Positions 1 through 64,000 of a stretch of 64,000 nt of DNA are shown one piece after another. The stretch's first letter is position 1, and each line of letters starts with the position of its first letter. The notes beneath the pieces are model-generated. The model was not told the DNA's origin. It saw nothing but the letters and a program-made list of their open reading frames with translations, and did not search any database. A program made the position numbers and the translations under genes. Source of the stretch: [Clostridium] saccharolyticum WM1 (GTDB taxonomy: Bacteria; Bacillota; Clostridia; Lachnospirales; Lachnospiraceae); assembly GCF_000144625.1 (NCBI RefSeq), contig NC_014376.1:1984001-2048000 (forward strand), in the 5' to 3' direction.

Positions 1-1
1 A

Positions 2-295
2 AGAAGGATCCAAAAAAAGAGGTTTGAAGGACAGGGAATGCACTTTAACAGCTCAATGAAAAAGGCTCAGATCCGGGAATTCTGCAGTCTCGGAAAGAAG
101 GAACAGGAATTTTTAAAAAGTGTTTATGAAAATCTGGGTCTCAGTGTGAGAGGTTACGAAAAGATATTGAAGGTGTCAAGGACCATAGCGGATCTGGAGG
201 GCTGTGATATAATCAAAAAGGACCATCTGGCAGAGGCGGTGGGACTGCGCAGTCTGGAAGGAAAATATTGGGGAGGAATTTATGGACAATCATGA
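2..295 (+). CDS. comM: ComM/YifB family Mg-chelatase-like ATPase, C-terminal end (partial)
   Basis: Only the last 97 or so codons are in the window; the frame is open from base 2 to the TGA at 293-295. The start of the visible part (RRIQKKRFEGQG, then HFNSSM) and the end (RGYEKILKVSRTIADLEG) match the C-terminal helical domain of ComM/YifB proteins, AAA+ helicase-like proteins related to magnesium chelatase subunit I that help branch migration in natural transformation. The AAA+ core lies upstream, outside the window. The stop overlaps the start of dprA by 14 bp, the usual comM-dprA-topA order of Firmicutes, so the pair is probably translationally coupled. The ATG at 38 is internal, not a start. 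Confidence 0.82.
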   Translation, partial: RRIQKKRFEGQGMHFNSSMKKAQIREFCSLGKKEQEFLKSVYENLGLSVRGYEKILKVSRTIADLEGCDIIKKDHLAEAVGLRSLEGKYWGGIYGQS

Positions 296-1382
296 AGAAC
301 GGGAGTATTTATTCTGGCTTTGCCATGTTCCGTCTCTTGGGGCAGTGAAAATAAAAAAACTGTATGATTACATTGGAGGCTATAAAAGAATATATAATAT
401 AGAAGGAAAAGAACTGGAACGTTCCGGGCTCTTAAATCAGACGGAGGCTTCCCTTTTTGAGAATATGAAAATAGAGATAGACGGCTGTAAATCGGAGCTG
501 GCGGATTTGGAAAACAGAGGGATCCATTTTATCACACCTTATGACAGGGAATACCCGAAACGTCTTCTCAAAATTTATGGATATCCTATGGGAATCTTTG
601 TGAAAGGAAAGGTGCCTGAGGATGATAGGCCTGCGGCTGCTATCATCGGAGCCAGAAACTGTACCAATTACGGAAAACAAATGGCCTCTTCCCTGGCAGC
701 AGAGCTTTCCGGTGCAGGGATTCAGATCATCAGCGGCCTGGCCTGGGGAATTGACGGAGCAGGGCATCTGGGAGCCCTCAAAGCAGGCGGGGACACTTAT
801 GGGGTTTTGGGCTGCGGAATCAATCTCTGTTATCCAAAGGAAAACTTTGGATTATACCAGCGAATGGTAGACCAGGGGGGAATCATTACAGAGTTTTTGC
901 CCAATGAAGCGCCGAGGCCATGTAATTTTCCCATGAGGAACCGGATCATCAGCGGGCTGTCGGATGTGATACTGGTAATTGAGGCCAGGGAAAAGAGCGG
1001 TTCTCTGATCACGGTGAACTTAGGACTTGAGCAGGGAAAAGATGTTTTTGCCCTTCCGGGAAGGGTTACAGATCCCTTGAGTGCCGGCTGCAACCGTCTT
1101 ATTTCTGAAGGTGCCGGAATCTTGTTAGGTCCTGATTCTGTGCTGGAATATTTCAAATTACAGAGTGGTAATATATTAAGAGTTCATGAAAAAGATAATA
1201 ACGGACTTGTCAAAAAAGAAAAAATGGTGTATAGTTGCCTAGATTTGCATCCAAAGAATCTGGAAGAGATTATAGCTTTAAGCGGATTGTCTGTCAGCGA
1301 TTGTATGAGCACCCTTTTGGAATTAGAGCTTAAAGGCTGCGTTGTGCAGACGTCCCATCAATATTATGGAAAGAAACGATAG
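282..1382 (+). CDS. dprA: DNA-processing protein DprA
   Basis: 366 residues. DprA loads RecA onto incoming single-stranded DNA during transformation. The central Rossmann-like DNA_processg_A domain (about residues 80-290) is clear: GARNCTNYGK, then SGLAWGIDGAGHLGAL, GVLGCGINLCYP, FPMRNRIISGLSD and EKSGSLITVNLGLEQGKDV. A helical region precedes it, and residues 300-366 look like the winged-helix tail. The ATG at 282 has GGGAGG at 271-276 and overlaps the end of comM. topA follows after 14 bp, so comM, dprA and topA probably form one operon. Nothing is missing compared with family members. Presence of dprA does not prove competence, since clostridia keep it widely. Confidence 0.95.
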   Translation: MDNHEEREYLFWLCHVPSLGAVKIKKLYDYIGGYKRIYNIEGKELERSGLLNQTEASLFENMKIEIDGCKSELADLENRGIHFITPYDREYPKRLLKIYGYPMGIFVKGKVPEDDRPAAAIIGARNCTNYGKQMASSLAAELSGAGIQIISGLAWGIDGAGHLGALKAGGDTYGVLGCGINLCYPKENFGLYQRMVDQGGIITEFLPNEAPRPCNFPMRNRIISGLSDVILVIEAREKSGSLITVNLGLEQGKDVFALPGRVTDPLSAGCNRLISEGAGILLGPDSVLEYFKLQSGNILRVHEKDNNGLVKKEKMVYSCLDLHPKNLEEIIALSGLSVSDCMSTLLELELKGCVVQTSHQYYGKKR

Positions 1383-1396
1383 GCGAGGAGTTTGGT

Positions 1397-3466
1397 ATGG
1401 CGAACTGTTTAGTAATTGTGGAATCACCGGCAAAGGTAAAGACGATAAAAAAGTTCCTGGGAGCGAATTATGAAGTGGATGCCTCTAACGGACATGTAAG
1501 GGATCTGCCGAAAAGCCAGATGGGAATTGATGTAGAGAATGATTTTGATCCGAAATATATAACAATCAGAGGAAAGGGTGACATTCTGGCTAAGCTTCGA
1601 AAAGAAGTAAAGAAGGCAGATAAGATCTATCTTGCAACGGACCCTGACCGGGAGGGGGAAGCCATCTCCTGGCATCTGATGAAGGCATTGAAGCTGGATG
1701 AGCTGAAGGATAAGCAGGTGTACCGGATCAGCTTTAACGAGATCACAAAGAATGCGGTTAAGGCTTCCTTAAAAACCCCAAGAGTCATTGATATGGACCT
1801 TGTAGATGCCCAGCAGGCCAGAAGGGTCCTGGATCGAATGGTGGGATATATGATAAGTCCTCTCCTTTGGGCAAAGGTTAAGAGAGGCTTAAGTGCCGGC
1901 CGTGTTCAATCTGTGGCACTGCGTCTGATTTGTGACCGGGAGGAAGAGATTGGTGCGTTTATTCCTGAGGAATACTGGAACCTGGAAGCAGTTTTAAAGC
2001 AGGAAGGAAGCAAAAAGCCTTTGATCGCAAAATTTTACGGTGACAAAGATGGCAAAATTCCCATCCGGAATAAGGAAGAGCTGGAAAAGATTCTGGCAGG
2101 ACTTGAAAAACAGACCTACCAGGTGGAGGAAATCAAGAATGGGGAAAGGATTAAAAAGGCCCCCATACCGTTTACCACCAGCACCCTTCAGCAGGAAGCT
2201 TCCAAGGTACTTAATTTTTCGACCCAGAAAACTATGCGTCTGGCCCAGCAGTTATATGAAGGTGTGGAAGTCGCAGGACGGGGTACCGTGGGTCTCATCA
2301 CTTATTTAAGAACTGATTCTACCAGGATCGCAGAGGAAGCAGATGCTGCGGCAAGAGAATATATAGGCAAGCAGTACGGAGGCCAGTATGTGGCAAATGG
2401 AGAGCAGCAGAAAAAAAGCAATGCAAAGATCCAGGATGCGCACGAGGCCATCCGTCCAACGGATATTTCCCTGACACCGGTTATGGTAAAGGAATCCCTT
2501 CAACGGGATTTATTCCGGCTGTACCAGTTGATCTGGAAGCGTTTTACAGCCAGCAGAATGCAGCCTGCCGTATATGAGACCACCTCAGTCAGAGTGGGAG
2601 CCGGTAAATATTTGTTCACTCTTTCCGCCTCCAGGCTGTCCTTTGACGGCTTTATGTCCGTATATGTACAGGAAGATGATAAAGAAGAAGCGAATGTGTT
2701 GCTGGGCAATCTGGAAAAGGGCAGCTTCCTTAAGTTGGATAAACTGGAGAGCGGTCAGCATTTTACCCAGCCGCCGGCCCATTTTACGGAAGCATCTCTT
2801 GTAAAAGCCATGGAAGAGCAGGGGATTGGACGTCCGAGTACCTATGCCCCTACGATAACTACCATCATAGCCAGGCGGTATGTGGCCAAGGAGAATAAAA
2901 ACCTGTATGTGACAGAGCTGGGAGAAGTAGTCAACCGCATGATGAAGAAAAGCTTTCCAAGCATTGTTGACATCACCTTTACTGCCAATTTAGAATACCT
3001 CCTTGATAAAGTGGGAGATGGTTCCGTCCAATGGAAAACGGTTGTGAAGAATTTCTATCCGGATTTAAAGGAAGCAGTGGATAAAGCCCTTGTGGAATTG
3101 GAAACTGTAACCATTGCCGATGAGGTGACGGATGAGATCTGCGAGGTATGCGGACGGAATATGGTAATAAAGTACGGCCCTCACGGCAAATTCCTGGCTT
3201 GCCCCGGTTTTCCGGAATGCAAGAATACGAAGCCTTATCTGGAAAAGATCGGCGTTCCCTGTCCCAAATGCGGAAAAGAAGTGGTAATAAAGAAAACCAA
3301 AAAGGGAAGAATCTATTACGGATGTGAAGCAAATCCGGAATGTGATTTTATGTCCTGGCAGAAACCCTCTACGAAGACCTGCCCCAAGTGCGGAGCATAT
3401 ATGGTAGAGAAGGGAAGCAAGTTGCTTTGCTCAAACGAGCAATGCGGATATAGCACTGACAAATAG
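1397..3466 (+). CDS. topA: DNA topoisomerase I (type IA)
   Basis: 689 residues, normal for a Gram-positive TopA. It relaxes negative supercoils through a 5'-phosphotyrosine intermediate. The Toprim domain begins at the N terminus (LVIVESPAKVKTIKKFLG) with the acidic motif TDPDREGEAISWHL. The active-site tyrosine is in GLITYLRTDSTR, near residue 302. The EEQGIGRPSTYAPTI motif follows. Three C-terminal four-cysteine zinc ribbons are visible: CEVCGRN with CPGFPEC, CPKCGKE with CEANPEC, and CPKCGAY with CSNEQC. It starts 14 bp after dprA. A second type IA enzyme (topB) and a type II pair are also in this window. Confidence 0.97.
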   Translation: MANCLVIVESPAKVKTIKKFLGANYEVDASNGHVRDLPKSQMGIDVENDFDPKYITIRGKGDILAKLRKEVKKADKIYLATDPDREGEAISWHLMKALKLDELKDKQVYRISFNEITKNAVKASLKTPRVIDMDLVDAQQARRVLDRMVGYMISPLLWAKVKRGLSAGRVQSVALRLICDREEEIGAFIPEEYWNLEAVLKQEGSKKPLIAKFYGDKDGKIPIRNKEELEKILAGLEKQTYQVEEIKNGERIKKAPIPFTTSTLQQEASKVLNFSTQKTMRLAQQLYEGVEVAGRGTVGLITYLRTDSTRIAEEADAAAREYIGKQYGGQYVANGEQQKKSNAKIQDAHEAIRPTDISLTPVMVKESLQRDLFRLYQLIWKRFTASRMQPAVYETTSVRVGAGKYLFTLSASRLSFDGFMSVYVQEDDKEEANVLLGNLEKGSFLKLDKLESGQHFTQPPAHFTEASLVKAMEEQGIGRPSTYAPTITTIIARRYVAKENKNLYVTELGEVVNRMMKKSFPSIVDITFTANLEYLLDKVGDGSVQWKTVVKNFYPDLKEAVDKALVELETVTIADEVTDEICEVCGRNMVIKYGPHGKFLACPGFPECKNTKPYLEKIGVPCPKCGKEVVIKKTKKGRIYYGCEANPECDFMSWQKPSTKTCPKCGAYMVEKGSKLLCSNEQCGYSTDK

Positions 3467-3499
3467 GAAAAAGAATAATAATTAAGAAAATCGAAAATC

Positions 3500-3529
3500 T
3501 TCAAAAAACTATTGTTATTTGAATATAAT
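3500..3529 (+). promoter_or_regulatory. Predicted sigma-A promoter of codY
   Basis: TTCAAA at 3500-3505 and a perfect TATAAT at 3524-3529 with an 18-base spacer, in an AT-rich gap. Between it and the codY ribosome-binding site, at about 3562-3577, lies a weak, four-mismatch resemblance to the CodY box AATTTTCWGAAAATT; autoregulation is possible but not shown. Confidence 0.6.
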
Positions 3530-3598
3530 AATGTTAATATTTAATCATTAGAGGTGTATTTTAGATTTTCACATAAATTCTTAAGGAGGTTTTCGGCT

Positions 3599-4414
3599 AT
3601 GAGCGTACAGTTGTTGGACAAAACTAGAAAAATTAACAAATTATTGCATAACAATAATTCGCATAAGGTTGTATTTAACGATATCTGTGAAGTGCTGACC
3701 GAGATCCTGAATTCGAATATTCTTGTGATCAGCAAGAAGGGAAAGGTGCTAGGCATTGGCCTGACACCGGACATCGAGGAGATTCAGGAGCTGATCGCGG
3801 ACCAGGTTGGCGGCTATGTAGATACAATGTTAAACGAGCGTTTGCTCAGCATTTTATCGACCAAGGAAAACGTTAATCTGGAAACGCTGGGTTTCACTGG
3901 TGACAATATCAGAAAATACCAGGCAATCATCACACCAATTGATATTGCGGGGGAAAGGCTTGGAACCCTGTTTATTTATAAATCCGATTCCCAATACGAT
4001 ATTGACGACATTATACTCAGTGAATACGGTACAACAGTGGTAGGCTTAGAGATGATGCGTTCGGTTAATGAAGAGAATGCAGAGGAAACCAGAAAAGTGC
4101 AGATTGTCAAGTCCGCGATCAGTACCTTATCTTTTTCTGAATTGGAAGCCATTACCCATATCTTTGAGGAACTGGATGGAAACGAGGGAATTCTGGTGGC
4201 CAGTAAGATCGCCGACCGGGTAGGAATTACCCGTTCCGTTATCGTCAATGCTCTTCGGAAATTTGAAAGCGCAGGAGTGATCGAATCCAGATCCTCTGGC
4301 ATGAAGGGAACTTATATCAAGGTATTAAACGACGTCGTGTTTGATGAATTGAAAGCCATTAAAGCCGGAACCATTAAAAATATGACGGAGCGCCGGGATA
4401 TCAAAGAACTATAA
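3599..4414 (+). CDS. codY: GTP-sensing global regulator CodY
   Basis: 271 residues, close to the usual 259-265. CodY is a DNA-binding regulator that represses stationary-phase, peptide-transport and amino-acid genes when GTP and branched-chain amino acids are plentiful. The N-terminal GAF-like ligand domain (residues 1-150, starting MSVQLLDKTRKINKLL) and the C-terminal winged helix (SKIADRVGITRSVIVNALRKFESAGVI, conserved almost unchanged in the family, split here by position) are both present. The ATG at 3599 has AAGGAGG at 3583-3589; an in-frame GTG at 3554 would add 15 residues without a ribosome-binding site. The gene has its own promoter and terminator. The opp operon 2 kb downstream is of a class often under CodY control; no convincing site was seen there. 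Confidence 0.96.
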   Translation: MSVQLLDKTRKINKLLHNNNSHKVVFNDICEVLTEILNSNILVISKKGKVLGIGLTPDIEEIQELIADQVGGYVDTMLNERLLSILSTKENVNLETLGFTGDNIRKYQAIITPIDIAGERLGTLFIYKSDSQYDIDDIILSEYGTTVVGLEMMRSVNEENAEETRKVQIVKSAISTLSFSELEAITHIFEELDGNEGILVASKIADRVGITRSVIVNALRKFESAGVIESRSSGMKGTYIKVLNDVVFDELKAIKAGTIKNMTERRDIKEL

Positions 4415-4432
4415 AATCCAGTGTCGGAGAAA

Positions 4433-4465
4433 AAAGAGCAGGTGGAAAAAACTGCTCTTTTTTTA
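4433..4465 (+). terminator. Rho-independent terminator after codY
   Basis: Inverted repeat AAAGAGCAG (4433-4441) / CTGCTCTTT (4452-4460) with a ten-base loop, followed by a T run. Confidence 0.88.
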
Positions 4466-4597
4466 TAAAGCCAGGAGAAAAGACTCTTACCAAAAGGACT
4501 GCGGTTCAGCCCTCCAGTCCATGAAATCCGGTTGATTCAATAAATCACAAATTCTGGCAGAATATGTTTGTTTTGCACATAAAATATAAAAAAATAC

Positions 4598-4626
4598 TTG
4601 CAACGTGTAGAAAGATATGCTATACT
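4598..4626 (+). promoter_or_regulatory. Predicted promoter of rpsB
   Basis: TTGCAA (4598-4603), 17-base spacer, TATACT (4621-4626). The 4466-4597 stretch before it holds no gene I can support. Confidence 0.8.
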
Positions 4627-4632
4627 GGCTAG

Positions 4633-4737
4633 GCTGACAAAAAACACGTCTGCGGATTCCAGAGGAGGGTGCCGGATACCGGTCTCCCCGGAAGCATAAG
4701 AAGCAGGCGGAAGTAAAAACCAATTGGAGGTAATAAC
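4633..4737 (+). promoter_or_regulatory. rpsB 5' leader with a GC-rich hairpin
   Basis: About 105 nt of untranslated leader. At 4658-4693 the segments TTCC, GGAG and CCGG are followed by CCGG, CTCC and GGAA, so a stacked hairpin can form ahead of the ribosome-binding site (TTGGAGG, 4724-4730). S2 is autoregulated through its leader in several bacteria; whether this hairpin is an S2 site is inference. Confidence 0.4.
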
Positions 4738-5478
4738 ATGAGCGTTATTTCAATGAAGCAGCTTTTGGAAGCTGGTGTACACTTCGGTCATCAGACTAGA
4801 AGATGGAACCCTAAGATGGCTCCATACATTTACACAGAAAGAAACGGTATCTACATTATTGATCTGCAGAAATCTGTTGTAAAGGTAGATGAGGCTTATA
4901 AGGCAGTGTCTGACATTGCTGCAGAAGGCGGTAAGATCCTTTTTGTAGGAACAAAGAAGCAGGCTCAGGATGCCATCAAATCTGAGGCAGAGCGCTGCGG
5001 TATGTACTTCGTTAACGAGAGATGGCTTGGCGGTATGCTTACAAACTTTAAGACAATCCAGTCCAGAGTTGCAAGATTAAAGCAGATTGAGACCATGTCC
5101 CAGGACGGTACATTTGATGTTCTTCCTAAGAAAGAAGTGATTGCTCTTAAGAAAGAGTGGGAGAAGTTAGAGAAGAACTTAGGCGGAATCAAGGATATGA
5201 AGAAGATTCCGGATGCGATTTTTGTTGTAGATCCTAAGAAAGAAAGAATCTGCGTTCAGGAAGCTCATACTCTGGGTATTCCGTTAATTGGTATCGCTGA
5301 TACAAACTGTGATCCTGAAGAACTTGATTTTGTGATTCCAGGCAATGATGATGCGATAAGAGCCGTTAAGTTAATTGTATCTAAAATGGCAGACGCAGTA
5401 ATCGAGGCAAACCAGGGCGAGGCAGTAGCTGAAGAAGCAGAAGCAGCTCAGGAAACAGAAGAGACTGTAGAGGCTTAA
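4738..5478 (+). CDS. rpsB: 30S ribosomal protein S2
   Basis: 246 residues. S2 joins late on the small subunit near the head-platform junction and is needed for S1 and mRNA binding. Family signatures are clear: [20 protein letters not shown] at the start, [27 protein letters not shown], and [20 protein letters not shown]. The C-terminal 25 residues are a glutamate/alanine-rich tail. It starts at ATG 4738 behind TTGGAGG. tsf follows after a terminator-like hairpin, the standard order. Confidence 0.98.
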
Positions 5479-5496
5479 TTATTCAGGCGATTAAAT

Positions 5497-5535
5497 GCTT
5501 CGACCTGCTTTGAGAAGCGGGTCGGAGCTTTTTTT
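5497..5535 (+). terminator. Terminator or attenuator between rpsB and tsf
   Basis: Fourteen-base arms GCTTCGACCTGCTT (5497-5510) and AAGCGGGTCGGAGC (5515-5528), fully pairable allowing G-U, followed by seven Ts. It probably lowers tsf transcription relative to rpsB, because no strong separate tsf promoter is evident. Confidence 0.85.
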
Positions 5536-5589
5536 ACTGGAAAAATGTTCCTGTGAATAAAGAATGAATCAATGATGGAGGGAAAACAA

Positions 5590-6513
5590 ATGGCAGCAGT
5601 TACAGCTGGAATGGTAAAAGAATTAAGAGAGATGACCGGCGCAGGTATGATGGATTGCAAGAAAGCTCTTGCAGAAACAGATGGTGATATGGACAAAGCA
5701 GTGGAGTTCTTAAGAGAAAAAGGACTTGCAGCTGCTTCTAAGAAGGCAGGAAGAATTGCAGCAGAAGGTATTGTTACCACTGTTGTAAGCGAAGACGGAA
5801 AGTCTGCTGCTATCGTAGAGGTTAACAGTGAGACGGACTTTGTTGCAAAGAATGCTCAGTTCCAGGGCTATGTTGCAGATGTTGCTGCCCAGGTGCTTGG
5901 TTCCCAGGCAAATGACATGGAAGCATTCCTTGCAGAGACTTGGGCAAAGGACAGTTCTTTAACCGTTGCTCAGGCACTTTCCAGCCAGATCGCAGTGATC
6001 GGTGAGAACATGAACATCAGAAGATTTGAGAAGATCGTTACCGGCGGTGTGGTTGTTGATTACATCCACGGCGGCGGAAGAATCGGCGTTTTAATTGAAG
6101 CTGATGCAGAAGTGGTGAATGATACGGTAAAGGAAGCGTTAAAGAATATTGCCATGCAGATCGCGGCCTTAACACCAAAGTATGTAAAGAGAGATGAAAT
6201 TCCACAGGAATTCATTGATCATGAAATGGAAATTTTAAAGGTGCAGGCAAAGAACGAGAATCCGGATAAACCGGATAACATTCTTGAGAAGATGATTGCC
6301 GGCCGTTTAAATAAAGAATTAAAAGAATTCTGTCTGGTAGACCAGGCTTATGTAAAAGACGGAGATTTAACTGTCGGCAAGTATTTGGAGCAGGTTTCCA
6401 AAGAAGCCGGCGGTAAGGTAGAAGTGAAGAAGTTTGTACGCTTTGAGACTGGTGAAGGTCTTGAAAAGAAGGAAGAGAACTTTGCTGAAGAAGTAGCAAG
6501 GCAGATGCAGTAA
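5590..6513 (+). CDS. tsf: Translation elongation factor Ts
   Basis: 307 residues. EF-Ts is the guanine-nucleotide exchange factor of EF-Tu in the cytoplasm. Signatures: VKELREMTGAGMMDCKKAL, the N-terminal UBA-like domain with LREKGLAAASKKAGR, and VEVNSETDFVAKN, which contacts EF-Tu. The ATG at 5590 has GGAGG at 5576-5580; the in-frame ATG at 5572 lies upstream of that site and is rejected. pyrH, the usual next gene, is displaced 8 kb downstream by the opp genes. Confidence 0.97.
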   Translation: MAAVTAGMVKELREMTGAGMMDCKKALAETDGDMDKAVEFLREKGLAAASKKAGRIAAEGIVTTVVSEDGKSAAIVEVNSETDFVAKNAQFQGYVADVAAQVLGSQANDMEAFLAETWAKDSSLTVAQALSSQIAVIGENMNIRRFEKIVTGGVVVDYIHGGGRIGVLIEADAEVVNDTVKEALKNIAMQIAALTPKYVKRDEIPQEFIDHEMEILKVQAKNENPDKPDNILEKMIAGRLNKELKEFCLVDQAYVKDGDLTVGKYLEQVSKEAGGKVEVKKFVRFETGEGLEKKEENFAEEVARQMQ

Positions 6514-6536
6514 TCTTGTAACAGGATTCTGGGGGG

Positions 6537-6565
6537 AATCCCATGGGTATCCATGGGATTTTTCT
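6537..6565 (+). terminator. Terminator after tsf
   Basis: AATCCCATGG (6537-6546) and CCATGGGATT (6551-6560) form a perfect ten-base-pair stem with a GTAT loop, followed by TTTCT. It separates tsf from the opp operon. Confidence 0.8.
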
Positions 6566-6643
6566 ATTCAAACAATGTCCGTTTACCATTGACAGATGTT
6601 TCCATATCAGGCGGACATCACTATACCAAAGGAGTTGAGGAAA

Positions 6644-7561
6644 GTGGCTAAATATATTATAAAGCGTATCGCTATGGCGATTGTAACCATTTTTGCTGTT
6701 GCAACGGTTACTTTCTTTGTCATGAATATGGTGCCAGGCGGCCCCTTCATGTCTGAGAAGGCCATCAGCCCACAGGCTCAGGCGGCCCTTAATGAAAAGT
6801 ACGGCCTGGACAAACCGTTAAGTGAACAGTATGTGACCTATATGAAGGATTTGCTTCATGGCAATTTGGGATTGAGTGTTAAACAGCGTGGACGTACGGT
6901 GAATATGATCATCGAAACAAAATTTCCGGTGTCTGCAAAGATCGGTGGAATCGCCATTCTGACGGCAGTTTTAGTTGGTGTTCCATTGGGCAGTATAGCT
7001 GCGTTCAAGCGAGGGACCGCTGTAGATAATGTTATTATTGTATTCAGTACATGCGGCATCGCGGTACCAAGCTTTGTGGTCTGTACAATATTGATGTATG
7101 TATTAAGCTTAAAGCTGGGTCTCTTGCCTACCTTCGGATTGGCATCGTGGAAAAACTACATTATGCCTGTAATGGCTTTGTCGCTTTATCCATCCTCCTA
7201 TATTGCACGTCTGATGCGATCTTCCATGCTGGATGTTATGGGGCAGGATTATATGAGGACCGCCCGGGCCAAGGGGCTTTCCCAGATGGTCAGCATCTTT
7301 AAGCATGCGCTTCGTAATGCCATTCTTCCGGTTGTTACATACTTAGGACCCCTTTTGGCCTATACCGTAACGGGAAGCTTTATTGTGGAGAAGATATTTA
7401 CGATCCCGGGTCTGGGATCTGAATTCATTGGTTCCATTACAGGACGTGACTATCCGCTGATTATGGGTACTACGATTTTCCTTGCTACTTTAATGGTTAT
7501 CATGAATGTGCTGGTGGACGTTGCTTATAAATTCATTGATCCGCGGATTAATCTGAAGTAA
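6644..7561 (+). CDS. oppB: Oligopeptide ABC transporter permease OppB
   Basis: 305 residues. One of two inner-membrane permease subunits of a peptide importer. The N terminus (MAKYIIKRIAMAIVTIFAV) is the first membrane helix; the family features ILP-V-TYLGPLLAYTVTGS and EKIFTIPGLGSEF near the C terminus are clear, with about six membrane spans. The GTG at 6644 is preferred: GGAG at 6631-6634 is spaced nine bases away and OppB proteins usually start with this helix. An in-frame ATG at 6596 would add 16 residues with no ribosome-binding site. oppC follows after 17 bp. I see no clear promoter between the tsf terminator and this gene. Confidence 0.93.
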   Translation: MAKYIIKRIAMAIVTIFAVATVTFFVMNMVPGGPFMSEKAISPQAQAALNEKYGLDKPLSEQYVTYMKDLLHGNLGLSVKQRGRTVNMIIETKFPVSAKIGGIAILTAVLVGVPLGSIAAFKRGTAVDNVIIVFSTCGIAVPSFVVCTILMYVLSLKLGLLPTFGLASWKNYIMPVMALSLYPSSYIARLMRSSMLDVMGQDYMRTARAKGLSQMVSIFKHALRNAILPVVTYLGPLLAYTVTGSFIVEKIFTIPGLGSEFIGSITGRDYPLIMGTTIFLATLMVIMNVLVDVAYKFIDPRINLK

Positions 7562-7578
7562 GGGAAAGGAGAAAGAAG

Positions 7579-8619
7579 ATGCCAAAGAATAAATTATCAA
7601 TGCAGCTTAATGTGGAAGACTTTCTCCCGGCAAGCGATGCAGAAAAAGAAAGCCTGACAGTCATGCGGAAAAGCGTTGGATTCTGGAAGGATGGAATCAG
7701 GCGCCTTAAGAAGAACAAAATATCAATGGTCAGCCTTGCAGTGATCTTGGTTGTATTTGTTTTATCCTTTGTTGTACCTCAGTTTTATCCGTACAGCTAT
7801 GAACAGCAGATCCGCGGAAGTGAAAATCTCGCTCCCATGCAGTATTCCCAGAAGGAGCAGACTGCCATGGACGCAGGAGAGAATGTATTTCCCCATATTT
7901 TAGGAACGGATAACTTGGGCCGTGATTATGCAGTCCGTGTCATGATGGGAAGCCGTGTTTCCCTGATGGTCGGTCTGATCGCTTCCTGTATTATTTTACT
8001 TATTGGCTCCCTTTACGGTTCCATAGCCGGTTTCTTCGGCGGATGGGTGGATATGATCATGATGCGTATTGTAGACATGATCTATACGGTGCCGGATATT
8101 TTGATCATCGTATTGCTGTCCGTTGCGTTTGACCAGCCCTTAAAGGCCTTGTCTCAAAGGCCCGGTTTTCAGTGGATCCAGATCATCGGCGTTAACTTAA
8201 TCAGTATTTTCGTTGTATTTGCCTTACTTTACTGGGTGGGTATGGCACGTATCGTGCGAAGCCAGATCCTGATTTTAAAGGAGCAGGAATATGTAACCGC
8301 AGCAAGGGCTCTTGGCGCCTCCAGCGGTCATATCATTAAGAAGCACCTGCTTACAAACTGTATCGGTACTTTGATTGTTACAACTACGCTGCAGATTCCT
8401 TCTTCTATTTTTACGGAGAGCTTTTTAAGCTTCCTGGGCCTTGGCGTTGCTGCGCCTATGCCATCTTTGGGAAGTCTTGCAAGCGCTGCGTTAAATGGTC
8501 TGCAAAGCTATCCTCACCGTTTGTTTGCACCGGCGCTTGCCATTTCGGTCATTATATTAAGCTTTAACCTGCTGGGCGATGGCCTGCGTGACGCATTTGA
8601 TCCAAAACTGAAAGATTAA
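7579..8619 (+). CDS. oppC: Oligopeptide ABC transporter permease OppC
   Basis: 346 residues. Second permease subunit, longer than OppB by a cytoplasmic N-terminal arm (about 50 residues) before the first membrane helix. Typical OppC features: HILGTDNLGRDYAVRVMMG after the first helix, the EAA-loop region with ARALGASSGHIIKKHLL, and FLSFLGLGVAAPMPSLGSL near the end. GGAGAAAG precedes the ATG at 7579. It lies in line with oppB and oppD and should pair with OppB to form the channel. Confidence 0.93.
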   Translation: MPKNKLSMQLNVEDFLPASDAEKESLTVMRKSVGFWKDGIRRLKKNKISMVSLAVILVVFVLSFVVPQFYPYSYEQQIRGSENLAPMQYSQKEQTAMDAGENVFPHILGTDNLGRDYAVRVMMGSRVSLMVGLIASCIILLIGSLYGSIAGFFGGWVDMIMMRIVDMIYTVPDILIIVLLSVAFDQPLKALSQRPGFQWIQIIGVNLISIFVVFALLYWVGMARIVRSQILILKEQEYVTAARALGASSGHIIKKHLLTNCIGTLIVTTTLQIPSSIFTESFLSFLGLGVAAPMPSLGSLASAALNGLQSYPHRLFAPALAISVIILSFNLLGDGLRDAFDPKLKD

Positions 8620-8634
8620 AGGAGGAGAGATACC

Positions 8635-9708
8635 ATGAGTGAATATTTAGTTAATATTGAAAATGAACGTCTTTCCTTCTTTACTCCGGCTGGAGAAGTC
8701 AAGGCGCTTAATGATGTATCTCTTCATCTTCGCGAGGGAGAGGTTTTGGGAATTGTAGGAGAGTCCGGTTCCGGTAAGTCTGTAACAGCTTACAGCCTTA
8801 TGGGCCTTACGGCTTATCCGGGACGCCTGATCGGCGGATCTCTCCAGTTTAACGGACATCAGATTGAGAAGATGACGGAGAAGGAAATGAGAAAGATCCG
8901 GGGAAATGAAATCTCTATCATTTTCCAGGACCCAATGACCAGCTTAAACCCGGTTTATACCATTGGAAACCAGATCACAGAAGTGGTCATGCTTCATACA
9001 AATAAAAACAAACATCAGGCAAATGAAAGAGCAAGAGAGCTTCTCGCTCTGGTAGGTATCAATGAGCCGGATAAGCGGTTGAAGCAGTATCCTCATGAGC
9101 TGTCCGGAGGGATGCGCCAGCGTGTCATGATCGCCATTGCTCTGGCATGTGAGCCGAAGCTTTTGATTGCCGATGAGCCTACTACGGCTCTTGACGTTAC
9201 CATCCAGGCACAGATTCTGGAGCTGATGATGGAATTAAAAGAAAAGCTTGGAATGGCAATCATCATGATCACCCATGATCTGGGGGTTGTTGCCAATATG
9301 TGCGACCGCATTGCGGTTATGTATGCAGGAAAAGTAGTAGAGTACGGCAATACGGATGATATTTTCTACAATCCGAGCCACGAATATACCAAGGGTCTCA
9401 TCCGGAGCATTCCAAAGCTTACGGAAAAGGAACACAACAAGCTGGTTCCTATTGAAGGAAGCCCTGTTGACATGCTGAATCCGCCTGCAGGCTGTCCGTT
9501 TGCGCCCAGATGCAGGGCCTGCATGAAGATTTGTCTGCGTGAAATGCCCAGCTATACGGATTTGTCTGATATTCATTACAGTGCCTGCTGGCTGCTTCAG
9601 AAACAGGAGTTTGAACGCAGCACAGCATCGGGTGTTCATGAGCAAGCAGCGGAAGCGGATTGCCAAAGTCCGCTTGATCATAAACAGGCGCAGAAGGGAG
9701 ATGCATGA
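8635..9708 (+). CDS. oppD: Oligopeptide ABC transporter ATP-binding protein OppD
   Basis: 357 residues. Walker A GESGSGKS, signature LSGGMRQR, Walker [13 protein letters not shown] and the H-loop ITHDLGVV are intact. The C-terminal oligopeptide/dipeptide extension has the expected cysteine motif ([14 protein letters not shown], later SACW), which binds an iron-sulfur cluster in studied relatives. About 40 extra, low-complexity residues follow the last conserved cysteine. AGGAGGAG precedes the ATG. Its stop overlaps the oppF start (ATGA), indicating translational coupling. Confidence 0.94.
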
Positions 9709-10685
9709 TGGACCATAAAAATCTTGTAGAGGTACAGAATTTACAACAGTATTTCCCTGTAGCAGGAGGCAAATTATTTGAGAAAAAGGTAGTAAAGGCA
9801 GTAGATAATGTTTCCTTTGGAATCAAAAAAGGCGAAACCCTGGGACTGGTTGGGGAATCCGGCTGCGGAAAGACCACAACAGGCCGTACTTTGCTCCGTC
9901 TTTATGAGCCTACTGCCGGAAAGATTTTCTTTGATGGGGAAGATATTACAAAAGTCAATATGCTCCCTTACCGCCAGAAGATGCAGATTGTATTCCAGGA
10001 TCCCTATGCCAGCCTGGACCCCCGTATGACCGTCGGAGACATTATCGGGGAAGCCATCGACATCCACCAACTGGCTTCCAGTAAAAAGGACCGTCAGGAC
10101 CAGATCATTTCCGTTTTGTCTACGGTAGGACTTAATTCAGAGCATGCAAACCGTTATCCTCATGAATTTTCCGGCGGGCAGCGCCAGCGTGTGGGAATTG
10201 CCCGGGCTCTGGCAGTGAATCCTCAGTTCATTGTCTGTGATGAGCCGGTGTCGGCACTTGATGTTTCCATTCAGGCGCAGGTTGTCAATATGTTTGAACA
10301 GCTTCAGGAAGAAATGGGATTGACCTATTTATTTATTGCCCATGATCTTTCCATTGTAAAGCACATTTCCAACCGGATCGGCGTTATGTACTTAGGAAAG
10401 ATGGTGGAGCTTGCAGACAGTTACGAACTGACCTTCCACAGCGTGCATCCATATACCAAGAGCCTGATTTCCGCCATTCCCATCGCGGACCCGGAAACAA
10501 GCCGTAAATCCAAGAGAATTGTTCTGGAAGGTGATGTACCAAGTCCGGTCAATCCGCCTTCTGGATGCCGTTTCCGTACAAGATGCCCATATGCGGATGA
10601 GCTTTGTGCTGCCCAGGAACCGGAGTGGAAAGAAGTTTCTTCCGGACATTATGCTGCATGCCATCATCTGGATAAGGTGAACTGA
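9705..10685 (+). CDS. oppF: Oligopeptide ABC transporter ATP-binding protein OppF
   Basis: 326 residues. Partner ATPase of OppD: Walker [10 protein letters not shown], signature [15 protein letters not shown], Walker [14 protein letters not shown]-loop [12 protein letters not shown]. The C-terminal extension carries [14 protein letters not shown] and a final AACH motif. ATGs at 9705 and 9708 are both possible; the first overlaps the oppD stop. The gene ends about 100 bp before the oppA1 promoter, so the solute-binding genes can be transcribed separately and more strongly. Confidence 0.94.
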
Positions 10686-10691
10686 TTTATA

Positions 10692-10720
10692 TTGCTTATT
10701 TACTGTTTTTATGATATGCT
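10692..10720 (+). promoter_or_regulatory. Predicted promoter of the first oppA gene
   Basis: TTGCTT (10692-10697), 17-base spacer, TATGCT (10715-10720). The same arrangement, with a shared TTTTATGATATGCT end, precedes the second oppA gene. Confidence 0.7.
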
Positions 10721-10728
10721 GAAAGAAG

Positions 10729-10766
10729 ATCGGCACAGAATACAGATCATGTATTGCTGTGCCGAT
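10729..10766 (+). promoter_or_regulatory. 5'-terminal mRNA hairpin of the first oppA gene
   Basis: ATCGGCACAG (10729-10738) pairs with CTGTGCCGAT (10757-10766), and AATAC with GTATT continues the stem past one bulged G. The hairpin begins about nine bases after the -10 box, so it sits at the very 5' end of the predicted transcript, where such stems protect mRNAs from decay. A counterpart at the second oppA gene pairs with different bases. Confidence 0.6.
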
Positions 10767-10791
10767 AAATATATCATATAGGAGGGAATTT

Positions 10792-12480
10792 ATGAAAAAA
10801 ATGTCACTTGTATTGGCTGCTGTTCTGGCAACCGGCATGATCCTTTCCGCTTGCGGCGGTAATAAATCTGCTGGCCCGTCTGCAGGCGGTACTACCTCAG
10901 CAAACGGGGAGACAACGGCTCCTGCAGAAGGAGCAACCGGAGGTCTTGACCTTGCAGTTCAGGTCGGCCCGGACCCGGAAACCATTGATCCAGCTTTAAA
11001 CAGTGCGGCTGATGGTGCAAATGTCATTGTACATGCCTTTGAGTCTCTGCTGATTGTGGATTCAGAAAACAAAATTGTACCTGGTCAGGCAGAATCTTAT
11101 GATGTATCTGAGGATGGGATGACCTATACCTTCCATCTTCGTGATGGTCTGAAATGGAGCGACGGAAGTCCTTTGACTTCCAATGACTTTGTATATTCCT
11201 GGAAAAGGCTGGCGGATCCCAATACGGCAGCACCATATGCAGCAGATATGCTGGGCTATGTAAAGGGCTATGAAGAGGCTGCCGCCGGTAATCTGGATGC
11301 GCTTGGTGTTTCCGCCCCCGATGATAAAACCTTTGTGGTAGAATTATCCGTTCCCTGTGTTTATTTTTCAAAACTTGTCACCCATGCATCCATGGTACCG
11401 GTACAGAAAGCATCTGTTGAGGCAAATGGGGAGCAGTGGAGCTTAAAGCCTGAAACTTATATTTCCAACGGACCTTTAAAGATGATCGAGTGGGTCCCAG
11501 GCTCTCATATTACTTTCGCAAAGAATGAAAATTACTGGAATGTAGATAAGATCACTTTAAATACTCTGAAATTTGTCCTGATGGAAGATTCCAATGCGGC
11601 TTACAGCGCATATCAGACTGGTGAAGTAGCCATGATTAAGGATGTTCCAACAGAGGAAATTCCGGCGCTTAAGGGCAAAGAAGAGTTCCATGTGGAGCCA
11701 GGCATGGGTATTTCCTATATAGATTTCCAGAACCAGAAGGAGCCATTTAACAATCCGGATGTGCGCAGGGCCTTAAGTCTTGCCATTGACCGTGAGTATG
11801 TAGCCAATACGGTTATGCAGGGCATTGGTGCTCCGGCAACAAACTTTGTTCCCCGTGGCGTTTCTGATGCAGAAGGCGGAACCAATTTTGAGGATGTAAC
11901 ACGCAAGAACAACGGCGGCGACTTCTTTAACATTGAAAATCATGAGGCAGATGTTGCAAAAGCAAAAGAGCTTCTTGCTAAAGCAGGATATCCTGACGGA
12001 CAGGGCTTCCCAATTATTGAATACATGACCAATGATGCAGGCCATAACAAAGCAGTGGCAGAGTACTTACAGAGCTGCTGGAAGGAAACCCTTGGCGTTA
12101 ACCTGGATATTAAGATCGTTGAGTGGGCCACCTTTACACCGACCCGCCGTGCAGGAGATTATCAGATTGCTCGTGATGCATGGAGTCTGGATTATGATGA
12201 TCCTTCCAATCTGCTGAACCTTATGATGTCAACAAGCGGGAATAACAATGCAATGTACAAGAATCCGGAGCTTGACAAGCTGCTTAATGAAGCCAATTCC
12301 ACGGCTGACGTTGAAGAGCATTATGCAAAGCTTCATGAGGCAGAAAACATAATCCTTGAGGATGCAGCCATTGCTCCTATTACTTACCGGAATGAATTCT
12401 GGTTACAGGATCCTAAGTTAAAGGGAACATGGTATTCTCCTTATGGCTACTGGTTCTTCCAGTATGCTACCATGGAATAA
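10792..12480 (+). CDS. oppA: Oligopeptide-binding lipoprotein OppA, copy 1
   Basis: 562 residues, class C (SBP_bac_5) solute-binding protein that captures peptides outside the membrane and delivers them to OppBC. The N terminus MKKMSLVLAAVLATGMILSAC is a lipoprotein signal with lipobox LSAC; a low-complexity Gly/Ser/Thr/Ala linker follows. Family features include NPETIDPALN-like text (DPETIDPALN), YTFHLRDGLKWSDG and the RRALSLAIDRE region. The ATG at 10792 has AGGAGGG at 10780-10786; the in-frame ATG at 10759 lies within the leader hairpin. It is a tandem duplicate of the gene at 12896, with most residues shared. Confidence 0.95.
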   Translation: MKKMSLVLAAVLATGMILSACGGNKSAGPSAGGTTSANGETTAPAEGATGGLDLAVQVGPDPETIDPALNSAADGANVIVHAFESLLIVDSENKIVPGQAESYDVSEDGMTYTFHLRDGLKWSDGSPLTSNDFVYSWKRLADPNTAAPYAADMLGYVKGYEEAAAGNLDALGVSAPDDKTFVVELSVPCVYFSKLVTHASMVPVQKASVEANGEQWSLKPETYISNGPLKMIEWVPGSHITFAKNENYWNVDKITLNTLKFVLMEDSNAAYSAYQTGEVAMIKDVPTEEIPALKGKEEFHVEPGMGISYIDFQNQKEPFNNPDVRRALSLAIDREYVANTVMQGIGAPATNFVPRGVSDAEGGTNFEDVTRKNNGGDFFNIENHEADVAKAKELLAKAGYPDGQGFPIIEYMTNDAGHNKAVAEYLQSCWKETLGVNLDIKIVEWATFTPTRRAGDYQIARDAWSLDYDDPSNLLNLMMSTSGNNNAMYKNPELDKLLNEANSTADVEEHYAKLHEAENIILEDAAIAPITYRNEFWLQDPKLKGTWYSPYGYWFFQYATME

Positions 12481-12500
12481 GAAAGATCTGTTAAATAAGA

Positions 12501-12530
12501 AACACCCAGGAAGCATTCCTGGGTGTTTTT
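12501..12530 (+). terminator. Terminator after the first oppA gene
   Basis: AACACCCAGGAA (12501-12512) pairs perfectly with TTCCTGGGTGTT (12516-12527) across a three-base loop, then TTT. Confidence 0.92.
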
Positions 12531-12788
12531 GACGTCTACCTGCCATGGGCGGACTCTTGTGGGGGAAAGTCCTTAGCACATTCAGGCCGAGGGAAGTGTG
12601 TAGCTGAACAGAAAGGGGATTCGCCCAGAGACAGAATCATGAAGGATGGTGTCGGCTAACCTATGGACCGGCGAACTGTAATCGCATAAAAGAGCCAGAA
12701 TTAAAAGAATGTTACAACTGGGGGGTAACCGTGTAACTTGGTAAAATACACAGAACAGTTGCAAAGGTTGTGCTAGGCTAAATTCTCA
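12531..12788 (+). other. Unassigned, probably structured non-coding segment between the oppA genes
   Basis: No supportable gene. The segment is G-rich with many short purine-rich motifs, unlike neighbouring gaps. Local stems can be drawn: GGACT/AGTCC around GTGGGGGAA (12552-12573), CACATT/AAGTGTG, and GTTAC/GTAAC around 12711-12738. The phrase GGGGGAAAGTCC resembles the GGUGAAAGUCC stretch in domain I of bacterial group II introns, and GGCTAACCTATGGACCGGCG has a similar flavour, so a 5' relic of a group II intron is one reading. No reverse transcriptase, domain V or clear intron boundary is visible. Strand is inferred from that resemblance only. Confidence 0.3.
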
Positions 12789-12817
12789 TTGCTATTTTTT
12801 GGCTTTTATGATATGCT
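12789..12817 (+). promoter_or_regulatory. Predicted promoter of the second oppA gene
   Basis: TTGCTA (12789-12794), 17-base spacer, TATGCT (12812-12817); nearly the same boxes and spacing as for the first oppA gene. Confidence 0.7.
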
Positions 12818-12828
12818 AATTAAATAAG

Positions 12829-12864
12829 TTGGCGCAGTAACTGATTAAAGTGCTATTGCGTTGA
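12829..12864 (+). promoter_or_regulatory. 5'-terminal mRNA hairpin of the second oppA gene
   Basis: TTGGCGCAGTA (12829-12839) can pair along its whole length with TATTGCGTTGA (12854-12864), using several G-U pairs. It stands at the same distance from its -10 box as the hairpin of the first oppA gene, but with different paired bases, so structure rather than sequence looks conserved. Confidence 0.55.
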
Positions 12865-12895
12865 TAGAAAACGATTTTTATTAGGAGGACGATCT

Positions 12896-14599
12896 ATGAA
12901 AAAAATGTCACTTGTGCTGGCTGCTATTATGACCTCCGGTATGATTCTTACCGCTTGCGGCGGGAATAATACTGCAGGTACAAAAGCAGGCACAGACACA
13001 ACCACTACTGCGGCGGCCGGCAGCGAAACTACAGCTCCCGCGGAAGGAGCAGCCACAGGACTTGATCTTGCAGTTCAGGTTGGTCCAAATCCTGAGACCA
13101 TTGATCCGGCACTGAACAGCGCCGCAGATGGTGCGAACATCATTGTTCATGCATTTGAACCGCTGATGATTGTTGATTCAGAGAACAAAATCGTAGGCGG
13201 TCAGGCTGAATCCTATGATGTATCCGAGGATGGACTTACCTTTACCTTCCACCTTCGTGACGGTTTAAAGTGGAGCGATGGCACACCCCTTACAGCCAGT
13301 GATTTTGTGTATTCCTGGAAGAGGCTTGCTGACCCCAATACGGCTGCTCCATATGCAGGAGATATGCTGGGCTACGTAAAGGGATATGAAGAAGCAGCGG
13401 CAGGAAATCTGGATGCCCTTGCTCTTACGGCTCCTGATGATAAGACCTTTGTGGTTGAGTTATCTGTTCCATGTGTATATTTTTCAAAGCTGATCACCCA
13501 TGCCTCCATGGTTCCGGTGCAGAAGGCCAGCATTGAAGCCAACGGCGACCAGTGGACTTTGAAGCCGGAAACTTATGTGAGCAATGGTCCATTAAAGATG
13601 GTTGAATGGGTACCAGGCTCTCATATTACCTTTGCTAAAAATGAAAATTACTGGGATGCGGATAAGGTTACAGTAAATACCTTAAAATTTGTCCTGATGG
13701 AAGATGCCAATGCAGCATACAGCGCATATCAGGCAGGTGAAGTTTCCATGATTAAGACCCTTCCTACAGAAGAAATTCCAACTCTGAGAAAGACAGAGGA
13801 TTTCCAGATAGGATCCACTATGGGTACTTATTATATAAGCTTCCAGACCCAGAAGGAACCCTTTAATAATCCGGATGTACGTAAGGCACTCAGCCTTGCC
13901 ATTGACCGCGACTATGTTGCCAATACTGTTATGCAGGGAATCTATGCTCCTGCAACCAACTTTGTCGGCCCTGGCATCTCCGATGCTGAGAATGGTTCCT
14001 CCTTTGAGGAAGCAACCCGCAAGAACAACGGCGGTGATTTCTTTAATGTAAGCGACCATGATGCTGATGTTGCAAAGGCAAAAGAGCTTCTTGCAAAAGC
14101 AGGATATCCCGATGGCCAAGGATTCCCGACCATTGAATACATGACCAATGACCAGCTTTTCCACAAACCCTTAGCTGAGTATTTACAAAGCTGCTGGAAG
14201 GAAGCGCTGGGAGTTAATCTGGATATCAAGATCGTTGAATGGGCTACCTTTACACCTACCCGCCGTGCAGGTGATTTCCAGATCGCACGTAATGGGTGGT
14301 TATATGATTATGACGATCCATCCAATATGCTGAATCTGTTTAAATCTACCAGCGGCAATAACGATGGTAAGTACAACAATCCAGAATATGATAAGAAGAT
14401 AGATGAAGCAAACTCCACTCCTGATGTTGCTAAGCATTATGCACTGCTTCATGAAGCAGAGAACATGATTTTAGAGGATTCTGCAGTTGCGCCGGTAGCT
14501 TATTACAGCCAGCCATGGTTACAGGATCCTAAGTTAAAGGGCACATGGTATTCTCCTTACGGATACTGGTTCTTCCAGTACGCTACCATGGCTCAGTAA
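12896..14599 (+). CDS. oppA: Oligopeptide-binding lipoprotein OppA, copy 2
   Basis: 567 residues. Lipoprotein signal MKKMSLVLAAIMTSGMILTAC with lipobox LTAC, then a Thr/Ala-rich linker. It follows copy 1 nearly residue for residue (DPALNSAADGAN, TFHLRDGLKWSDGTPL, WLQDPKLKGTWYSPYGYW), with differences in the segments after residue 300 that line the peptide pocket (for example RKTEDFQIGSTMGTYYISF against KGKEEFHVEPGMGISYIDF), so specificity may differ. AGGAGG lies 5' of the ATG. It has its own promoter, leader hairpin and terminator, so it is an independent unit rather than a read-through copy. Confidence 0.95.
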   Translation: MKKMSLVLAAIMTSGMILTACGGNNTAGTKAGTDTTTTAAAGSETTAPAEGAATGLDLAVQVGPNPETIDPALNSAADGANIIVHAFEPLMIVDSENKIVGGQAESYDVSEDGLTFTFHLRDGLKWSDGTPLTASDFVYSWKRLADPNTAAPYAGDMLGYVKGYEEAAAGNLDALALTAPDDKTFVVELSVPCVYFSKLITHASMVPVQKASIEANGDQWTLKPETYVSNGPLKMVEWVPGSHITFAKNENYWDADKVTVNTLKFVLMEDANAAYSAYQAGEVSMIKTLPTEEIPTLRKTEDFQIGSTMGTYYISFQTQKEPFNNPDVRKALSLAIDRDYVANTVMQGIYAPATNFVGPGISDAENGSSFEEATRKNNGGDFFNVSDHDADVAKAKELLAKAGYPDGQGFPTIEYMTNDQLFHKPLAEYLQSCWKEALGVNLDIKIVEWATFTPTRRAGDFQIARNGWLYDYDDPSNMLNLFKSTSGNNDGKYNNPEYDKKIDEANSTPDVAKHYALLHEAENMILEDSAVAPVAYYSQPWLQDPKLKGTWYSPYGYWFFQYATMAQ

Positions 14600-14620
14600 G
14601 ATCGTCTGAATAGGAAGAGA

Positions 14621-14650
14621 GCACCCGGGAATTATTCCCCGGGTGTTTTA
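14621..14650 (+). terminator. Terminator after the second oppA gene
   Basis: CACCCGGG (14622-14629) with CCCGGGTG (14638-14645) closes a small AT loop and is followed by TTTTACTTTT. It ends the opp region before pyrH. Confidence 0.8.
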
Positions 14651-14689
14651 CTTTTGAACGGTCTTTGCTTCCGGCCAGCAAACTTCCTC

Positions 14690-14718
14690 TTTCCAACCAT
14701 CCGAAAGTATGTTATAAT
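14690..14718 (+). promoter_or_regulatory. Predicted promoter of pyrH
   Basis: TTTCCA (14690-14695), 17-base spacer, perfect TATAAT (14713-14718). It gives the pyrH-frr part of the ribosomal block its own start, consistent with its separation from rpsB-tsf. Confidence 0.7.
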
Positions 14719-14756
14719 CTCCTAAGACAATACAAAAGTACAGGAGAATTAAGACG

Positions 14757-15458
14757 ATGAATCCAAGACGTGTATTATTAAAACTCAGTGGCGAAGCGCT
14801 TGCAGGCCCCAATAAAACAGGCTTTGACGAAGCGACTGTTAAGGAGGTTGCACGGCAGGTTAAAATATCCGTAGAGGCAGGCATCCAGGTGGGCATTGTC
14901 ATAGGCGGTGGTAACTTCTGGAGAGGCAGAACCAGCGATGCCATCGACCGTCCCAAGGCGGATCAGATCGGCATGCTTGCTACCATAATGAATTGCATTT
15001 ATGTTTCTGAGATTTTCCGTAATTCCGGGATGAACACTCACATACTGACTCCCTTTGAATGCGGTTCCATGACAGAGCTTTTTTCCAAGGACAGGGCTAA
15101 TGGGTACTTTGCACAGGGAGAAGTGGTATTTTTTGCCGGAGGAACAGGTCATCCTTATTTTTCAACGGATACAGGTGTTGCGCTCCGGGCCATTGAGATG
15201 AATGCAGACTGTATTCTGCTGGCAAAATCTATTGATGGAGTCTATGACAGTGATCCAAAGACCAATCCAAATGCTGTAAGATATAATACGGTCTCCATTC
15301 AGGAGGTCATCGACAAACAGCTCGGTGTCATTGATTTAACAGCTTCCATCATGTGTATGGAGAATAAGATGCCCCTTGCGGTATTCAGCTTAAATGAAAA
15401 AGATGGCATTGCCAATGCAATGCAGGGAAAAATAAACGGTACCATAGTGACCGCATAA
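14757..15458 (+). CDS. pyrH: UMP kinase
   Basis: 233 residues, shorter than or equal to typical bacterial UMP kinases. It phosphorylates UMP to UDP with ATP and belongs to the amino-acid-kinase fold, unrelated to eukaryotic UMP/CMP kinases. Signatures: KLSGEALAG at the N terminus, GIVIGGGNFWRGRT, DQIGMLATIMN, FFAGGTGHPYFSTDTGVALRA and the DGVYDSDPK loop. GGAG precedes the ATG by eight or nine bases. frr follows after 13 bp. Confidence 0.97.
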   Translation: MNPRRVLLKLSGEALAGPNKTGFDEATVKEVARQVKISVEAGIQVGIVIGGGNFWRGRTSDAIDRPKADQIGMLATIMNCIYVSEIFRNSGMNTHILTPFECGSMTELFSKDRANGYFAQGEVVFFAGGTGHPYFSTDTGVALRAIEMNADCILLAKSIDGVYDSDPKTNPNAVRYNTVSIQEVIDKQLGVIDLTASIMCMENKMPLAVFSLNEKDGIANAMQGKINGTIVTA

Positions 15459-15471
15459 CCAGGAGGACGAT

Positions 15472-16026
15472 ATGCAGGAGAGTTTACAGGTTTACGAAGA
15501 CAAGATGAACAAGACATTAAAAGCGCTGGAAAATGAGTTTATGACGATCCGCGCAGGACGTGCCAATCCACATGTACTGGATAAAATAAGAGTGGATTAT
15601 TATGGAACACCAACTCCCATTCAGCAGGTGGGTAATGTTTCCATTCCGGAAGCCCGTATGATCGTGATCCAGCCATGGGAGAAGAGTCTGTTAAAAGCAA
15701 TCGAAAAGGCAATTCTCACTTCCGAACTGGGAATTAACCCGACCAATGACGGCAATGTGATTCGTCTTGTTTTTCCGGAGCTTACGGAGGAACGCAGAAA
15801 AGATCTGGTAAAGGATGTTAAGAAAAAAGGAGAGGCTGCTAAGATTGCCATCCGTAACATCCGCCGTGATGCCAATGATGCCTTTAAGAAGCAGTTAAAG
15901 GCAGAGGAAATCTCTGAGGATGAGCAGGCAGAGGCAGAAGATCAGATCCAGAAACTGACAGACAAGATGATCGACAAGGTAGAGAAATCGGTTGAAGAAA
16001 AGTCAAAGGATCTTCTTACGGTATAA
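15472..16026 (+). CDS. frr: Ribosome recycling factor
   Basis: 184 residues, the normal length. RRF splits post-termination ribosomes together with EF-G. Signatures: FMTIRAGRANPHVLDKI, the PTPIQQVGNVSIPEARMI turn, GINPTNDGNVIRLVFPELTEERR (read in two parts) and the long charged helix rich in Glu/Lys at the end. AGGAGGA precedes the ATG at 15472. Cotranscribed with pyrH. Confidence 0.97.
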   Translation: MQESLQVYEDKMNKTLKALENEFMTIRAGRANPHVLDKIRVDYYGTPTPIQQVGNVSIPEARMIVIQPWEKSLLKAIEKAILTSELGINPTNDGNVIRLVFPELTEERRKDLVKDVKKKGEAAKIAIRNIRRDANDAFKKQLKAEEISEDEQAEAEDQIQKLTDKMIDKVEKSVEEKSKDLLTV

Positions 16027-16034
16027 AAATCTTG

Positions 16035-16072
16035 AACAGGGGGGCAGGCATTTTGCCTGTCCTGTTTTATGT
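16035..16072 (+). terminator. Terminator or attenuator between frr and uppS
   Basis: ACAGGGGGGCAGGC and GCCTGTCCTGTT form an imperfect stem around ATTTT, followed by TTATGTTTTT. It lies between cotranscribed genes, so partial termination is more likely than a full stop. Confidence 0.6.
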
Positions 16073-16092
16073 TTTTAAAGGAGCGGCATTCT

Positions 16093-16815
16093 ATGGATAA
16101 AATGAACGAGAATATGGTGATTCCGGAGCATGTAGCCATTATACTGGATGGCAATGGCAGATGGGCAAAAAAACGAGGACTTCCAAGGAGCATGGGCCAC
16201 AAGGAAGGTTGCGTGACCGTGGAAAAGACGGTGGAGGACGCGGCCAGGCTGGGAATCAAATTTCTGACTGTTTATGGTTTTTCAACAGAAAACTGGAAAC
16301 GCACCTCAGATGAGGTGGGTGCCTTGATGCAGCTCTTTCGGTATTATATGGTCAGGCTTTTAAAAGTTGCCAAGGCCAATAACGTTCGTGTGAAGATGAT
16401 CGGTGACCGGAACAGGTTTGATCAGGATATTATAGAGGGTATCAGTAAGCTGGTGGAGCAGACAAAGAACAATACCGGCCTGACCTTTGTCATTGCAGTC
16501 AATTATGGGGGCCGTGATGAGATTGTTCGGGCTGCCCGGAAAATTATGATGGATACTGCAGAAGGAAAGCTGCTGCCTGAGGATATGACGGAAGAGATTT
16601 TTGCTTCTTATCTGGATACAGAGGGAATTCCCGATCCGGACCTTCTCATACGTACCAGCGGGGAACTGCGGCTTTCCAACTATCTGCTGTGGCAGCTGGC
16701 TTATACAGAACTTTATGTAACGGACTGCTATTGGCCTGATTTTAATATGGAAGAAATGAAAAAGGCAATTGCAGCGTACAATAGTAGGGAACGAAGATTT
16801 GGAGGAGTGAAGTAA
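16093..16815 (+). CDS. uppS: Undecaprenyl diphosphate synthase (cis-prenyltransferase)
   Basis: 240 residues. It adds eight isopentenyl units to farnesyl diphosphate, giving the C55 carrier of peptidoglycan synthesis. Signatures: HVAIILDGNGRWAKKRG with the catalytic Asp, MGHKEGC, YGFSTENWKR, and the C-terminal IRTSGELRLSNYLLWQLAY followed by ELYVTDCYWPDF. The ATG at 16093 has AAAGGAG at 16078-16083; the in-frame ATG at 16069 lies in front of that site and is rejected. cdsA follows after 19 bp. Confidence 0.96.
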   Translation: MDKMNENMVIPEHVAIILDGNGRWAKKRGLPRSMGHKEGCVTVEKTVEDAARLGIKFLTVYGFSTENWKRTSDEVGALMQLFRYYMVRLLKVAKANNVRVKMIGDRNRFDQDIIEGISKLVEQTKNNTGLTFVIAVNYGGRDEIVRAARKIMMDTAEGKLLPEDMTEEIFASYLDTEGIPDPDLLIRTSGELRLSNYLLWQLAYTELYVTDCYWPDFNMEEMKKAIAAYNSRERRFGGVK

Positions 16816-16834
16816 TTCGGAGGGAGGAAACGCC

Positions 16835-17635
16835 ATGTTTACAACCAGACTGATAAGCGGAGTCATTCTCGTTTTAATTGCTCTTTTTACAGTAGGAAGC
16901 GGGGGAATCTTGCTTTTTGCCACAACCATTTTCATTTCCATGATTGGTTTGTTTGAGTTGTATCGTGTGATGAAGATACAGAATAGCCCATTGGGATATG
17001 TGGGGTATATAACGGCCCTGTCCTATTATGGGATGCTGTGGTTTCATGAAGAAAGATTTATGATGCTCATGTCCATTGCATTTTTGATGATCCTTATGAG
17101 TATTTATGTATTTACCTTTCCAAGGTGTCAGATGGAAGAGGTGACCGTGGCATTTTTTGGAGTTTTTTATGTTGCTGTCATGCTGTCCTATCTTTATCAG
17201 GTCCGCACCATGGCAGATGGGAAGTACCTGGTATGGCTGGTATTTTTAAGCTCATGGGGGTGTGATACCTGTGCTTACTGTGTGGGAATGCTTATGGGGA
17301 AACACAGGCTTGCTCCTGTACTCAGCCCTAAAAAGTCCATAGAAGGGGCAGTCGGCGGGGTGGCAGGCGCGGCACTTTTGGGATTCCTTTACGCATCTGT
17401 TTTTGGAGGTTTTATGACGGAAATACGCAACCCCCAGGCTGCCTGCGGACTGGCCTGCGCCATTGGGGCGGTGATTTCCCAGATCGGAGACCTGGCTGCA
17501 TCTGCAATCAAACGCAATCATCAGGTAAAGGATTATGGAAAACTGATTCCGGGCCACGGAGGAATATTAGACCGGTTTGACAGCATGCTTTTTACAGCTC
17601 CCGCTATTTATTTTGCGGTGACATTTTTGCGTTAA
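16835..17635 (+). CDS. cdsA: Phosphatidate cytidylyltransferase
   Basis: 266 residues, an integral membrane protein with seven or eight predicted hydrophobic spans. It makes CDP-diacylglycerol from phosphatidic acid and CTP for phospholipid synthesis. The family signature near the C terminus is plain: KRNHQVKDYGKLIPGHGGIL followed by DRFDS; LSPKKSIEGAVGG and GDLAASAIKR are also present. GGAGGG precedes the ATG. It stands between uppS and dxr, the standard envelope-precursor order. Confidence 0.94.
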   Translation: MFTTRLISGVILVLIALFTVGSGGILLFATTIFISMIGLFELYRVMKIQNSPLGYVGYITALSYYGMLWFHEERFMMLMSIAFLMILMSIYVFTFPRCQMEEVTVAFFGVFYVAVMLSYLYQVRTMADGKYLVWLVFLSSWGCDTCAYCVGMLMGKHRLAPVLSPKKSIEGAVGGVAGAALLGFLYASVFGGFMTEIRNPQAACGLACAIGAVISQIGDLAASAIKRNHQVKDYGKLIPGHGGILDRFDSMLFTAPAIYFAVTFLR

Positions 17636-17693
17636 AATTATTATTATATGGAATTTCAATAAATTGGAAAAGAAAAGGAGTCAGCAGCATAAG

Positions 17694-18836
17694 ATGAGGA
17701 AAATAGCAATCCTGGGTTCTACAGGATCCGTTGGGAAACAAACTTTGGAAGTAGCTGAAAACCAACAGGACATAGAGGTAACCGCCTTGGCGGCAGGCAG
17801 CAATATCCGCCTGCTGGAGGAACAGATCAGAAAATATCATCCAAAAGTAGCTTGCGTGTGGAGGGAAGATAAGGCCAGGGAGCTGGCAGTATCGGTAAAG
17901 GATCTGCCAGTCCGTGTTGTTTCCGGAATGGATGGACTGATTGAAGCTGCTACAGAAAGTTCTGCGGAAACCGTGGTCACTGCTATTGTTGGAATGATCG
18001 GGATACGTCCTACCATAGCGGCCATTCAGGCTGGGAAGGATATTGCTCTTGCCAACAAGGAAACCCTTGTGACCGCAGGACATATCATTATGCCCCTGGC
18101 AAAGGAACGGGGAGTTACCATCCTTCCAGTGGACAGTGAACACAGTGCCATTTTTCAATGTTTAAACGGAGAAGATAAAAAATCCATACATAAGATCCTT
18201 TTAACGGCTTCCGGCGGTCCTTTCCGGAGAAAAACAAGAAAAGAGCTGGAATCTGTGCAGGTGGAGGATGCTTTAAATCATCCCAACTGGTCTATGGGAA
18301 GGAAGATCACCATAGATTCCTCAACGATGGTCAACAAAGGTCTTGAAGTCATGGAGGCCAGGTGGCTGTTCGGCGTGGATATGGACCAGATCCAGGTGGT
18401 GGTCCAGCCTAAGAGTGTGATCCATTCCATGGTAGAATTTGAGGACGGGGCAGTTATGGCCCAATTAGGAACGCCGGATATGAAACTTCCAATTCAGTAT
18501 GCGCTCTATTATCCGGAGAGAAGATTTCTTCCCGGTGAACGTTTGGATTTTTGGACCATTGGTCAAATCACTTTTGAAAAACCAGATATGGTAAATTTTC
18601 CCGGATTGCGACTGGCGTATCTTGCAGGAAGGGAAGGCGGAACGCTTCCAACCGTTTTTAATGCTGCCAATGAACGGGCAGTTGCCAAATTTTTAAACCG
18701 AGAAATTTCATATCCATCCATAACTGATATGATAGAGGGGGCTATGAACGGGCATACTGTAAAGGAGAATCCTACCGTAGAGGAAATTCTTGAAGCAGAA
18801 GCTGCAGCTTATGAATATATAGAAAGCAGGTGGTAA
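17694..18836 (+). CDS. dxr: 1-deoxy-D-xylulose 5-phosphate reductoisomerase
   Basis: 380 residues. Second step of the MEP isoprenoid pathway: rearranges and reduces DXP to MEP with NADPH. Signatures: KIAILGSTGSVGKQTLEV (nucleotide binding), LANKETLVTAG, VDSEHSAIFQCL (metal ligands), SGGPFRRKTRKEL and NHPNWSMGRKITIDSSTM. The ATG at 17694 starts exactly at the conserved N terminus; AAGGAG lies 13 bases upstream, a longer spacing than in neighbours. A TTG at 17664 is in frame but lies before that site. rseP starts one base after the stop. Confidence 0.95.
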   Translation: MRKIAILGSTGSVGKQTLEVAENQQDIEVTALAAGSNIRLLEEQIRKYHPKVACVWREDKARELAVSVKDLPVRVVSGMDGLIEAATESSAETVVTAIVGMIGIRPTIAAIQAGKDIALANKETLVTAGHIIMPLAKERGVTILPVDSEHSAIFQCLNGEDKKSIHKILLTASGGPFRRKTRKELESVQVEDALNHPNWSMGRKITIDSSTMVNKGLEVMEARWLFGVDMDQIQVVVQPKSVIHSMVEFEDGAVMAQLGTPDMKLPIQYALYYPERRFLPGERLDFWTIGQITFEKPDMVNFPGLRLAYLAGREGGTLPTVFNAANERAVAKFLNREISYPSITDMIEGAMNGHTVKENPTVEEILEAEAAAYEYIESRW

Positions 18837-18837
18837 A

Positions 18838-19896
18838 TTGTCCAGTGTTATCGTAGCGATTCTGGTCTTTGGACTGATCGTATTAATTCATGAATTAGGG
18901 CATTTTTTATTCGCAAAAATGAACGGGATCGCAGTGGTTGAGTTTTCAATCGGTATGGGACCAAGACTGGTCCGTTTTAAAAGAGGTGAAACCATTTATT
19001 CTGTTAAAGCACTTCCTTTAGGCGGTTCCTGTATGATGCTGGGGGAGGATGAGGAAAATCCCGATGAGCGGGCTTTCCAGAATAAATCAATTCCAGCCAG
19101 GATGTCAGTCATTGCAGCGGGTCCCATATTTAACTTTATTTTAGCCTTTTTCCTGGCATTGATCCTGGTGGGGATGAATGGATATGATACTACCTATATC
19201 AAGGAAGTAACGGAAAATTCCCCTGCCTATGAGGCGGGAATCCGTCCCGGAGATAAGCTTCTTAAAATCAATGGGGAAAATGTATCCATGTATCGGGATT
19301 ATATACTTTTCAAGCTTTTAAGACCTGAGGAAAAGATGAATCTGGTTGAATTTTCCAGGACCGACCCATCTACCGGCAATGCCATAATCCAGTCTTCAAC
19401 CGTAACACCTCAGTATTCAGAGGAAAGCGGAAAGTATTTAATCGGTATTACCATTGCACCTGAGAATAAGAAGGCGGCTTCTATTGGGGAACTGGTAAAA
19501 TACGGATATATGGAAATGGAATACGATGTAAAGCTGACAGTAAAAAGTCTTGGCATGCTCTTTACAGGAAAAGCCAGTGTTAATGATTTAAGCGGCCCCG
19601 TAGGCATTGTGGTCATGATCGATGATTCTGTTAAGGCAGGACTTTCGGTCAGCGTTGCTGCGGCCCTTATGAATGTGATCAGCATGTGCATTCTTCTAAG
19701 TGCAAACCTGGGAGTAATGAATCTTCTTCCCATTCCGGCCCTTGACGGAGGGAGGCTTCTGTTTCTCATGATTGAAGCCATCAGAGGCAAACGCATGGAC
19801 CCGGAAAAGGAAGGCCTGGTAAATATGATCAGCATGGCAGCTCTAATGGCTCTTATGATTTTCGTGGTGTTTAACGATATCAGCAGGTTTACGTAA
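18838..19896 (+). CDS. rseP: RIP metalloprotease RseP (site-2 protease)
   Basis: 352 residues. Membrane zinc protease that cleaves transmembrane segments of regulators such as anti-sigma factors and remnant signal peptides. The active-site motif HELGH lies in the first membrane helix ([15 protein letters not shown]), a PDZ domain follows ([20 protein letters not shown]), and the second metal motif is in [13 protein letters not shown]. The start codon is TTG at 18838, with AGGTGG overlapping the dxr stop; no ATG or GTG gives the first helix. The dxr-rseP-ispG order is conserved in Firmicutes. Confidence 0.94.
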
Positions 19897-20059
19897 GCAA
19901 GCCATAGTTACGCGTGCAGCGAGCCAAACCAACCTGCCTGCATGGACACCTGGCCGCTGCCGTAATAACCGGATGGAGCTGGCGAAGCCGGTTGCTTCCG
20001 GTTTAAGGTATGCACAGAATTTGCAGTGTGGGAATGGCATGGGCAGAATGGAGGAACGT

Positions 20060-21115
20060 ATGAGCAGAGAACGAACAAGAGTAATCCGTATTGGTGACCG
20101 GGTGATCGGCGGAGGAAATCCGGTGCTGATTCAGTCCATGTGCAATACAAAAACACAGGATGTGGAAGCAACTGTGGATCAGATCAAAGCTTTGACTGAG
20201 GCCGGGTGTGATATCATTCGGGTTGCGGTACCGGATATGGAGGCGGCGGCCGCCTTAAAACAAATAAAAAAACAGATATCCATACCTCTGGTAGCGGACA
20301 TTCACTTTGATTACCGGCTGGCCATTGCAGCAATAGAGTGGGGAGCAGATAAGATACGGATTAATCCTGGGAATATCGGGTCTGCCGACCGGGTACGTGC
20401 AGTGGTGGAAAAGGCCAGGGAATATGATGTTCCCATTCGGGTGGGTGTAAACAGCGGATCCCTGGAAAAGAACCTGATTGAAAAATACGGAGGAGTGACT
20501 GCAGAAGGAATTGTGGAAAGTGCTTTGCAGAAGGTCCGTATGATAGAAGAACTGGGATATGAAAACCTTGTCATAAGCATTAAATCCTCTGATGTACTCA
20601 TGTGCATCAAAGCGCACCAGCTGATTGCCGGGCAGTCGGATTATCCTCTTCATGTAGGTATAACCGAAGCGGGCACGTATGTCTCCGGGACGGTGAAATC
20701 CTCTGTAGGTCTTGGTGTTATTCTATACCAGGGAATTGGAGATACCATCCGTGTCTCCCTGACCGGAGATCCGGTTGAGGAAGTGAAGGCCGCCAAGCTG
20801 ATTTTGAAGACTTTGGGCTTAAGAAGAGGCGGTGTAGAGGTGGTATCCTGCCCCACCTGCGGAAGGACGCGGATTGATCTGATCTCACTGGCAAATCAGG
20901 TAGAGAAAATGGTTTCAGAATTTGACCATCTGGATATTAAGGTGGCTGTTATGGGCTGTGTAGTAAACGGGCCGGGAGAAGCAAGGGAAGCGGATTTGGG
21001 AATCGCTGGAGGAATCGGCGAAGGCCTTTTGATGAAAAAGGGTGAGATCATCCGCAAGGTGCCGGAAGAAGAGCTTTTAAATGCCCTAAAGGAAGAGCTT
21101 ATGAAACTGCAATAG
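20060..21115 (+). CDS. ispG: (E)-4-hydroxy-3-methylbut-2-enyl-diphosphate synthase (flavodoxin/ferredoxin)
   Basis: 351 residues, the usual length. IspG is a [4Fe-4S] enzyme turning MEcPP into HMBPP in the MEP pathway; the electron donor is flavodoxin or ferredoxin. Seen: [29 protein letters not shown] and the cluster cysteines in [12 protein letters not shown] and [20 protein letters not shown] 20060 has GGAGG five bases upstream; an open frame reaches back to 19973 but the extra 29 residues are not family-like. The gap 19897-20059 holds no other gene. The polC start follows nine bases after the stop. Confidence 0.95.
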
Positions 21116-21123
21116 GTGATAGA

Positions 21124-24100
21124 ATGGCAAAGAAATTTTTGGAGGTTTTTCCAAGCTTACATATCACAGATGAATTACGGGAGCTTTTAAATCTGGTGGA
21201 AGTGGAGAAGGTCACTTTAGGCAGGGATAGAAGCTCTATTCGTATTTATCTGATGAGTCCAAGACTTATACATAAACAAAATATTTATGGCCTGGAAAAG
21301 GGGATCAAGGATCAGCTTTTTCCTTCCAAGCGGCTTACCATTAAGATTATTGAGCGGTTTTGCCTGTCTGGCCAGTACACCCCCCAGAAGCTTTTAAAGG
21401 CCTATCGGGAAAGCCTGTTAACGGAGCTTAAAAATTACAGCATTATAGAATATAACATGTTCCGCAAAGCGGAATTTAAGTTTCCGGAGCCGGACCTTCT
21501 TCGGCTGACAGTAGAAGATACGATTGTTACCCATGAAAAAGCCGGCGACTTAAAACGGATTCTGGAAAAGATTTTTCATGAACGCTGCGGTATGCCGGTG
21601 GAGATCCAGTACGATTATATAGTCCCCAAAGAAAATGAACTGGCAAAGCAGAAAGAGCTTCAGATGCAGCGGGAGGTGGAGGAGATCGTAAGCAGGACCT
21701 CTCTGGCGTTCAGAAAGGGAGGAGACCAGGAGGAGTATAACTCAGGAAATGCGGGAGGAAGTGCCGGGGCTTCCATGATGGAGGCTTCTTCCGCAGAATT
21801 CCTGGCTTCAGGGGATATGGCCTCTGCAGCCACCGGCCAGTCTCCTGTACCTTCGCTGCGTATGGGCGGAAAGAAGGAATCTCCTAAGTCCGGAGACTTC
21901 GATGCCGGGAAAAAGGAGTGGAAGGATTTTAAAAAGGGCGGCAGTTTTTACGGACGACGCTCAGATAATCCTGACGTACTTTACGGCCGTGATTTTGATG
22001 GGGAAATCATAGAAATAGAAAAAATTGACGGAGAAATCGGCGAAGTGGTCATTCGAGGCAAGATTTTAACCGTAGACAGCAGAGAACTGAGAAGCCAGAA
22101 GACCATCATGATCTTTGATGTGACGGATTTTACGGATACGATCACAGTGAAGATGTTTGCCAGAGAAGAACAGCTGGAGGATTTAAAGGCTGCAGTGGTG
22201 CAGGGCAGTTTTATTCGCCTGAAGGGAGTTACAACCATTGATAAATTTGATGGGGAGCTGACTCTCGGTTCCGTGGTGGGAATCAAGAAATCAGAGGATT
22301 TTACCGGAAAGCGGATGGACAACAGCCTTGAAAAACGGGTGGAGCTTCACTGCCATACGAAAATGAGCGATATGGATGGCGTTTCTGAGGTCAAGGACAT
22401 TGTGAAACGGGCAAAACGGTGGGGTATGCCTGCCATTGCCATCACAGACCATGGATGTGTCCAGGCATTCCCTGATGCCAATCATGCCCTGGATAAAGGA
22501 GATGACTTTAAGCTGATTTACGGCGTAGAGGGGTATCTGGTGGATGATTTAAAGCAGCTTGTAGATAATTCCAAAAATCAGAGCTTATCAGATTCCTATG
22601 TGGTTTTTGATATTGAGACAACGGGCTTTAGCTCTTCCAGGAACCGGATCATTGAAATCGGTGCGGTAAAGGTGGAAAATGGTACGATTGCAGATAAATT
22701 CAGTACCTTTGTTAACCCGGATGTACCAATTCCCTTTGAAATTGAGAAGCTTACAGGAATCAATGATAACATGGTTCTTCCTTATCCTAAAATCAATGAG
22801 ATCCTGCCCAGGTTTCTGGAATTCTGCGGGAATTCTGTGCTGGTAGCCCATAATGCAGCCTTTGACGTAAGCTTTATCGCTTATAATGCAGCGAGGCTTA
22901 ACCTGGCTTTTGAGCCTACCGTCATCGATACGGTGGCTCTTGCAAGACTTCTCCTTCCCAATCTTAACCGGTATAAACTGGATACAGTTGCAAAGGCGCT
23001 GGTCGTATCCCTTGAAAACCATCACAGGGCAGTGGATGATGCAGGCTGTACAGCTGAAATATTCGTGGCATTTGTGAAAATGCTCCGGGAACGGGGGGTG
23101 GAGACTCTTGATGAGCTTAACGGGCTAAGCACCATGTCTGCGGATATGATCAAAAAGCTTCCCACCCATCATGTCATCATACTGGCTGCCAATGATGTGG
23201 GAAGAGTGAACCTTTATCGTCTGATTTCATATTCTCATATTGATTTTTATGCAAGAAGGCCAAGGATCCCCAAAAGCGTGCTGAACCAGAACCGGGAAGG
23301 CCTGATCGTAGGCTCTGCCTGTGAGGCAGGTGAGATATATCAGGCTCTTCTTCGGGGCGTTTCCGATGCAGAGTTGGCAAAGCTGGTAAATTTTTATGAC
23401 TATCTGGAAATACAGCCTTTGGGAAACAATGGGTTCATGCTCAGAGATGAGAAAAGTTCTGTAAAGTCAGAGCAGGATTTAATTGAGATCAATCAAAGGA
23501 TCGTGACCCTTGGGGAGCAGTTTGGGAAGCCTGTCTGCGCAACCTGTGATGTTCATTTTCTGGATCCGGAGGATGAGGTTTACCGAAGGATCATTATGGC
23601 AGGCCAGGGTTTTAAGGATTCTGATGACCAGGCACCTTTGTATTTAAGGACTACAGAGGAAATGCTGAAGGAATTCCAATACCTGGGACCGAATAAGGCG
23701 GAAGAGGTGGTAATAAAGAATACAAGGAAAATTGCCGACATGTGCGAAAAGATCTCTCCTGTACGCCCGGATAAGTGCGCGCCAGTGATTGAAAATTCTG
23801 ATGAAGATTTAAGAAAGATCTGTTATGACAGGGCCTATGCAATCTATGGAGAAAACCTTCCGTCCATTGTTATAGAGCGGTTGGAAAGAGAACTTCATTC
23901 CATTATATCCAATGGGTTCGCGGTCATGTATATCATCGCCCAGAAGCTGGTTTGGAAATCCAATGAGGATGGATATCTGGTAGGCTCAAGAGGTTCTGTC
24001 GGATCTTCCTTTGTGGCTTATCTGTCAGGGATTACGGAGGTAAATTCCTTAAGCCCTCATTACTATTGTGCTTCCTGCCATTATTATGATTTTGATTCGG

Positions 24101-25674
24101 ATGAGGTAAAACAGTTTTCCGGTATGGCAGGCTGCGATATGCCGGATAAAGTTTGCCCGGTGTGCGGGCTCCCCCTGGCAAAGGACGGATTTGATATTCC
24201 CTTTGAGACCTTCCTGGGCTTTAAGGGGGACAAGGAGCCGGATATTGACTTGAATTTCTCCGGAGAATACCAGAGTAAGGCCCATGATTATACGGAGGTC
24301 ATCTTCGGCAAGGGTCAGACCTTTCGGGCAGGTACCATTGGTACCCTGGCTGATAAAACGGCTTTCGGTTATGTGAAAAATTATTATGAAGAACATGGGG
24401 TCAGAAAACGAAATTGTGAAATCAGCAGAATTGTACAGGGCTGTGTTGGTGTCAGGAGGACAACAGGGCAGCATCCTGGCGGAATCATTGTGCTTCCCCA
24501 TGGGGAGGAAATTTACTCCTTTACCCCGGTTCAGCGGCCTGCCAACGATATGACCACCATGACAGTAACCACTCATTTTGATTACCATTCCATTGATCAC
24601 AACTTATTAAAGCTTGATATTCTGGGACACGACGATCCTACCATGATCCGTATGCTTCAGGACTTAATCGGCTTTGATCCGGTAAAGGATATTCCCCTGG
24701 ACAGCAAGGAAGTAATGTCTCTGTTCCAGAACACTTCGGCTTTGGGAATTACGCCAGAGGATATCGGCGGATGTAAGCTTGGAGCTTTGGGTGTTCCGGA
24801 GTTTGGTACAGACTTTGCCATGCAGATGCTGATCGACACCCAGCCGAAGTATTTCTCCGATCTGGTGCGCATTGCAGGTCTTGCCCATGGTACGGATGTG
24901 TGGCTGGGGAATGCCCAGACCCTGATCCAGGAAGGGAAGGCTACCATTCAGACGGCAATCTGTACCCGAGATGATATTATGATTTATTTAATATCAATGG
25001 GTATCGAAGAAGGACTTTCCTTTTCCATTATGGAGAGCGTACGAAAAGGAAAAGGGTTGAAGACAGAGTGGGAAGAGGAGATGACTGCCCACGGAGTTCC
25101 GGACTGGTATATATGGTCCTGTAAAAAGATTAAGTACATGTTTCCGAAAGCCCATGCGGCTGCCTATGTAATGATGGCATGGAGAATCGCTTATTGTAAG
25201 GTGTTTTATCCACTGGCTTATTATGCCTCTTTTTTCAGCATCCGGGCCAACGGCTTCAGCTACGAGCTGATGTGCCAGGGACGGGATAAGCTGGAACACT
25301 ACCTGGCTGATTATAAAAAGCGGATGGACACTCTTTCAAAAAAGGAGCAGGATACTCTGAGGGATATGAGGATCGTTCAGGAAATGTACGCCAGAGGGTA
25401 TGATTTTATGCCCATTGACATTTACCGTGCAAAGGCTAGGCATTTCCAGATCATTGACGGCAAGCTGATGCCATCCTTAAGCAGCATTGACGGACTGGGA
25501 GAAAAGGCGGCGGATGCCATTGTAGATGCTGGAAAGGATGGAGCCTTCCTGTCCAGGGAGGATTTCAGAAACAGGACAAAGGTCAGCAAAACTGTTTGCG
25601 ATTTAATGGGAGATTTGGAACTCCTTTTTGACCTTCCGGAATCCAACCAGTTGTCTCTGTTTGACCTGGGCTGA
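21124..25674 (+). CDS. polC: DNA polymerase III alpha subunit, PolC type
   Basis: 1516 residues, slightly longer than B. subtilis PolC (about 1440). Main replicative polymerase of low-GC Gram-positives. Order of domains: N-terminal domain, a low-complexity Gly/Ala/Ser linker (about 205-270), OB fold (285-395), PHP part 1 (LHCHTKMSDMDGVSEV, near 405), inserted DnaQ-type 3'-5' exonuclease (VVFDIETTGFSSSRNRIIEI, about 490-660), PHP part 2, then the polymerase core with a cysteine knuckle (CASCHYYDF and CPVCG) and the catalytic region EPDIDLNFSGEYQ. The linker accounts for the extra length. ATG 21124 is used, with GGTGATAG just upstream; coupled to ispG. Confidence 0.97.
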   Translation: MAKKFLEVFPSLHITDELRELLNLVEVEKVTLGRDRSSIRIYLMSPRLIHKQNIYGLEKGIKDQLFPSKRLTIKIIERFCLSGQYTPQKLLKAYRESLLTELKNYSIIEYNMFRKAEFKFPEPDLLRLTVEDTIVTHEKAGDLKRILEKIFHERCGMPVEIQYDYIVPKENELAKQKELQMQREVEEIVSRTSLAFRKGGDQEEYNSGNAGGSAGASMMEASSAEFLASGDMASAATGQSPVPSLRMGGKKESPKSGDFDAGKKEWKDFKKGGSFYGRRSDNPDVLYGRDFDGEIIEIEKIDGEIGEVVIRGKILTVDSRELRSQKTIMIFDVTDFTDTITVKMFAREEQLEDLKAAVVQGSFIRLKGVTTIDKFDGELTLGSVVGIKKSEDFTGKRMDNSLEKRVELHCHTKMSDMDGVSEVKDIVKRAKRWGMPAIAITDHGCVQAFPDANHALDKGDDFKLIYGVEGYLVDDLKQLVDNSKNQSLSDSYVVFDIETTGFSSSRNRIIEIGAVKVENGTIADKFSTFVNPDVPIPFEIEKLTGINDNMVLPYPKINEILPRFLEFCGNSVLVAHNAAFDVSFIAYNAARLNLAFEPTVIDTVALARLLLPNLNRYKLDTVAKALVVSLENHHRAVDDAGCTAEIFVAFVKMLRERGVETLDELNGLSTMSADMIKKLPTHHVIILAANDVGRVNLYRLISYSHIDFYARRPRIPKSVLNQNREGLIVGSACEAGEIYQALLRGVSDAELAKLVNFYDYLEIQPLGNNGFMLRDEKSSVKSEQDLIEINQRIVTLGEQFGKPVCATCDVHFLDPEDEVYRRIIMAGQGFKDSDDQAPLYLRTTEEMLKEFQYLGPNKAEEVVIKNTRKIADMCEKISPVRPDKCAPVIENSDEDLRKICYDRAYAIYGENLPSIVIERLERELHSIISNGFAVMYIIAQKLVWKSNEDGYLVGSRGSVGSSFVAYLSGITEVNSLSPHYYCASCHYYDFDSDEVKQFSGMAGCDMPDKVCPVCGLPLAKDGFDIPFETFLGFKGDKEPDIDLNFSGEYQSKAHDYTEVIFGKGQTFRAGTIGTLADKTAFGYVKNYYEEHGVRKRNCEISRIVQGCVGVRRTTGQHPGGIIVLPHGEEIYSFTPVQRPANDMTTMTVTTHFDYHSIDHNLLKLDILGHDDPTMIRMLQDLIGFDPVKDIPLDSKEVMSLFQNTSALGITPEDIGGCKLGALGVPEFGTDFAMQMLIDTQPKYFSDLVRIAGLAHGTDVWLGNAQTLIQEGKATIQTAICTRDDIMIYLISMGIEEGLSFSIMESVRKGKGLKTEWEEEMTAHGVPDWYIWSCKKIKYMFPKAHAAAYVMMAWRIAYCKVFYPLAYYASFFSIRANGFSYELMCQGRDKLEHYLADYKKRMDTLSKKEQDTLRDMRIVQEMYARGYDFMPIDIYRAKARHFQIIDGKLMPSLSSIDGLGEKAADAIVDAGKDGAFLSREDFRNRTKVSKTVCDLMGDLELLFDLPESNQLSLFDLG

Positions 25675-25788
25675 CGAGGAAATAATGAAGGTCTCTGATG
25701 CCCGGGGCTTTTCCGGACAGGTTGCTTACTGAATTTTATGGTAATTTTTCTAGAATTTTAAAATAATATAAAAATTTTGAAAATAAGG

Positions 25789-25817
25789 TTGACATACGCT
25801 GGGATTTGTATTATACT
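25789..25817 (+). promoter_or_regulatory. Strong promoter of the tRNA-Pro/tRNA-Glu unit
   Basis: Consensus TTGACA (25789-25794), 17-base spacer, TATACT (25812-25817). The 45 bases upstream are nearly all A and T, a likely UP element, as expected for a stable-RNA promoter. Confidence 0.88.
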
Positions 25818-25829
25818 ACCTAACGTAAT

Positions 25830-25903
25830 CGAGGCGTGGCTCAGTTTGGTAGAGCGCTGCGTTCGGGACGCAGAGGTCGCAAGTTCGAATCTTGTCGCCT
25901 CGA
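25830..25903 (+). tRNA. tRNA-Pro (anticodon CGG)
   Basis: Full cloverleaf: acceptor CGAGGCG/CGCCTCG, D arm GCTC/GAGC, anticodon stem CTGCG/CGCAG with loop TTCGGGA (anticodon CGG), T loop TTCGAAT. Discriminator A; CCA is not encoded. Confidence 0.96.
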
Positions 25904-25928
25904 TTCTGTACCAAATGTATTTTGTAAT

Positions 25929-26000
25929 GGCCTATTGGTCAAGCGGTCAAGACGCCGCCCTCTCACGGCGGAAACCCGAGTTCGATTCTCGGATAGGTCA
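25929..26000 (+). tRNA. tRNA-Glu (anticodon CTC)
   Basis: Acceptor GGCCTAT/ATAGGTC, anticodon stem CCGCC/GGCGG with loop CTCTCAC (anticodon CTC), T loop TTCGATT; CCA not encoded. Cotranscribed with tRNA-Pro 25 bp upstream. Confidence 0.96.
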
Positions 26001-26004
26001 TAAT

Positions 26005-26037
26005 AAAAACCTTCAGGCGCAACCTGAGGGTTTTTTT
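26005..26037 (+). terminator. Terminator of the tRNA unit
   Basis: AAAAACCTTCAGG (26005-26016 region) pairs with CCTGAGGGTTTTT (26023-26035), with a short GCGCAA loop and a seven-T run. Confidence 0.92.
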
Positions 26038-26140
26038 ATTAAGCAGAGCAATTTCGAACGCTGCCAAGCTTGATGGATGGTATAATCAAGTTTGGAATAC
26101 TTAGGTTTATCATAAAGATAGAAGGAAGGAGGAGCCTGTT

Positions 26141-26686
26141 TTGAACAAAATTGTTGTTGTATTTCAATCAAAATATGGTGCCACCAGAAAATATGCGGAA
26201 TGGATCGCTAAGGAATTATCCTGTGATCTGCTTGATGGGAGAACTATAAAAGCAGGAGATCTCACACCGTACAATACGATCATCTTCGGCGGCGGCATAT
26301 ATGCCGGGAGTGTCAATGGGATCAAGAGATTGACAAAGAACTTTTCCAGTCTAACCGGCAGGAATCTGGTGCTTTTTACTTGTGGTTTGGCTGACCCTTC
26401 CAATGCCTCCAGCAGGGAACAAATTGAAAAGAGCCTGGAGAAGCTGCTTTCTTCTGATATGAGGAAAAAGGTCAGACGATTCTATTTTCGCGGAGCCATG
26501 GATTATTCCAAACTCTGCCTGATGCACCGTGGGATGATGACTATGGTTTGTAAGGTGCTGGCGAAAAAGGCCCCAAATTCCTTGGCAGATGAAGAGAAAG
26601 AGATGCTTGCCAATTATGGAAAGGCCGTTGATTTTACTAATAGGGAAGCAATATTGCCACTGATCAATGATATACGGGGTTTCTAA
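26141..26686 (+). CDS. Flavodoxin-domain protein
   Basis: 181 residues. The start KIVVVFQSKYGATRKYAEWI is the FMN phosphate-binding loop of flavodoxins (S-x-G-x-T type), and FGGGIYAGSVNG is the second FMN-contact loop. This subgroup includes HemG-like protoporphyrinogen oxidases and menaquinone-dependent relatives, but the clostridial members are mostly uncharacterised, so I call it a flavodoxin-fold redox protein only. The start is TTG at 26141 behind GGAGGAG; a lone TATAAT stands at 26081. The GGDEF gene follows after 16 bp, probably the same transcript. It could donate electrons to IspG or another enzyme; that is speculation. Confidence 0.8.
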   Translation: MNKIVVVFQSKYGATRKYAEWIAKELSCDLLDGRTIKAGDLTPYNTIIFGGGIYAGSVNGIKRLTKNFSSLTGRNLVLFTCGLADPSNASSREQIEKSLEKLLSSDMRKKVRRFYFRGAMDYSKLCLMHRGMMTMVCKVLAKKAPNSLADEEKEMLANYGKAVDFTNREAILPLINDIRGF

Positions 26687-26702
26687 GTAATACGGGGTAA
26701 AT

Positions 26703-27584
26703 ATGGATCATATTTCGCTTGATGAGATTAAGGATAAATTGGATTTTTTTAATAAGATGTATGATGTTGTACGTCTGGTGGACCCGCTTCATAAAAAAGT
26801 ACTGGAGTACCGGCAGTCCTCTTTGGCGGAAGCACTGGATACATGCTATCAGTATTGGGGAAACAACAGGATTTGCGACAACTGCGTTTCTGTAAGAGCT
26901 TATCACGATAACAAAAGCTTTGTTAAAATGGAAAAAAGCGGGGAAGATGTCTTTCTTGTAACGTCAATTCCTATTGAAAATGCCGCCAGTCCTGCAGTAC
27001 TGGAACTGTTTAAAAATGCCACGGACACGATGTATATCGGGTCTGGTGATTATAATGAAGGAGAGATTGTTTCCCGCTTTATGAAGGAACTTAATGATGC
27101 GGTTGTAAGGGATCCTCTCACCTCCCTTTATAACCGGCGTTTTGTGGAAGAGCGTCTTCCTGTGGATATCATTGATGCTACTTTAAAGAATATGCCTTTA
27201 TCGGTATGTTTTATTGATCTTGATAATTTTAAATCCATAAATGACTTTTACGGACATGAGACCGGAGATTTGGCCATTCGGACGGCAGGAGAAATTATTT
27301 TCAAAAATGTTACTCCTGAGGGCTTGTGGGCGGCCAGGTACGGGGGAGATGAGTTTCTTCTTTGCCTGAAGGGATCCAATGAAGAGCATGGACGCGCAAT
27401 CGCAGAGCGAATACAAGCGGATATAGAGAAAATGCCGGTGAGCAAGGCAATGGTAAACATCCCTCTCTCCATTTCTTATGGAATAGAAACCATGAGTCGC
27501 ACTCCCATAACGGCTGAGGAGCTTATCCGCAGGGCAGATGAAAAAATGTATAAGGCAAAAAAAGAAAAGAATCCGGGTATTTAA
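26703..27584 (+). CDS. Diguanylate cyclase with N-terminal cysteine-containing sensor domain
   Basis: 293 residues, no membrane segment or signal peptide, so cytoplasmic. The C-terminal GGDEF domain (about 130-293) has DPLTSLYNRR, DLDNFKSINDFYGH and an intact RYGGDEF active site, so it should make cyclic di-GMP from GTP. The RxxD inhibitory site expected just before GGDEF is absent. The N-terminal half contains CYQYWGNNRICDNCVS followed by RAY, a three-cysteine cluster in a PAS-like segment that could hold a metal or respond to redox; that role is inferred. It follows the flavodoxin gene closely, which fits a redox theme. Confidence 0.85.
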   Translation: MDHISLDEIKDKLDFFNKMYDVVRLVDPLHKKVLEYRQSSLAEALDTCYQYWGNNRICDNCVSVRAYHDNKSFVKMEKSGEDVFLVTSIPIENAASPAVLELFKNATDTMYIGSGDYNEGEIVSRFMKELNDAVVRDPLTSLYNRRFVEERLPVDIIDATLKNMPLSVCFIDLDNFKSINDFYGHETGDLAIRTAGEIIFKNVTPEGLWAARYGGDEFLLCLKGSNEEHGRAIAERIQADIEKMPVSKAMVNIPLSISYGIETMSRTPITAEELIRRADEKMYKAKKEKNPGI

Positions 27585-27608
27585 AGGGGAAGATGAAGAA
27601 CAGATAGA

Positions 27609-27634
27609 AAGGCGGCCTGAGGGCTGCTTTTTTT
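27609..27634 (+). terminator. Terminator after the diguanylate cyclase gene
   Basis: Short GC stem GCGGCC / GGCTGC with a three- or four-base loop, followed by seven Ts. Confidence 0.65.
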
Positions 27635-27682
27635 ACGGGGAAGGGTACAAAGCGAAAATATTCTATAAATATCGAAATGTGG

Positions 27683-27712
27683 TTGATTTATTCATGCCTA
27701 AGGAATTATACT
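27683..27712 (+). promoter_or_regulatory. Predicted promoter of pta
   Basis: TTGATT (27683-27688), 18-base spacer, TATACT (27707-27712). Confidence 0.65.
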
Positions 27713-27751
27713 AATAAATAATAAAAAATGTTTCTAAAACGGAGGTAAAAC

Positions 27752-28723
27752 ATGTTCAGACAAATGATTGCTGCACTGAAAGGGCAGAATAGAAAAATCG
27801 TATTTACAGAAGGCACTGATCCGAGAATCCTGGAAGCGGCAAGCCGCCTTTATCATGACGGGGTCCTTACCCCCATTCTTCTGGGGAATCCTGATGAAAT
27901 TGATGCGGCTTCCAAAGAAAGCGGCTGGCCGGTGGAAGGAATTGAGAAAGTAGATCCCTTAAACTATGGGGAAATGGAAGAAATGACAGCTAAAATGGTA
28001 GAGCTGAGAAAAGGAAAAATGGATGAAGCGGCTTGCCGCGAAGCTCTTTTAAAATCCAATTATTTTGGCACCATGCTGGTCAAAATGGGAAAAGCAGATT
28101 GCCTTCTGGGGGGTGCCACCTATTCCACCGCTGATACAGTAAGGCCGGCTTTGCAGCTGATAAAAACAAAACCTGGCAGCAAGATTGTATCCAGTTGTTT
28201 TATCCTTTATCGTGAAGCAGAGAGCGGCAATGAAATGTATGCTATGGGAGATTGTGCCATTAATCTTAATCCGGATGAAAACGAGTTGGTAGAAATCGTA
28301 TTGGAAACGGCCAGGACAGCCAGGACCTTTTCCATTGAGCCGAAAGTTGCACTTTTGTCCTATAGCTCATTGGGGTCCGGAAAAGGAGAATCAGTTGATA
28401 AGGTACACAATGCAGCCGCAAAATTGAAAGCTATGGATCTTGACTTCCTGGTAGACGGGGAACTTCAATTTGACGCTGCGTTTTCTCCGGTAGTGGCTAA
28501 GACAAAAGCTCCCGAATCCCTGGTAGCCGGACAAGCCAATACCTTTATTTTTCCCAACATTGATGCGGGCAACATTGGTTACAAAATTGCACAGCGCTTA
28601 GGAGGCTTTGAGGCCTTCGGTCCAATTTTACAGGGACTAAATGCTCCTATTAATGATCTTTCAAGAGGATGCAATGCAGAAGAGGTCTATAAGATGTCCA
28701 TTATTACGGCATCCCTGATATAA
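27752..28723 (+). CDS. pta: Phosphate acetyltransferase
   Basis: 323 residues, the short single-domain form. Converts acetyl-CoA and phosphate to acetyl phosphate and CoA. Features: KIVFTEGTDPRILEAA at the start, DCLLGGATYSTADTVRPALQ, LSYSSLGSGKGESVDKV, the DGELQFDAAF motif and the C-terminal FPNIDAGNIGYKIAQRLGG. GGAGG precedes the ATG. In most clostridia pta is followed by ackA; here it stands alone with its own promoter and terminator, while ackA lies at 60.8 kb next to a pduL gene. Confidence 0.95.
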   Translation: MFRQMIAALKGQNRKIVFTEGTDPRILEAASRLYHDGVLTPILLGNPDEIDAASKESGWPVEGIEKVDPLNYGEMEEMTAKMVELRKGKMDEAACREALLKSNYFGTMLVKMGKADCLLGGATYSTADTVRPALQLIKTKPGSKIVSSCFILYREAESGNEMYAMGDCAINLNPDENELVEIVLETARTARTFSIEPKVALLSYSSLGSGKGESVDKVHNAAAKLKAMDLDFLVDGELQFDAAFSPVVAKTKAPESLVAGQANTFIFPNIDAGNIGYKIAQRLGGFEAFGPILQGLNAPINDLSRGCNAEEVYKMSIITASLI

Positions 28724-28809
28724 GTTTCACAAATTATCGGTGCTTTTTGCCATTCTAAGATATCCGGAACATTCGCCTTTAGGAATATAAGGCTTTCATA
28801 ATAAATAAA

Positions 28810-28850
28810 AGGCGAGTATCCAAACCGGTGTATGGACTCGCCTGTTTTTT
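28810..28850. terminator. Terminator between pta and the DUF4489-like gene
   Basis: AGGCGAGT (28810-28817) pairs with ACTCGCCT (28836-28843), extended by ATCC/GGAT-like pairing, then GTTTTTT on the plus strand. The reverse strand also has a T-rich tail, so it may serve both converging genes. Confidence 0.82.
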
Positions 28851-28900
28851 AAATTCGGAATTGTCTTCTAAGCCCATGGAACAAAGGTAATTAAACCGAC

Positions 28901-29467
28901 TTAGTATTTACATGAATCATCTACAATAATGGCCGCAAGAGAAGAATTGCTAATAATAGTTAAAGCAGTAATAGAAACGCCTTCTATCGTGACTGCTGCA
29001 CTATAGATGCAGCAGTCATCACAGATTATGTCGCAGTCACATACAGAGAATGCGAAGGGATTACTAAGGGTACTACCTTCCGTAACCTCAGCAAAGAACG
29101 TCCAAACTGGCCCTACAGGAACAGGCGCCAATTGATTTCCGCATTGTTTAAAAATCTGGAAATTAAGAGTGAGTGATTCGGCGGCAGTAAAAATGTTACT
29201 TGCATATTCTAATTGAATGCATGGTTGGTTCATACCCTTTGTATCTGCATTTACAGTAGCTAATGTAAATGTAACTCCGGCAGGAGTATCCACAGGAAGT
29301 GTGAAAGATCCTGACGACATACCGCATTTTAAGTGTGTTCTATTAAATTTTAAAGGCTTTAGGATCCTTCCAGATTTACTAACGCATTTATGCTTACTGC
29401 ATTTATGACTGCACTCATACACAGTTTCTCTGTCTTCGTATCCATCGCTGTATTCATCAGCATTCAT
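28901..29467 (-). CDS. DUF4489-like cysteine-containing protein
   Basis: 188 residues, unknown function. I recognise the clostridial DUF4489 layout: a hydrophilic cysteine- and histidine-rich N terminus (ECSHKCSKHKCVSK), then LKCGMSSGSFTLPVDTPAG, a beta-rich middle with IQLEYASNIF, and a cysteine cluster FSVCDCDIICDDCC near the end. No signal peptide or membrane segment. The ATG at 29467 is chosen because AAGGAGG lies eight bases upstream; 18 further upstream codons are open but lack a ribosome-binding site. Monocistronic, converging with pta. Such proteins occur in spore-formers, but a spore role is inference. Confidence 0.72.
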   Translation of the reverse strand: MNADEYSDGYEDRETVYECSHKCSKHKCVSKSGRILKPLKFNRTHLKCGMSSGSFTLPVDTPAGVTFTLATVNADTKGMNQPCIQLEYASNIFTAAESLTLNFQIFKQCGNQLAPVPVGPVWTFFAEVTEGSTLSNPFAFSVCDCDIICDDCCIYSAAVTIEGVSITALTIISNSSLAAIIVDDSCKY

Positions 29468-29735
29468 AAAAAAATCCTCCTTATCCTGATTTTGCATATT
29501 ACAAAGAAGTTGTCTAATCATTATAGTCTATTATATTCGAGAACTAATTCTTCGTGATTTTAGCACGGATCCATTTCATGTGATGCAAAATCAGACATTT
29601 TTTGCCATATTTGCACTCATATCAAAGAATCAGCATATAAGGTCCATTGATTTGTGCATAAAGATTTATAATACAGAGATAATTAACTTTAAAAAGTTTT
29701 CAATAATATAAATGGAAACAGAAAGAAGAAAAGGA

Positions 29736-30995
29736 ATGGAAGTAAAAGAGAGGATTATGCATGATAAAGGTATAGATAATACCCTTAAATTATTGGAAGA
29801 AGGATATCTCTTTATCAAAAATAGGATGGATCTTTATAATTGTAATATATTTGAAACCCATATAATGGGTGAAAAAGCAATTTGCATAACAGGAGAAGAG
29901 GCTTGCAAAATTTTTTATGATGAAGAGTTATTTCAACGAAAAGGTGCTATGCCAAAAAGAGTACAAAAGACCCTGTTTGGAGTTAATGCAATTCAGGGAA
30001 TGGATGATAAAGCGCATATTCAGAGAAAACTATTTTTTATGTCGTTAATGACAGAGGTTCATCAAAAGGAACTTGCAGAGCTTTTTGATAAAGAAATGGA
30101 GGCTTCTGCTTATAAATGGATGAATATGAATGAAATTGTACTTTTTCATGAAGCCAAGAATATAATATGCAAAGTCGCATGTTTTTGGACCGGAGTTCCA
30201 TTGCCGGAATCCGATGTAGAAAAAAGGGCAGATGATTTTTGCTCAATGGTTGATGGAATAGGCGGAATCGGACCCAGATACTGGAAAGGAAAGGCGGCGC
30301 GAAATAGGACAGAGGAGTGGATAAGAGGAATCATAGAGGATGTAAGACAAGGGAAGCTGATAGTAAAAGATGATTCGGTACTTAATTTGATGGCTATTCA
30401 CAGGGAGCCCGATGGGAATCAGATGGAGCTGCCAATGGCCGCAAAAGAGTTAATTAACGTAATAAGACCAATTGTCGCTATTTCAACATATATTACTTTT
30501 ACCGCCTTGGCAATATATGAACATCCTGAGTGCTATGAGGAACTTATGCGTGGTGATAATAATTATTTTGAAATGTTTGTGCAGGAAGTCCGCAGGTACT
30601 ATCCGTTTACCCCTTTTTTAGGAGCAAGAGTACACAAAGACTTTGTTTGGAATCAGTATGAGTTTAAAAAAGGAGAACTTGTATTACTTGATGTTTATGG
30701 GATGAATCATGATCCTAACATATGGAGCAATCCTGATGAATTTCGACCGGAGCGTTTTAAGGAACAAAAAGACAGGAAATTTAGTTTTATCCCTCAGGGA
30801 GGGGGTGATCCTGGAAAGGGGCACCGCTGTCCAGGTGAAGGTATTACTATTGAAATCATGAAAGCAAGTTTAAACTTTCTTGTTAACAAAATTGATTTTG
30901 AAATTCCAGAACAAGACGCAAGCTACAGTCTTTCAAGAATTCCCACTTTGCCCAAAAGCGGTCTTATTATGAAGAATATTCGAAAGAAATATTAA
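29736..30995 (+). CDS. Cytochrome P450 of the CYP152 fatty-acid peroxygenase family
   Basis: About 419 residues. Strongly similar to B. subtilis P450 BS-beta (YbdT/CypC): HDKGIDNTLKLLEEGYLFIK, FQRKGAMPKRVQKTLFGVN, INVIRPIVAIS with the Arg-Pro pair that holds the fatty-acid carboxylate, FVQEVRRYYPF, PDEFRPERF, and the heme loop PQGGGDPGKGHRCPGEG with the cysteine ligand. This family hydroxylates long-chain fatty acids with hydrogen peroxide and needs no reductase, and none is adjacent. ATGs at 29712, 29736 and 29757 are all possible; 29736 best matches the family N terminus. The gene is visibly more AT-rich than its neighbours and monocistronic, suggesting transfer. Confidence 0.92.
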   Translation: MEVKERIMHDKGIDNTLKLLEEGYLFIKNRMDLYNCNIFETHIMGEKAICITGEEACKIFYDEELFQRKGAMPKRVQKTLFGVNAIQGMDDKAHIQRKLFFMSLMTEVHQKELAELFDKEMEASAYKWMNMNEIVLFHEAKNIICKVACFWTGVPLPESDVEKRADDFCSMVDGIGGIGPRYWKGKAARNRTEEWIRGIIEDVRQGKLIVKDDSVLNLMAIHREPDGNQMELPMAAKELINVIRPIVAISTYITFTALAIYEHPECYEELMRGDNNYFEMFVQEVRRYYPFTPFLGARVHKDFVWNQYEFKKGELVLLDVYGMNHDPNIWSNPDEFRPERFKEQKDRKFSFIPQGGGDPGKGHRCPGEGITIEIMKASLNFLVNKIDFEIPEQDASYSLSRIPTLPKSGLIMKNIRKKY

Positions 30996-31034
30996 GTTCA
31001 CATGATAGATAGTTTAGATAAAACTGGAAATATA

Positions 31035-31060
31035 GGCCTGGGATTATCCCGGGTCTATTC
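31035..31060 (+). terminator. Weak terminator after the P450 gene
   Basis: GGCCTGGGA (31035-31043) pairs with TCCCGGGTC (31047-31055), two G-U pairs, loop TTA; the following tail is only moderately T-rich (TATTCTTTCC). Confidence 0.55.
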
Positions 31061-31101
31061 TTTCCTATGAGGCAGAATGGAAACATCTCTAAAAACAAGA
31101 A

Positions 31102-31125
31102 AAAACCCCGTATACACGAGGTTTT
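31102..31125 (-). terminator. Terminator of tRNA-Thr
   Basis: On the minus strand AAAACCTCG and CGGGGTTTT enclose a TGTATA loop, followed by more Ts. Confidence 0.85.
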
Positions 31126-31130
31126 CCATA

Positions 31131-31203
31131 AGCTCCCGGGGGGACTCGAACCCCCGACCCACGCATTACGAATGCGTTGCGCTACCAACTGCGCTACGGA
31201 AGC
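31131..31203 (-). tRNA. tRNA-Thr (anticodon CGT)
   Basis: Minus-strand cloverleaf: acceptor GCTTCCG/CGGGAGC (one G-U), D arm GCGC/GCGC, anticodon stem ACGCA/TGCGT with loop TTCGTAA (anticodon CGT), T stem GGGGG/CCCCC. CCA not encoded. Confidence 0.95.
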
Positions 31204-31239
31204 AATCCGGTTTTTCAATAAAGATTCAGAACCTTTGAT

Positions 31240-31268
31240 AGTATAACAGCAATGCAGTTAAAAATCAA
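31240..31268 (-). promoter_or_regulatory. Promoter of tRNA-Thr
   Basis: Minus strand TTGATT (31268-31263), 17-base spacer, TATACT (31245-31240). Confidence 0.75.
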
Positions 31269-31381
31269 CCCTTTCATGAAAAAAAACTAAAATTACGTAA
31301 TGATTGCCAAATCTTCCATAAAAAGTTATAATTAATGGAGAATCCAAGAGAGAAATCTAATTTCTGAGGAGTTTATTTTTT

Positions 31382-33501
31382 ATGCAAAGGATGGAAGATA
31401 TTAAAATAAAAAAGGAAAAAATGCTGGTTCCTGTGTTCCTTTGTTTGATATTTGTTGTATGTTGCTTTATATTTTTGTTCTATTTGATACAGAAAAACGG
31501 GCGGGAAGACGCAGCATTTTTTTCCGTGCTGCAAAACAAAACCAGGTCACGCTTAAGAATCGGATGGAGGGAGATTTACATACTCTTAAGGGACTGGCAG
31601 TAAGCCTTGGAGCCATGGATCCAGTTGGTAAGGAAGAGATAAATCGGATCATAACTGATATTAACGAAGAAAATAAGTTTATGAAAATCGGTTTCGCGGA
31701 TAATGCTGATTGGATGGGATCAAACCCTGATGATGATTATTATTCGGTTCCTGTAAGGAACAGGGAAGATCAGCCGTTGGGCCTGCTTTATGCTACCAAT
31801 CCCGATGACATATTGCGCAATATGATTGACGAGACTGTTCTGTCAGGAGTTTTAGTAACGGAAATCCTTGACCAGAATGGAATGGTGGTCGCTGGGAACG
31901 CCGGTACAAAGGATCAGGAAAAAGTCCGGGAAGTGATTTCCAAAGGAAGTCAGCTGCCGTTTCCCATGGATTCCCAGGGCAACCGGCAGCAAATGGCTGT
32001 ATTGATTCCTTTGGAAATTAATAACTGGTATGTATTAAGCGTTTTTCCGCAATCCGGCAAAAGGGACAGGCATATAGAGACCGGAATAGGGGCGCTGATT
32101 TTGCTGTCCTCAGGGCTGTTTCTATACTTTTTCTGCCGGCAGTACAAGAGTATCAATGAAAACCAGGAAGCCCTTCTGGAACTGGCAAACAGGGACAGTC
32201 TGACCGGGTGCAGGAATTTTCCGGCTTTTAAAAAGGAAGCGGAGCGGGTGATCCGGGAAGAAAATATTTTATCTTACGCAGTGTGGTATTGTGATATAAA
32301 GAAATTTAAATTCATCAATGATATTTTGGGATATGAGGAAGGGGACAGGATCCTGTCATCCATTGCGGATCTGTTTCGGGATTATGGGGAAGAGGAGGCT
32401 TTATTCTGCAGGGTTTCCGCCGATAATTTTGCAGGTCTCCACAAATATGAAACCCGGGAGGAGATGCGCAGCTGGTTTCATAATCTGGTCGAGTTTTTTC
32501 AAAGCAGAGAACTGCCTTCCTATAAAACGATTACTATAGAACTGTGTATGGGTGTTTACTGCATGGAGGAAAATGACCGGGACCTGTCCATTGAACGGAT
32601 CGTAAACCGGGCAAATATTGCACAGAAGCATGTAAAGAGTCAGCCTGGCAACCAGTTTGGTTTTTATAATAAAGAAATACGCAACAAGGTGGTTTACGAG
32701 TCTGAGCTGGAATCAGAAATCGACAGGGCAATCAGGAACCGGGAGTTTAAGCCGTTTATACAGCCCAAAATATCCATTCAGAAAGGAAACCGGATTGCAG
32801 GAGGTGAGGTCTTGGTAAGATGGGAGAATCCCCGTAAGGGCACCATACCGCCTGGACTGTTCATACCTCTAATGGAACGTGACGGGAAGATAGTAAAGCT
32901 CGACCGGTACATGTTTGAGGTGGCCTGCCAGTGGCTAAACAGCTATTTAAAGACCGGCAGGGAGCCCGTAAACCTGGCTGTCAATGTTTCAAAAATTGGA
33001 ATGCTGCGGGATGATTTTGTGGATTTTTACGGAAGAGTGAAAGAAAAGTATCAGATACCTGACGGACTTTTGGAACTGGAGTTTACGGAAACTGTCATGC
33101 TGAATGATGATGCGGTTTTCAGCAGCCTTGTAAGCCGGCTGCATAAAAAGGGATTTGTCTGCTCTCTGGATGATTTCGGTTCAGGATATTCATCCCTGAA
33201 TTTATTAAAAAATCTTCCTATTGACGTATTAAAACTGGATATTATGTTTTTCAGGAAAAGTACGGATATAAAAAGAGAGAGGATCGTTATATCCAACATC
33301 ATAAACATGGCAAAGGAGCTTCAGATCAGAACCATCGCAGAAGGGGTTGAATATGTGGAAACCGTGGATTTTTTAACGTCTGCGGGCTGTGATGTAATTC
33401 AGGGTTATGTGTTTGCGAAGCCAATGCCGATTGAGGCCTTTGATGAAATGCTATTAAAGAAAAAAGGAGAAGCCCTGATACCGGAAGATATTAGGGTCTA
33501 G
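31382..33501 (+). pseudogene. Membrane GGDEF-EAL cyclic di-GMP protein, frameshifted near its N terminus
   Basis: The likely start is ATG 31382 behind GAGGAG; this frame encodes a cytoplasmic stub and a membrane helix (MLVPVFLCLIFVVCCFIFLF) but stops at 31603. The rest, from about 31525, continues in another frame to 33501. One missing T in the T7 run at 31517-31523 would join them. Downstream are an extracytoplasmic sensor region, a second membrane helix (about 32085-32135), a degenerate GGDEF domain (RVSADNF instead of GGDEF), and an EAL domain retaining catalytic text (GEVLVRW, NLAVNVS, LEFTET, LDDFGSGYSS, LKLD, AEGVE, QGY). It would be a phosphodiesterase if read through. The cause may be mutation, phase variation or sequencing error. 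Confidence 0.75.
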
Positions 33502-33507
33502 ATAACA

Positions 33508-33792
33508 ATGATGGAAAAATGGGAAAAGATCCGAACCCATATTTATGTCAGCGGACGGGTCCAGGGAGTTGGTTTTCGCTTCCGGACCCAGCAGCTGGCC
33601 AGAGGAATCGGTCTTACAGGCTGGGTCAAAAACTTGTATGACGGGCGGGTGGAAATGGAGCTGCAGGGGAGAGAGGAAGAAATAGACCGCCTGCTTAATC
33701 GTCTGGGACAGGACCGCTATATCATGATTGAAAGCTTTCAGTCAGCAAGGATTCCGACGGTAGAAGAAAACGGGTTTCAGATAAGGTATTGA
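33508..33792 (+). CDS. acyP: Acylphosphatase
   Basis: 94 residues, typical size. Hydrolyses carboxyl-phosphate bonds such as that of acetyl phosphate. The family signature GRVQGVGFRFRTQQLAR carries the phosphate-binding loop with the catalytic Arg, and GWVKNLYDGRVEMELQG supplies the catalytic Asn. It begins six bases after the GGDEF-EAL stop and lacks a good ribosome-binding site, so it probably depends on translation of that gene; ATG 33511 is an alternative start. Acetyl phosphate is made by the pta and pduL products elsewhere in the window. Confidence 0.93.
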   Translation: MMEKWEKIRTHIYVSGRVQGVGFRFRTQQLARGIGLTGWVKNLYDGRVEMELQGREEEIDRLLNRLGQDRYIMIESFQSARIPTVEENGFQIRY

Positions 33793-33811
33793 ACGGTAGA
33801 AAATGAAAGGC

Positions 33812-33846
33812 GGAAGGAAGGGGCTGGCTAAGCCCCCCCCTTCCTT
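33812..33846. terminator. Terminator between converging acyP and DUF6143-like genes
   Basis: AAGGAAGGGGCT and AGCCCCCCCCTTCCTT form a GC-rich stem around GGCTA. No long T run on the plus strand; its role as a terminator is likely but not certain. Confidence 0.5.
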
Positions 33847-33861
33847 TGATCGCCGGTCTTT

Positions 33862-34431
33862 TTATACGATACAGGTATCATAAATGCTTTCTTCCCACCA
33901 ACCAAAGGCAATTCTGCCAGAGGCAGATGTGGTGGGAGCTTCCGGAGTGGATAAGAAGATCAATAAAGAACCTCCGGGTGGAAATATCAGTTTCCCATTT
34001 TCAGTTTCTACTAAGGTTGTTTCCGGTTGCGCTCTGCGAACAAACGCCTTTATTCCTCCGTAAGGCTCCCCTTCTACGTTTGAGGCGTACTGTAACTTTA
34101 TTTTAGGCTTTGGTAAAGGGGTAATAGCAGTATTGGAAGGCGTTACGAAATGAGAATCCATCGGTGTGCCCGGAGGCGTTGCGTTAAACCAAAACTGGGC
34201 CCGATAAGGTGCCTCCGAAATATCTGTAACGGTCCATACATTTACATATAAGTTGACCCGGGAGCAGCAAGGATTGTATAACCTGGCCCATGCACTGGTA
34301 TTGTTGCCAAAAGATAAGTTATCCGCATAGCCAATAAAATATTCCCCTTGAAGGGATTTGTAAAGTTCTATTGGAACATCCACATTTTTGGGTAATATGC
34401 ACGTGTCATGACTGCATATATAATGATTCAT
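33862..34431 (-). CDS. DUF6143-like protein
   Basis: 189 residues, unknown function. I recognise the layout of the Firmicutes DUF6143 family: VPIELYKSLQGEYFIGYADN, FGNNTSAWARLYNPCC, VNLYVNVWTVTDI, RAQFWFNATPPG, and a final FGWWEES motif. The fold looks all-beta. No signal peptide. ATG 34431 is preferred because AAAGGA lies nine bases upstream; the frame is open to 34491. Two cysteines occur in the N-terminal 15 residues and a CC pair in the middle. Monocistronic, converging with acyP. Found mainly in spore-formers as far as I know; surface or spore location is a guess. Confidence 0.68.
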   Translation of the reverse strand: MNHYICSHDTCILPKNVDVPIELYKSLQGEYFIGYADNLSFGNNTSAWARLYNPCCSRVNLYVNVWTVTDISEAPYRAQFWFNATPPGTPMDSHFVTPSNTAITPLPKPKIKLQYASNVEGEPYGGIKAFVRRAQPETTLVETENGKLIFPPGGSLLIFLSTPEAPTTSASGRIAFGWWEESIYDTCIV

Positions 34432-34546
34432 ATTACCATATCCTTTCTGAATGTCTGCCTGATTAACAGGTATAGGCACTGGAGCAGCCAATATATCTTA
34501 TGCTGTAACTATTAGATCGTTTCTTTCACTGGCACAGCCAGCTCAA

Positions 34547-34590
34547 AAAAAAGAGGACGATCCAAATCATATTGGAAGTCCTCTTTTTCC
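34547..34590 (-). terminator. Terminator of tRNA-Gly
   Basis: AAAAGAGGAC / GTCCTCTTTT arms (about 34549-34558 and 34578-34587) with inner TCCAA/TTGGA; on the minus strand it ends in eight Ts. Confidence 0.88.
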
Positions 34591-34609
34591 TTATAAACAA
34601 AAGATTAAA

Positions 34610-34680
<71 letters not shown>

Positions 34681-34704
34681 TTAATGTCATTTGACACGTT
34701 TTAC

Positions 34705-34734
34705 ATTATAGCATAGGGTACTGGGAAATTACAA
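34705..34734 (-). promoter_or_regulatory. Promoter of tRNA-Gly
   Basis: Minus strand TTGTAA (34734-34729), 18-base spacer, TATAAT (34710-34705). It diverges from the parE promoter 40 bp away. Confidence 0.72.
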
Positions 34735-34773
34735 TACTTTTTAATAAAAAATAGGAAAAAAATTGCCAGCAAC

Positions 34774-34803
34774 TTGCCAAAAATGGAAAAGGCATTGTAT
34801 AAT
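34774..34803 (+). promoter_or_regulatory. Promoter of parE-parC
   Basis: TTGCCA (34774-34779), 18-base spacer, TATAAT (34798-34803). Confidence 0.75.
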
Positions 34804-34836
34804 GGTACATGACAATACTAGATGTGGAGGAGTATC

Positions 34837-36756
34837 ATGGCAAAAACACAGTATAATGCGGACAGTATTACCGTACTGGAAGGTCTTGAAGCAGTGCGGA
34901 AACGTCCGGGTATGTATATAGGCAGCGTCGGGACAAAGGGATTGAACCATTTGATTTATGAGATCGTGGACAATGCTGTGGATGAGCATCTGGCAGGTTA
35001 CTGCGATCAGATATGGGTTACCCTGGAAGCAGACGGGTCCTGCACTGTCAAGGATGCAGGCCGGGGAATTCCGGTTGAAATGCACAGCAAAGGCGTATCG
35101 GCAGAGCGTGTGGTTTTGTCTACGCTTCATGCAGGCGGCAAATTTGATAATGATGCCTACAAAACCAGCGGCGGACTTCACGGAGTGGGTTCTTCTGTAG
35201 TGAATGCCCTGTCTGCCCACATGAAAATTAAAGTATATAAAAATGGTCTGATTCATTATGACGAGTATGAGCGGGGCATACCAACGGTAGAACTGGTGGA
35301 TGGCCTGCTTCCTACGTTAGGAAAAACAAAAGAAACGGGTACAGAGATCAACTTCCTTCCGGATGGAGAGATCTTTGAAAAAACGCGTTTTAAAGCAGAC
35401 TGGCTGAAAAGCCGCCTTCATGAAACTGCTTATTTAAATCCTTCTCTTAAAATCATCTATAGGAACAAACGGCAGGGAGAAGAGGAAACCGTTGTTTATC
35501 ATGAGCCGGATGGGATCATTGCATATGTAAGAGAATTAAATGCCGGGAAGGAAGCAGTCCATGATCCTGTTTATTTCAAGGGAACCATGGACAAGGTGGA
35601 AATAGAGGTCGCCCTGCAGTTTGTGGACACCTTTGAAGAAAATATCCTGGGTTTCTGCAATAATATTTTTACCCAGGAGGGAGGAACCCACTTAGCAGGC
35701 TTTAAGACCCGCTTTACCCAGATGATCAACAGCTACGCAAGAGAATTGGGAATATTAAAAGAAAAGGATGCTAATTTTACCGGTGCAGATACGAGAAATG
35801 GTCTGACAGCCGTTGTGGCAGTGAAGCATCCGGACCCTATTTTTGAAGGCCAGACTAAGACAAAGCTGGCCAGCGCAGATGCCACGAAGGCAGTATTCAC
35901 CGTAACCGGCGACGAGCTGCAGCGGTATTTTGACCGAAATTTAGAGGTTTTAAAAGCAGTGATCGGATGTGCGGAAAAGTCTGCAAAGATACGGAAGGCA
36001 GAGGAAAAAGCCAAGACCAACATGCTTTCCAAATCCAGATTCTCTTTTGACAGCAATGGAAAGCTGGCAAACTGTGAAAGCCGGGAAGCGGAAAAATGCG
36101 AGATCTTTATTGTAGAGGGAGATTCCGCGGGAGGTTCTGCGAAGACTGCCCGGAACCGGCAGTATCAGGCCATTCTTCCCATCCGCGGAAAGATATTAAA
36201 TGTGGAAAAGGCTTCCATGGACAAGGTTCTGGCTAATGCGGAGATTAAGACCATGATCAACACCTTTGGCTGCGGATTTTCCGAAGGCTATGGCAATGAT
36301 TTTGACATTTCAAAGCTGCGGTACCACAAAATCATCCTCATGACGGATGCGGATGTGGACGGAAGCCATATTGATACCCTTTTGCTCACCTTTTTATACC
36401 GGTTTATGCCGGAGCTGATTTATAACGGCCACGTGTTCATTGCCATGCCGCCGTTGTTTAAGGTCATTCCAAAGCGTGGAGAGGAGCAATATCTCTATGA
36501 TGAAAAAGAGCTGGAACGCTACCGCAGGACCCATACCGGAGAGTTTACCTTACAACGTTATAAGGGTCTTGGAGAAATGGATGCCGAACAGCTTTGGGAA
36601 ACGACCCTTGACCCGGAACGCCGGGTATTAAAGCAGGTGGAGATCGAGGACGCCCGCATGGCTTCAGAGATAACAGAAATGCTCATGGGCAGCGATGTGC
36701 TTCCCCGGCGGCAGTTTATCTATGAACATGCGGATGAAGCTGAAATTGACGCATAG
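34837..36756 (+). CDS. parE: Type II topoisomerase ATPase subunit (ParE-like; GyrB family)
   Basis: 639 residues. GHKL ATPase domain first (EGLEAVRKRPGMYIGSVG, EIVDNAVDEHLAG, TSGGLHGVGSSVVNALS), then the transducer, then the Toprim domain (FIVEGDSAGGSAKTARNRQY, PIRGKILNVEKA, LMTDADVDGSHI) and RYKGLGEMDAEQLWETT. The family includes gyrase GyrB and topoisomerase IV ParE; they cannot be told apart with certainty by eye. I choose ParE because the partner downstream lacks a GyrA box and because primary gyrBA normally stands beside dnaA. ATG 34837 has GGAGGAG five bases upstream; the GTG-side extension to 34822 is rejected. Confidence 0.85.
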   Translation: MAKTQYNADSITVLEGLEAVRKRPGMYIGSVGTKGLNHLIYEIVDNAVDEHLAGYCDQIWVTLEADGSCTVKDAGRGIPVEMHSKGVSAERVVLSTLHAGGKFDNDAYKTSGGLHGVGSSVVNALSAHMKIKVYKNGLIHYDEYERGIPTVELVDGLLPTLGKTKETGTEINFLPDGEIFEKTRFKADWLKSRLHETAYLNPSLKIIYRNKRQGEEETVVYHEPDGIIAYVRELNAGKEAVHDPVYFKGTMDKVEIEVALQFVDTFEENILGFCNNIFTQEGGTHLAGFKTRFTQMINSYARELGILKEKDANFTGADTRNGLTAVVAVKHPDPIFEGQTKTKLASADATKAVFTVTGDELQRYFDRNLEVLKAVIGCAEKSAKIRKAEEKAKTNMLSKSRFSFDSNGKLANCESREAEKCEIFIVEGDSAGGSAKTARNRQYQAILPIRGKILNVEKASMDKVLANAEIKTMINTFGCGFSEGYGNDFDISKLRYHKIILMTDADVDGSHIDTLLLTFLYRFMPELIYNGHVFIAMPPLFKVIPKRGEEQYLYDEKELERYRRTHTGEFTLQRYKGLGEMDAEQLWETTLDPERRVLKQVEIEDARMASEITEMLMGSDVLPRRQFIYEHADEAEIDA

Positions 36757-36774
36757 GGAGAGAACCGACCGTTA

Positions 36775-36918
36775 GGCATACCGTTATGACCGGAAAGCGG
36801 GGCAGAAAAGAGGAACCCCTTCCAGGATATCTATATGTCCGGAAAGCAGGGACAGAAGAGAGGAACCCCCTTCAGGGATACCTGTATGTCTGAAAAGCAG
36901 GGACAGAAGAGAGGAAAT
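36775..36918 (+). repeat. Three tandem copies of a ribosome-binding-site repeat before parC
   Basis: Three imperfect units of 49-51 bp, aligned by ATGACCGGAAAGC (36786), ATGTCCGGAAAGC (36835) and ATGTCTGAAAAGC (36886), each ending in AGAAGAGAGGAA or a close variant. The last unit's AGAGGAAAT is the ribosome-binding site of parC. Related single or double copies precede polA, the MBL hydrolase gene and the methyltransferase gene at 56.6 kb. Confidence 0.8.
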
Positions 36919-39153
36919 ATGTCAGAAAAGATTATAAAAACAGAGTATTCGGAGGAAATGCAGAAGAGCTATATGAACTATTCCATGAGCGTCATTACAG
37001 CCAGAGCAATCCCGGATGCAAGAGACGGATTAAAGCCGGTACAGCGGCGTGTATTATATGATATGAGCGAGCTTCGTTTAAACCATGATAAGCCTCACAG
37101 AAAATCGGCCCGTATCGTAGGTGATACCATGGGTAAGTACCATCCCCACGGCGACAGCTCCATTTATGAGACCCTGGTGGTCATGTCTCAGATATTTAAA
37201 AAGGGAATGCCCCTGGTAAACGGCCATGGAAACTTCGGGTCCATTGAAGGAGACGGGGCGGCGGCCATGCGTTATACCGAAGCCAGGCTGGAAAAATTTG
37301 CTGAGGAAGTTTATTTAAGGGACTTGGATAAAACGGTAGATTTTATCCCCAATTATGATGAAACGGAAAAGGAGCCTGAGGTTTTGCCAGTCCGGGTGCC
37401 CAATCTACTGATCAATGGGGCGGAGGGCATTGCCGTTGGAATGAGTACCAGCATCCCTTCCCATAACCTGGGTGAGGTCATTGACGCGGTTCAGGCTTAT
37501 ATTGACAACCCGGATATCTCCATCTGTAAGCTGATGGAATACTTGCCCGGACCTGATTTTCCGACAGGGGGCATCATAGCAAATAAAAGTGATCTGCCCT
37601 CTATCTATGAAACGGGCGCAGGAAAGATCAAGCTCCGTGGAAAGATCGAAGTGGAGCTGGGAAAGAGGAAGGCGGATAAGGACAAACTGGTGATCACCGA
37701 GATTCCTTACACCATGGTGGGATCCGGGATCAATAAATTTCTGGTGGATGTGGCCGATCTGGTGGAAAGCAAGAAATTGAGTGATGTGGTGGATATCTCA
37801 AATCAGTCCAACAAGGAAGGAATCCGGATCGTACTGGAACTTCGTAAGGATGCAGATGTGGAAAAGATCCGCAATATTCTTTATAAGAAGACGAAGCTGG
37901 AGGACACCTACGGCGTTAATATGCTGGCCATTGCGGATGGCAGGCCGGAAACCTTGAACTTAAAAGGGATCCTTAAAAATTATCTGGATTTCCAGTACAA
38001 AAATGCAACCAGAAAATATCAGACTCTTCTGGAAAAAGAGCTGGAGAAAAAGGAAATTAAGGAAGGCCTTATCAAAGCCTGCGATATCATTGATATGATT
38101 ATTGCTGTTTTAAGAGGATCCAAAAACCTAAAGGACGCAAAGAACTGTCTCATGACCGGAGATATTTCAAACATCAATTTTAAGGTTAAGGGATTTGAAG
38201 AGGATGCAAAGACCCTGCACTTTACGGAGAAGCAGGCCACTGCCATTTTGGAAATGCGTCTTTACAAGCTGATCGGCCTGGAAATCCTTCAGTTGGAAAA
38301 GGAATATAAGGAGACGTTGGCTAAAATCGCAGAATATGAAAAAATTCTCTCCAACAGGAAATTCATGGACAAGGTGATCAAGGATGACTTAGACCAGATC
38401 AAAAAGGAGTATGCTACCCCGCGCAGGACCTTAATTGAGGATGGAAAGGAAGCCGTCTATGATGAAACAGCGATTCCCGTGTCTGAAGTGACCTTTGTCA
38501 TGGACCGTTTCGGCTACTGCAAGATCCTGGATAAGGCTACCTATGACAGAAATAAAGAAACCATTGAAACAGAGAACCCATATGTGGTAAACTGTCTAAA
38601 TACGGACAAGATCTGTATCTTTACCAATACAGGAAATTTACATCAGGTAAAGGCCCAGGACATTCCGGGCGGAAAGCTGCGGGATAAGGGAACCCCTATT
38701 GATAACTTAAGCAAGTTTGACGGAACACGGGAAGAAATTGTATATCTATGCCATGCAGAGGGACTGAAAGGGCGTAAATTCCTATTCGCCACAAAGCAGG
38801 CCCTTGTGAAGCTAGTGCCGGGAGAAGAATTTGAAACCAACAACAGGACCGTTGCCGCCACAAAGCTTCCGGATGATGATATGCTCCTTAGGGTCCAGCT
38901 GGTAAACGGGCAGACGGATGTGGTGCTGCAAACGTCGTCCGGCGTATTTTTACGTTTCCTCACAGAGGAAATCCCGGAGATGAAGAAGAATGCCAGAGGT
39001 GTAAGGGGCATTAAGCTGACTCAGGGGGAGGCGCTGGAGGCAGTGCATCTCATAGGCGAGGATCCGGTCATTTATTATAAGGAAAAAGAAGTTCACTTAA
39101 ACCGGCTGAAGATAGGAAAACGTGATGGAAAAGGCAGTAAAGTGCGTCTTTAG
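36919..39153 (+). CDS. parC: Type II topoisomerase DNA-cleaving subunit (ParC-like; GyrA family)
   Basis: 744 residues. Breakage-reunion domain: [51 protein letters not shown] (quinolone-resistance region), and [11 protein letters not shown] with the catalytic tyrosine. The C-terminal part has beta-pinwheel-like repeats ([30 protein letters not shown]) but no QRRGGRG GyrA box, which favours topoisomerase IV. ATG 36919 follows AGAGGAAAT; the frame is open back to 36835 through repeat units that encode KQGQKRG twice, which I regard as untranslated or incidental. Cotranscribed with parE. Confidence 0.85.
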
Positions 39154-39313
39154 TGCTTTACTGCAGCATACATTTTGTTAAAATGTATTTCTGGGGCGCA
39201 CAAATGTATTTTTCCAGCGAATAAATGTTGATTTTTTTTTCACTTTGTTATAGGATAATTAGGAATTTAGCATATGTTAGGATTACAAAATGAAAAGAAA
39301 TGAGGAGAAAGCG

Positions 39314-40402
39314 ATGGAAAAGAAATTGCGAGTTGGCGTTTTAGGAGCAACCGGTATGGTGGGACAGAGATTTATATCCCTTCTGGAGAATCATCCCTGG
39401 TATGAGGTGGTGACTGTTGCGGCAAGCCCCCGTTCTGCCGGCAGGACTTATGAGGAAGCAGTGGGCGGCCGTTGGAAAATGACCACCCCAATGCCAGAGG
39501 CCGTGAAAAAACTATCTGTCATGAATGTGAATGAAGTGGAATCGGTTGCAGCCAGCGTTGATTTTGTTTTCAGCGCTGTTGATATGACTAAGGAAGAAAT
39601 AAAGTCCATTGAGGAAGCTTATGCAAAAACCGGAACACCGGTAGTATCAAATAACAGCGCCCATCGTTGGACACCTGATGTACCTATGGTAGTTCCGGAG
39701 ATCAATCCGGAGCATTTTGAAGTCATTGAAGACCAGAAAAAACGTCTGGGTACGGACCGGGGATTCATTGTGGTAAAGCCCAACTGTTCCATACAAAGTT
39801 ATGCTCCTGTTTTGACGGCATGGAAGGAGTTTGAGCCATATGAAGTGGTGGCTACCACCTATCAGGCCATATCCGGAGCCGGAAAGACCTTTAAGGACTG
39901 GCCGGAGATGGTAGAAAACATCATTCCTTATATCGGCGGAGAAGAAGAAAAGAGTGAGCAGGAGCCTCTTCGCCTTTGGGGTAAGGTGGAAAACGGAGAG
40001 ATTGTGAAAGCGAGTGAACCGGTCATTACCTGCCAGTGCATCCGGGTGCCGGTTTTAAATGGACATACGGCTGCAGTATTCGTAAAATTCCGTAAAAAGC
40101 CGACCAAGGAAGAATTGATTGACCGCATGGTGAATTTTAAGGGCCTTCCTCAGGAACTGGAGCTTCCAAGCGCGCCCAAGCAGTTCATTCAGTATCTGGA
40201 AGAAGATAACCGTCCTCAGGTGACCCTTGATGTGGACTTTGAAAAAGGAATGGGTATTTCCGTAGGACGTTTAAGAGAAGACTCTGTTTATGATTATAAA
40301 TTTGTGGGACTGTCCCACAACACGGTCCGCGGAGCTGCAGGCGGTGCGGTTCTTTCGGCAGAGCTTTTAACCGCAAAGGGATATATTAAAGCCAAGGAAT
40401 AA
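39314..40402 (+). CDS. asd: Aspartate-semialdehyde dehydrogenase
   Basis: 362 residues. Reduces aspartyl phosphate to aspartate semialdehyde for lysine, diaminopimelate, threonine and methionine synthesis. NADP-binding start VGVLGATGMVGQRFISLLEN, the active-site cysteine in KPNCSIQSYAP, and TTYQAISGAGKTF are visible. This longer form (with the EINPEHF and GLSHNTVRGAAGG motifs) is of the archaeal/fungal-like type also found in clostridia. ATG 39314 has GAGGAG six bases upstream, better than ATG 39290. The 160-base gap before it holds a hairpin (GCAGTAAAG/CTTTACTGC, about 39134-39169) that may terminate parC. Confidence 0.94.
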   Translation: MEKKLRVGVLGATGMVGQRFISLLENHPWYEVVTVAASPRSAGRTYEEAVGGRWKMTTPMPEAVKKLSVMNVNEVESVAASVDFVFSAVDMTKEEIKSIEEAYAKTGTPVVSNNSAHRWTPDVPMVVPEINPEHFEVIEDQKKRLGTDRGFIVVKPNCSIQSYAPVLTAWKEFEPYEVVATTYQAISGAGKTFKDWPEMVENIIPYIGGEEEKSEQEPLRLWGKVENGEIVKASEPVITCQCIRVPVLNGHTAAVFVKFRKKPTKEELIDRMVNFKGLPQELELPSAPKQFIQYLEEDNRPQVTLDVDFEKGMGISVGRLREDSVYDYKFVGLSHNTVRGAAGGAVLSAELLTAKGYIKAKE

Positions 40403-40411
40403 TTGGATCAT

Positions 40412-40441
40412 AAAGCTCTCTCCGTAAAGGGAGAGAGCTTT
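40412..40441 (+). terminator. Hairpin after asd
   Basis: AAAGCTCTCTCC (40412-40423) pairs perfectly with GGAGAGAGCTTT (40430-40441) across GTAAAG. No T run follows, so termination may be incomplete. Confidence 0.6.
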
Positions 40442-40469
40442 CAGTAAAAAGGTATATGGAGGTAGGAAT

Positions 40470-41528
40470 ATGGCATACAAGAAAGAGCTTTGGGGAAACA
40501 TGCCCGATGGAAGAGAGGTGTATTTGTATACACTGGTAAACAGAAACGGAGTTTCCGCTTCATTTACCAATCTGGGTGCAGTTTGGGTTACCATGAATGT
40601 GCCTGACAGGAATGGAACGATGGTTGATGTTGTCCTGGGATTTGACCGTGCGGACCAGTATCTTATAAACCCGCCTCACTTTGGAGCTCCGGTAGGACGG
40701 AACGCCAATCGTATCGGTGATGCAAGGTTCCGCATTAATGGAAAAGAATACAAACTGGAAGCCAATAATGGACCGAATAATCTTCACAGCGGTCCGGATC
40801 TTTACCATACCCGTCTTTGGAACAGTGAGGCAGAGGAAACTGATTTGGGAACCAGTGTCAGCTTTTCACTCTTTTCTCCGGATGGAGATCAGGGCTTTCC
40901 TGGAAATGCAAATATTACCGTAACCTATACTCTTACCGCCGATGACAGTCTTGAAATTTCCTACCATATGATCTGTGATGCGGTTACCGTAGCAAATTTC
41001 ACCAATCACAGCTATTTTAATCTTCATGGACAAGGCAGCACTAACGCCATGGACCAGCGGGTCTGGATCGACGGAGATGCCTATACAAGAACGGATAATG
41101 GTTCCATCCCAACCGGGGAATTGATTCCTGTTAAGGATACTCCCATGGATTTTACGGTGATGAAGCCGATTGAACAGGATATTAATGAAGACTATGAGGC
41201 GCTGGTTATCGGCAATGGCTATGACCATAACTGGGTTTTAAATCACCCGGACAAAGAAGTTTCCCTGAGTGCTGCTGCGGAATCAGATCAGACAGGCATC
41301 CGTATGGAAGTGTATACAGACCTTCCGGGAATGCAGTTTTATACCGCTAACTCCTTAACCAATGGAACAAAGGGAAAAGACGGTGCAATTTATGGAAATC
41401 GCTGCTGCTATTGCTTTGAGACCCAGTATTATCCTGATTCCGTGAACAAACCGGAATTCCAGTCTCCTGTATTAAAGGCCGGAGAGGAATATAAAACAAC
41501 CACCATTTATAAGTTTTCCAATATCTAA
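40470..41528 (+). CDS. galM: Aldose 1-epimerase (galactose mutarotase)
   Basis: 352 residues, the normal length. Interconverts alpha and beta anomers of galactose and other sugars. Signatures: FGAPVGRNANRIGDARF, NLHSGPDLYHTRLWN, the catalytic histidine in ANFTNHSYFNLHGQG, and GYDHNWVLNH. The catalytic glutamate is likely in CYCFETQYYPDSVNKPEF near the end. GGAGG precedes the ATG. No galK or galT lies next to it, so it probably serves general sugar use. Confidence 0.95.
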   Translation: MAYKKELWGNMPDGREVYLYTLVNRNGVSASFTNLGAVWVTMNVPDRNGTMVDVVLGFDRADQYLINPPHFGAPVGRNANRIGDARFRINGKEYKLEANNGPNNLHSGPDLYHTRLWNSEAEETDLGTSVSFSLFSPDGDQGFPGNANITVTYTLTADDSLEISYHMICDAVTVANFTNHSYFNLHGQGSTNAMDQRVWIDGDAYTRTDNGSIPTGELIPVKDTPMDFTVMKPIEQDINEDYEALVIGNGYDHNWVLNHPDKEVSLSAAAESDQTGIRMEVYTDLPGMQFYTANSLTNGTKGKDGAIYGNRCCYCFETQYYPDSVNKPEFQSPVLKAGEEYKTTTIYKFSNI

Positions 41529-41605
41529 TAAAAGTGACAAAAGATAAACCAGGGACGCAGGATACTGCGCCCCTGCTCTTATGTGAAAGGACATCAGGTG
41601 TACAA

Positions 41606-42496
41606 ATGAACAAACAGGCTGGTAAAGGAATCAAGGCATTGTCCGCCGTAGGGCTGGTTATAACAACGATCATATGGGGCAGTGCTTTTGTTGTGATGAA
41701 AAATTCTGTGGAGGTGATTACTCCCGCTTATTTGCTGGCGCTGCGCTTTACCATAGCCTCCGCAGCACTGGTAGCCGTATTTTGGAAACGGGTGAGAAAA
41801 ATCTGTAAGACTGATGTAATGTGCGGCGGGCTTTTAGGTGTATTTTTGTTTGTCAGCTATTTTTTTCAGACCTATGGTCTTCAATACACCACTGCCAGCA
41901 AAAATGCTTTTATCACTACGTTGTATGTGATCCTGGTGCCCTTTCTCCATTGGTTCTATAATAAGAAAAGACCTTCCGGAAACAATGTGGCAGCGGCTGT
42001 GATTGCAGTGCTGGGACTTGGGCTTTTATCCCTGGAAGGAAATCTTTCTGTGAATATCGGGGATGTAATGACCTTGATATGCGGCTTTTTCTTTGCCTTT
42101 CATATTGTTTTCATTGACCGTTATACAGAAGACCACGATCCCATAGCCTTGACCGTGATCCAGATGGTGGTGGCGGCAATGCTGAGCTGGGCAATGGCAC
42201 CTCTTCTGGAAGGCTTCTTTGATTTTAGGGTTATCGGTTCCTCTATGATGATAAGCCTTCTGTATCTTGGGATTTTCAGTACCATGCTCTGTTTTCTTTT
42301 ACAGAATGTGGGGCAGAAGCATTTAAGCCCCAATACCTCCTCCATTATTTTATCCTTTGAATCGGTATTCGGTCTGGTGTTTTCCGTTATCTTTCTGGGG
42401 GAATCGGTGACCTTAAAGCTGGCGGCAGGATGTACGCTGATGTTTGCTTCCGTTATCCTGTCTGAATATAAAAGAAAGAGTTCTGCAAAATCATAG
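41606..42496 (+). CDS. EamA/DMT-family transporter
   Basis: 296 residues with ten hydrophobic segments in two repeats of five, the drug/metabolite transporter layout. TTIIWGSAFVVMKNSVE, PAYLLALRFTIASAALV and QTYGLQYTTASKNAFITTLY belong to the first EamA repeat; FHIVFIDRYTE and SIILSFESVFGLVFSVIFLGE to the second. Substrate unknown; members export amino acids or metabolites. ATG 41606 follows AGGTG; the frame opens at 41534 across a stem (CAGGGACGCAG/CTGCGCCCCTG at 41550-41575) that is more likely an untranslated hairpin after galM. Confidence 0.9.
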   Translation: MNKQAGKGIKALSAVGLVITTIIWGSAFVVMKNSVEVITPAYLLALRFTIASAALVAVFWKRVRKICKTDVMCGGLLGVFLFVSYFFQTYGLQYTTASKNAFITTLYVILVPFLHWFYNKKRPSGNNVAAAVIAVLGLGLLSLEGNLSVNIGDVMTLICGFFFAFHIVFIDRYTEDHDPIALTVIQMVVAAMLSWAMAPLLEGFFDFRVIGSSMMISLLYLGIFSTMLCFLLQNVGQKHLSPNTSSIILSFESVFGLVFSVIFLGESVTLKLAAGCTLMFASVILSEYKRKSSAKS

Positions 42497-42509
42497 TTGT
42501 CAGAAATAA

Positions 42510-42538
42510 TTGCTATTCATGAAATTTAATGTTATAAT
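42510..42538 (+). promoter_or_regulatory. Predicted promoter of topB
   Basis: TTGCTA (42510-42515), 17-base spacer, perfect TATAAT (42533-42538). Confidence 0.78.
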
Positions 42539-42573
42539 AGAAGGGTTACTATCAAAAGGCAGTAGGGAGAGAC

Positions 42574-44700
42574 ATGTCAAAATCGTTATACATTGCAGAA
42601 AAACCAAGTGTGGCCCAGGAATTTGCCAATGCTTTAAAGGCGAATGGAAGACGCAGGGATGGATACATGGAATCGGACCAGGTGATCATAACCTGGTGCG
42701 TGGGGCATCTGGTAACGATGAGCTATCCGGAAAGCTATGATCCCAAATATAAGCGGTGGAGTCTTTCCACCCTTCCCTTTCTACCAAGGGAGTTTAAATA
42801 TGAGGTGATTCCTGGCGTTGAAAAGCAATTTAAGATTGTAAGCAGTCTGCTGAACCGTCCTGATGTGGATACCATTTATGTATGCACGGACTCCGGACGG
42901 GAGGGAGAATACATATACCGTCTGGTGGCGCAGATGGCAGGAGTCAAGGATAAGAAGCAGAAGCGTGTATGGATTGATTCTCAGACAGAGGATGAGATTT
43001 TAAGAGGCATCCGGGAGGCGAAGGACGAATCCGATTACGATAATTTATCGGCATCTGCCTATTTAAGAGCAAAAGAAGATTATCTCATGGGAATTAATTT
43101 TTCCCGATTGCTTACACTAAGATATGGACAGCACATTTCCAATTACTTAAAAAGCGGGAAGAACACGGTAATATCTGTGGGCCGCGTCATGACCTGTGTC
43201 ATGGGGATGGTGGTGCGGAGAGAGCGGGAGATAAGGGAATTTGTGAAAACTCCGTTTTACCGTGTAATCGGAACTTTTTCTAAGGAGGATCCGTCCAACC
43301 CCGGATTATCCGGTTTGGATTTTGACGGGGAATGGAGAAGTGCTCCCGGTTCCAGATATTATGAATCTCCTTTTCTTTATAAGGAAAACGGTTTTAAGGA
43401 ACGCCAATACGCAGAAGAGCTGATAAACGCACTGTCTCTTATGGACCCCATGGAAGGAACCGTTGTTTCCATAGAAAAGAAAAAGGAAACAAAAAATCCA
43501 CCACTGCTTTACAATCTGGCGGAGCTTCAGAATGACTGTTCCAGGATGTTTAAGATCAGCCCTGATGAAACTTTAAAGCTGGTTCAGGAGCTTTATGAAA
43601 AAAAGCTGGTTACCTATCCAAGAACCGATGCCAGAGTTCTGTCCACGGCGGTTGCGAAGGAGATTTATAAGAATATTGGAGGGCTTAAGAGTTTTACGCC
43701 TTTGTCTGAAGCAGCGGCAGAGGTCATGGAAAAGGGCTCTTACCGGACCATTGAAAAAACCAGATATGTCAATGATAAACAGATTACGGATCACTATGCA
43801 ATCATACCTACCGGGCAGGGTCTTGCTTCAATAAAAGGCTTATCTTCTTTGGGAATCAGGGTATATGAAGTAATAGCGAGAAGATTCCTCAGCATTTTTT
43901 ATCCGCCGGCAGTCTATCAGAAATATGCCCTGGAGCTTGCGGCAGAATCTGTGTATCCCGGTTCAGAACCCACTCTACAGCATCAAATGACGAACAAAGA
44001 GCATTTTTATGCGAATTTCCGCGTTATGCTGGATGCTGGCTATTTAAAGGTTGCAGAGGTATCCTGGGGGAAGAAGAAGCAGGAGGAAGGGAACGGTGGA
44101 ACACCTTCGGAAGAAACTGTGCAGGAAGAGAATAATCCGGAATCCTCCCAGAATCAAATGAATAATCCGTTATTTGTGGCTATGCTTGGAAGTTTAAAAA
44201 AAGGAATGAAGCTTTCTCTTAAGAAACTGGCCATTAAGGAAGGAGAAACCTCACCGCCCAAACGGTATACCTCCGGTTCCATGATCTTAGCCATGGAAAA
44301 TGCCGGACAGCTTATCGAAGATGAAGAGCTCCGCGCCCAGATAAAGGGAAGCGGGATCGGGACCAGTGCTACCAGGGCTGAAATCTTAAAAAAGCTGTTT
44401 CATATTAAGTATCTGTCCTTAAACAGTAAGACCCAGGTAATCGTTCCCACTCTTTTAGGCGAAATGATTTTTGATGTGGTCAATGCCTCCATCAGACAGC
44501 TCCTTAATCCGGAATTGACGGCAAGCTGGGAAAAAGGGTTGAATTATGTGGCTGAGGGGACCATAACCCCGGGAGAATATATGGAGAAACTGGAAAATTT
44601 TGTTGCCGGCCGAACAGCGGGAGTTTTGAGGCTTAACAATCATTATGACCTTCACGGTGTATTTGACGCTGCGGCAGCTAATTATAAAAAACCAAAATAG
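42574..44700 (+). CDS. topB: DNA topoisomerase III (type IA)
   Basis: 708 residues. N-terminal Toprim LYIAEKPSVAQEFANAL and YVCTDSGREGEYIYRLV (the acidic motif reads TDSGREGE, as TopB proteins of Firmicutes tend to have a Gly where TopA has the second Asp). The active-site tyrosine is in LVTYPRTDARVLST. No C-terminal zinc ribbons, unlike TopA at 1.4 kb. A Glu/Gln/Asn-rich linker lies near residues 505-535. It decatenates replication intermediates. Gene has its own promoter; the beta-helix protein gene follows after 11 bp. Confidence 0.93.
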   Translation: MSKSLYIAEKPSVAQEFANALKANGRRRDGYMESDQVIITWCVGHLVTMSYPESYDPKYKRWSLSTLPFLPREFKYEVIPGVEKQFKIVSSLLNRPDVDTIYVCTDSGREGEYIYRLVAQMAGVKDKKQKRVWIDSQTEDEILRGIREAKDESDYDNLSASAYLRAKEDYLMGINFSRLLTLRYGQHISNYLKSGKNTVISVGRVMTCVMGMVVRREREIREFVKTPFYRVIGTFSKEDPSNPGLSGLDFDGEWRSAPGSRYYESPFLYKENGFKERQYAEELINALSLMDPMEGTVVSIEKKKETKNPPLLYNLAELQNDCSRMFKISPDETLKLVQELYEKKLVTYPRTDARVLSTAVAKEIYKNIGGLKSFTPLSEAAAEVMEKGSYRTIEKTRYVNDKQITDHYAIIPTGQGLASIKGLSSLGIRVYEVIARRFLSIFYPPAVYQKYALELAAESVYPGSEPTLQHQMTNKEHFYANFRVMLDAGYLKVAEVSWGKKKQEEGNGGTPSEETVQEENNPESSQNQMNNPLFVAMLGSLKKGMKLSLKKLAIKEGETSPPKRYTSGSMILAMENAGQLIEDEELRAQIKGSGIGTSATRAEILKKLFHIKYLSLNSKTQVIVPTLLGEMIFDVVNASIRQLLNPELTASWEKGLNYVAEGTITPGEYMEKLENFVAGRTAGVLRLNNHYDLHGVFDAAAANYKKPK

Positions 44701-44711
44701 GAGATTTAAAA

Positions 44712-45395
44712 ATGAAAAAAGAAGATATGACAAACCAGGACTTATTTGATACCAATCATACCATAGCTAAATTGTTATTTGAACAGACCACCTATCCATG
44801 GGAGATCCTTCCAAAAATCAGTGAATTCATTGTTTCCCTTGGAGAGCGTCTTCCAAAAGATGAATTTGTTCATGTAGGAAAAGCAGTGTGGATCCACAAG
44901 TCCATTAACCTTCCGCCAACCGCCTGTATGGGGGAACATGTAATTATCTGCAAGGGAGCACAGATCCGCCATTGTGCATTTATCAGAGGCAATGCCATCA
45001 TTGGAGAGGGAGCTGTCGTAGGAAATTCCTCTGAAATTAAAAATTCCATACTTTTTGACGGTGTACAGGTTCCTCATTATAATTACGTGGGAGATTCCAT
45101 CTTAGGCTATAAGTCTCATATGGGTGCTTCGTCTTTGGCTTCTAATGTAAAATCTGATAAGTCTCTGGTTACAGTTCATGCAGAAGACGGGGATATTGAG
45201 ACAGGGCTTAAGAAGTTCGGAGCAATCATAGGTGATTTCGCTGAGGTTGGATGCGGCGCAGTCTTAAATCCGGGAACCGTAATCGGACCGAAATCCAATA
45301 TTTATCCCCTTTCCTGTGTCAGAGGATGTGTAGACGCTAATTCTATCTATAAGAACCAGGGAGAAATCGTAGAGAAAAAAATGGGTGAGGAATAA
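44712..45395 (+). CDS. Left-handed beta-helix (hexapeptide-repeat) protein, GlmU/nucleotidyltransferase-like
   Basis: 227 residues. The middle and C-terminal parts show hexapeptide turns typical of left-handed parallel beta-helix acyltransferases: GEHVIICKGAQIRHCAFIRG, NAIIGEGAVVGNSSEIKNS, VGCGAVLNPGTVIGPKSNIY. The sequence around PHYNYVGDSILGYKSHMGAS resembles the acetyltransferase part of GlmU and related UDP-GlcNAc enzymes, but no nucleotidyl-transfer domain precedes it. Substrate cannot be named. GGAG lies just before ATG 44712, and the gene is 11 bp after topB; the transporter gene follows 11 bp later. Confidence 0.82.
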   Translation: MKKEDMTNQDLFDTNHTIAKLLFEQTTYPWEILPKISEFIVSLGERLPKDEFVHVGKAVWIHKSINLPPTACMGEHVIICKGAQIRHCAFIRGNAIIGEGAVVGNSSEIKNSILFDGVQVPHYNYVGDSILGYKSHMGASSLASNVKSDKSLVTVHAEDGDIETGLKKFGAIIGDFAEVGCGAVLNPGTVIGPKSNIYPLSCVRGCVDANSIYKNQGEIVEKKMGEE

Positions 45396-45406
45396 GGAAC
45401 AGTACA

Positions 45407-46735
45407 ATGGATAATCAACACACTGCGGTGAAAAACGGAACCTTTGGTTCACGGATCGGGTTTATTCTCGCCTCCGTCGGCTCAGCGGTAGGTATGGGAA
45501 ATATTTGGATGTTTCCCTACCGTCTGGGTCAGTATGGAGGAGCCGCTTTTTTACTTGTTTATTTTGGATTTGTTTTTTTATTCGGCATGGTAGGGCTTTC
45601 CGGCGAGTTTGCCTTTGGAAGGCTGACTGGGACAGGCCCCATAGGTTCCTACGATTATGCCATGAAGACCAGGGGGAAAAAGGGAGGAGCATATTTCGGA
45701 GCAATTCCTCTGATCGGCTCTTTCGGCATTGCCATTGGTTACGCCATCATAGTAGGCTGGGTTCTTAAATATCTGTTGGGTTCTCTGTCCGGTGCCATGA
45801 TGAGGACGGATACAAGGGAGTACTTTTCCAGCATAACGGGAAAGTTCGGCAGTGTACCCTGGCATTTCCTTGTGGTGGCCATTACTGTGGCTGTGCTGGC
45901 AGGCGGTGTTTTAAAGGGCATTGAAAAGGTCAATGCGATCATGATGCCCTCCTTTTTCATCTTGTTTGCCATCATCGCAGTGCGGGTCTTTTTCCTCCCG
46001 GGTGCTTTGGCAGGCTATGAATATCTTCTGGTTCCCAGATGGGAATACTTACTGAAACCGGAAACCTGGGTAATGGCTATGGGACAGGCATTTTTTTCCT
46101 TATCCATTACTGGCTCAGGGATGGTTATTTACGGAAGTTACTTAGATAAGAAGGAGGATATTCCCAAAGCCGCCATAACCACCTCATTATTGGATACGAT
46201 TGCGGCACTTTTGGCCGGTTTTGCTATTATCCCGGCGGTTTTTGCTTTCCAGATGGACCCTGCAAGTGGTCCTCCTCTCATGTTCATCACAATTCCCAAG
46301 GTCTTCTCTATGATACCGGCGGGAAGATGGGTGGCAGTGCTGTTTTTTCTTTCCGTACTGTTTGCAGGGGTGACCTCTCTGGTGAATATGCTTGAGGTAT
46401 GCTCGGAGGCTGTCCAGACTCATTTGCACCTGTCCCGGAAAAAGGCGATATTTTTGGTGGGTGCTGCAGTATTTATTCCCGGTCTTTTCATTGAATACGA
46501 GCCTTATATGGGATTCTTTATGGATCTGATTACCATATACGTAGTTCCTTTTGGAGCTGTATTGTGCTCCATCATGATTTATTGGGTTTTAAAGGATGGA
46601 AAGATCATGGAGGAATTAAACAAGGGCCGGGAGAAGCCTTTAGGGCCGGCTTACCTTTTTACTGCAAAATTTGTCTATGTTTTTCTGGCGGCCCTGGTGT
46701 TTGGGCTTAGCATTTTATACAAAGGAATCGGGTAA
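45407..46735 (+). CDS. Sodium-dependent transporter of the NSS (LeuT/SNF) family
   Basis: 442 residues with about eleven membrane helices, the short bacterial NSS form. The first helix carries the unwound sodium- and substrate-binding stretch SVGSAVGMGNIWMFPYRLG. Other family text: GPIGSYDYAMKTRGKKGG, AMGQAFFSLSITGSGMVIYG (helix 6) and LVNMLEVCSEAV (helix 8). Family members import amino acids or related amines with sodium; the substrate is unknown. It ends before a strong bidirectional terminator and faces upp. Confidence 0.93.
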   Translation: MDNQHTAVKNGTFGSRIGFILASVGSAVGMGNIWMFPYRLGQYGGAAFLLVYFGFVFLFGMVGLSGEFAFGRLTGTGPIGSYDYAMKTRGKKGGAYFGAIPLIGSFGIAIGYAIIVGWVLKYLLGSLSGAMMRTDTREYFSSITGKFGSVPWHFLVVAITVAVLAGGVLKGIEKVNAIMMPSFFILFAIIAVRVFFLPGALAGYEYLLVPRWEYLLKPETWVMAMGQAFFSLSITGSGMVIYGSYLDKKEDIPKAAITTSLLDTIAALLAGFAIIPAVFAFQMDPASGPPLMFITIPKVFSMIPAGRWVAVLFFLSVLFAGVTSLVNMLEVCSEAVQTHLHLSRKKAIFLVGAAVFIPGLFIEYEPYMGFFMDLITIYVVPFGAVLCSIMIYWVLKDGKIMEELNKGREKPLGPAYLFTAKFVYVFLAALVFGLSILYKGIG

Positions 46736-46768
46736 GAATCATTGGAAGCTGCCTCTCCCGAAGCAGGC

Positions 46769-46825
46769 AAATAAAAACGCGCTTTGACTCCGCATAACAT
46801 GCCGGATCAACGCGCGTTTTTATTT
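46769..46825. terminator. Bidirectional terminator between the NSS transporter gene and upp
   Basis: AAATAAAAACGCGC (46769-46782) pairs perfectly with GCGCGTTTTTATTT (46812-46825); the A/T tails act as T runs on both strands. Confidence 0.9.
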
Positions 46826-46846
46826 ACCATTCATTGGCACTGCTTG

Positions 46847-47488
46847 TTATTTAGTGCCGAAAATCCTATCCCCGGCATCTCCAAGACCAGGACAGATATA
46901 AGCATTTTCATTTAACTGGCGGTCAAGGTGTCCGATGTAGATCTGAATATCCGGATGTGACTCCTGAAGCCTCTTTAAGCCTTCCGGAGCTGCAATAATT
47001 GCCATGAACTTAATGTTTCTTCCGCCATGCTGCTTGATGAAATCCACCGCTGCCACAGCGGAACCTCCGGTTGCCAGCATGGGATCGGTCACAACAATGG
47101 TTCTCTGCTCAATGGGACTTGGAAGCTTGCAGTAGTATTCATGAGGCTCATGAGTAACTTCATCCCGGTACAGTCCAATATGACCAACCTTTGCAGAGGG
47201 AACCAAAGCCAGGATCCCATTAACCATGCCCAGTCCTGCACGAAGAATAGGAACGACAGCCATTTTTTTACCGGCAATCATTGGGGTCATGCAGGTCTCA
47301 ATAGGAGTTTCCACCTCCACATCCTGTAAAGGAAGGTCCCTTAAGGCTTCAAATCCCATAAGCATGGCGATTTCCTCGATAAGGGCACGGAATTCGTTGG
47401 TTCCTGTCCTCTTGTCTCTTAAAATTGAGATCTTATGCTGAATGAGTGGGTGGGTAAAAATGGTTACATTGTCCATTGAAAAGTCCAT
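46847..47488 (-). CDS. upp: Uracil phosphoribosyltransferase
   Basis: 213 residues, normal length. Salvages uracil with PRPP to UMP. Signatures: [35 protein letters not shown], and the PRPP loop [20 protein letters not shown] with the uracil loop at [20 protein letters not shown] upstream lies inside the end of the decayed uracil permease, so the two formed an operon. UMP kinase, the next enzyme, is pyrH at 14.8 kb. Confidence 0.97.
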
Positions 47489-47495
47489 AATAATA

Positions 47496-48266
47496 TTAAT
47501 CCTTTCTTTGATCTGATCCTGTATCAGGAACTTTCTGCAAGATAAGGTTCATGAGAACACCGATTATAAATGCAGAAAGAAAACCTGAGAGTTTCATGTA
47601 ATAGAGTCTACTAAAACGTTAAGTCCGTCAAGATATGGAAATCCAGCCCCATTATCAGAATCATTCCATTGCTTTGCTTTTTGCCAGGTTGATTCTGGAT
47701 CATGGCATATACAGTTATTAATCGTAAAAGCTTAGGATTGTAATTCCTGGCGGATGCCAAAACGCCGGTGTTCTCAGAAGAAGTAGTATTGCAGGGCAGC
47801 CCGTAAAACCGGCCGGAAGGTTGCCAGGCTGTCTCTCAAAAAATAACCTGACGCAATTCCTTTCAGAGCAGGAACTGACTGAAAGAAGCCTTGGGCATAT
47901 AAATAGGGCAGAGTATGACGAATAGCGGAGTAAACATGACAATTCCAGGTTTAAATGGCTCCTCCAGTCATTCTGACTGCAAAAATAATTCCACTCTGTG
48001 CTAAAAGTACGTTTCCTGGGATCACGGTTTCTTCCGGCTGGATCTTATGGTGATAACAGCCAGAAAACAAAGGAGAAACCAAGAAGAAGGGAACCTTAAA
48101 TTTAGTGCAGCAGTGGAATATTAAGATACCGGCGCCTGCAGAAAATAATGCCGGCGGTGAATTGACCTGTCAATAAGGGGACCAGCCTGGCGGCGTCAAA
48201 TATGGCGGACAGATACTGGATGCTGAGCAGATAATCCCGGGTTGTCAGTTTTGCGTTGTTACTCAT
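47496..48266 (-). pseudogene. uraA: Decayed uracil permease (UraA/PyrP family)
   Basis: The minus strand starts MSNNAKLTTRDYLLSIQ, then YLSAIFDAARLVPLLTG, which matches the first helix of UraA-type permeases (LLSLQHLFAMFGATVLVPLLTG in relatives). A later piece in another frame reads KVPFFLVSPLFSGCYHH and AQSGIIFAV, and the last piece reads [18 protein letters not shown] before the TAA at 47496-47498, matching the family C terminus. Several stops and frame changes interrupt it, and it spans about 770 bp against roughly 1290 for an intact gene, so the middle is lost. Its start, promoter and position directly before upp are preserved. Confidence 0.72.
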
Positions 48267-48299
48267 TTTTCTACCCCATTTCTTTTTATTTTCCGTCCT

Positions 48300-48328
48300 A
48301 TTTTATCAAAGAAAGGGGTAAATGGCAA
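48300..48328 (-). promoter_or_regulatory. Promoter of the former uraA-upp operon
   Basis: Minus strand TTGCCA (48328-48323), 17-base spacer, TAAAAT (48305-48300). It is intact and probably still drives upp through the relic. Confidence 0.7.
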
Positions 48329-48337
48329 CTATTTTTC

Positions 48338-49180
48338 CTATTTTGTCTCAGGAGTATATTTTATAAGCGCAAAATCGCCCAAACTGTGCGGCACTGGAAC
48401 GGAAACGATGATGGTGCCGTGATCCTCATAGCTAAAGGATTCCGGAAATACGGAAGTGTTGTCTGGTCCCTCAGCTTTCAGGGGAAAATCAGCATTTTGA
48501 AACATTTTCACATATGCTTCCTGGCTGGTTTCAGCAAGGTAAGGAAGTAGGGCTTCTGTAAGCTCAGGAGAAGTATCATTAAACTGGCAGTCAGAAGAAC
48601 GAATGTATTCTGCCAATCCCCTGGGGTCCGCATAGTCTGTGAGACTGATATCTTTTGCCTGGGATATGTCGACGGTGTTGGTAAAAAACAGATGGACCGG
48701 ATGAGCGGCTCCTTCCCCAGACAACAATCCGGTGTATGTGGCTGTGATCCGTTTCCTGTCTGCAGAAATTATTTTAGCTGTAATGGATAGGCTATCTGAT
48801 TTCGGATTCACGGAGCATGCCTTCTGTATTTCCAGAGCATTGCTCTTTAACAGGGCATTGATCTTTTTCTCTTTCTCTCCATCCTCTAATCCGGTAATAG
48901 ACGGATATTCAATGGAAACTTTTCCTTCCTCATAGGTGTGAATAACGGTAGAGATGCGGGCGGCGGAATCAGCTCTGCTGGTTTCGTTTTCCAATGCCAA
49001 TGCTTTGCCGTCTGGACTTTCGGTATTGCCGGGGTTTTGGGCCCCGGTGGCAGAGGACATGGATTCCCCGTCGATTGCAGCTGTGGATACGTCGATTTTC
49101 ATATAGTTTTTATGTCCGCAGCCGCTTAAGATCAGGACGCAGATAATGAAAAGGGCTGTGATGACGGAATTTCGTTTCAT
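48338..49180 (-). CDS. Lipoprotein with DUF4163/DUF3298-like domain
   Basis: 280 residues. The N terminus MKRNSVITALFIICVLILSGC is a lipoprotein signal with lipobox LSGC, so it is anchored outside the membrane. A Ser/Gly/Asn-rich linker follows to about residue 75. The rest (VSIEYPSITGLEDGEKEKKI, TNTVDISQAKDISLTDY, VPVPHSLGDFALIKY) has the two-part DUF4163-DUF3298 layout found in PdaC- and RsiV-like proteins, where it may bind lysozyme or cell-wall ligands. No catalytic deacetylase or transmembrane anti-sigma part is present. GGAGG precedes the ATG. Monocistronic. Confidence 0.8.
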   Translation of the reverse strand: MKRNSVITALFIICVLILSGCGHKNYMKIDVSTAAIDGESMSSATGAQNPGNTESPDGKALALENETSRADSAARISTVIHTYEEGKVSIEYPSITGLEDGEKEKKINALLKSNALEIQKACSVNPKSDSLSITAKIISADRKRITATYTGLLSGEGAAHPVHLFFTNTVDISQAKDISLTDYADPRGLAEYIRSSDCQFNDTSPELTEALLPYLAETSQEAYVKMFQNADFPLKAEGPDNTSVFPESFSYEDHGTIIVSVPVPHSLGDFALIKYTPETK

Positions 49181-49317
49181 AGGAGTGCCTCCCTGTTTTT
49201 CGAGATTTTTTTACAGTATACCACAAATGCTGCGGTAGTGCGGCGTTTTTTTCTAAATTAAGAAAATTGTTGGAAATTGTTGGAAATAATCGCTGCGGGG
49301 GAGTGCTGTGGGCAGAG

Positions 49318-49362
49318 AAAAGGCCCTGGAAATCTGAAAAAATCAGCTTTCCAAGGCCTTGC
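49318..49362 (-). terminator. Terminator of tRNA-Leu
   Basis: AAGGCC(T)TGGAAA and TTTCCAGGGCCTTTT on the minus strand, with an inner CTGATTTTTTCAG stem. The 49181-49317 stretch beside it holds no gene. Confidence 0.75.
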
Positions 49363-49380
49363 CCTCTGCCAAGGGTGTAG

Positions 49381-49463
49381 TGCCGGCAGTGGGACTTGAA
49401 CCCACACGATGTCGCCATCAACGGATTTTGAGTCCGCCTCGTCTGCCATTCCGACATGCCGGC
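49381..49463 (-). tRNA. tRNA-Leu (anticodon CAA)
   Basis: Minus-strand class II tRNA, 83 nt, with acceptor GCCGGCA/TGCCGGC, anticodon loop CTCAAAA (anticodon CAA) and a long variable arm (TGATGGCGACATCG). CCA not encoded. Confidence 0.96.
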
Positions 49464-49482
49464 TTTGCTTACAACGTTCATT

Positions 49483-49511
49483 ATTTTATCATAGGATATT
49501 CCATTTGGCAA
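49483..49511 (-). promoter_or_regulatory. Promoter of tRNA-Leu
   Basis: Minus strand TTGCCA (49511-49506), 17-base spacer, TAAAAT (49488-49483). Confidence 0.75.
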
Positions 49512-49533
49512 GTGTTTTTTTGAGATTATTAAA

Positions 49534-49562
49534 TTGAAAATAAGCAAAATATATTGTATGAT
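49534..49562 (+). promoter_or_regulatory. Promoter of the zinc-finger gene and polA
   Basis: TTGAAA (49534-49539), 17-base spacer, TATGAT (49557-49562). Confidence 0.68.
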
Positions 49563-49596
49563 AGACAGAAGATAAGGTTAAGGAGGTATCTGGGCC

Positions 49597-49944
49597 ATGA
49601 CATGTAAAGAAGCGGAACGTCTGGTCATGCCTTACATCAAAGATGAATTGACAGACGAAGAGCTGGGGGAATTTCTGACGCATATGGAATCCTGTACGGA
49701 ATGCAGGGAGGAACTGGAAATATACTTTACGGTTGATGTAGGAATCCGGCAGTTAGACTCCGAAACTGGGAATTATAATATAAAAGGAACGCTGGAGGCT
49801 GCCATAGAGCAGTCCAGACAAAGGCTGCAGTTGGTACGGTGTATAAAAATTGCCAGATATGCAGTGTCAACGGTAAGTATCATGGCGCTGGTTATAACAA
49901 TCCTTCTGCAGTGCCGGATCTGGATACAGTGGGGGTTATTATAA
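49597..49944 (+). CDS. Small membrane protein with zf-HC2 (anti-sigma-factor-like) zinc finger
   Basis: 115 residues. MTCKEAERLVMPYIKDELTD and HMESCTECREEL give the Cys...His-x3-Cys-x2-Cys zinc-finger layout of anti-sigma factors such as RsiW/ChrR-type N-terminal domains. A single membrane helix (YAVSTVSIMALVITILLQC) ends the protein, leaving almost nothing outside. No ECF sigma-factor gene is adjacent; the neighbour is polA, 63 bp downstream. Ligand or partner unknown. AAGGAGG precedes the ATG. It may be a stripped-down regulator whose partner lies elsewhere. Confidence 0.75.
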   Translation: MTCKEAERLVMPYIKDELTDEELGEFLTHMESCTECREELEIYFTVDVGIRQLDSETGNYNIKGTLEAAIEQSRQRLQLVRCIKIARYAVSTVSIMALVITILLQCRIWIQWGLL

Positions 49945-49963
49945 TAGTGGGAAATACCCGGCA

Positions 49964-50007
49964 GGTATCCCTTTATGCCATTAAAACAAGGGCAGGAAAG
50001 AGGAAAT
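49964..50007 (+). repeat. Ribosome-binding-site repeat before polA (one copy)
   Basis: GGTATCCCTTTATGCC, then AAACAAGGGCAGGAAAGAGGAA, ending in AGAGGAAAT just before the polA ATG. Matches the repeat family at 36.8, 53.2 and 56.6 kb. An ATACCC/GGTAT stem stands at its left edge. Confidence 0.7.
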
Positions 50008-52560
50008 ATGGACAGAAAAAGAATTATATTAATTGATGGGAGCAGCATGGCAGAGAATGCTTTTTATGGACTTCCTTCCAATGGAGTGAAAGGGATTCAA
50101 AGCATGGTCATGAAGCTGCTGGATGCAAAAGAAGCGGACTATTTTGCTGCGGCCTTTGATTCGGAAAGGGAAAACGGCCGGAAGGAATTTCTAAAAAGTG
50201 CAGGACTTTATGAAGAGCTTTTAAAGCAGGAAGAGCTGTTAAAGGAGACTTTCCATTCTATGGGGATCTCTGTTCTTGATAAGAAGGGTTATGCATCTTC
50301 TGATATACTGGCCTCATTGGCAAAAAGGTGTCAGGAAGAGGAAGGGGAAATCATCCTCCTGTCCGGAGACCGGAAGCTTTTGCAGGCTGTGGAAGAACAT
50401 GTGACCCTTAAATTACCGGCTGTTGGAGAAGATGGTCTGGAATTTAAGTCTTATTCCATAGAGGGCATCAGGGAAGAATATGGCCTTGAGCCAGGGGACT
50501 TATTAGGAGTTTTTGGCTTGACCGAAGCAAAAGGAATCGGAGAAAAAACGGCCTGTGATTTGATAAAAAAATATCATACTATTGAAAATATTTATCAGCA
50601 GATGGAAAAAATAGAGTCTCACAGGATCAGGGAGACGCTTACAAGGAATAAGGAAAAGGTCAGGAAAAAGGAAGCGCTTTCCGCTCTTCGCAGGGACTGT
50701 GATATCCGTCTGGATTATACAAAAACCCTGGAACAGGCAGAGATCCAGAAGATTATGGACATGGATTTTGTCCCTGCTGTTTTCCCCGGAGAAGAAGAGG
50801 AAGCTTCCCTGGAATCGGGCTTTCATGTAGTTACGGACCTTTTGGAAGCGGAGGCCATATTTCTAAAATGCAAAGAAGGCTGTTGTCTGGGGATCCAGTT
50901 GGTGATAGAAGACAAGGCCCTGTCAGCCATGTCCCTTTGCCTCAGTGAAACGGAATCCTACTGTTTCATACCCCAGGGGACTCTTAAGCCGGAATATCTG
51001 GCAGAAAAAGGGTCGGAGATATGTAAAAGGGCAGGAAAGGCGGCAGTTCTTCAGTTAAAAAGTCAGCTTCCCCTTTTAAAAATCACGGAGGAAAGTCCTG
51101 TATTTGATGCCAGCATAGCCGGATATCTTTTGAATCCTTTAAAGGATTCCTATGAATATAATGATCTGGCAGCGGATTACCTGGACCTTTCTATACCCTC
51201 CAGAACCGAACTAATAGGAAAAAGCTCGATGAAACGTGCCATGGAGGAAAATAAGGAAAAGGCCGTTTCCTGTATCTGCTATATGTCTTATGTGGCATTC
51301 AGAAGCCGGGATTTACTTCAAGAGGCACTGGAAAAGGCGGGCATGGATAAGCTGTTTTATGAAATCGAAATGCCTTTGACCTACAGTCTGTATCGAATGG
51401 AAGATGCCGGAATCCGGGTGGAAAGAAAGCTGCTGAAGGAATACGGGGACCGTTTAAAAGTACGGATTGCGGAGCTGGAGCAGAAGATATATGAAGAAAC
51501 AGGAGAAACCTTTAACATTAATTCCCCCAAACAGCTGGGAGAGGTGCTCTTTGACCATATGAAAATCCCGGGAGGGAAAAAGACAAAAACCGGTTATTCT
51601 ACGGCTGCTGATGTATTGGAAAAGCTTGCCTCTGACTGGCCTGCGGTCAGACTGATTCTGGATTACAGGCAGCTGACCAAATTAAATTCCACTTATGCGG
51701 ATGGGCTGGCAGCCTATATCGGGCCTGATGAACGGATTCACGGGACCTTTAACCAGACGATTACTGCCACCGGAAGGATCAGCAGCACAGAACCAAACCT
51801 TCAGAACATTCCGGTGCGTATGGAACTGGGAAGAGAGATCAGAAAGGTTTTTGTGCCCCAGGAGGGCTGTGTGTTCATAGATGCGGATTATTCCCAGATT
51901 GAGCTGAGGGTCCTGGCTCATATGTCAGGAGACCAGCGTCTGATCGGGGCTTATAAGCAGGCAGAGGACATCCATGCCATCACGGCCTCCCAGGTATTCC
52001 ATGTCCCGCTTCATGAGGTGACGCCGCTTCAGAGGAGGAATGCAAAGGCTGTAAACTTCGGTATTGTATATGGAATCAGCTCCTTTGGACTGAGTGAGGG
52101 ATTAAGCATTACCAGAAAAGAGGCCTCGGAATATATTGAAAAATACTTTGAGACCTATCCGGGAGTGAAGACATTCTTAGACGGCCTTGTGGCCGAAGCG
52201 AAGGAACTGGGCTATGCGGCCAGCATGTTCGGAAGACGCCGCCCTGTTCCAGAACTGAAATCTTCCAACTTTATGCAGCGTTCCTTTGGAGAGCGGGTCG
52301 CCATGAATTCTCCCATTCAGGGTACTGCGGCGGATATTATTAAGATAGCCATGATACGGGTAGATGGTGCCTTAAGAAAACAGGGATTAAGATCCCGGAT
52401 CGTCCTTCAGGTTCATGATGAACTTCTCATTGAAGCATACAGGGAAGAGGCAGACCAGGTAAAGGAACTTCTGGCGGAAGAAATGAAGCATGCAGCAGAT
52501 CTTGCAGTTTCTCTTGAAGTAGAGGCCAATGCAGGGGATTCCTGGTTTGATGCCAAATAA
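50008..52560 (+). CDS. polA: DNA polymerase I with degenerate nuclease domains
   Basis: 850 residues. The polymerase domain is intact: FNINSPKQLGEVLF, GRISSTEPNLQNIP, motif A DADYSQIELRVLAH, motif B RRNAKAVNFGIVYG, motif C QVHDELL. The 5'-nuclease domain keeps the fold (RIILIDGSSMAENAFYGLP, helix-hairpin-helix AKGIGEKTACDLIKKY) but not its metal ligands: YEADD of relatives is YASSD (95-99), GDKD is GDRK (120-123), and GDSSDNIPG is replaced by GVFGLTEA. The 3'-5' exonuclease region also lacks DxE, as in Bacillus. ATG 50008 follows AGAGGAAAT; 49975 lies in the repeat. coaE follows after 14 bp, the usual polA locus. Confidence 0.93.
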   Translation: MDRKRIILIDGSSMAENAFYGLPSNGVKGIQSMVMKLLDAKEADYFAAAFDSERENGRKEFLKSAGLYEELLKQEELLKETFHSMGISVLDKKGYASSDILASLAKRCQEEEGEIILLSGDRKLLQAVEEHVTLKLPAVGEDGLEFKSYSIEGIREEYGLEPGDLLGVFGLTEAKGIGEKTACDLIKKYHTIENIYQQMEKIESHRIRETLTRNKEKVRKKEALSALRRDCDIRLDYTKTLEQAEIQKIMDMDFVPAVFPGEEEEASLESGFHVVTDLLEAEAIFLKCKEGCCLGIQLVIEDKALSAMSLCLSETESYCFIPQGTLKPEYLAEKGSEICKRAGKAAVLQLKSQLPLLKITEESPVFDASIAGYLLNPLKDSYEYNDLAADYLDLSIPSRTELIGKSSMKRAMEENKEKAVSCICYMSYVAFRSRDLLQEALEKAGMDKLFYEIEMPLTYSLYRMEDAGIRVERKLLKEYGDRLKVRIAELEQKIYEETGETFNINSPKQLGEVLFDHMKIPGGKKTKTGYSTAADVLEKLASDWPAVRLILDYRQLTKLNSTYADGLAAYIGPDERIHGTFNQTITATGRISSTEPNLQNIPVRMELGREIRKVFVPQEGCVFIDADYSQIELRVLAHMSGDQRLIGAYKQAEDIHAITASQVFHVPLHEVTPLQRRNAKAVNFGIVYGISSFGLSEGLSITRKEASEYIEKYFETYPGVKTFLDGLVAEAKELGYAASMFGRRRPVPELKSSNFMQRSFGERVAMNSPIQGTAADIIKIAMIRVDGALRKQGLRSRIVLQVHDELLIEAYREEADQVKELLAEEMKHAADLAVSLEVEANAGDSWFDAK

Positions 52561-52574
52561 AGGAGTGAGGCAGA

Positions 52575-53156
52575 ATGAGAGTGATTGGACTGACCGGAGG
52601 GGTTGGAGCTGGAAAAAGCATGGTTCTTTCTATTTTAAAGAAAGAGTACGGTGCGGAAGTGATCAAAGCGGATGAGGTGGCGCATCAGTTGATGGAACCG
52701 GGAAAGGAAGGTTATCTTGCGTTGACAAAAGCCCTGGGGAAGGGCTTCCTGAATCCGGACGGGACCATTGACCGCAAGGCTTTGGCTGCATGTATTTTTC
52801 AGGATGACAGAGTAAGGGAAACCGTAGATGACATCATCCACCCGATGGTATGGAAAACCATAAGGCATAAAATTTCTGCTTCCCAAGCAGGGCTTATTGT
52901 GGTAGAATTTGCAATTATGAATGAAAAAACGGATGAAGCCTGGGAGGAAATGTGGTATGTCCGCACCTCAAAGGAGAACCGGATCCGCCGTCTGGCAGAA
53001 AACCGGGGCTATACGAGAGAGCATTCAGAACGTATCATAGCCAGCCAGGCCTCTGAATCAGAATTTTTAAGCCGTTGCACACGGGTTATCGAAAATGATG
53101 GTTCTATGGAGGAAGTAAGGGGACAACTGGCTGAAATATTAAAAAACAGGGCATAG
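52575..53156 (+). CDS. coaE: Dephospho-CoA kinase
   Basis: 193 residues. Last step of CoA synthesis: phosphorylates the 3' hydroxyl of dephospho-CoA. P-loop GLTGGVGAGKSMVL, KADEVAHQLMEPGKEGY, DRKALAACIF, IIHPMVW and the R-rich lid region RIRRLAENRGYTREHSERI are present. GGAGTGAGG precedes the ATG. The polA-coaE neighbourhood is conserved in Firmicutes, usually with mutM between them; mutM is absent here. Confidence 0.95.
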   Translation: MRVIGLTGGVGAGKSMVLSILKKEYGAEVIKADEVAHQLMEPGKEGYLALTKALGKGFLNPDGTIDRKALAACIFQDDRVRETVDDIIHPMVWKTIRHKISASQAGLIVVEFAIMNEKTDEAWEEMWYVRTSKENRIRRLAENRGYTREHSERIIASQASESEFLSRCTRVIENDGSMEEVRGQLAEILKNRA

Positions 53157-53213
53157 GAAGTCCGGGATTTTGGCAAATGCACCATGGAAGGATATATCCG
53201 GGAAGCCTCCTGC

Positions 53214-53311
53214 GGGCCTCCTTTTATGCTCAAATAGCGTCATCGGAAAAGAGGAAATACCCTTTGGGTATCCCTTTATATCCCAAAAGCGTGGATAAGA
53301 AAGAGGAAAGT
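53214..53311 (+). repeat. Two tandem copies of the ribosome-binding-site repeat before the MBL hydrolase gene
   Basis: Copy 1: GCCTCCTTTTATGCTC to GGAAAAGAGGAAA (about 53214-53258). Copy 2: GGGTATCCCTTTATATCCC to AAGAAAGAGGAAAGT (53265-53311), supplying the ribosome-binding site of the next gene. ATACCC/GGGTAT forms a small stem between them. Confidence 0.7.
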
Positions 53312-54109
53312 ATGAGATTGGTAAGTATTGCAAGCGGAAGCAGCGGAAACTGCATTTATGTAGGCTCCGATACCACCCATATTCTGGTGGATGCCGGGAT
53401 CAGCAACAAAAGAATCCAACAGGGATTAAATGAAATCGGGTTAAAGGGAAGTGAGCTGACTGGTATCGTCATCACCCATGAACACTCTGACCACACAAAA
53501 GGTCTGGGTGTTCTGGCCAGGAAGTATGGAGTTCCGATTTACGGGACAAGGGAAACCCTGGATGAGATATCAAAGCAGAAATATCTTGGAGAATATCCCA
53601 GAGAACTTTTTCACGCTGTCAGTCCTGATGTGGATTTTTGTGTGGGAGATCTGGAAGTAAAGCCCTTTTCCATTGACCACGATGCATCAAACCCGGTGGC
53701 TTACAGGATTCAGCATGGGCACAAATCTGTTGCAGTAGCTACGGATATGGGACATTACGACCAGTATATCATTGAACATCTTCAGGGTCTGGATGCATTG
53801 CTTTTGGAGTCCAACCATGATGTAAATATGCTGCAGGCAGGGCCTTATCCTTATTATTTAAAACGCAGGATCCTGGGGGATCACGGACACCTTTCCAATG
53901 AGAATGCAGGGCGGCTTTTATGCTGTATTCTTCATGAAAATCTTAAGAAGATTCTGCTGGGCCACTTAAGCAAGGAGAACAATTATGAGGAGCTTGCTTA
54001 TGAAACAGTAAGGCTTGAAATCACAGAGGGAGATAATCCATTTAAGGCATCGGATTTTTCCATATCAGTTGCAAAAAGGGATCAGATGTCGGAAATTATC
54101 ACTATATAA
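53312..54109 (+). CDS. MBL-fold metallo-hydrolase, WalJ/YycJ type
   Basis: 265 residues. Metallo-beta-lactamase fold: SIASGSSGNCIYVGSDTTHI, the metal motif THEHSDHTKGL, DLEVKPFSIDHDA, VATDMGH, LLLESNHD and HLSNENAGRLL. YycJ/WalJ-type proteins are thought to be DNA-acting nucleases linked to repair and cell division. ATG 53312 follows AGAGGAAAG; a frame open to 53177 reads through the repeats and is rejected. No walRK genes nearby. Confidence 0.88.
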   Translation: MRLVSIASGSSGNCIYVGSDTTHILVDAGISNKRIQQGLNEIGLKGSELTGIVITHEHSDHTKGLGVLARKYGVPIYGTRETLDEISKQKYLGEYPRELFHAVSPDVDFCVGDLEVKPFSIDHDASNPVAYRIQHGHKSVAVATDMGHYDQYIIEHLQGLDALLLESNHDVNMLQAGPYPYYLKRRILGDHGHLSNENAGRLLCCILHENLKKILLGHLSKENNYEELAYETVRLEITEGDNPFKASDFSISVAKRDQMSEIITI

Positions 54110-54204
54110 TGAGCGAAATAAGAAGGATCGCTTGCCCATTCGGCGAAGGCGGAATGCCGGTCATGTTTCGCAGAATCATAATCTAATTGAAGAGGAGAAG
54201 TATT

Positions 54205-54477
54205 ATGAACAAAACGATTATTACAGTAGTTGGAAAAGACACGGTTGGGATCATAGCCAAGATCTGTACTTACCTGGCTGGCAACAAGGTGAACATATTG
54301 GACATTTCCCAGACCATTGTCCAGGGATTCTTTAATATGATGATGATTGTGGATATCAATGACGCACCTAAGCCTTTTGGGGAGCTGGCCGATGAACTGG
54401 AACGGATCGGTGATGAAATCGGCGTAAAGGTAAAGTGCCAGCGAGAGGAAATTTTCACCAGTATGCACCGGATCTGA
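54205..54477 (+). CDS. ACT-domain protein (UPF0237 type)
   Basis: 90 residues, essentially one ACT domain: TIITVVGKDTVGIIAKICTY, NKVNILDISQTIVQGFFNMM, then IVDIND. Members are thought to sense small ligands; relatives of GcvR. GAGGAG precedes ATG 54205. Next to the UPF0210 gene, its usual neighbour across Firmicutes, 39 bp downstream, so the two proteins probably act together. Confidence 0.9.
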   Translation: MNKTIITVVGKDTVGIIAKICTYLAGNKVNILDISQTIVQGFFNMMMIVDINDAPKPFGELADELERIGDEIGVKVKCQREEIFTSMHRI

Positions 54478-54516
54478 TGATGAAGTCAAGGCTTAAGAAA
54501 AGGATGGGTTCCCGAT

Positions 54517-55881
54517 ATGTTAAATATGTTTGAAGTAAATGAAACCAATAAAATGATTGAACAGGAACTGCTTGATGTACGTACCATTACCATGGGTATC
54601 AGCCTTCTTGACTGCAGCGATGGTGATTTAAATGCTGTAAATGAAAAGATTTACAACAAGATCACAACCGTTGCAAAGAATCTTGTGGCAGTGGGAAAGG
54701 AGATCGAAAAGGATTTTGGAATCCCCATTGTGAATAAAAGAATTTCCGTGACCCCCATTGCCTTAGTAGGCGGAGCAGCCTGCAAAAGTCCGGAGGATTT
54801 CGTAACCATCGCACAAACCCTTGACCGTGCGGCCAAAGAGGTAGGCGTGAATTTCATCGGCGGCTATTCCGCCCTGGTAAGCAAAGGAATGACCGCAGCG
54901 GATAAAAACCTGATCTGTTCCATACCAAAAGCCCTTGCATGCACGGAACGGGTGTGCAGCTCCGTCAATGTAGGCTCCACGAAGACTGGTATCAATATGG
55001 ATTCCGTTGCCCTTATGGGAGAAATCGTAGTGGAAACGGCAAAAGCCACCGGGGACAGGGATTCTCTGGGATGTGCCAAGCTGGTGGTATTCTGCAATGC
55101 ACCCGATGATAATCCCTTTATGGCAGGAGCATTCCATGGAGTGACGGAAGCAGAAACAATTATTAACGTAGGAGTCAGCGGTCCTGGGGTTGTTAAGACC
55201 GCCATTGAAGCGGCCAGAGGAAAGGATTTTGGTGTTCTTTGCGAGACCATTAAGAAAACAGCCTTTAAGATAACCCGTGTGGGACAGCTTGTGGCCCAGG
55301 AGGCATCCAAAAGACTGGACGTTCCATTTGGGATCATCGATTTATCCCTTGCACCTACTCCTGCCGTGGGTGACAGCGTGGCTGAAATCCTGGAAGAGAT
55401 CGGCCTGGAGCGGGTTGGTGCGCCTGGTACTACGGCCGCCCTTGCCCTGTTAAATGACCAGGTGAAAAAGGGCGGCGTCATGGCATCCTCTTACGTAGGC
55501 GGTTTAAGCGGTGCCTTTATTCCGGTCAGCGAAGATCAGGGGATGATCGATGCAGTGGCAATGGGAGCACTGAACATTGAAAAACTGGAGGCAATGACCT
55601 GTGTTTGTTCTGTGGGACTTGATATGATCGCGATTCCAGGAGATACGCCGGCTACCACCATAGCAGGCATCATTGCAGACGAATCCGCCATCGGTATGGT
55701 AAACCAGAAGACCACTGCAGTCCGTATAATTCCGGTAATAGGAAAATCTGTGGGAGATACGGTGGAATTCGGCGGTCTTTTAGGATATGCTCCTGTTATG
55801 CCGGTGAGCAGATACTCCTGTGAGAAATTCATATCAAGAGGCGGACGGATTCCGGCGCCTATCCATAGCTTTAAGAATTAA
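54517..55881 (+). CDS. UPF0210 (DUF711) family protein
   Basis: 454 residues, full length. Nearly unbroken match to the UPF0210 family: [95 protein letters not shown] and the end [16 protein letters not shown]. Function unknown; the fold is related to pyruvate-formate-lyase-like barrels according to general annotation, but no radical glycine motif is visible. A second ATG at 54526 is an equally possible start. Operon with the ACT protein before it and the phosphatase gene after it. Confidence 0.92.
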
Positions 55882-55907
55882 GCACCGGCGTAGAAAGGAT
55901 TCGGCAG

Positions 55908-56549
55908 ATGAATATTTATTTGATTCGCCATGGACGGCAAAACAGTAAGCTCTGCAATATTGATGTAGCTTTGTCCAAAGAAGGCCTCCTCCAGTCGGCC
56001 CTGGTGGGAAAACGGCTGGCTTCCAAAGGCATTGAGGCAGTGTATTCCAGCCATTTGATCCGGGCAGTGGAGACTGCCGGGGAGGCGAACCGTTACTGGA
56101 ACGCAGAACACATCATAAGACAGGAGCTTAAAGAGATTTCCTTTGGAGAAATGGAAGGTCTGGCGGATGAGGAGATTGGAGCAAGATTCTTGGATTTTAA
56201 GAAAGAACAGGAACGTATGGAAAAGGATCTGCCTTATCCTGGAGGCGAATGCGCCGGGGATGTCATTCGGCGGGCAATGCCGGTTTTTGAGGAAATTGCC
56301 GCAAGCGGATATAAACATGCAGCGGTTGTGACTCATGGAGGGGTGATCCGCACCGTGACCTCGGCATTGCTTCGTATGGACCCGAAGTATTACCGGATTC
56401 TTGGAAATTCCCTTGAAAACTGCAGCATCACGGAAGTGCACTGGGATGAAAAAACAAGGCGTTTTTTTGTGGAACGCTTTAACGATTATGCACATCTGGA
56501 ACCTTATCCGGAGTTACTGCGGGCAAGCTGGGTGGAGGCAGAAAACTGA
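55908..56549 (+). CDS. Histidine phosphatase family protein
   Basis: 213 residues. The phosphoglycerate-mutase-like active site IYLIRHGRQNSKLC (RHG with the phosphorylated histidine), SSHLIRAVETA, the catalytic glutamate region ISFGEMEGL and a second histidine in VVTHGGVIRTV. Substrate not deducible: members range from phosphoglycerate mutase to alpha-ribazole phosphatase. GGA precedes ATG 55908, 26 bp after the UPF0210 gene. Confidence 0.9.
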   Translation: MNIYLIRHGRQNSKLCNIDVALSKEGLLQSALVGKRLASKGIEAVYSSHLIRAVETAGEANRYWNAEHIIRQELKEISFGEMEGLADEEIGARFLDFKKEQERMEKDLPYPGGECAGDVIRRAMPVFEEIAASGYKHAAVVTHGGVIRTVTSALLRMDPKYYRILGNSLENCSITEVHWDEKTRRFFVERFNDYAHLEPYPELLRASWVEAEN

Positions 56550-56563
56550 AAGCAGAAACACTC

Positions 56564-56613
56564 AAGGGCATACCCTTTTGCCCCAAATGCATAGGCAGGA
56601 AAATGGAAAGGAA
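56564..56613 (+). repeat. Ribosome-binding-site repeat, diverged copy
   Basis: GGGCATACCCTTTTGCCCC, then AAATGCATAGGCAGGAAAA, ending in TGGAAAGGAA. Aligns with the repeat before the MBL hydrolase gene over most of its length, but is the most diverged copy, and its distance to the next ATG is longer (12 bases). Confidence 0.55.
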
Positions 56614-56624
56614 TTGTCTGATTC

Positions 56625-57818
56625 ATGGAACAAATGGAAAGAGATAAACTCATACAGATCGGAAGGGAATTTCTTGATGAAAATCTGCTTCGGATCGTGA
56701 TCAGCAATCCGGCGGATAAGCAGGGCGTTTCCAAAGTAAAGGTACGCCCGCTTTTGCTAAAGGGAAACCTGGTCTTTCAGGCAGAGGAGCTGGTAGGAAC
56801 CCAGGCTTTTCATAGAAATTATACGGCTGAAGAATGTATCAGCTATATAGAAGATCTTCTGGATGGAAGACTGCGTCAGATGGAGCTTGAATCCGGGAAA
56901 GGTCAGGTAAGAGTCCTGGTGAGTAAAAAAGGGGTCTTAAGCATCAAGGTGAAACGGCAGCAAAAGATTGAGGTGCCTTCTCCGGTTCCCCGGCATAACC
57001 GGCAAAAGGCTTATCTATTAAAAGAAGGGGTGCCGGTTCCCTTTCTGGTGGATTTGGGGGTCATGACGGAAGAAGGAAAAATCATTGCTTCCCGGTATGA
57101 CAAGTTTCGGCAAATCAACCGTTTTTTGGAATTTATTGAGGACATTCTTCCCAGGCTTCATAAGAACAGAGAGAATGTAATCATTGATTTTGGATGTGGA
57201 AAATCTTATCTGACCTTTGCTATGTATTACTATCTTCATGAGCTGAAGGGATATTCCATTCAAATTATTGGACTGGATCTAAAGCAGACGGTCATTAATG
57301 ACTGCAACCGTTTGGGAGAGCGGTATGGATATGATAAGTTAAAATTTTATCATGGAGATATTGCTTCCTATGAAGGAGTGGATCATGTAGACATGGTGGT
57401 GACTCTTCATGCCTGTGATACCGCTACGGATTATGCCCTTGCAAAGGCAGTCCGCTGGGGGGCCTCAGTCATTTTGTCTGTTCCATGCTGCCAGCATGAG
57501 CTGAATAAAACCATGCGCCAGGAGCTTATGGCACCAGTATTTCAATATGGACTCATCCGGGAACGGATGGCAGCCCTTTATACCGATGCACTTAGGGCGG
57601 AAATACTGGAAAACCAGGGATACCGCACCCAGATTCTGGAATTTATCGATATGGAGCATACGCCAAAGAACATTCTCATCCGGGCAGTAAAACAGGGCGG
57701 AAAAAAGGACAACCAAAAAGAGATAGAGGAAATCCTTCAATTTCTTCATGGCAGACTGACCCTTTCCGGCTTATTGCTGGAAGCGGATATAAAACCGAAA
57801 GCAGATGGTAATTTATGA
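56625..57818 (+). CDS. SAM-dependent methyltransferase (Methyltransf_32-like)
   Basis: 397 residues. The C-terminal two thirds hold a class I Rossmann methyltransferase: IDFGCGKSYLTFAMYYYL (SAM-binding loop), IGLDLKQTVINDC, KFYHGDIASYE, VTLHACDTATDYALAKAV, VPCCQHELN. This matches the DUF/Methyltransf_32 group seen in many Firmicutes and in eukaryotic METTL25/GSTCD-like proteins; the substrate, possibly RNA or protein, is unknown. The N-terminal 150 residues are basic and mixed alpha/beta. ATG 56637 is an alternative start. AAGGAA lies 12 bases upstream. Confidence 0.82.
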   Translation: MEQMERDKLIQIGREFLDENLLRIVISNPADKQGVSKVKVRPLLLKGNLVFQAEELVGTQAFHRNYTAEECISYIEDLLDGRLRQMELESGKGQVRVLVSKKGVLSIKVKRQQKIEVPSPVPRHNRQKAYLLKEGVPVPFLVDLGVMTEEGKIIASRYDKFRQINRFLEFIEDILPRLHKNRENVIIDFGCGKSYLTFAMYYYLHELKGYSIQIIGLDLKQTVINDCNRLGERYGYDKLKFYHGDIASYEGVDHVDMVVTLHACDTATDYALAKAVRWGASVILSVPCCQHELNKTMRQELMAPVFQYGLIRERMAALYTDALRAEILENQGYRTQILEFIDMEHTPKNILIRAVKQGGKKDNQKEIEEILQFLHGRLTLSGLLLEADIKPKADGNL

Positions 57819-57863
57819 TGATATGTGGTATGATATATAAAATCACTTAAGGAGGAGTTGTCA

Positions 57864-58208
57864 ATGCCTTTTATTAATTCGAAAGTAAATGTCTCATTAT
57901 CAGAAGAAGAAAAAACAACCTTGAAGACCAGACTCGGACAGGCAGTCAGCCTGATTCCCGGCAAATCGGAAAGCTGGCTCATGGTTGGATTTGAAGATAA
58001 CTGTTCTCTTTACTTTAAAGGAAAAAATAATACAAAGATGGCTTTTGTGGAAGTGAAAATTTTCGGTCATGCATCAGCACGTGATTATGACCGGCTGACT
58101 GCTGAGATTTGCAAAATCTACAAAGATGTGCTTTCCATTGCCCAGGATAAAATTTATGTGAAATATGAGGAAGTGGATCACTGGGGATGGAATGGCGGAA
58201 ACTTTTAA
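57864..58208 (+). CDS. Tautomerase-fold protein related to MIF
   Basis: 114 residues, the size of macrophage migration inhibitory factor. The second codon is proline (MPFINSKVNVSLSEEEK), which becomes the catalytic N-terminal base after methionine removal. MVGFEDNCSLYFKGKNNTKMAF and the final WGWNGGNF (ending like vertebrate MIF's NWGWNNSTF tail in spirit) support MIF rather than short 4-oxalocrotonate tautomerases. ATG 57864 has AAGGAGGAG six bases upstream. Likely phenylpyruvate-type tautomerase; the physiological substrate is unknown. Confidence 0.88.
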   Translation: MPFINSKVNVSLSEEEKTTLKTRLGQAVSLIPGKSESWLMVGFEDNCSLYFKGKNNTKMAFVEVKIFGHASARDYDRLTAEICKIYKDVLSIAQDKIYVKYEEVDHWGWNGGNF

Positions 58209-58245
58209 CTGCACCAGCTGATTCTTAGTTCGGGAGGAATGGCTT

Positions 58246-58752
58246 ATGGAGCTTTGGGATGTTTACGATGAAAACAGAGTGGCCACCGGAAAAACCCATG
58301 TCCGGGGAGTTCCGCTGAACCAGGGGGAATATCATCTCGTTGCGGATGTATGGCTGGTGAACGAGGATCAGGAAATTTTACTGACCAGGAGGCATCCGGA
58401 TAAGCCCTATGGCCTTATGTGGGAGTGTACCGGGGGTTCTGTTCTTATGGGTGAAACAAGTGTGGAAGGGGCACTTCGGGAGCTATCGGAAGAGGCCGGA
58501 GTCCGGGCGGAAAAAGAGCAGCTCCTTCTGATCCATACCATCCGTCTGAAGGAGCGTTTTGTAGATACTTATATCACAAGGCAAAATGTCATTATAAAGG
58601 ATATAATCATTCAAAAAGAAGAAGTGGTGGATGCCAAATTTGTCACCTTTGAACAGCTCCTTGAGATGTGGAAACAGGGGATCGTAGTACCCAAATCACG
58701 GTTTCTTCTATATAAAGACAGGATCCGGGAATTTGTTCAGCCGCTGTCATAA
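58246..58752 (+). CDS. NUDIX hydrolase
   Basis: 168 residues. The start ELWDVYDENRVATGKTHVRG resembles IPP-isomerase-type NUDIX proteins. The NUDIX box reads GGSVLMGETSVEGALRELSE then EAG, a full Gx5Ex7REUxEEx-type box. Such proteins hydrolyse nucleoside diphosphates linked to another group; substrate unknown. GGAGG precedes ATG 58246. Converges with tmcAL, with the last six bases overlapping. Confidence 0.9.
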   Translation: MELWDVYDENRVATGKTHVRGVPLNQGEYHLVADVWLVNEDQEILLTRRHPDKPYGLMWECTGGSVLMGETSVEGALRELSEEAGVRAEKEQLLLIHTIRLKERFVDTYITRQNVIIKDIIIQKEEVVDAKFVTFEQLLEMWKQGIVVPKSRFLLYKDRIREFVQPLS

Positions 58753-60009
58753 GATGACGACGGAATGGGTGAACTCATTTTTCATTTGTATATGGTATTT
58801 ATTCTGAACAATGGTCTGGTAGATGTGGGAACAGTAAAAATCCCGCTGAAGCATGGACCAGGCCGTACCGGATAGGATGAGCCTGGCATCTGCGGTTTTT
58901 GTAATGAGAGGGATGTTCCCTCTCTTTTTTATTTCTCCCATAAGGTTAGCAGAAGTCTTTTTAAAGCCTAATACCCTGGCATATGGAGCGTAACCGGCAT
59001 TTCTCCCTAAAGCGGTCTCATGGGAAGTGATGCCCAAAGCGATATGGAGAAGAGCACGGCTGATTCGGGTATAAGTATACTGCCTTGTCTTTAACCGGTT
59101 GATTCTTTCTTCAAAAGGAAGGAAATCCGTAAGCTGTTTGAAAAGCCTTGCACCCAGTTCCTCTGAAACATCGGCATACTTATGAAAGGGTATTCCTTCA
59201 TGGTCCAGTTTTAAAAGAGATGTATTTAGCAGAGCACTGAAATCTTCGGGAAACACAGGGTAGCCCTGAGCCATCATCTGCCTGACCGCAGCCGGTACCT
59301 GTATCAGGGCAGATTCTGCATCCTTTAAGATATCCGGGTTATCATAAAGGGCTTTTCTGATACCGGTGGCAGAACTGAAATGTTCTGTAACCAGGCTGGT
59401 ATCGTGATAACCGCAGCCTTTCCTGGAAAGGGTGACAGGAACAATGGGACTCTTTTGCCGGTAAAGGGCCTTACAATATTCAATTCCTAGGATGTTGTTT
59501 GGTGATACCAAAACAGAAGACTCCTCATTTTTTAGAATTCCGCAGGAGATCAGAGCCTGGTTTCTGGCTTCCGGAAAGGTGGCCCCCTTTTTCAGCTCCT
59601 TGCGCAGTTCCTTCGTATAAACAGTGGGTTCTGTGGCTAAAATAGAAGCAATACCGGAAAGTTTTTCCACATCTCCGCATTCGCTTCCAAAGCAGAGGCT
59701 GCCGGCCACCCCCAGATTGTTGAGAAGGGCGACCCCGCAGGCAGCAAAATCCTCTGCGCTGCTGGAGGCAAAGACGGAGGGGATCTCTATTACAAGGTCG
59801 GCTCCGCAGGACAGGGCCATGGCTGTTCTGGTGTATTTATCATAGATGGCAGGAGCGCCTCTTTGGACAAAATCTCCGCTCATGACCACGATGCAGTAGT
59901 CTGCCTGCGTCATTTCCTTAGCCTTCCTGATATGGTAGGCATGTCCATTGTGGAAGGGGTTATATTCGGCGATAATGCCAACGGCAAGAGAATTTTTGTT
60001 CATTACCAT
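58747..60009 (-). CDS. tmcAL: tRNA(Met) cytidine acetate ligase (TmcAL)
   Basis: 420 residues. Formerly YlbM: activates acetate with ATP and transfers it to the wobble cytidine of elongator tRNA-Met (ac4C34). The HIGH-type nucleotidyltransferase motif GIIAEYNPFHNGHAYHIRKA opens the protein; VVMSGDFVQRGAPAIYDKY and IEIPSVFASSSAEDFA follow. AAGGAAG lies upstream of ATG 60009; a frame open to 60084 begins in a poly-A-coded lysine run and is rejected. Acetate is a product of the pta/pduL-ackA route. Confidence 0.92.
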   Translation of the reverse strand: MVMNKNSLAVGIIAEYNPFHNGHAYHIRKAKEMTQADYCIVVMSGDFVQRGAPAIYDKYTRTAMALSCGADLVIEIPSVFASSSAEDFAACGVALLNNLGVAGSLCFGSECGDVEKLSGIASILATEPTVYTKELRKELKKGATFPEARNQALISCGILKNEESSVLVSPNNILGIEYCKALYRQKSPIVPVTLSRKGCGYHDTSLVTEHFSSATGIRKALYDNPDILKDAESALIQVPAAVRQMMAQGYPVFPEDFSALLNTSLLKLDHEGIPFHKYADVSEELGARLFKQLTDFLPFEERINRLKTRQYTYTRISRALLHIALGITSHETALGRNAGYAPYARVLGFKKTSANLMGEIKKRGNIPLITKTADARLILSGTAWSMLQRDFYCSHIYQTIVQNKYHIQMKNEFTHSVVIL

Positions 60010-60087
60010 TAAAACTTCCTTTTTCTTTTTTTTATACTCTATTATGCTATTGTTTCGTAAAAAATGCAAATTATTTTGGCGCAAGAC

Positions 60088-60145
60088 TTGAAAAATTTAA
60101 CGAATACACATAGAATAGAGTGAGAATCAATGAAAAACATTGATT
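60088..60145 (+). promoter_or_regulatory. Promoter and 5' hairpin of pduL-ackA
   Basis: TTGAAA (60088-60093), 17-base spacer, TAGAAT (60111-60116). AATCAATG (60125-60132) pairs with CATTGATT (60138-60145) just after the predicted start site, the same arrangement as at both oppA genes. Confidence 0.65.
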
Positions 60146-60169
60146 ACAAGAACAGGAGAATAGATAGGT

Positions 60170-60739
60170 ATGAACTTTATCGTTGAAACATCAGCTCGTC
60201 ATGTACATTTATCTCAGGAACATCTTGAGATTTTATTTGGAAAGGGCTATGAGTTAACAAAGAAAAAATATTTATCCCAGCCGGGTCAGTATGCTTGCGA
60301 AGAGAGAGTTACTGTTGTAGGTTCTAAAAGTGAGTTTAAAGGAATTTCCATTTTAGGACCGGTTAGAAAAGCGACTCAGGTAGAGCTATCTATGACGGAT
60401 GCCCGTTCCATCGGGATTGCAGCGCCTTTAAGAGAATCCGGTGACGTTGCCGGCAGCGGTGCATGCAAAATCATAGGACCTGCTGGTGAAATTGAAATAA
60501 CGGAAGGCGTAATCATTGCCAAGCGTCATATCCATGCAACACCGGCAGAAGCAGAAACGCTTGGCGTTACGGATGGAGAAACCGTTTCTGTAAAAGTTGG
60601 CACGGCTGGAAGAAGCCTTATTTTCGGAGATGTTGTTGTGCGTGTGAATAAAAATTATGCTTTGGCTATGCACATTGATACAGATGAATCCAACGCAGCA
60701 GGCTGCGGCAGAGAACAGTACGGCGAAATTATAAAATAA
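60170..60739 (+). CDS. pduL: PduL-type phosphate acyltransferase
   Basis: 189 residues. PduL is unrelated to Pta in sequence and fold but performs the same exchange between acyl-CoA and acyl phosphate. Zinc-binding motifs SARHVHLSQEHL and KRHIHATPAEAE, plus GPVRKATQVELSMTDAR and HIDTDESNAA, are intact. No microcompartment-targeting N-terminal extension is present, and no shell genes are nearby, so it is probably a housekeeping acetyl-phosphate enzyme. It stands 21 bp before ackA; AGGAG lies about ten bases before the ATG. Confidence 0.93.
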   Translation: MNFIVETSARHVHLSQEHLEILFGKGYELTKKKYLSQPGQYACEERVTVVGSKSEFKGISILGPVRKATQVELSMTDARSIGIAAPLRESGDVAGSGACKIIGPAGEIEITEGVIIAKRHIHATPAEAETLGVTDGETVSVKVGTAGRSLIFGDVVVRVNKNYALAMHIDTDESNAAGCGREQYGEIIK

Positions 60740-60760
60740 ATAAAGGAGAATCAAAGGAAT

Positions 60761-61954
60761 ATGAAAATTTTAGTTATTAACTGCGGAAGCTCTTCCTTAA
60801 AGTATCAGCTGATTGATATGGAAAACGAAGGCGTTCTGGCAAAAGGTTTATGCGAGAGAATCGGCATTAACGGTTCCAAGCTGTCTCATAAGGCAGAAGG
60901 AAAAGAGGAATTGGAAGTAGAAAAAGAAATGCCGAACCACACCGTTGCGATTAAGCTGGTTATGGATGCATTGGTTGATCCCCAATACGGTGTCATCAAG
61001 GATACCAGTGAGATTTCTGCAGTAGGACACCGGGTTCTCCATGCCGGTACGATTTACAGCGATTCCATTGTAGTAAATGAAGATGTGAAAAAGGTTATCC
61101 GTGACTGCTTTGATTTGGGACCTTTGCACAACCCGGCAAACCTTGTGGGAATCGAAGCATGTGAAGAAGCAGTACCAGGCGTTCCCAATGTAGCGGTATT
61201 CGATACTTCTTTCGGTATGGGTATGCCTGAAAAAGCATCCATGTATGCAATTCCTCATGAATATTTTGAAAAATATAGCATTCGCCGTTACGGCTTCCAT
61301 GGGACAAGCCATAAATTTGTATCCAATGAAGCTTTAAGCTACTGCGGTCTGGATCCTGAAAACGGTAAGGTCATCGTATGCCACTTAGGAAATGGTGCCA
61401 GCATTTCTGCCTCTGTGGGCGGCAAGTGTGTGGACACAAGCATGGGTCTTACTCCTTTAGAAGGCCTTATTATGGGAACCAGAAGCGGTGATATCGATCC
61501 TGCTGTTGTTCAGTTTATCTGCAATAAGGAAGGCAAGAGCGTCAATGAGGTATTGGATATTTTAAATAAGAAGTCCGGTATTCTTGGAATGTCCGGCGGA
61601 ATTTCCAGTGATTTCCGGGATGTACAGAAGGCTCAGGGAGAAGGAAACCATTTGGCTGACGTAGCCATCCAGGCATTTATTTACCGCGTAGCAAAATATA
61701 TCGGTGCTTATACGGCAGCAATGAACGGCGTGGATGCCATTGTATTTACTGCAGGTGTTGGCGAAAACGACAAGCCTATCAGAGGCGCTGTTTGTGAATA
61801 CTTAGGCTATCTTGGTATTTCCATTGATGCGGAAGTTAATAAGGCAAGAGGAAAACGTGTTATGATCTCCACACCGGATTCCAAGGTAAAGGTATGCGTC
61901 ATTCCTACCAATGAAGAACTGGCCATTGCAAGAGAGACAATGGCTTTGGTATAA
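60761..61954 (+). CDS. ackA: Acetate kinase
   Basis: 397 residues. Forms ATP and acetate from acetyl phosphate; the ATP-gaining step of acetate fermentation. Signatures: INCGSSSLKYQLIDM, VGHRVLHAGTIY, FDTSFGMGMPEKASMYAIP, RRYGFHGTSHKFV, CHLGNGASISA, and VFTAGVGEND. AAAGGAGAA precedes the ATG. Cotranscribed with pduL rather than with pta (27.8 kb). Confidence 0.97.
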   Translation: MKILVINCGSSSLKYQLIDMENEGVLAKGLCERIGINGSKLSHKAEGKEELEVEKEMPNHTVAIKLVMDALVDPQYGVIKDTSEISAVGHRVLHAGTIYSDSIVVNEDVKKVIRDCFDLGPLHNPANLVGIEACEEAVPGVPNVAVFDTSFGMGMPEKASMYAIPHEYFEKYSIRRYGFHGTSHKFVSNEALSYCGLDPENGKVIVCHLGNGASISASVGGKCVDTSMGLTPLEGLIMGTRSGDIDPAVVQFICNKEGKSVNEVLDILNKKSGILGMSGGISSDFRDVQKAQGEGNHLADVAIQAFIYRVAKYIGAYTAAMNGVDAIVFTAGVGENDKPIRGAVCEYLGYLGISIDAEVNKARGKRVMISTPDSKVKVCVIPTNEELAIARETMALV

Positions 61955-61991
61955 TCCGGGAGAAAACGGTACATGATGTTGTGTATGGGTT

Positions 61992-62029
61992 ACAGTTCAG
62001 CCATACCATTATTCCCATGGCTGAACTGT
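61992..62029 (+). terminator. Hairpin after ackA
   Basis: ACAGTTCAGCCAT (61992-62004) and ATGGCTGAACTGT (62017-62029) form a perfect 13-base-pair stem. The following bases are only partly T-rich (TACTTC), so termination strength is uncertain. Confidence 0.6.
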
Positions 62030-62052
62030 TACTTCAAATATGGAAATATTTG

Positions 62053-62092
62053 TTGACAAATGTTGCACCCATATGTATAATAACATAGGTGC
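62053..62092 (+). promoter_or_regulatory. Promoter of DUF177-rpmF with an overlapping inverted repeat
   Basis: Perfect TTGACA (62053-62058), 17-base spacer and perfect TATAAT (62076-62081). GCACC (62065-62069) and GGTGC (62088-62092), with inner ATATGT/ACATA, form an inverted repeat covering the -10 box and start site, a possible operator. Confidence 0.8.
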
Positions 62093-62108
62093 GTATTAGG
62101 AGACTAGT

Positions 62109-62636
62109 ATGCTTATTAATTTAACTGAGTTGTTCACCCTGGAAGGGAAAGAGAAAACTTATACACCCGATCTTGATATGAAGATCTATCACGGGCCTTA
62201 TGGTGATTATGAAGTAGTGGATGCAGAACCTGTTCTGCTGCGGATTATGAATCTGGGAGACAAAAAGCTGGAAGTGGAAGGAAAAGCGAAATTAGCTTTG
62301 CTCATTCCATGCGACCGCTGCTTGGAGCCGGTGCGCGTTGATCTGGATTTTGATATCATCCGTGCCCTTGATTTAAGTGAGACGGATACGGGAATTGTAG
62401 AAGATTTCGAAGAACAGCCATTTGTTAATGGTTATAATCTGGATGTAGACCAGTTGGTTTGTGATGAACTCATACTGAACCTGCCTATGAAAGTTCTCTG
62501 CAGTGAAGACTGCAAGGGGATTTGTAATAGATGTGGAACAAATCTCAATCATGAGACTTGTGACTGCGATATTAGGTCTACGGACCCTAGAATGGCAGTC
62601 ATCCAGGATATTTTTAAAAAGTTTAAGGAGGTGTAA
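62109..62636 (+). CDS. DUF177 (YceD) family protein
   Basis: 175 residues. YceD homologues always sit before rpmF and are linked to large-subunit assembly or 23S rRNA processing. Seen: LAKLIPCDRCLEPV-like motif (ALLIPCDRCLEPVRVDLD) and the cysteine motif CSEDCKGICNRCGTNLN with CDC, plus DPRMAVIQDIFKKF at the end. ATG 62109; two bases separate the stop from rpmF, whose ribosome-binding site AAGGAGG lies within the end of this gene. Confidence 0.93.
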   Translation: MLINLTELFTLEGKEKTYTPDLDMKIYHGPYGDYEVVDAEPVLLRIMNLGDKKLEVEGKAKLALLIPCDRCLEPVRVDLDFDIIRALDLSETDTGIVEDFEEQPFVNGYNLDVDQLVCDELILNLPMKVLCSEDCKGICNRCGTNLNHETCDCDIRSTDPRMAVIQDIFKKFKEV

Positions 62637-62638
62637 CC

Positions 62639-62818
62639 ATGTCTATCTGTCCAAAGAACAAATCTTCGAAAGGAAGAAGAGACAAACGTAGAGCAAACTG
62701 GAAGATGAGCGCTCCAAACTTAGTGAAGTGCAGCAAGTGCGGTGCACTTATGATGCCTCACAGAGTATGCAAGGCTTGCGGTTCTTACAACAAGAAAGAA
62801 ATCATTTCTGTTGAGTAA
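62639..62818 (+). CDS. rpmF: 50S ribosomal protein L32
   Basis: 59 residues. L32 is a small zinc-ribbon protein of the large subunit. MSICPKNKSSKGRRDKRRAN is the basic N terminus; CSKCGALMMPHRVCKACGSY provides four cysteines (CxxC twice), so it is the zinc-binding (C+) form rather than the C- paralogue. AAGGAGG ends nine bases before the ATG. Two-gene operon with DUF177. Confidence 0.97.
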   Translation: MSICPKNKSSKGRRDKRRANWKMSAPNLVKCSKCGALMMPHRVCKACGSYNKKEIISVE

Positions 62819-62844
62819 TATTAAAAAAGCTGAATAAGCTGGCA

Positions 62845-62886
62845 AAATCAAGGCTTTCCGGATTTTCGGAAAGCCTTGATTTTTTG
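62845..62886 (+). terminator. Terminator after rpmF
   Basis: Sixteen-base-pair stem AAATCAAGGCTTTCCG (62845-62860) / CGGAAAGCCTTGATTT (62867-62882) with a six-base loop and a T run. Confidence 0.93.
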
Positions 62887-62985
62887 TGGAGGAAAAGGAG
62901 AAATATTCTGCCTATGTATTTGGCACTATTTTCTGCTTTTATAAAAGTATCGTTCAACCCGTTGTAAAAAAAATATAAAAAAAGC

Positions 62986-63014
62986 TTTACTTTCATTGAA
63001 TCATATGTTAATAT
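62986..63014 (+). promoter_or_regulatory. Promoter of the LacI-family regulator gene
   Basis: TTTACT (62986-62991), 17-base spacer, TAATAT (63009-63014). Confidence 0.6.
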
Positions 63015-63018
63015 GCAT

Positions 63019-63034
63019 ATGTAACCGGTTACAT
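63019..63034 (+). promoter_or_regulatory. Palindromic operator, likely autoregulatory
   Basis: ATGTAACCGGTTACAT is a perfect 16-base palindrome with the central CG typical of LacI-family operators (compare CcpA- and GalR-type sites). It covers the predicted start site and ends 15 bases before the regulator's ATG. Confidence 0.8.
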
Positions 63035-63048
63035 AAAGGAGATTTAAC

Positions 63049-64000
63049 ATGAACATACGGGATATTGCCAAAAAGGTGGGTGTTTCTTCTGCGACTGTGT
63101 CCAGAGTGATAAACCAGTCTGGGTACGTAAAAGACGAAACAAAGCAGAAGGTATTAGCAGCGATTGAAGAAGCAGAATTCGTACCGAATGCCATAGCAAG
63201 AAGTTTAAGCATCCGTGACTCTTCCAGTATCGGAGTTATTGTTCCGGATATAGCCAACGAATTTTTTTCCAGCGTAATAAGCGGAATGGGAGAGATAGCA
63301 GCCAATAACCAGTATAACATTGTTTTATTTGATACAGGTGAAATGCAGGAAAGAGAACATCAGTATCTTCAGATGGCAGAAGGCCAAAGACTTTCCGGTT
63401 TGATTATTACCCCGGTTTCTGAACTTGATATGATGACCCGGGATAAACTGATTCAATTTGAAAATAAAGGAATTCCGGTGGTCCTGGTAGACCGTAATAT
63501 TAGAAATTCCAGTCTGGATGGAGTTTTTGTAGAAAATGCTGCTGCTGCCTATAAAGGAGTGGAAGCCCTGATCCATGCCGGTCACCGGAAAATTGCGATC
63601 ATTACCGGACCCAGCACCTCTATGCCTGGCAAGGACCGGTTAAATGGATACAAAGCAGCTTTAAAGGATTACAGGATGGAGCTTAAGGAAGAGTATATTG
63701 TATCCGGTGATTTCAAGATCATAAAGGCATATGAACGGACAAAAGAATTGCTGGAGCTTGCGGATCCGCCGACTGCAATTTTTGCCTCCAATAACCAGAC
63801 CAGTCTGGGAGTTCTTAAGTATCTCACAGAGCATAAATTAAAAATGGGCAGAGATATCTCTATGGTAGGCTTTGACCAGATTGAGTCTCTGAAAATAATA
63901 GATTACAGGCTTTCTACCATCGAACGTGATGCAAAGAAGCAGGGATATGAAGCAATGGCAATGCTCATTGACAAGCTATCCCATAAGGAGAGTAAAAGCT
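63049..64000 (+). CDS. LacI-family transcriptional regulator (3' end outside window)
   Basis: 317 codons visible, running off the right end without a stop. The N-terminal helix-turn-helix is classical: NIRDIAKKVGVSSATVSRVI, then INQSGYVKDETKQKV, hinge helix FVPNAIARSLS. The periplasmic-binding-protein-like domain follows (SIGVIVPDIANEFFSSVISG, GHRKIAIITGP, PTAIFASNNQTSLGVLKYL, SMVGFDQIE). Probably a RbsR/CcpA-like sugar-responsive repressor; the effector is not deducible, and regulated genes may lie beyond the window. AAAGGAG precedes ATG 63049, and the palindrome just upstream suggests it represses itself. Confidence 0.95.
   Translation, partial: MNIRDIAKKVGVSSATVSRVINQSGYVKDETKQKVLAAIEEAEFVPNAIARSLSIRDSSSIGVIVPDIANEFFSSVISGMGEIAANNQYNIVLFDTGEMQEREHQYLQMAEGQRLSGLIITPVSELDMMTRDKLIQFENKGIPVVLVDRNIRNSSLDGVFVENAAAAYKGVEALIHAGHRKIAIITGPSTSMPGKDRLNGYKAALKDYRMELKEEYIVSGDFKIIKAYERTKELLELADPPTAIFASNNQTSLGVLKYLTEHKLKMGRDISMVGFDQIESLKIIDYRLSTIERDAKKQGYEAMAMLIDKLSHKESKS

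Follow-up and report, generated by a model that had tools for sequence, protein, structure and literature searches.

In textbook bacterial Okazaki fragment maturation, DNA polymerase I (Pol I) does the polymerase work and removes the primers in one chain. The polA gene in the window that we analysed, a stretch of 64,000 nucleotides from [Clostridium] saccharolyticum WM1, raises the question of whether one chain still does both jobs there and, if not, what does the cutting. We consider it very probable that this Pol I has a 5'-nuclease domain without catalytic activity, a dead remnant, and that the 5'-nuclease work falls to a stand-alone flap endonuclease (FEN) of a long type that predates the decay.

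The gene is a normal polA in most respects. It lies at 50008-52560 on the forward strand, as do all features given below, and encodes 850 aa from the ATG at 50008; an in-frame upstream ATG at 49975 extends the open reading frame (49975-52560) to 861 aa. The protein scores 826.6 bits against NCBIfam NF004397 (cut-off 720) and has an intact polymerase domain at 51427-52548 (PF00476, 546.6 bits, also above its cut-off). The vestigial resolvase-like 5'-3' exonuclease core at 50023-50484 (residues 17-170 in 861-aa numbering) matches PF02739 with 79.5 bits, against about 200 bits in canonical relatives. Behind it the helix-three-turn-helix (H3TH) part, the old nuclease's DNA-binding part, is kept at 50527-50724 (PF01367, 52.8 bits, residues 185-250 in 861-aa numbering), with GIGEKTA at 50533-50553. 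The 3'-5' proofreading region at 51091-51249 is degenerate (PF22619, 12.9 bits, below its cut-off of 27), as originally predicted. Full-length Pol I annotation models still pass such proteins, although their nuclease is probably dead.

The host genome is a single contig of 4.66 Mb, and the nearest named PolA proteins are from Lacrimispora. The original prediction had also argued that this polA is no obvious extra copy, with coaE directly after it. The dephospho-CoA kinase gene is indeed the next gene downstream (52575-53156; PF01121, 142.2 bits), and a PF00476 profile search of the genome found no second intact family-A polymerase gene. We therefore reject the extra-copy reading, as the other PF00476 matches in the genome amount to one broken fragment with an in-frame stop. 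This fragment lies outside the window (G000:C1:1854394-1855463, L004), is probably of phage type, and has no PF02739 match.

To read the nuclease active site, we built an alignment of nuclease regions from 73 PolAs and 51 stand-alone FENs and followed nine ligand columns, counting D or E as kept; the columns are named by what we take to be E. coli-type numbering (D13, D63, E113, D115, D116, D138, D140, D185 and D188). The window PolA keeps D13, D63, D116 and D138 and has lost E113, D115, D140, D185 and D188. In 850-aa numbering, YASSD at residues 95-99 (50290-50304) replaces YEADD with the loss of two of three acids, and GDRK at residues 120-123 (50365-50376) replaces GDRD, with Lys for the second acid. 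At the canonical GDxSDNIPGV stretch, GVFGLTEA (residues 167-174, 50506-50529) has neither acid, and a deletion removes eight columns of the GDxSDNIPG loop; the arch has given way to a different, shorter stretch. The three motifs and the missing arch residues are as originally described. The further statement that the acidic cluster is changed throughout fits the five lost ligands but is slightly too strong, because four of the nine remain.

The same decay extends across the genus. None of the 21 PolAs read from 25 genus genomes has an intact 5'-nuclease site, and 2-5 of the nine acids are left. By comparison, in the alignment with related Lachnospiraceae that had been proposed as a check, 17 of the 227 family PolAs that we counted intact by score were read at residue level and all retain 9/9. 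Per-position percentages, which leave out the G001 row that lacks its 5' end (n=20), show acids at D13 in 100% of Lacrimispora PolAs, D63 in 35%, E113 in 15%, D115 in 0%, D116 in 100%, D138 in 85%, D140 in 10%, D185 in 10% and D188 in 0%. Thirteen further database proteins show the same decay. A sequencing or frameshift artefact is thus rejected, since the decay is common to 21/21 genus PolAs read and to these 13 proteins.

Acids elsewhere at the metal sites would have spoken against the original prediction, and no acid that the genus conserves and the window protein has lies at or next to a lost position. Three residues ahead of E113, position 93 carries an acid in 18/20 genus PolAs and Lys in the window. 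Acids at 114, 141 and 152 (genus-invariant and non-canonical) and at 111 (acidic in relatives too) were considered as candidate substitutes and set aside, as they are distant from the motifs in sequence. With 4/9 acids, the window PolA lacks the full set of active-site carboxylates of an active two-metal FEN. It also lacks the one complete metal site of an ExoIX-type protein, given what we take to be the assignment of residues to the two sites: across 20 Lacrimispora PolAs, the losses include E113 and D115 besides D140, D185 and D188. The Lys of the window GDRK presumably stands at the position of T5 FEN D155. The title of PDB entry 5hp4 describes T5 FEN D155K as a 'pseudo-enzyme-product complex'. 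Residual metal binding is possible, because none of the 20 Lacrimispora PolAs varies at D13 or D116 and a further ligand position is acidic in 85% of them. From these alignments we infer that PolA has lost its 5'-nuclease activity, and the originally proposed description of the protein as polymerase-only would then be apt.

The fold has outlived the active site. An AlphaFold2 model of the window nuclease domain, built with 39 sequences, is confident (pLDDT 87, pTM 0.84), and the solved structures closest to it in fold are ExoIX, a plastid exonuclease, M. smegmatis FEN, T5 FEN, and the nuclease domains of Taq and M. smegmatis Pol I. Both parts of a FEN fold, the resolvase-like core and the H3TH, are present in the model and in the PF02739 and PF01367 matches. 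Thus, the nuclease fold has been kept, as was first noted from the sequence, while most metal ligands are gone.

Constraint on the remnant is relaxed but has not vanished. The dN of the nuclease domain is 4.4-8.9 times that of the polymerase domain in nine Lacrimispora pairs, versus 1.0-1.6 in eight intact-PolA pairs, and exceeds that of the protein's own degenerate proofreading region 1.2-1.9-fold, versus a ratio of only 0.3-0.4 in intact pairs; all pairs were chosen by hand, and we compare only within-protein ratios because the intact pairs are more divergent and their dS is mostly saturated. Among the Lacrimispora pairs, dN/dS is 0.14-0.26 for the remnant and 0.02-0.06 for the polymerase domain (7/9 pairs computable), and 0.03-0.06 for the stand-alone FEN (8/9 pairs computable). 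A raised dN with a dN/dS well below 1 indicates that catalysis is no longer selected and yet that the domain is not drifting freely, so folding, frame or DNA binding is still under selection. The H3TH as a specially conserved part of the remnant is rejected: its mean identity within the genus is 0.54, versus 0.51-0.58 for parts of the core. This fast but non-neutral evolution suggests that in Lacrimispora the remnant serves in structure or in DNA binding, a role dispensable in Butyrivibrio, where most of the domain is gone (see below).

The original prediction held that primer removal must rest on another flap nuclease or on RNase H, and the genome contains both. Exactly one other PF02739 match is present, a stand-alone 362-aa FEN with both Pfam domains, no polymerase and all nine acids, encoded some 368 kb farther on in the chromosome that carries polA. 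The genome also has one RNase HI (163-aa frame) and one RNase HII/HIII-family gene (213-aa frame). Within the genus the FEN was found in 24/25 genomes, the sole exception being 67% complete, and at the one locus inspected by eye for signs of a mobile origin (9 kb of Lacrimispora amygdalina) its neighbours look like ordinary chromosomal reading frames. Two Lacrimispora genomes each have a further PF02739 match: an extra FEN copy with 8/9 acids in L029 (1492-2532), and a 286-aa frame with 125.3 bits in L030.

Across the family, decay and the long FEN co-occur. Our survey took one genome per genus, 250 in all and each at least 90% complete, and 28 of them were searched again for PF02739 and PF00476. 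The PolA nuclease is decayed in four genera (G000, G136, G167 and G197), all of which have the long FEN, and is counted intact in 243, of which four have it (G049, G060, G117 and G234). The association gives a Fisher p of 4.6e-7, a value that ignores kinship. The 243 comprise 227 intact by score alone, 14 with a long-type domain (13 of them read, all 9/9), G249 and G104; counted intact among them are G249, with an X at one ligand, and the split, unread PolAs of G104 and G084. Three genomes (G052, G191 and G065) were left out of the count as they lack a PF00476 match. Neither PF00476 nor PF02739 was found in G052 and G191 (96% and 100% complete), through missing contigs or real loss.

Searching 392 genomes of the order with the FEN alignment (E up to 1e-30) returned 23 stand-alone FENs and two long-type PolAs at 403.8 bits or more, with the next match at 157.8. 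For PolA of genus g174, the named relatives are Butyrivibrio proteins. Among the 16 listed FEN-bearing genomes of g174, 13 have a PolA that is 704-774 aa long and lacks most of the nuclease domain, and three (G528, G543 and G568) have a degenerate nuclease domain, that of G568 being read in pieces from two contigs. At least one member among the matches listed, G502, has no long FEN, and its PolA nuclease is intact (198.7 bits, 9/9). Counts by ligand column are unreliable in Butyrivibrio with most of the domain missing; the PolA of G495 shows 6/9 acids in an unreliable alignment and has no PF02739 match. On the FEN side, all motifs are present in G559, and the match in G428 spans a TAA while its own frame has 9/9. 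Two PolA matches in family f11 (G436:C23 and G489:C28) contain one in-frame TAG within long open frames, through recoding or error. Outside the order, ten named Bacilli that we chose all have a PolA nuclease of at least 187 bits and 8/10 also have a second FEN, by scores rather than residues. Thus, a second FEN permits decay but does not force it.

How often the domain decayed, and in what order, can be read from a polymerase-domain tree of 65 rows, from which 8 of the 73 PolAs, all from the genus, had been left out beforehand. The decayed state requires six changes on this tree, five of them forced by starred branches. Placing all decayed PolAs in one clade is rejected (p 1.2e-9), as is uniting Lacrimispora with Butyrivibrio (p 1.3e-42). 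Topology tests reject neither one decay common to Lacrimispora and G136 (p 0.146) nor one decay for the whole of g174 (p 0.05), and the branches of G167 and G495 are long; for these reasons the firm minimum is two. The domain has therefore decayed at least twice, in Lacrimispora and in Butyrivibrio, and up to six times. The split of polymerase and nuclease duties that was originally proposed is thus supported at the sequence level, where it would be recurrent rather than specific to one lineage. A strict independent-pairs test of the link between FEN and decay is not significant (five pairs on starred branches, median p 0.125), with averages of 3.6 pairs pointing the same way, 0.0 the opposite way and 1.4 showing no difference.

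Outside Lacrimispora branch G060 and G049, then G136, then a group of G234, G151, G118 and G121. G060, G049 and G234 have the FEN together with an intact PolA. G151, G118 and G121 have a single PF02739 match and hence no FEN, so the FEN was lost or transferred in that group. Since the nearest outgroups of Lacrimispora carry the FEN beside an intact PolA, the FEN most simply preceded PolA decay.

The mechanism that we propose leans on work in B. subtilis, as described in passages of PMC10191290. Pol I or the replicative polymerase would displace the RNA flap, the long FEN would cut RNA-containing 5' flaps, RNase H would trim the hybrid, and Pol I would only fill and displace. Once a separate protein did the cutting, the domain in Pol I would have lost its metal sites in Lacrimispora and been mostly deleted in Butyrivibrio. 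Primer removal by the FEN in cooperation with RNase H is thus something we infer from gene content. It is very unlikely that RNase H removes most primers and the stand-alone FEN serves another pathway: genes of both RNase H families are present in the host, but both families are common in control genomes (RNase HI matches in 9/14, RNase HII in 14/14) and so give no reason for the decay, whereas the long FEN tracks it.

Weak cutting by the remnant through a rearranged one-metal site, in the manner of ExoIX-class FENs that have one of two metal sites, also seems unlikely to us. That reading has to contend with the loss of E113 and D115, with acids at D63 in only seven of 20 PolAs, with the lack of any window acid at the lost positions, and with Butyrivibrio, which has mostly deleted the domain while carrying the same type of partner gene. 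A non-cutting role is compatible with a dead nuclease: the H3TH may bind 5' flaps or nicks and either hand them to the FEN or shield them. The retained GIGEKTA-bearing H3TH, the confident predicted fold, the low dN/dS of the remnant and the persistence of the domain in all 21 Lacrimispora PolAs read would fit such a pseudonuclease. However, the H3TH is no better conserved than the core, the constraint may reflect only folding and frame upkeep, and the Butyrivibrio-like genomes with the FEN mostly do without the domain; we therefore hold this role to be possible but doubtful. A dead domain with the earlier-acquired long FEN as the working 5' nuclease remains the explanation that we favour.

The long FEN type also occurs within Pol I itself. 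In 13/250 genera read, a Pol I of about 920-1010 aa carries an N-terminal nuclease of the long-FEN type with 9/9 acids; G573, outside the 250, has another, and G084 makes a 14th genus by score only. In these PolAs (rows L050, L051, L169 and L190-L200) the N-terminal domain has apparently been swapped. In a nuclease tree, whose Bacilli rows are PolAs and not FENs, the N-terminal domains of 14 long-type PolAs, 13 from the 250 genera and that of G573, fall into a single clade with the long FENs (99/99), separate from the canonical Lachnospiraceae PolA nucleases (100/96). A single clade of long-type polymerase domains is rejected at only p 0.012, and the branches are long. One clade of nuclease domains without one clade of polymerase domains suggests that the nuclease module has been swapped in cis too, a conclusion less sure owing to those long branches. 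The nuclease tree sets the long FENs beside the long-type PolA domains without giving a direction, and the FEN branch in it is weak (88/75). A 640-aa protein from an Erysipelotrichaceae MAG (L077, 878-2797) has an N-terminus that groups with the long-type FEN domains on a long branch, and its genome gave no PF00476 match.

Tentatively, and with somewhat more doubt than belief, we suggest that the Pol I 5' nuclease of Lachnospirales is an exchangeable module. The long FEN would have taken over repeatedly, either in trans (two to six decays or deletions) or in cis (13 genera and a 14th by score), and the dead Lacrimispora domain would be a non-cutting, DNA-binding pseudonuclease.

A division of labour between Pol I and a discrete FEN is already known; what we consider new is the repeated decay of the Pol I nuclease within the Lachnospiraceae while the gene stays in place. 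We found no earlier report of such decay among the open-licence papers listed, and a prior mention is possible. For a split Pol I in Aquifex, the literature search gave no confirmation. E. coli ExoIX (Xni) is a stand-alone protein without one site, whereas the window domain is part of a Pol I chain and lacks acids at what we take to be both sites. The two share the FEN fold, as the structural match indicates, and a part of the carboxylates is missing in each (excerpts of PMC3783174).

A 2026 survey of bacterial polymerases describes 5'-3' exonucleases as nearly universal, with solo nucleases where Pol I is missing (passages of PMC12926913). No decayed Pol I 5' domain is named in the main-text passages of that survey, and a figure legend there mentions 'active' PolA1 5'-3' domains, which may mean that the authors assessed activity. 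In genomes with a PolA1-like or missing Pol I and a solo 5'-3' exonuclease, as here, a stand-alone protein supplies the 5' nuclease; in contrast, Pol I is absent or of another group there, while here an orthologous Pol I decays in place at its normal locus (passages of PMC12926913).

B. subtilis offers the closest likeness, with two FEN-family proteins there and here. Passages of PMC10191290 report that its discrete FEN (FenA/YpcP/ExoR) is the main 5' nuclease, that the Klenow part of Pol I suffices, and that viability needs at least one of polA and fenA. However, B. subtilis Pol I keeps a feeble 5' nuclease in that account, whereas the domains described here have lost most ligands or are largely deleted, and the FEN here is of a longer type. 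These genera offer clean natural tests, as the FEN should be essential in them. The B. subtilis authors suggested that the presence of an active discrete FEN could leave Pol I free to diverge (passages of PMC10191290), and the genera described here look like that suggestion carried to its end, more than once, among relatives that keep both.
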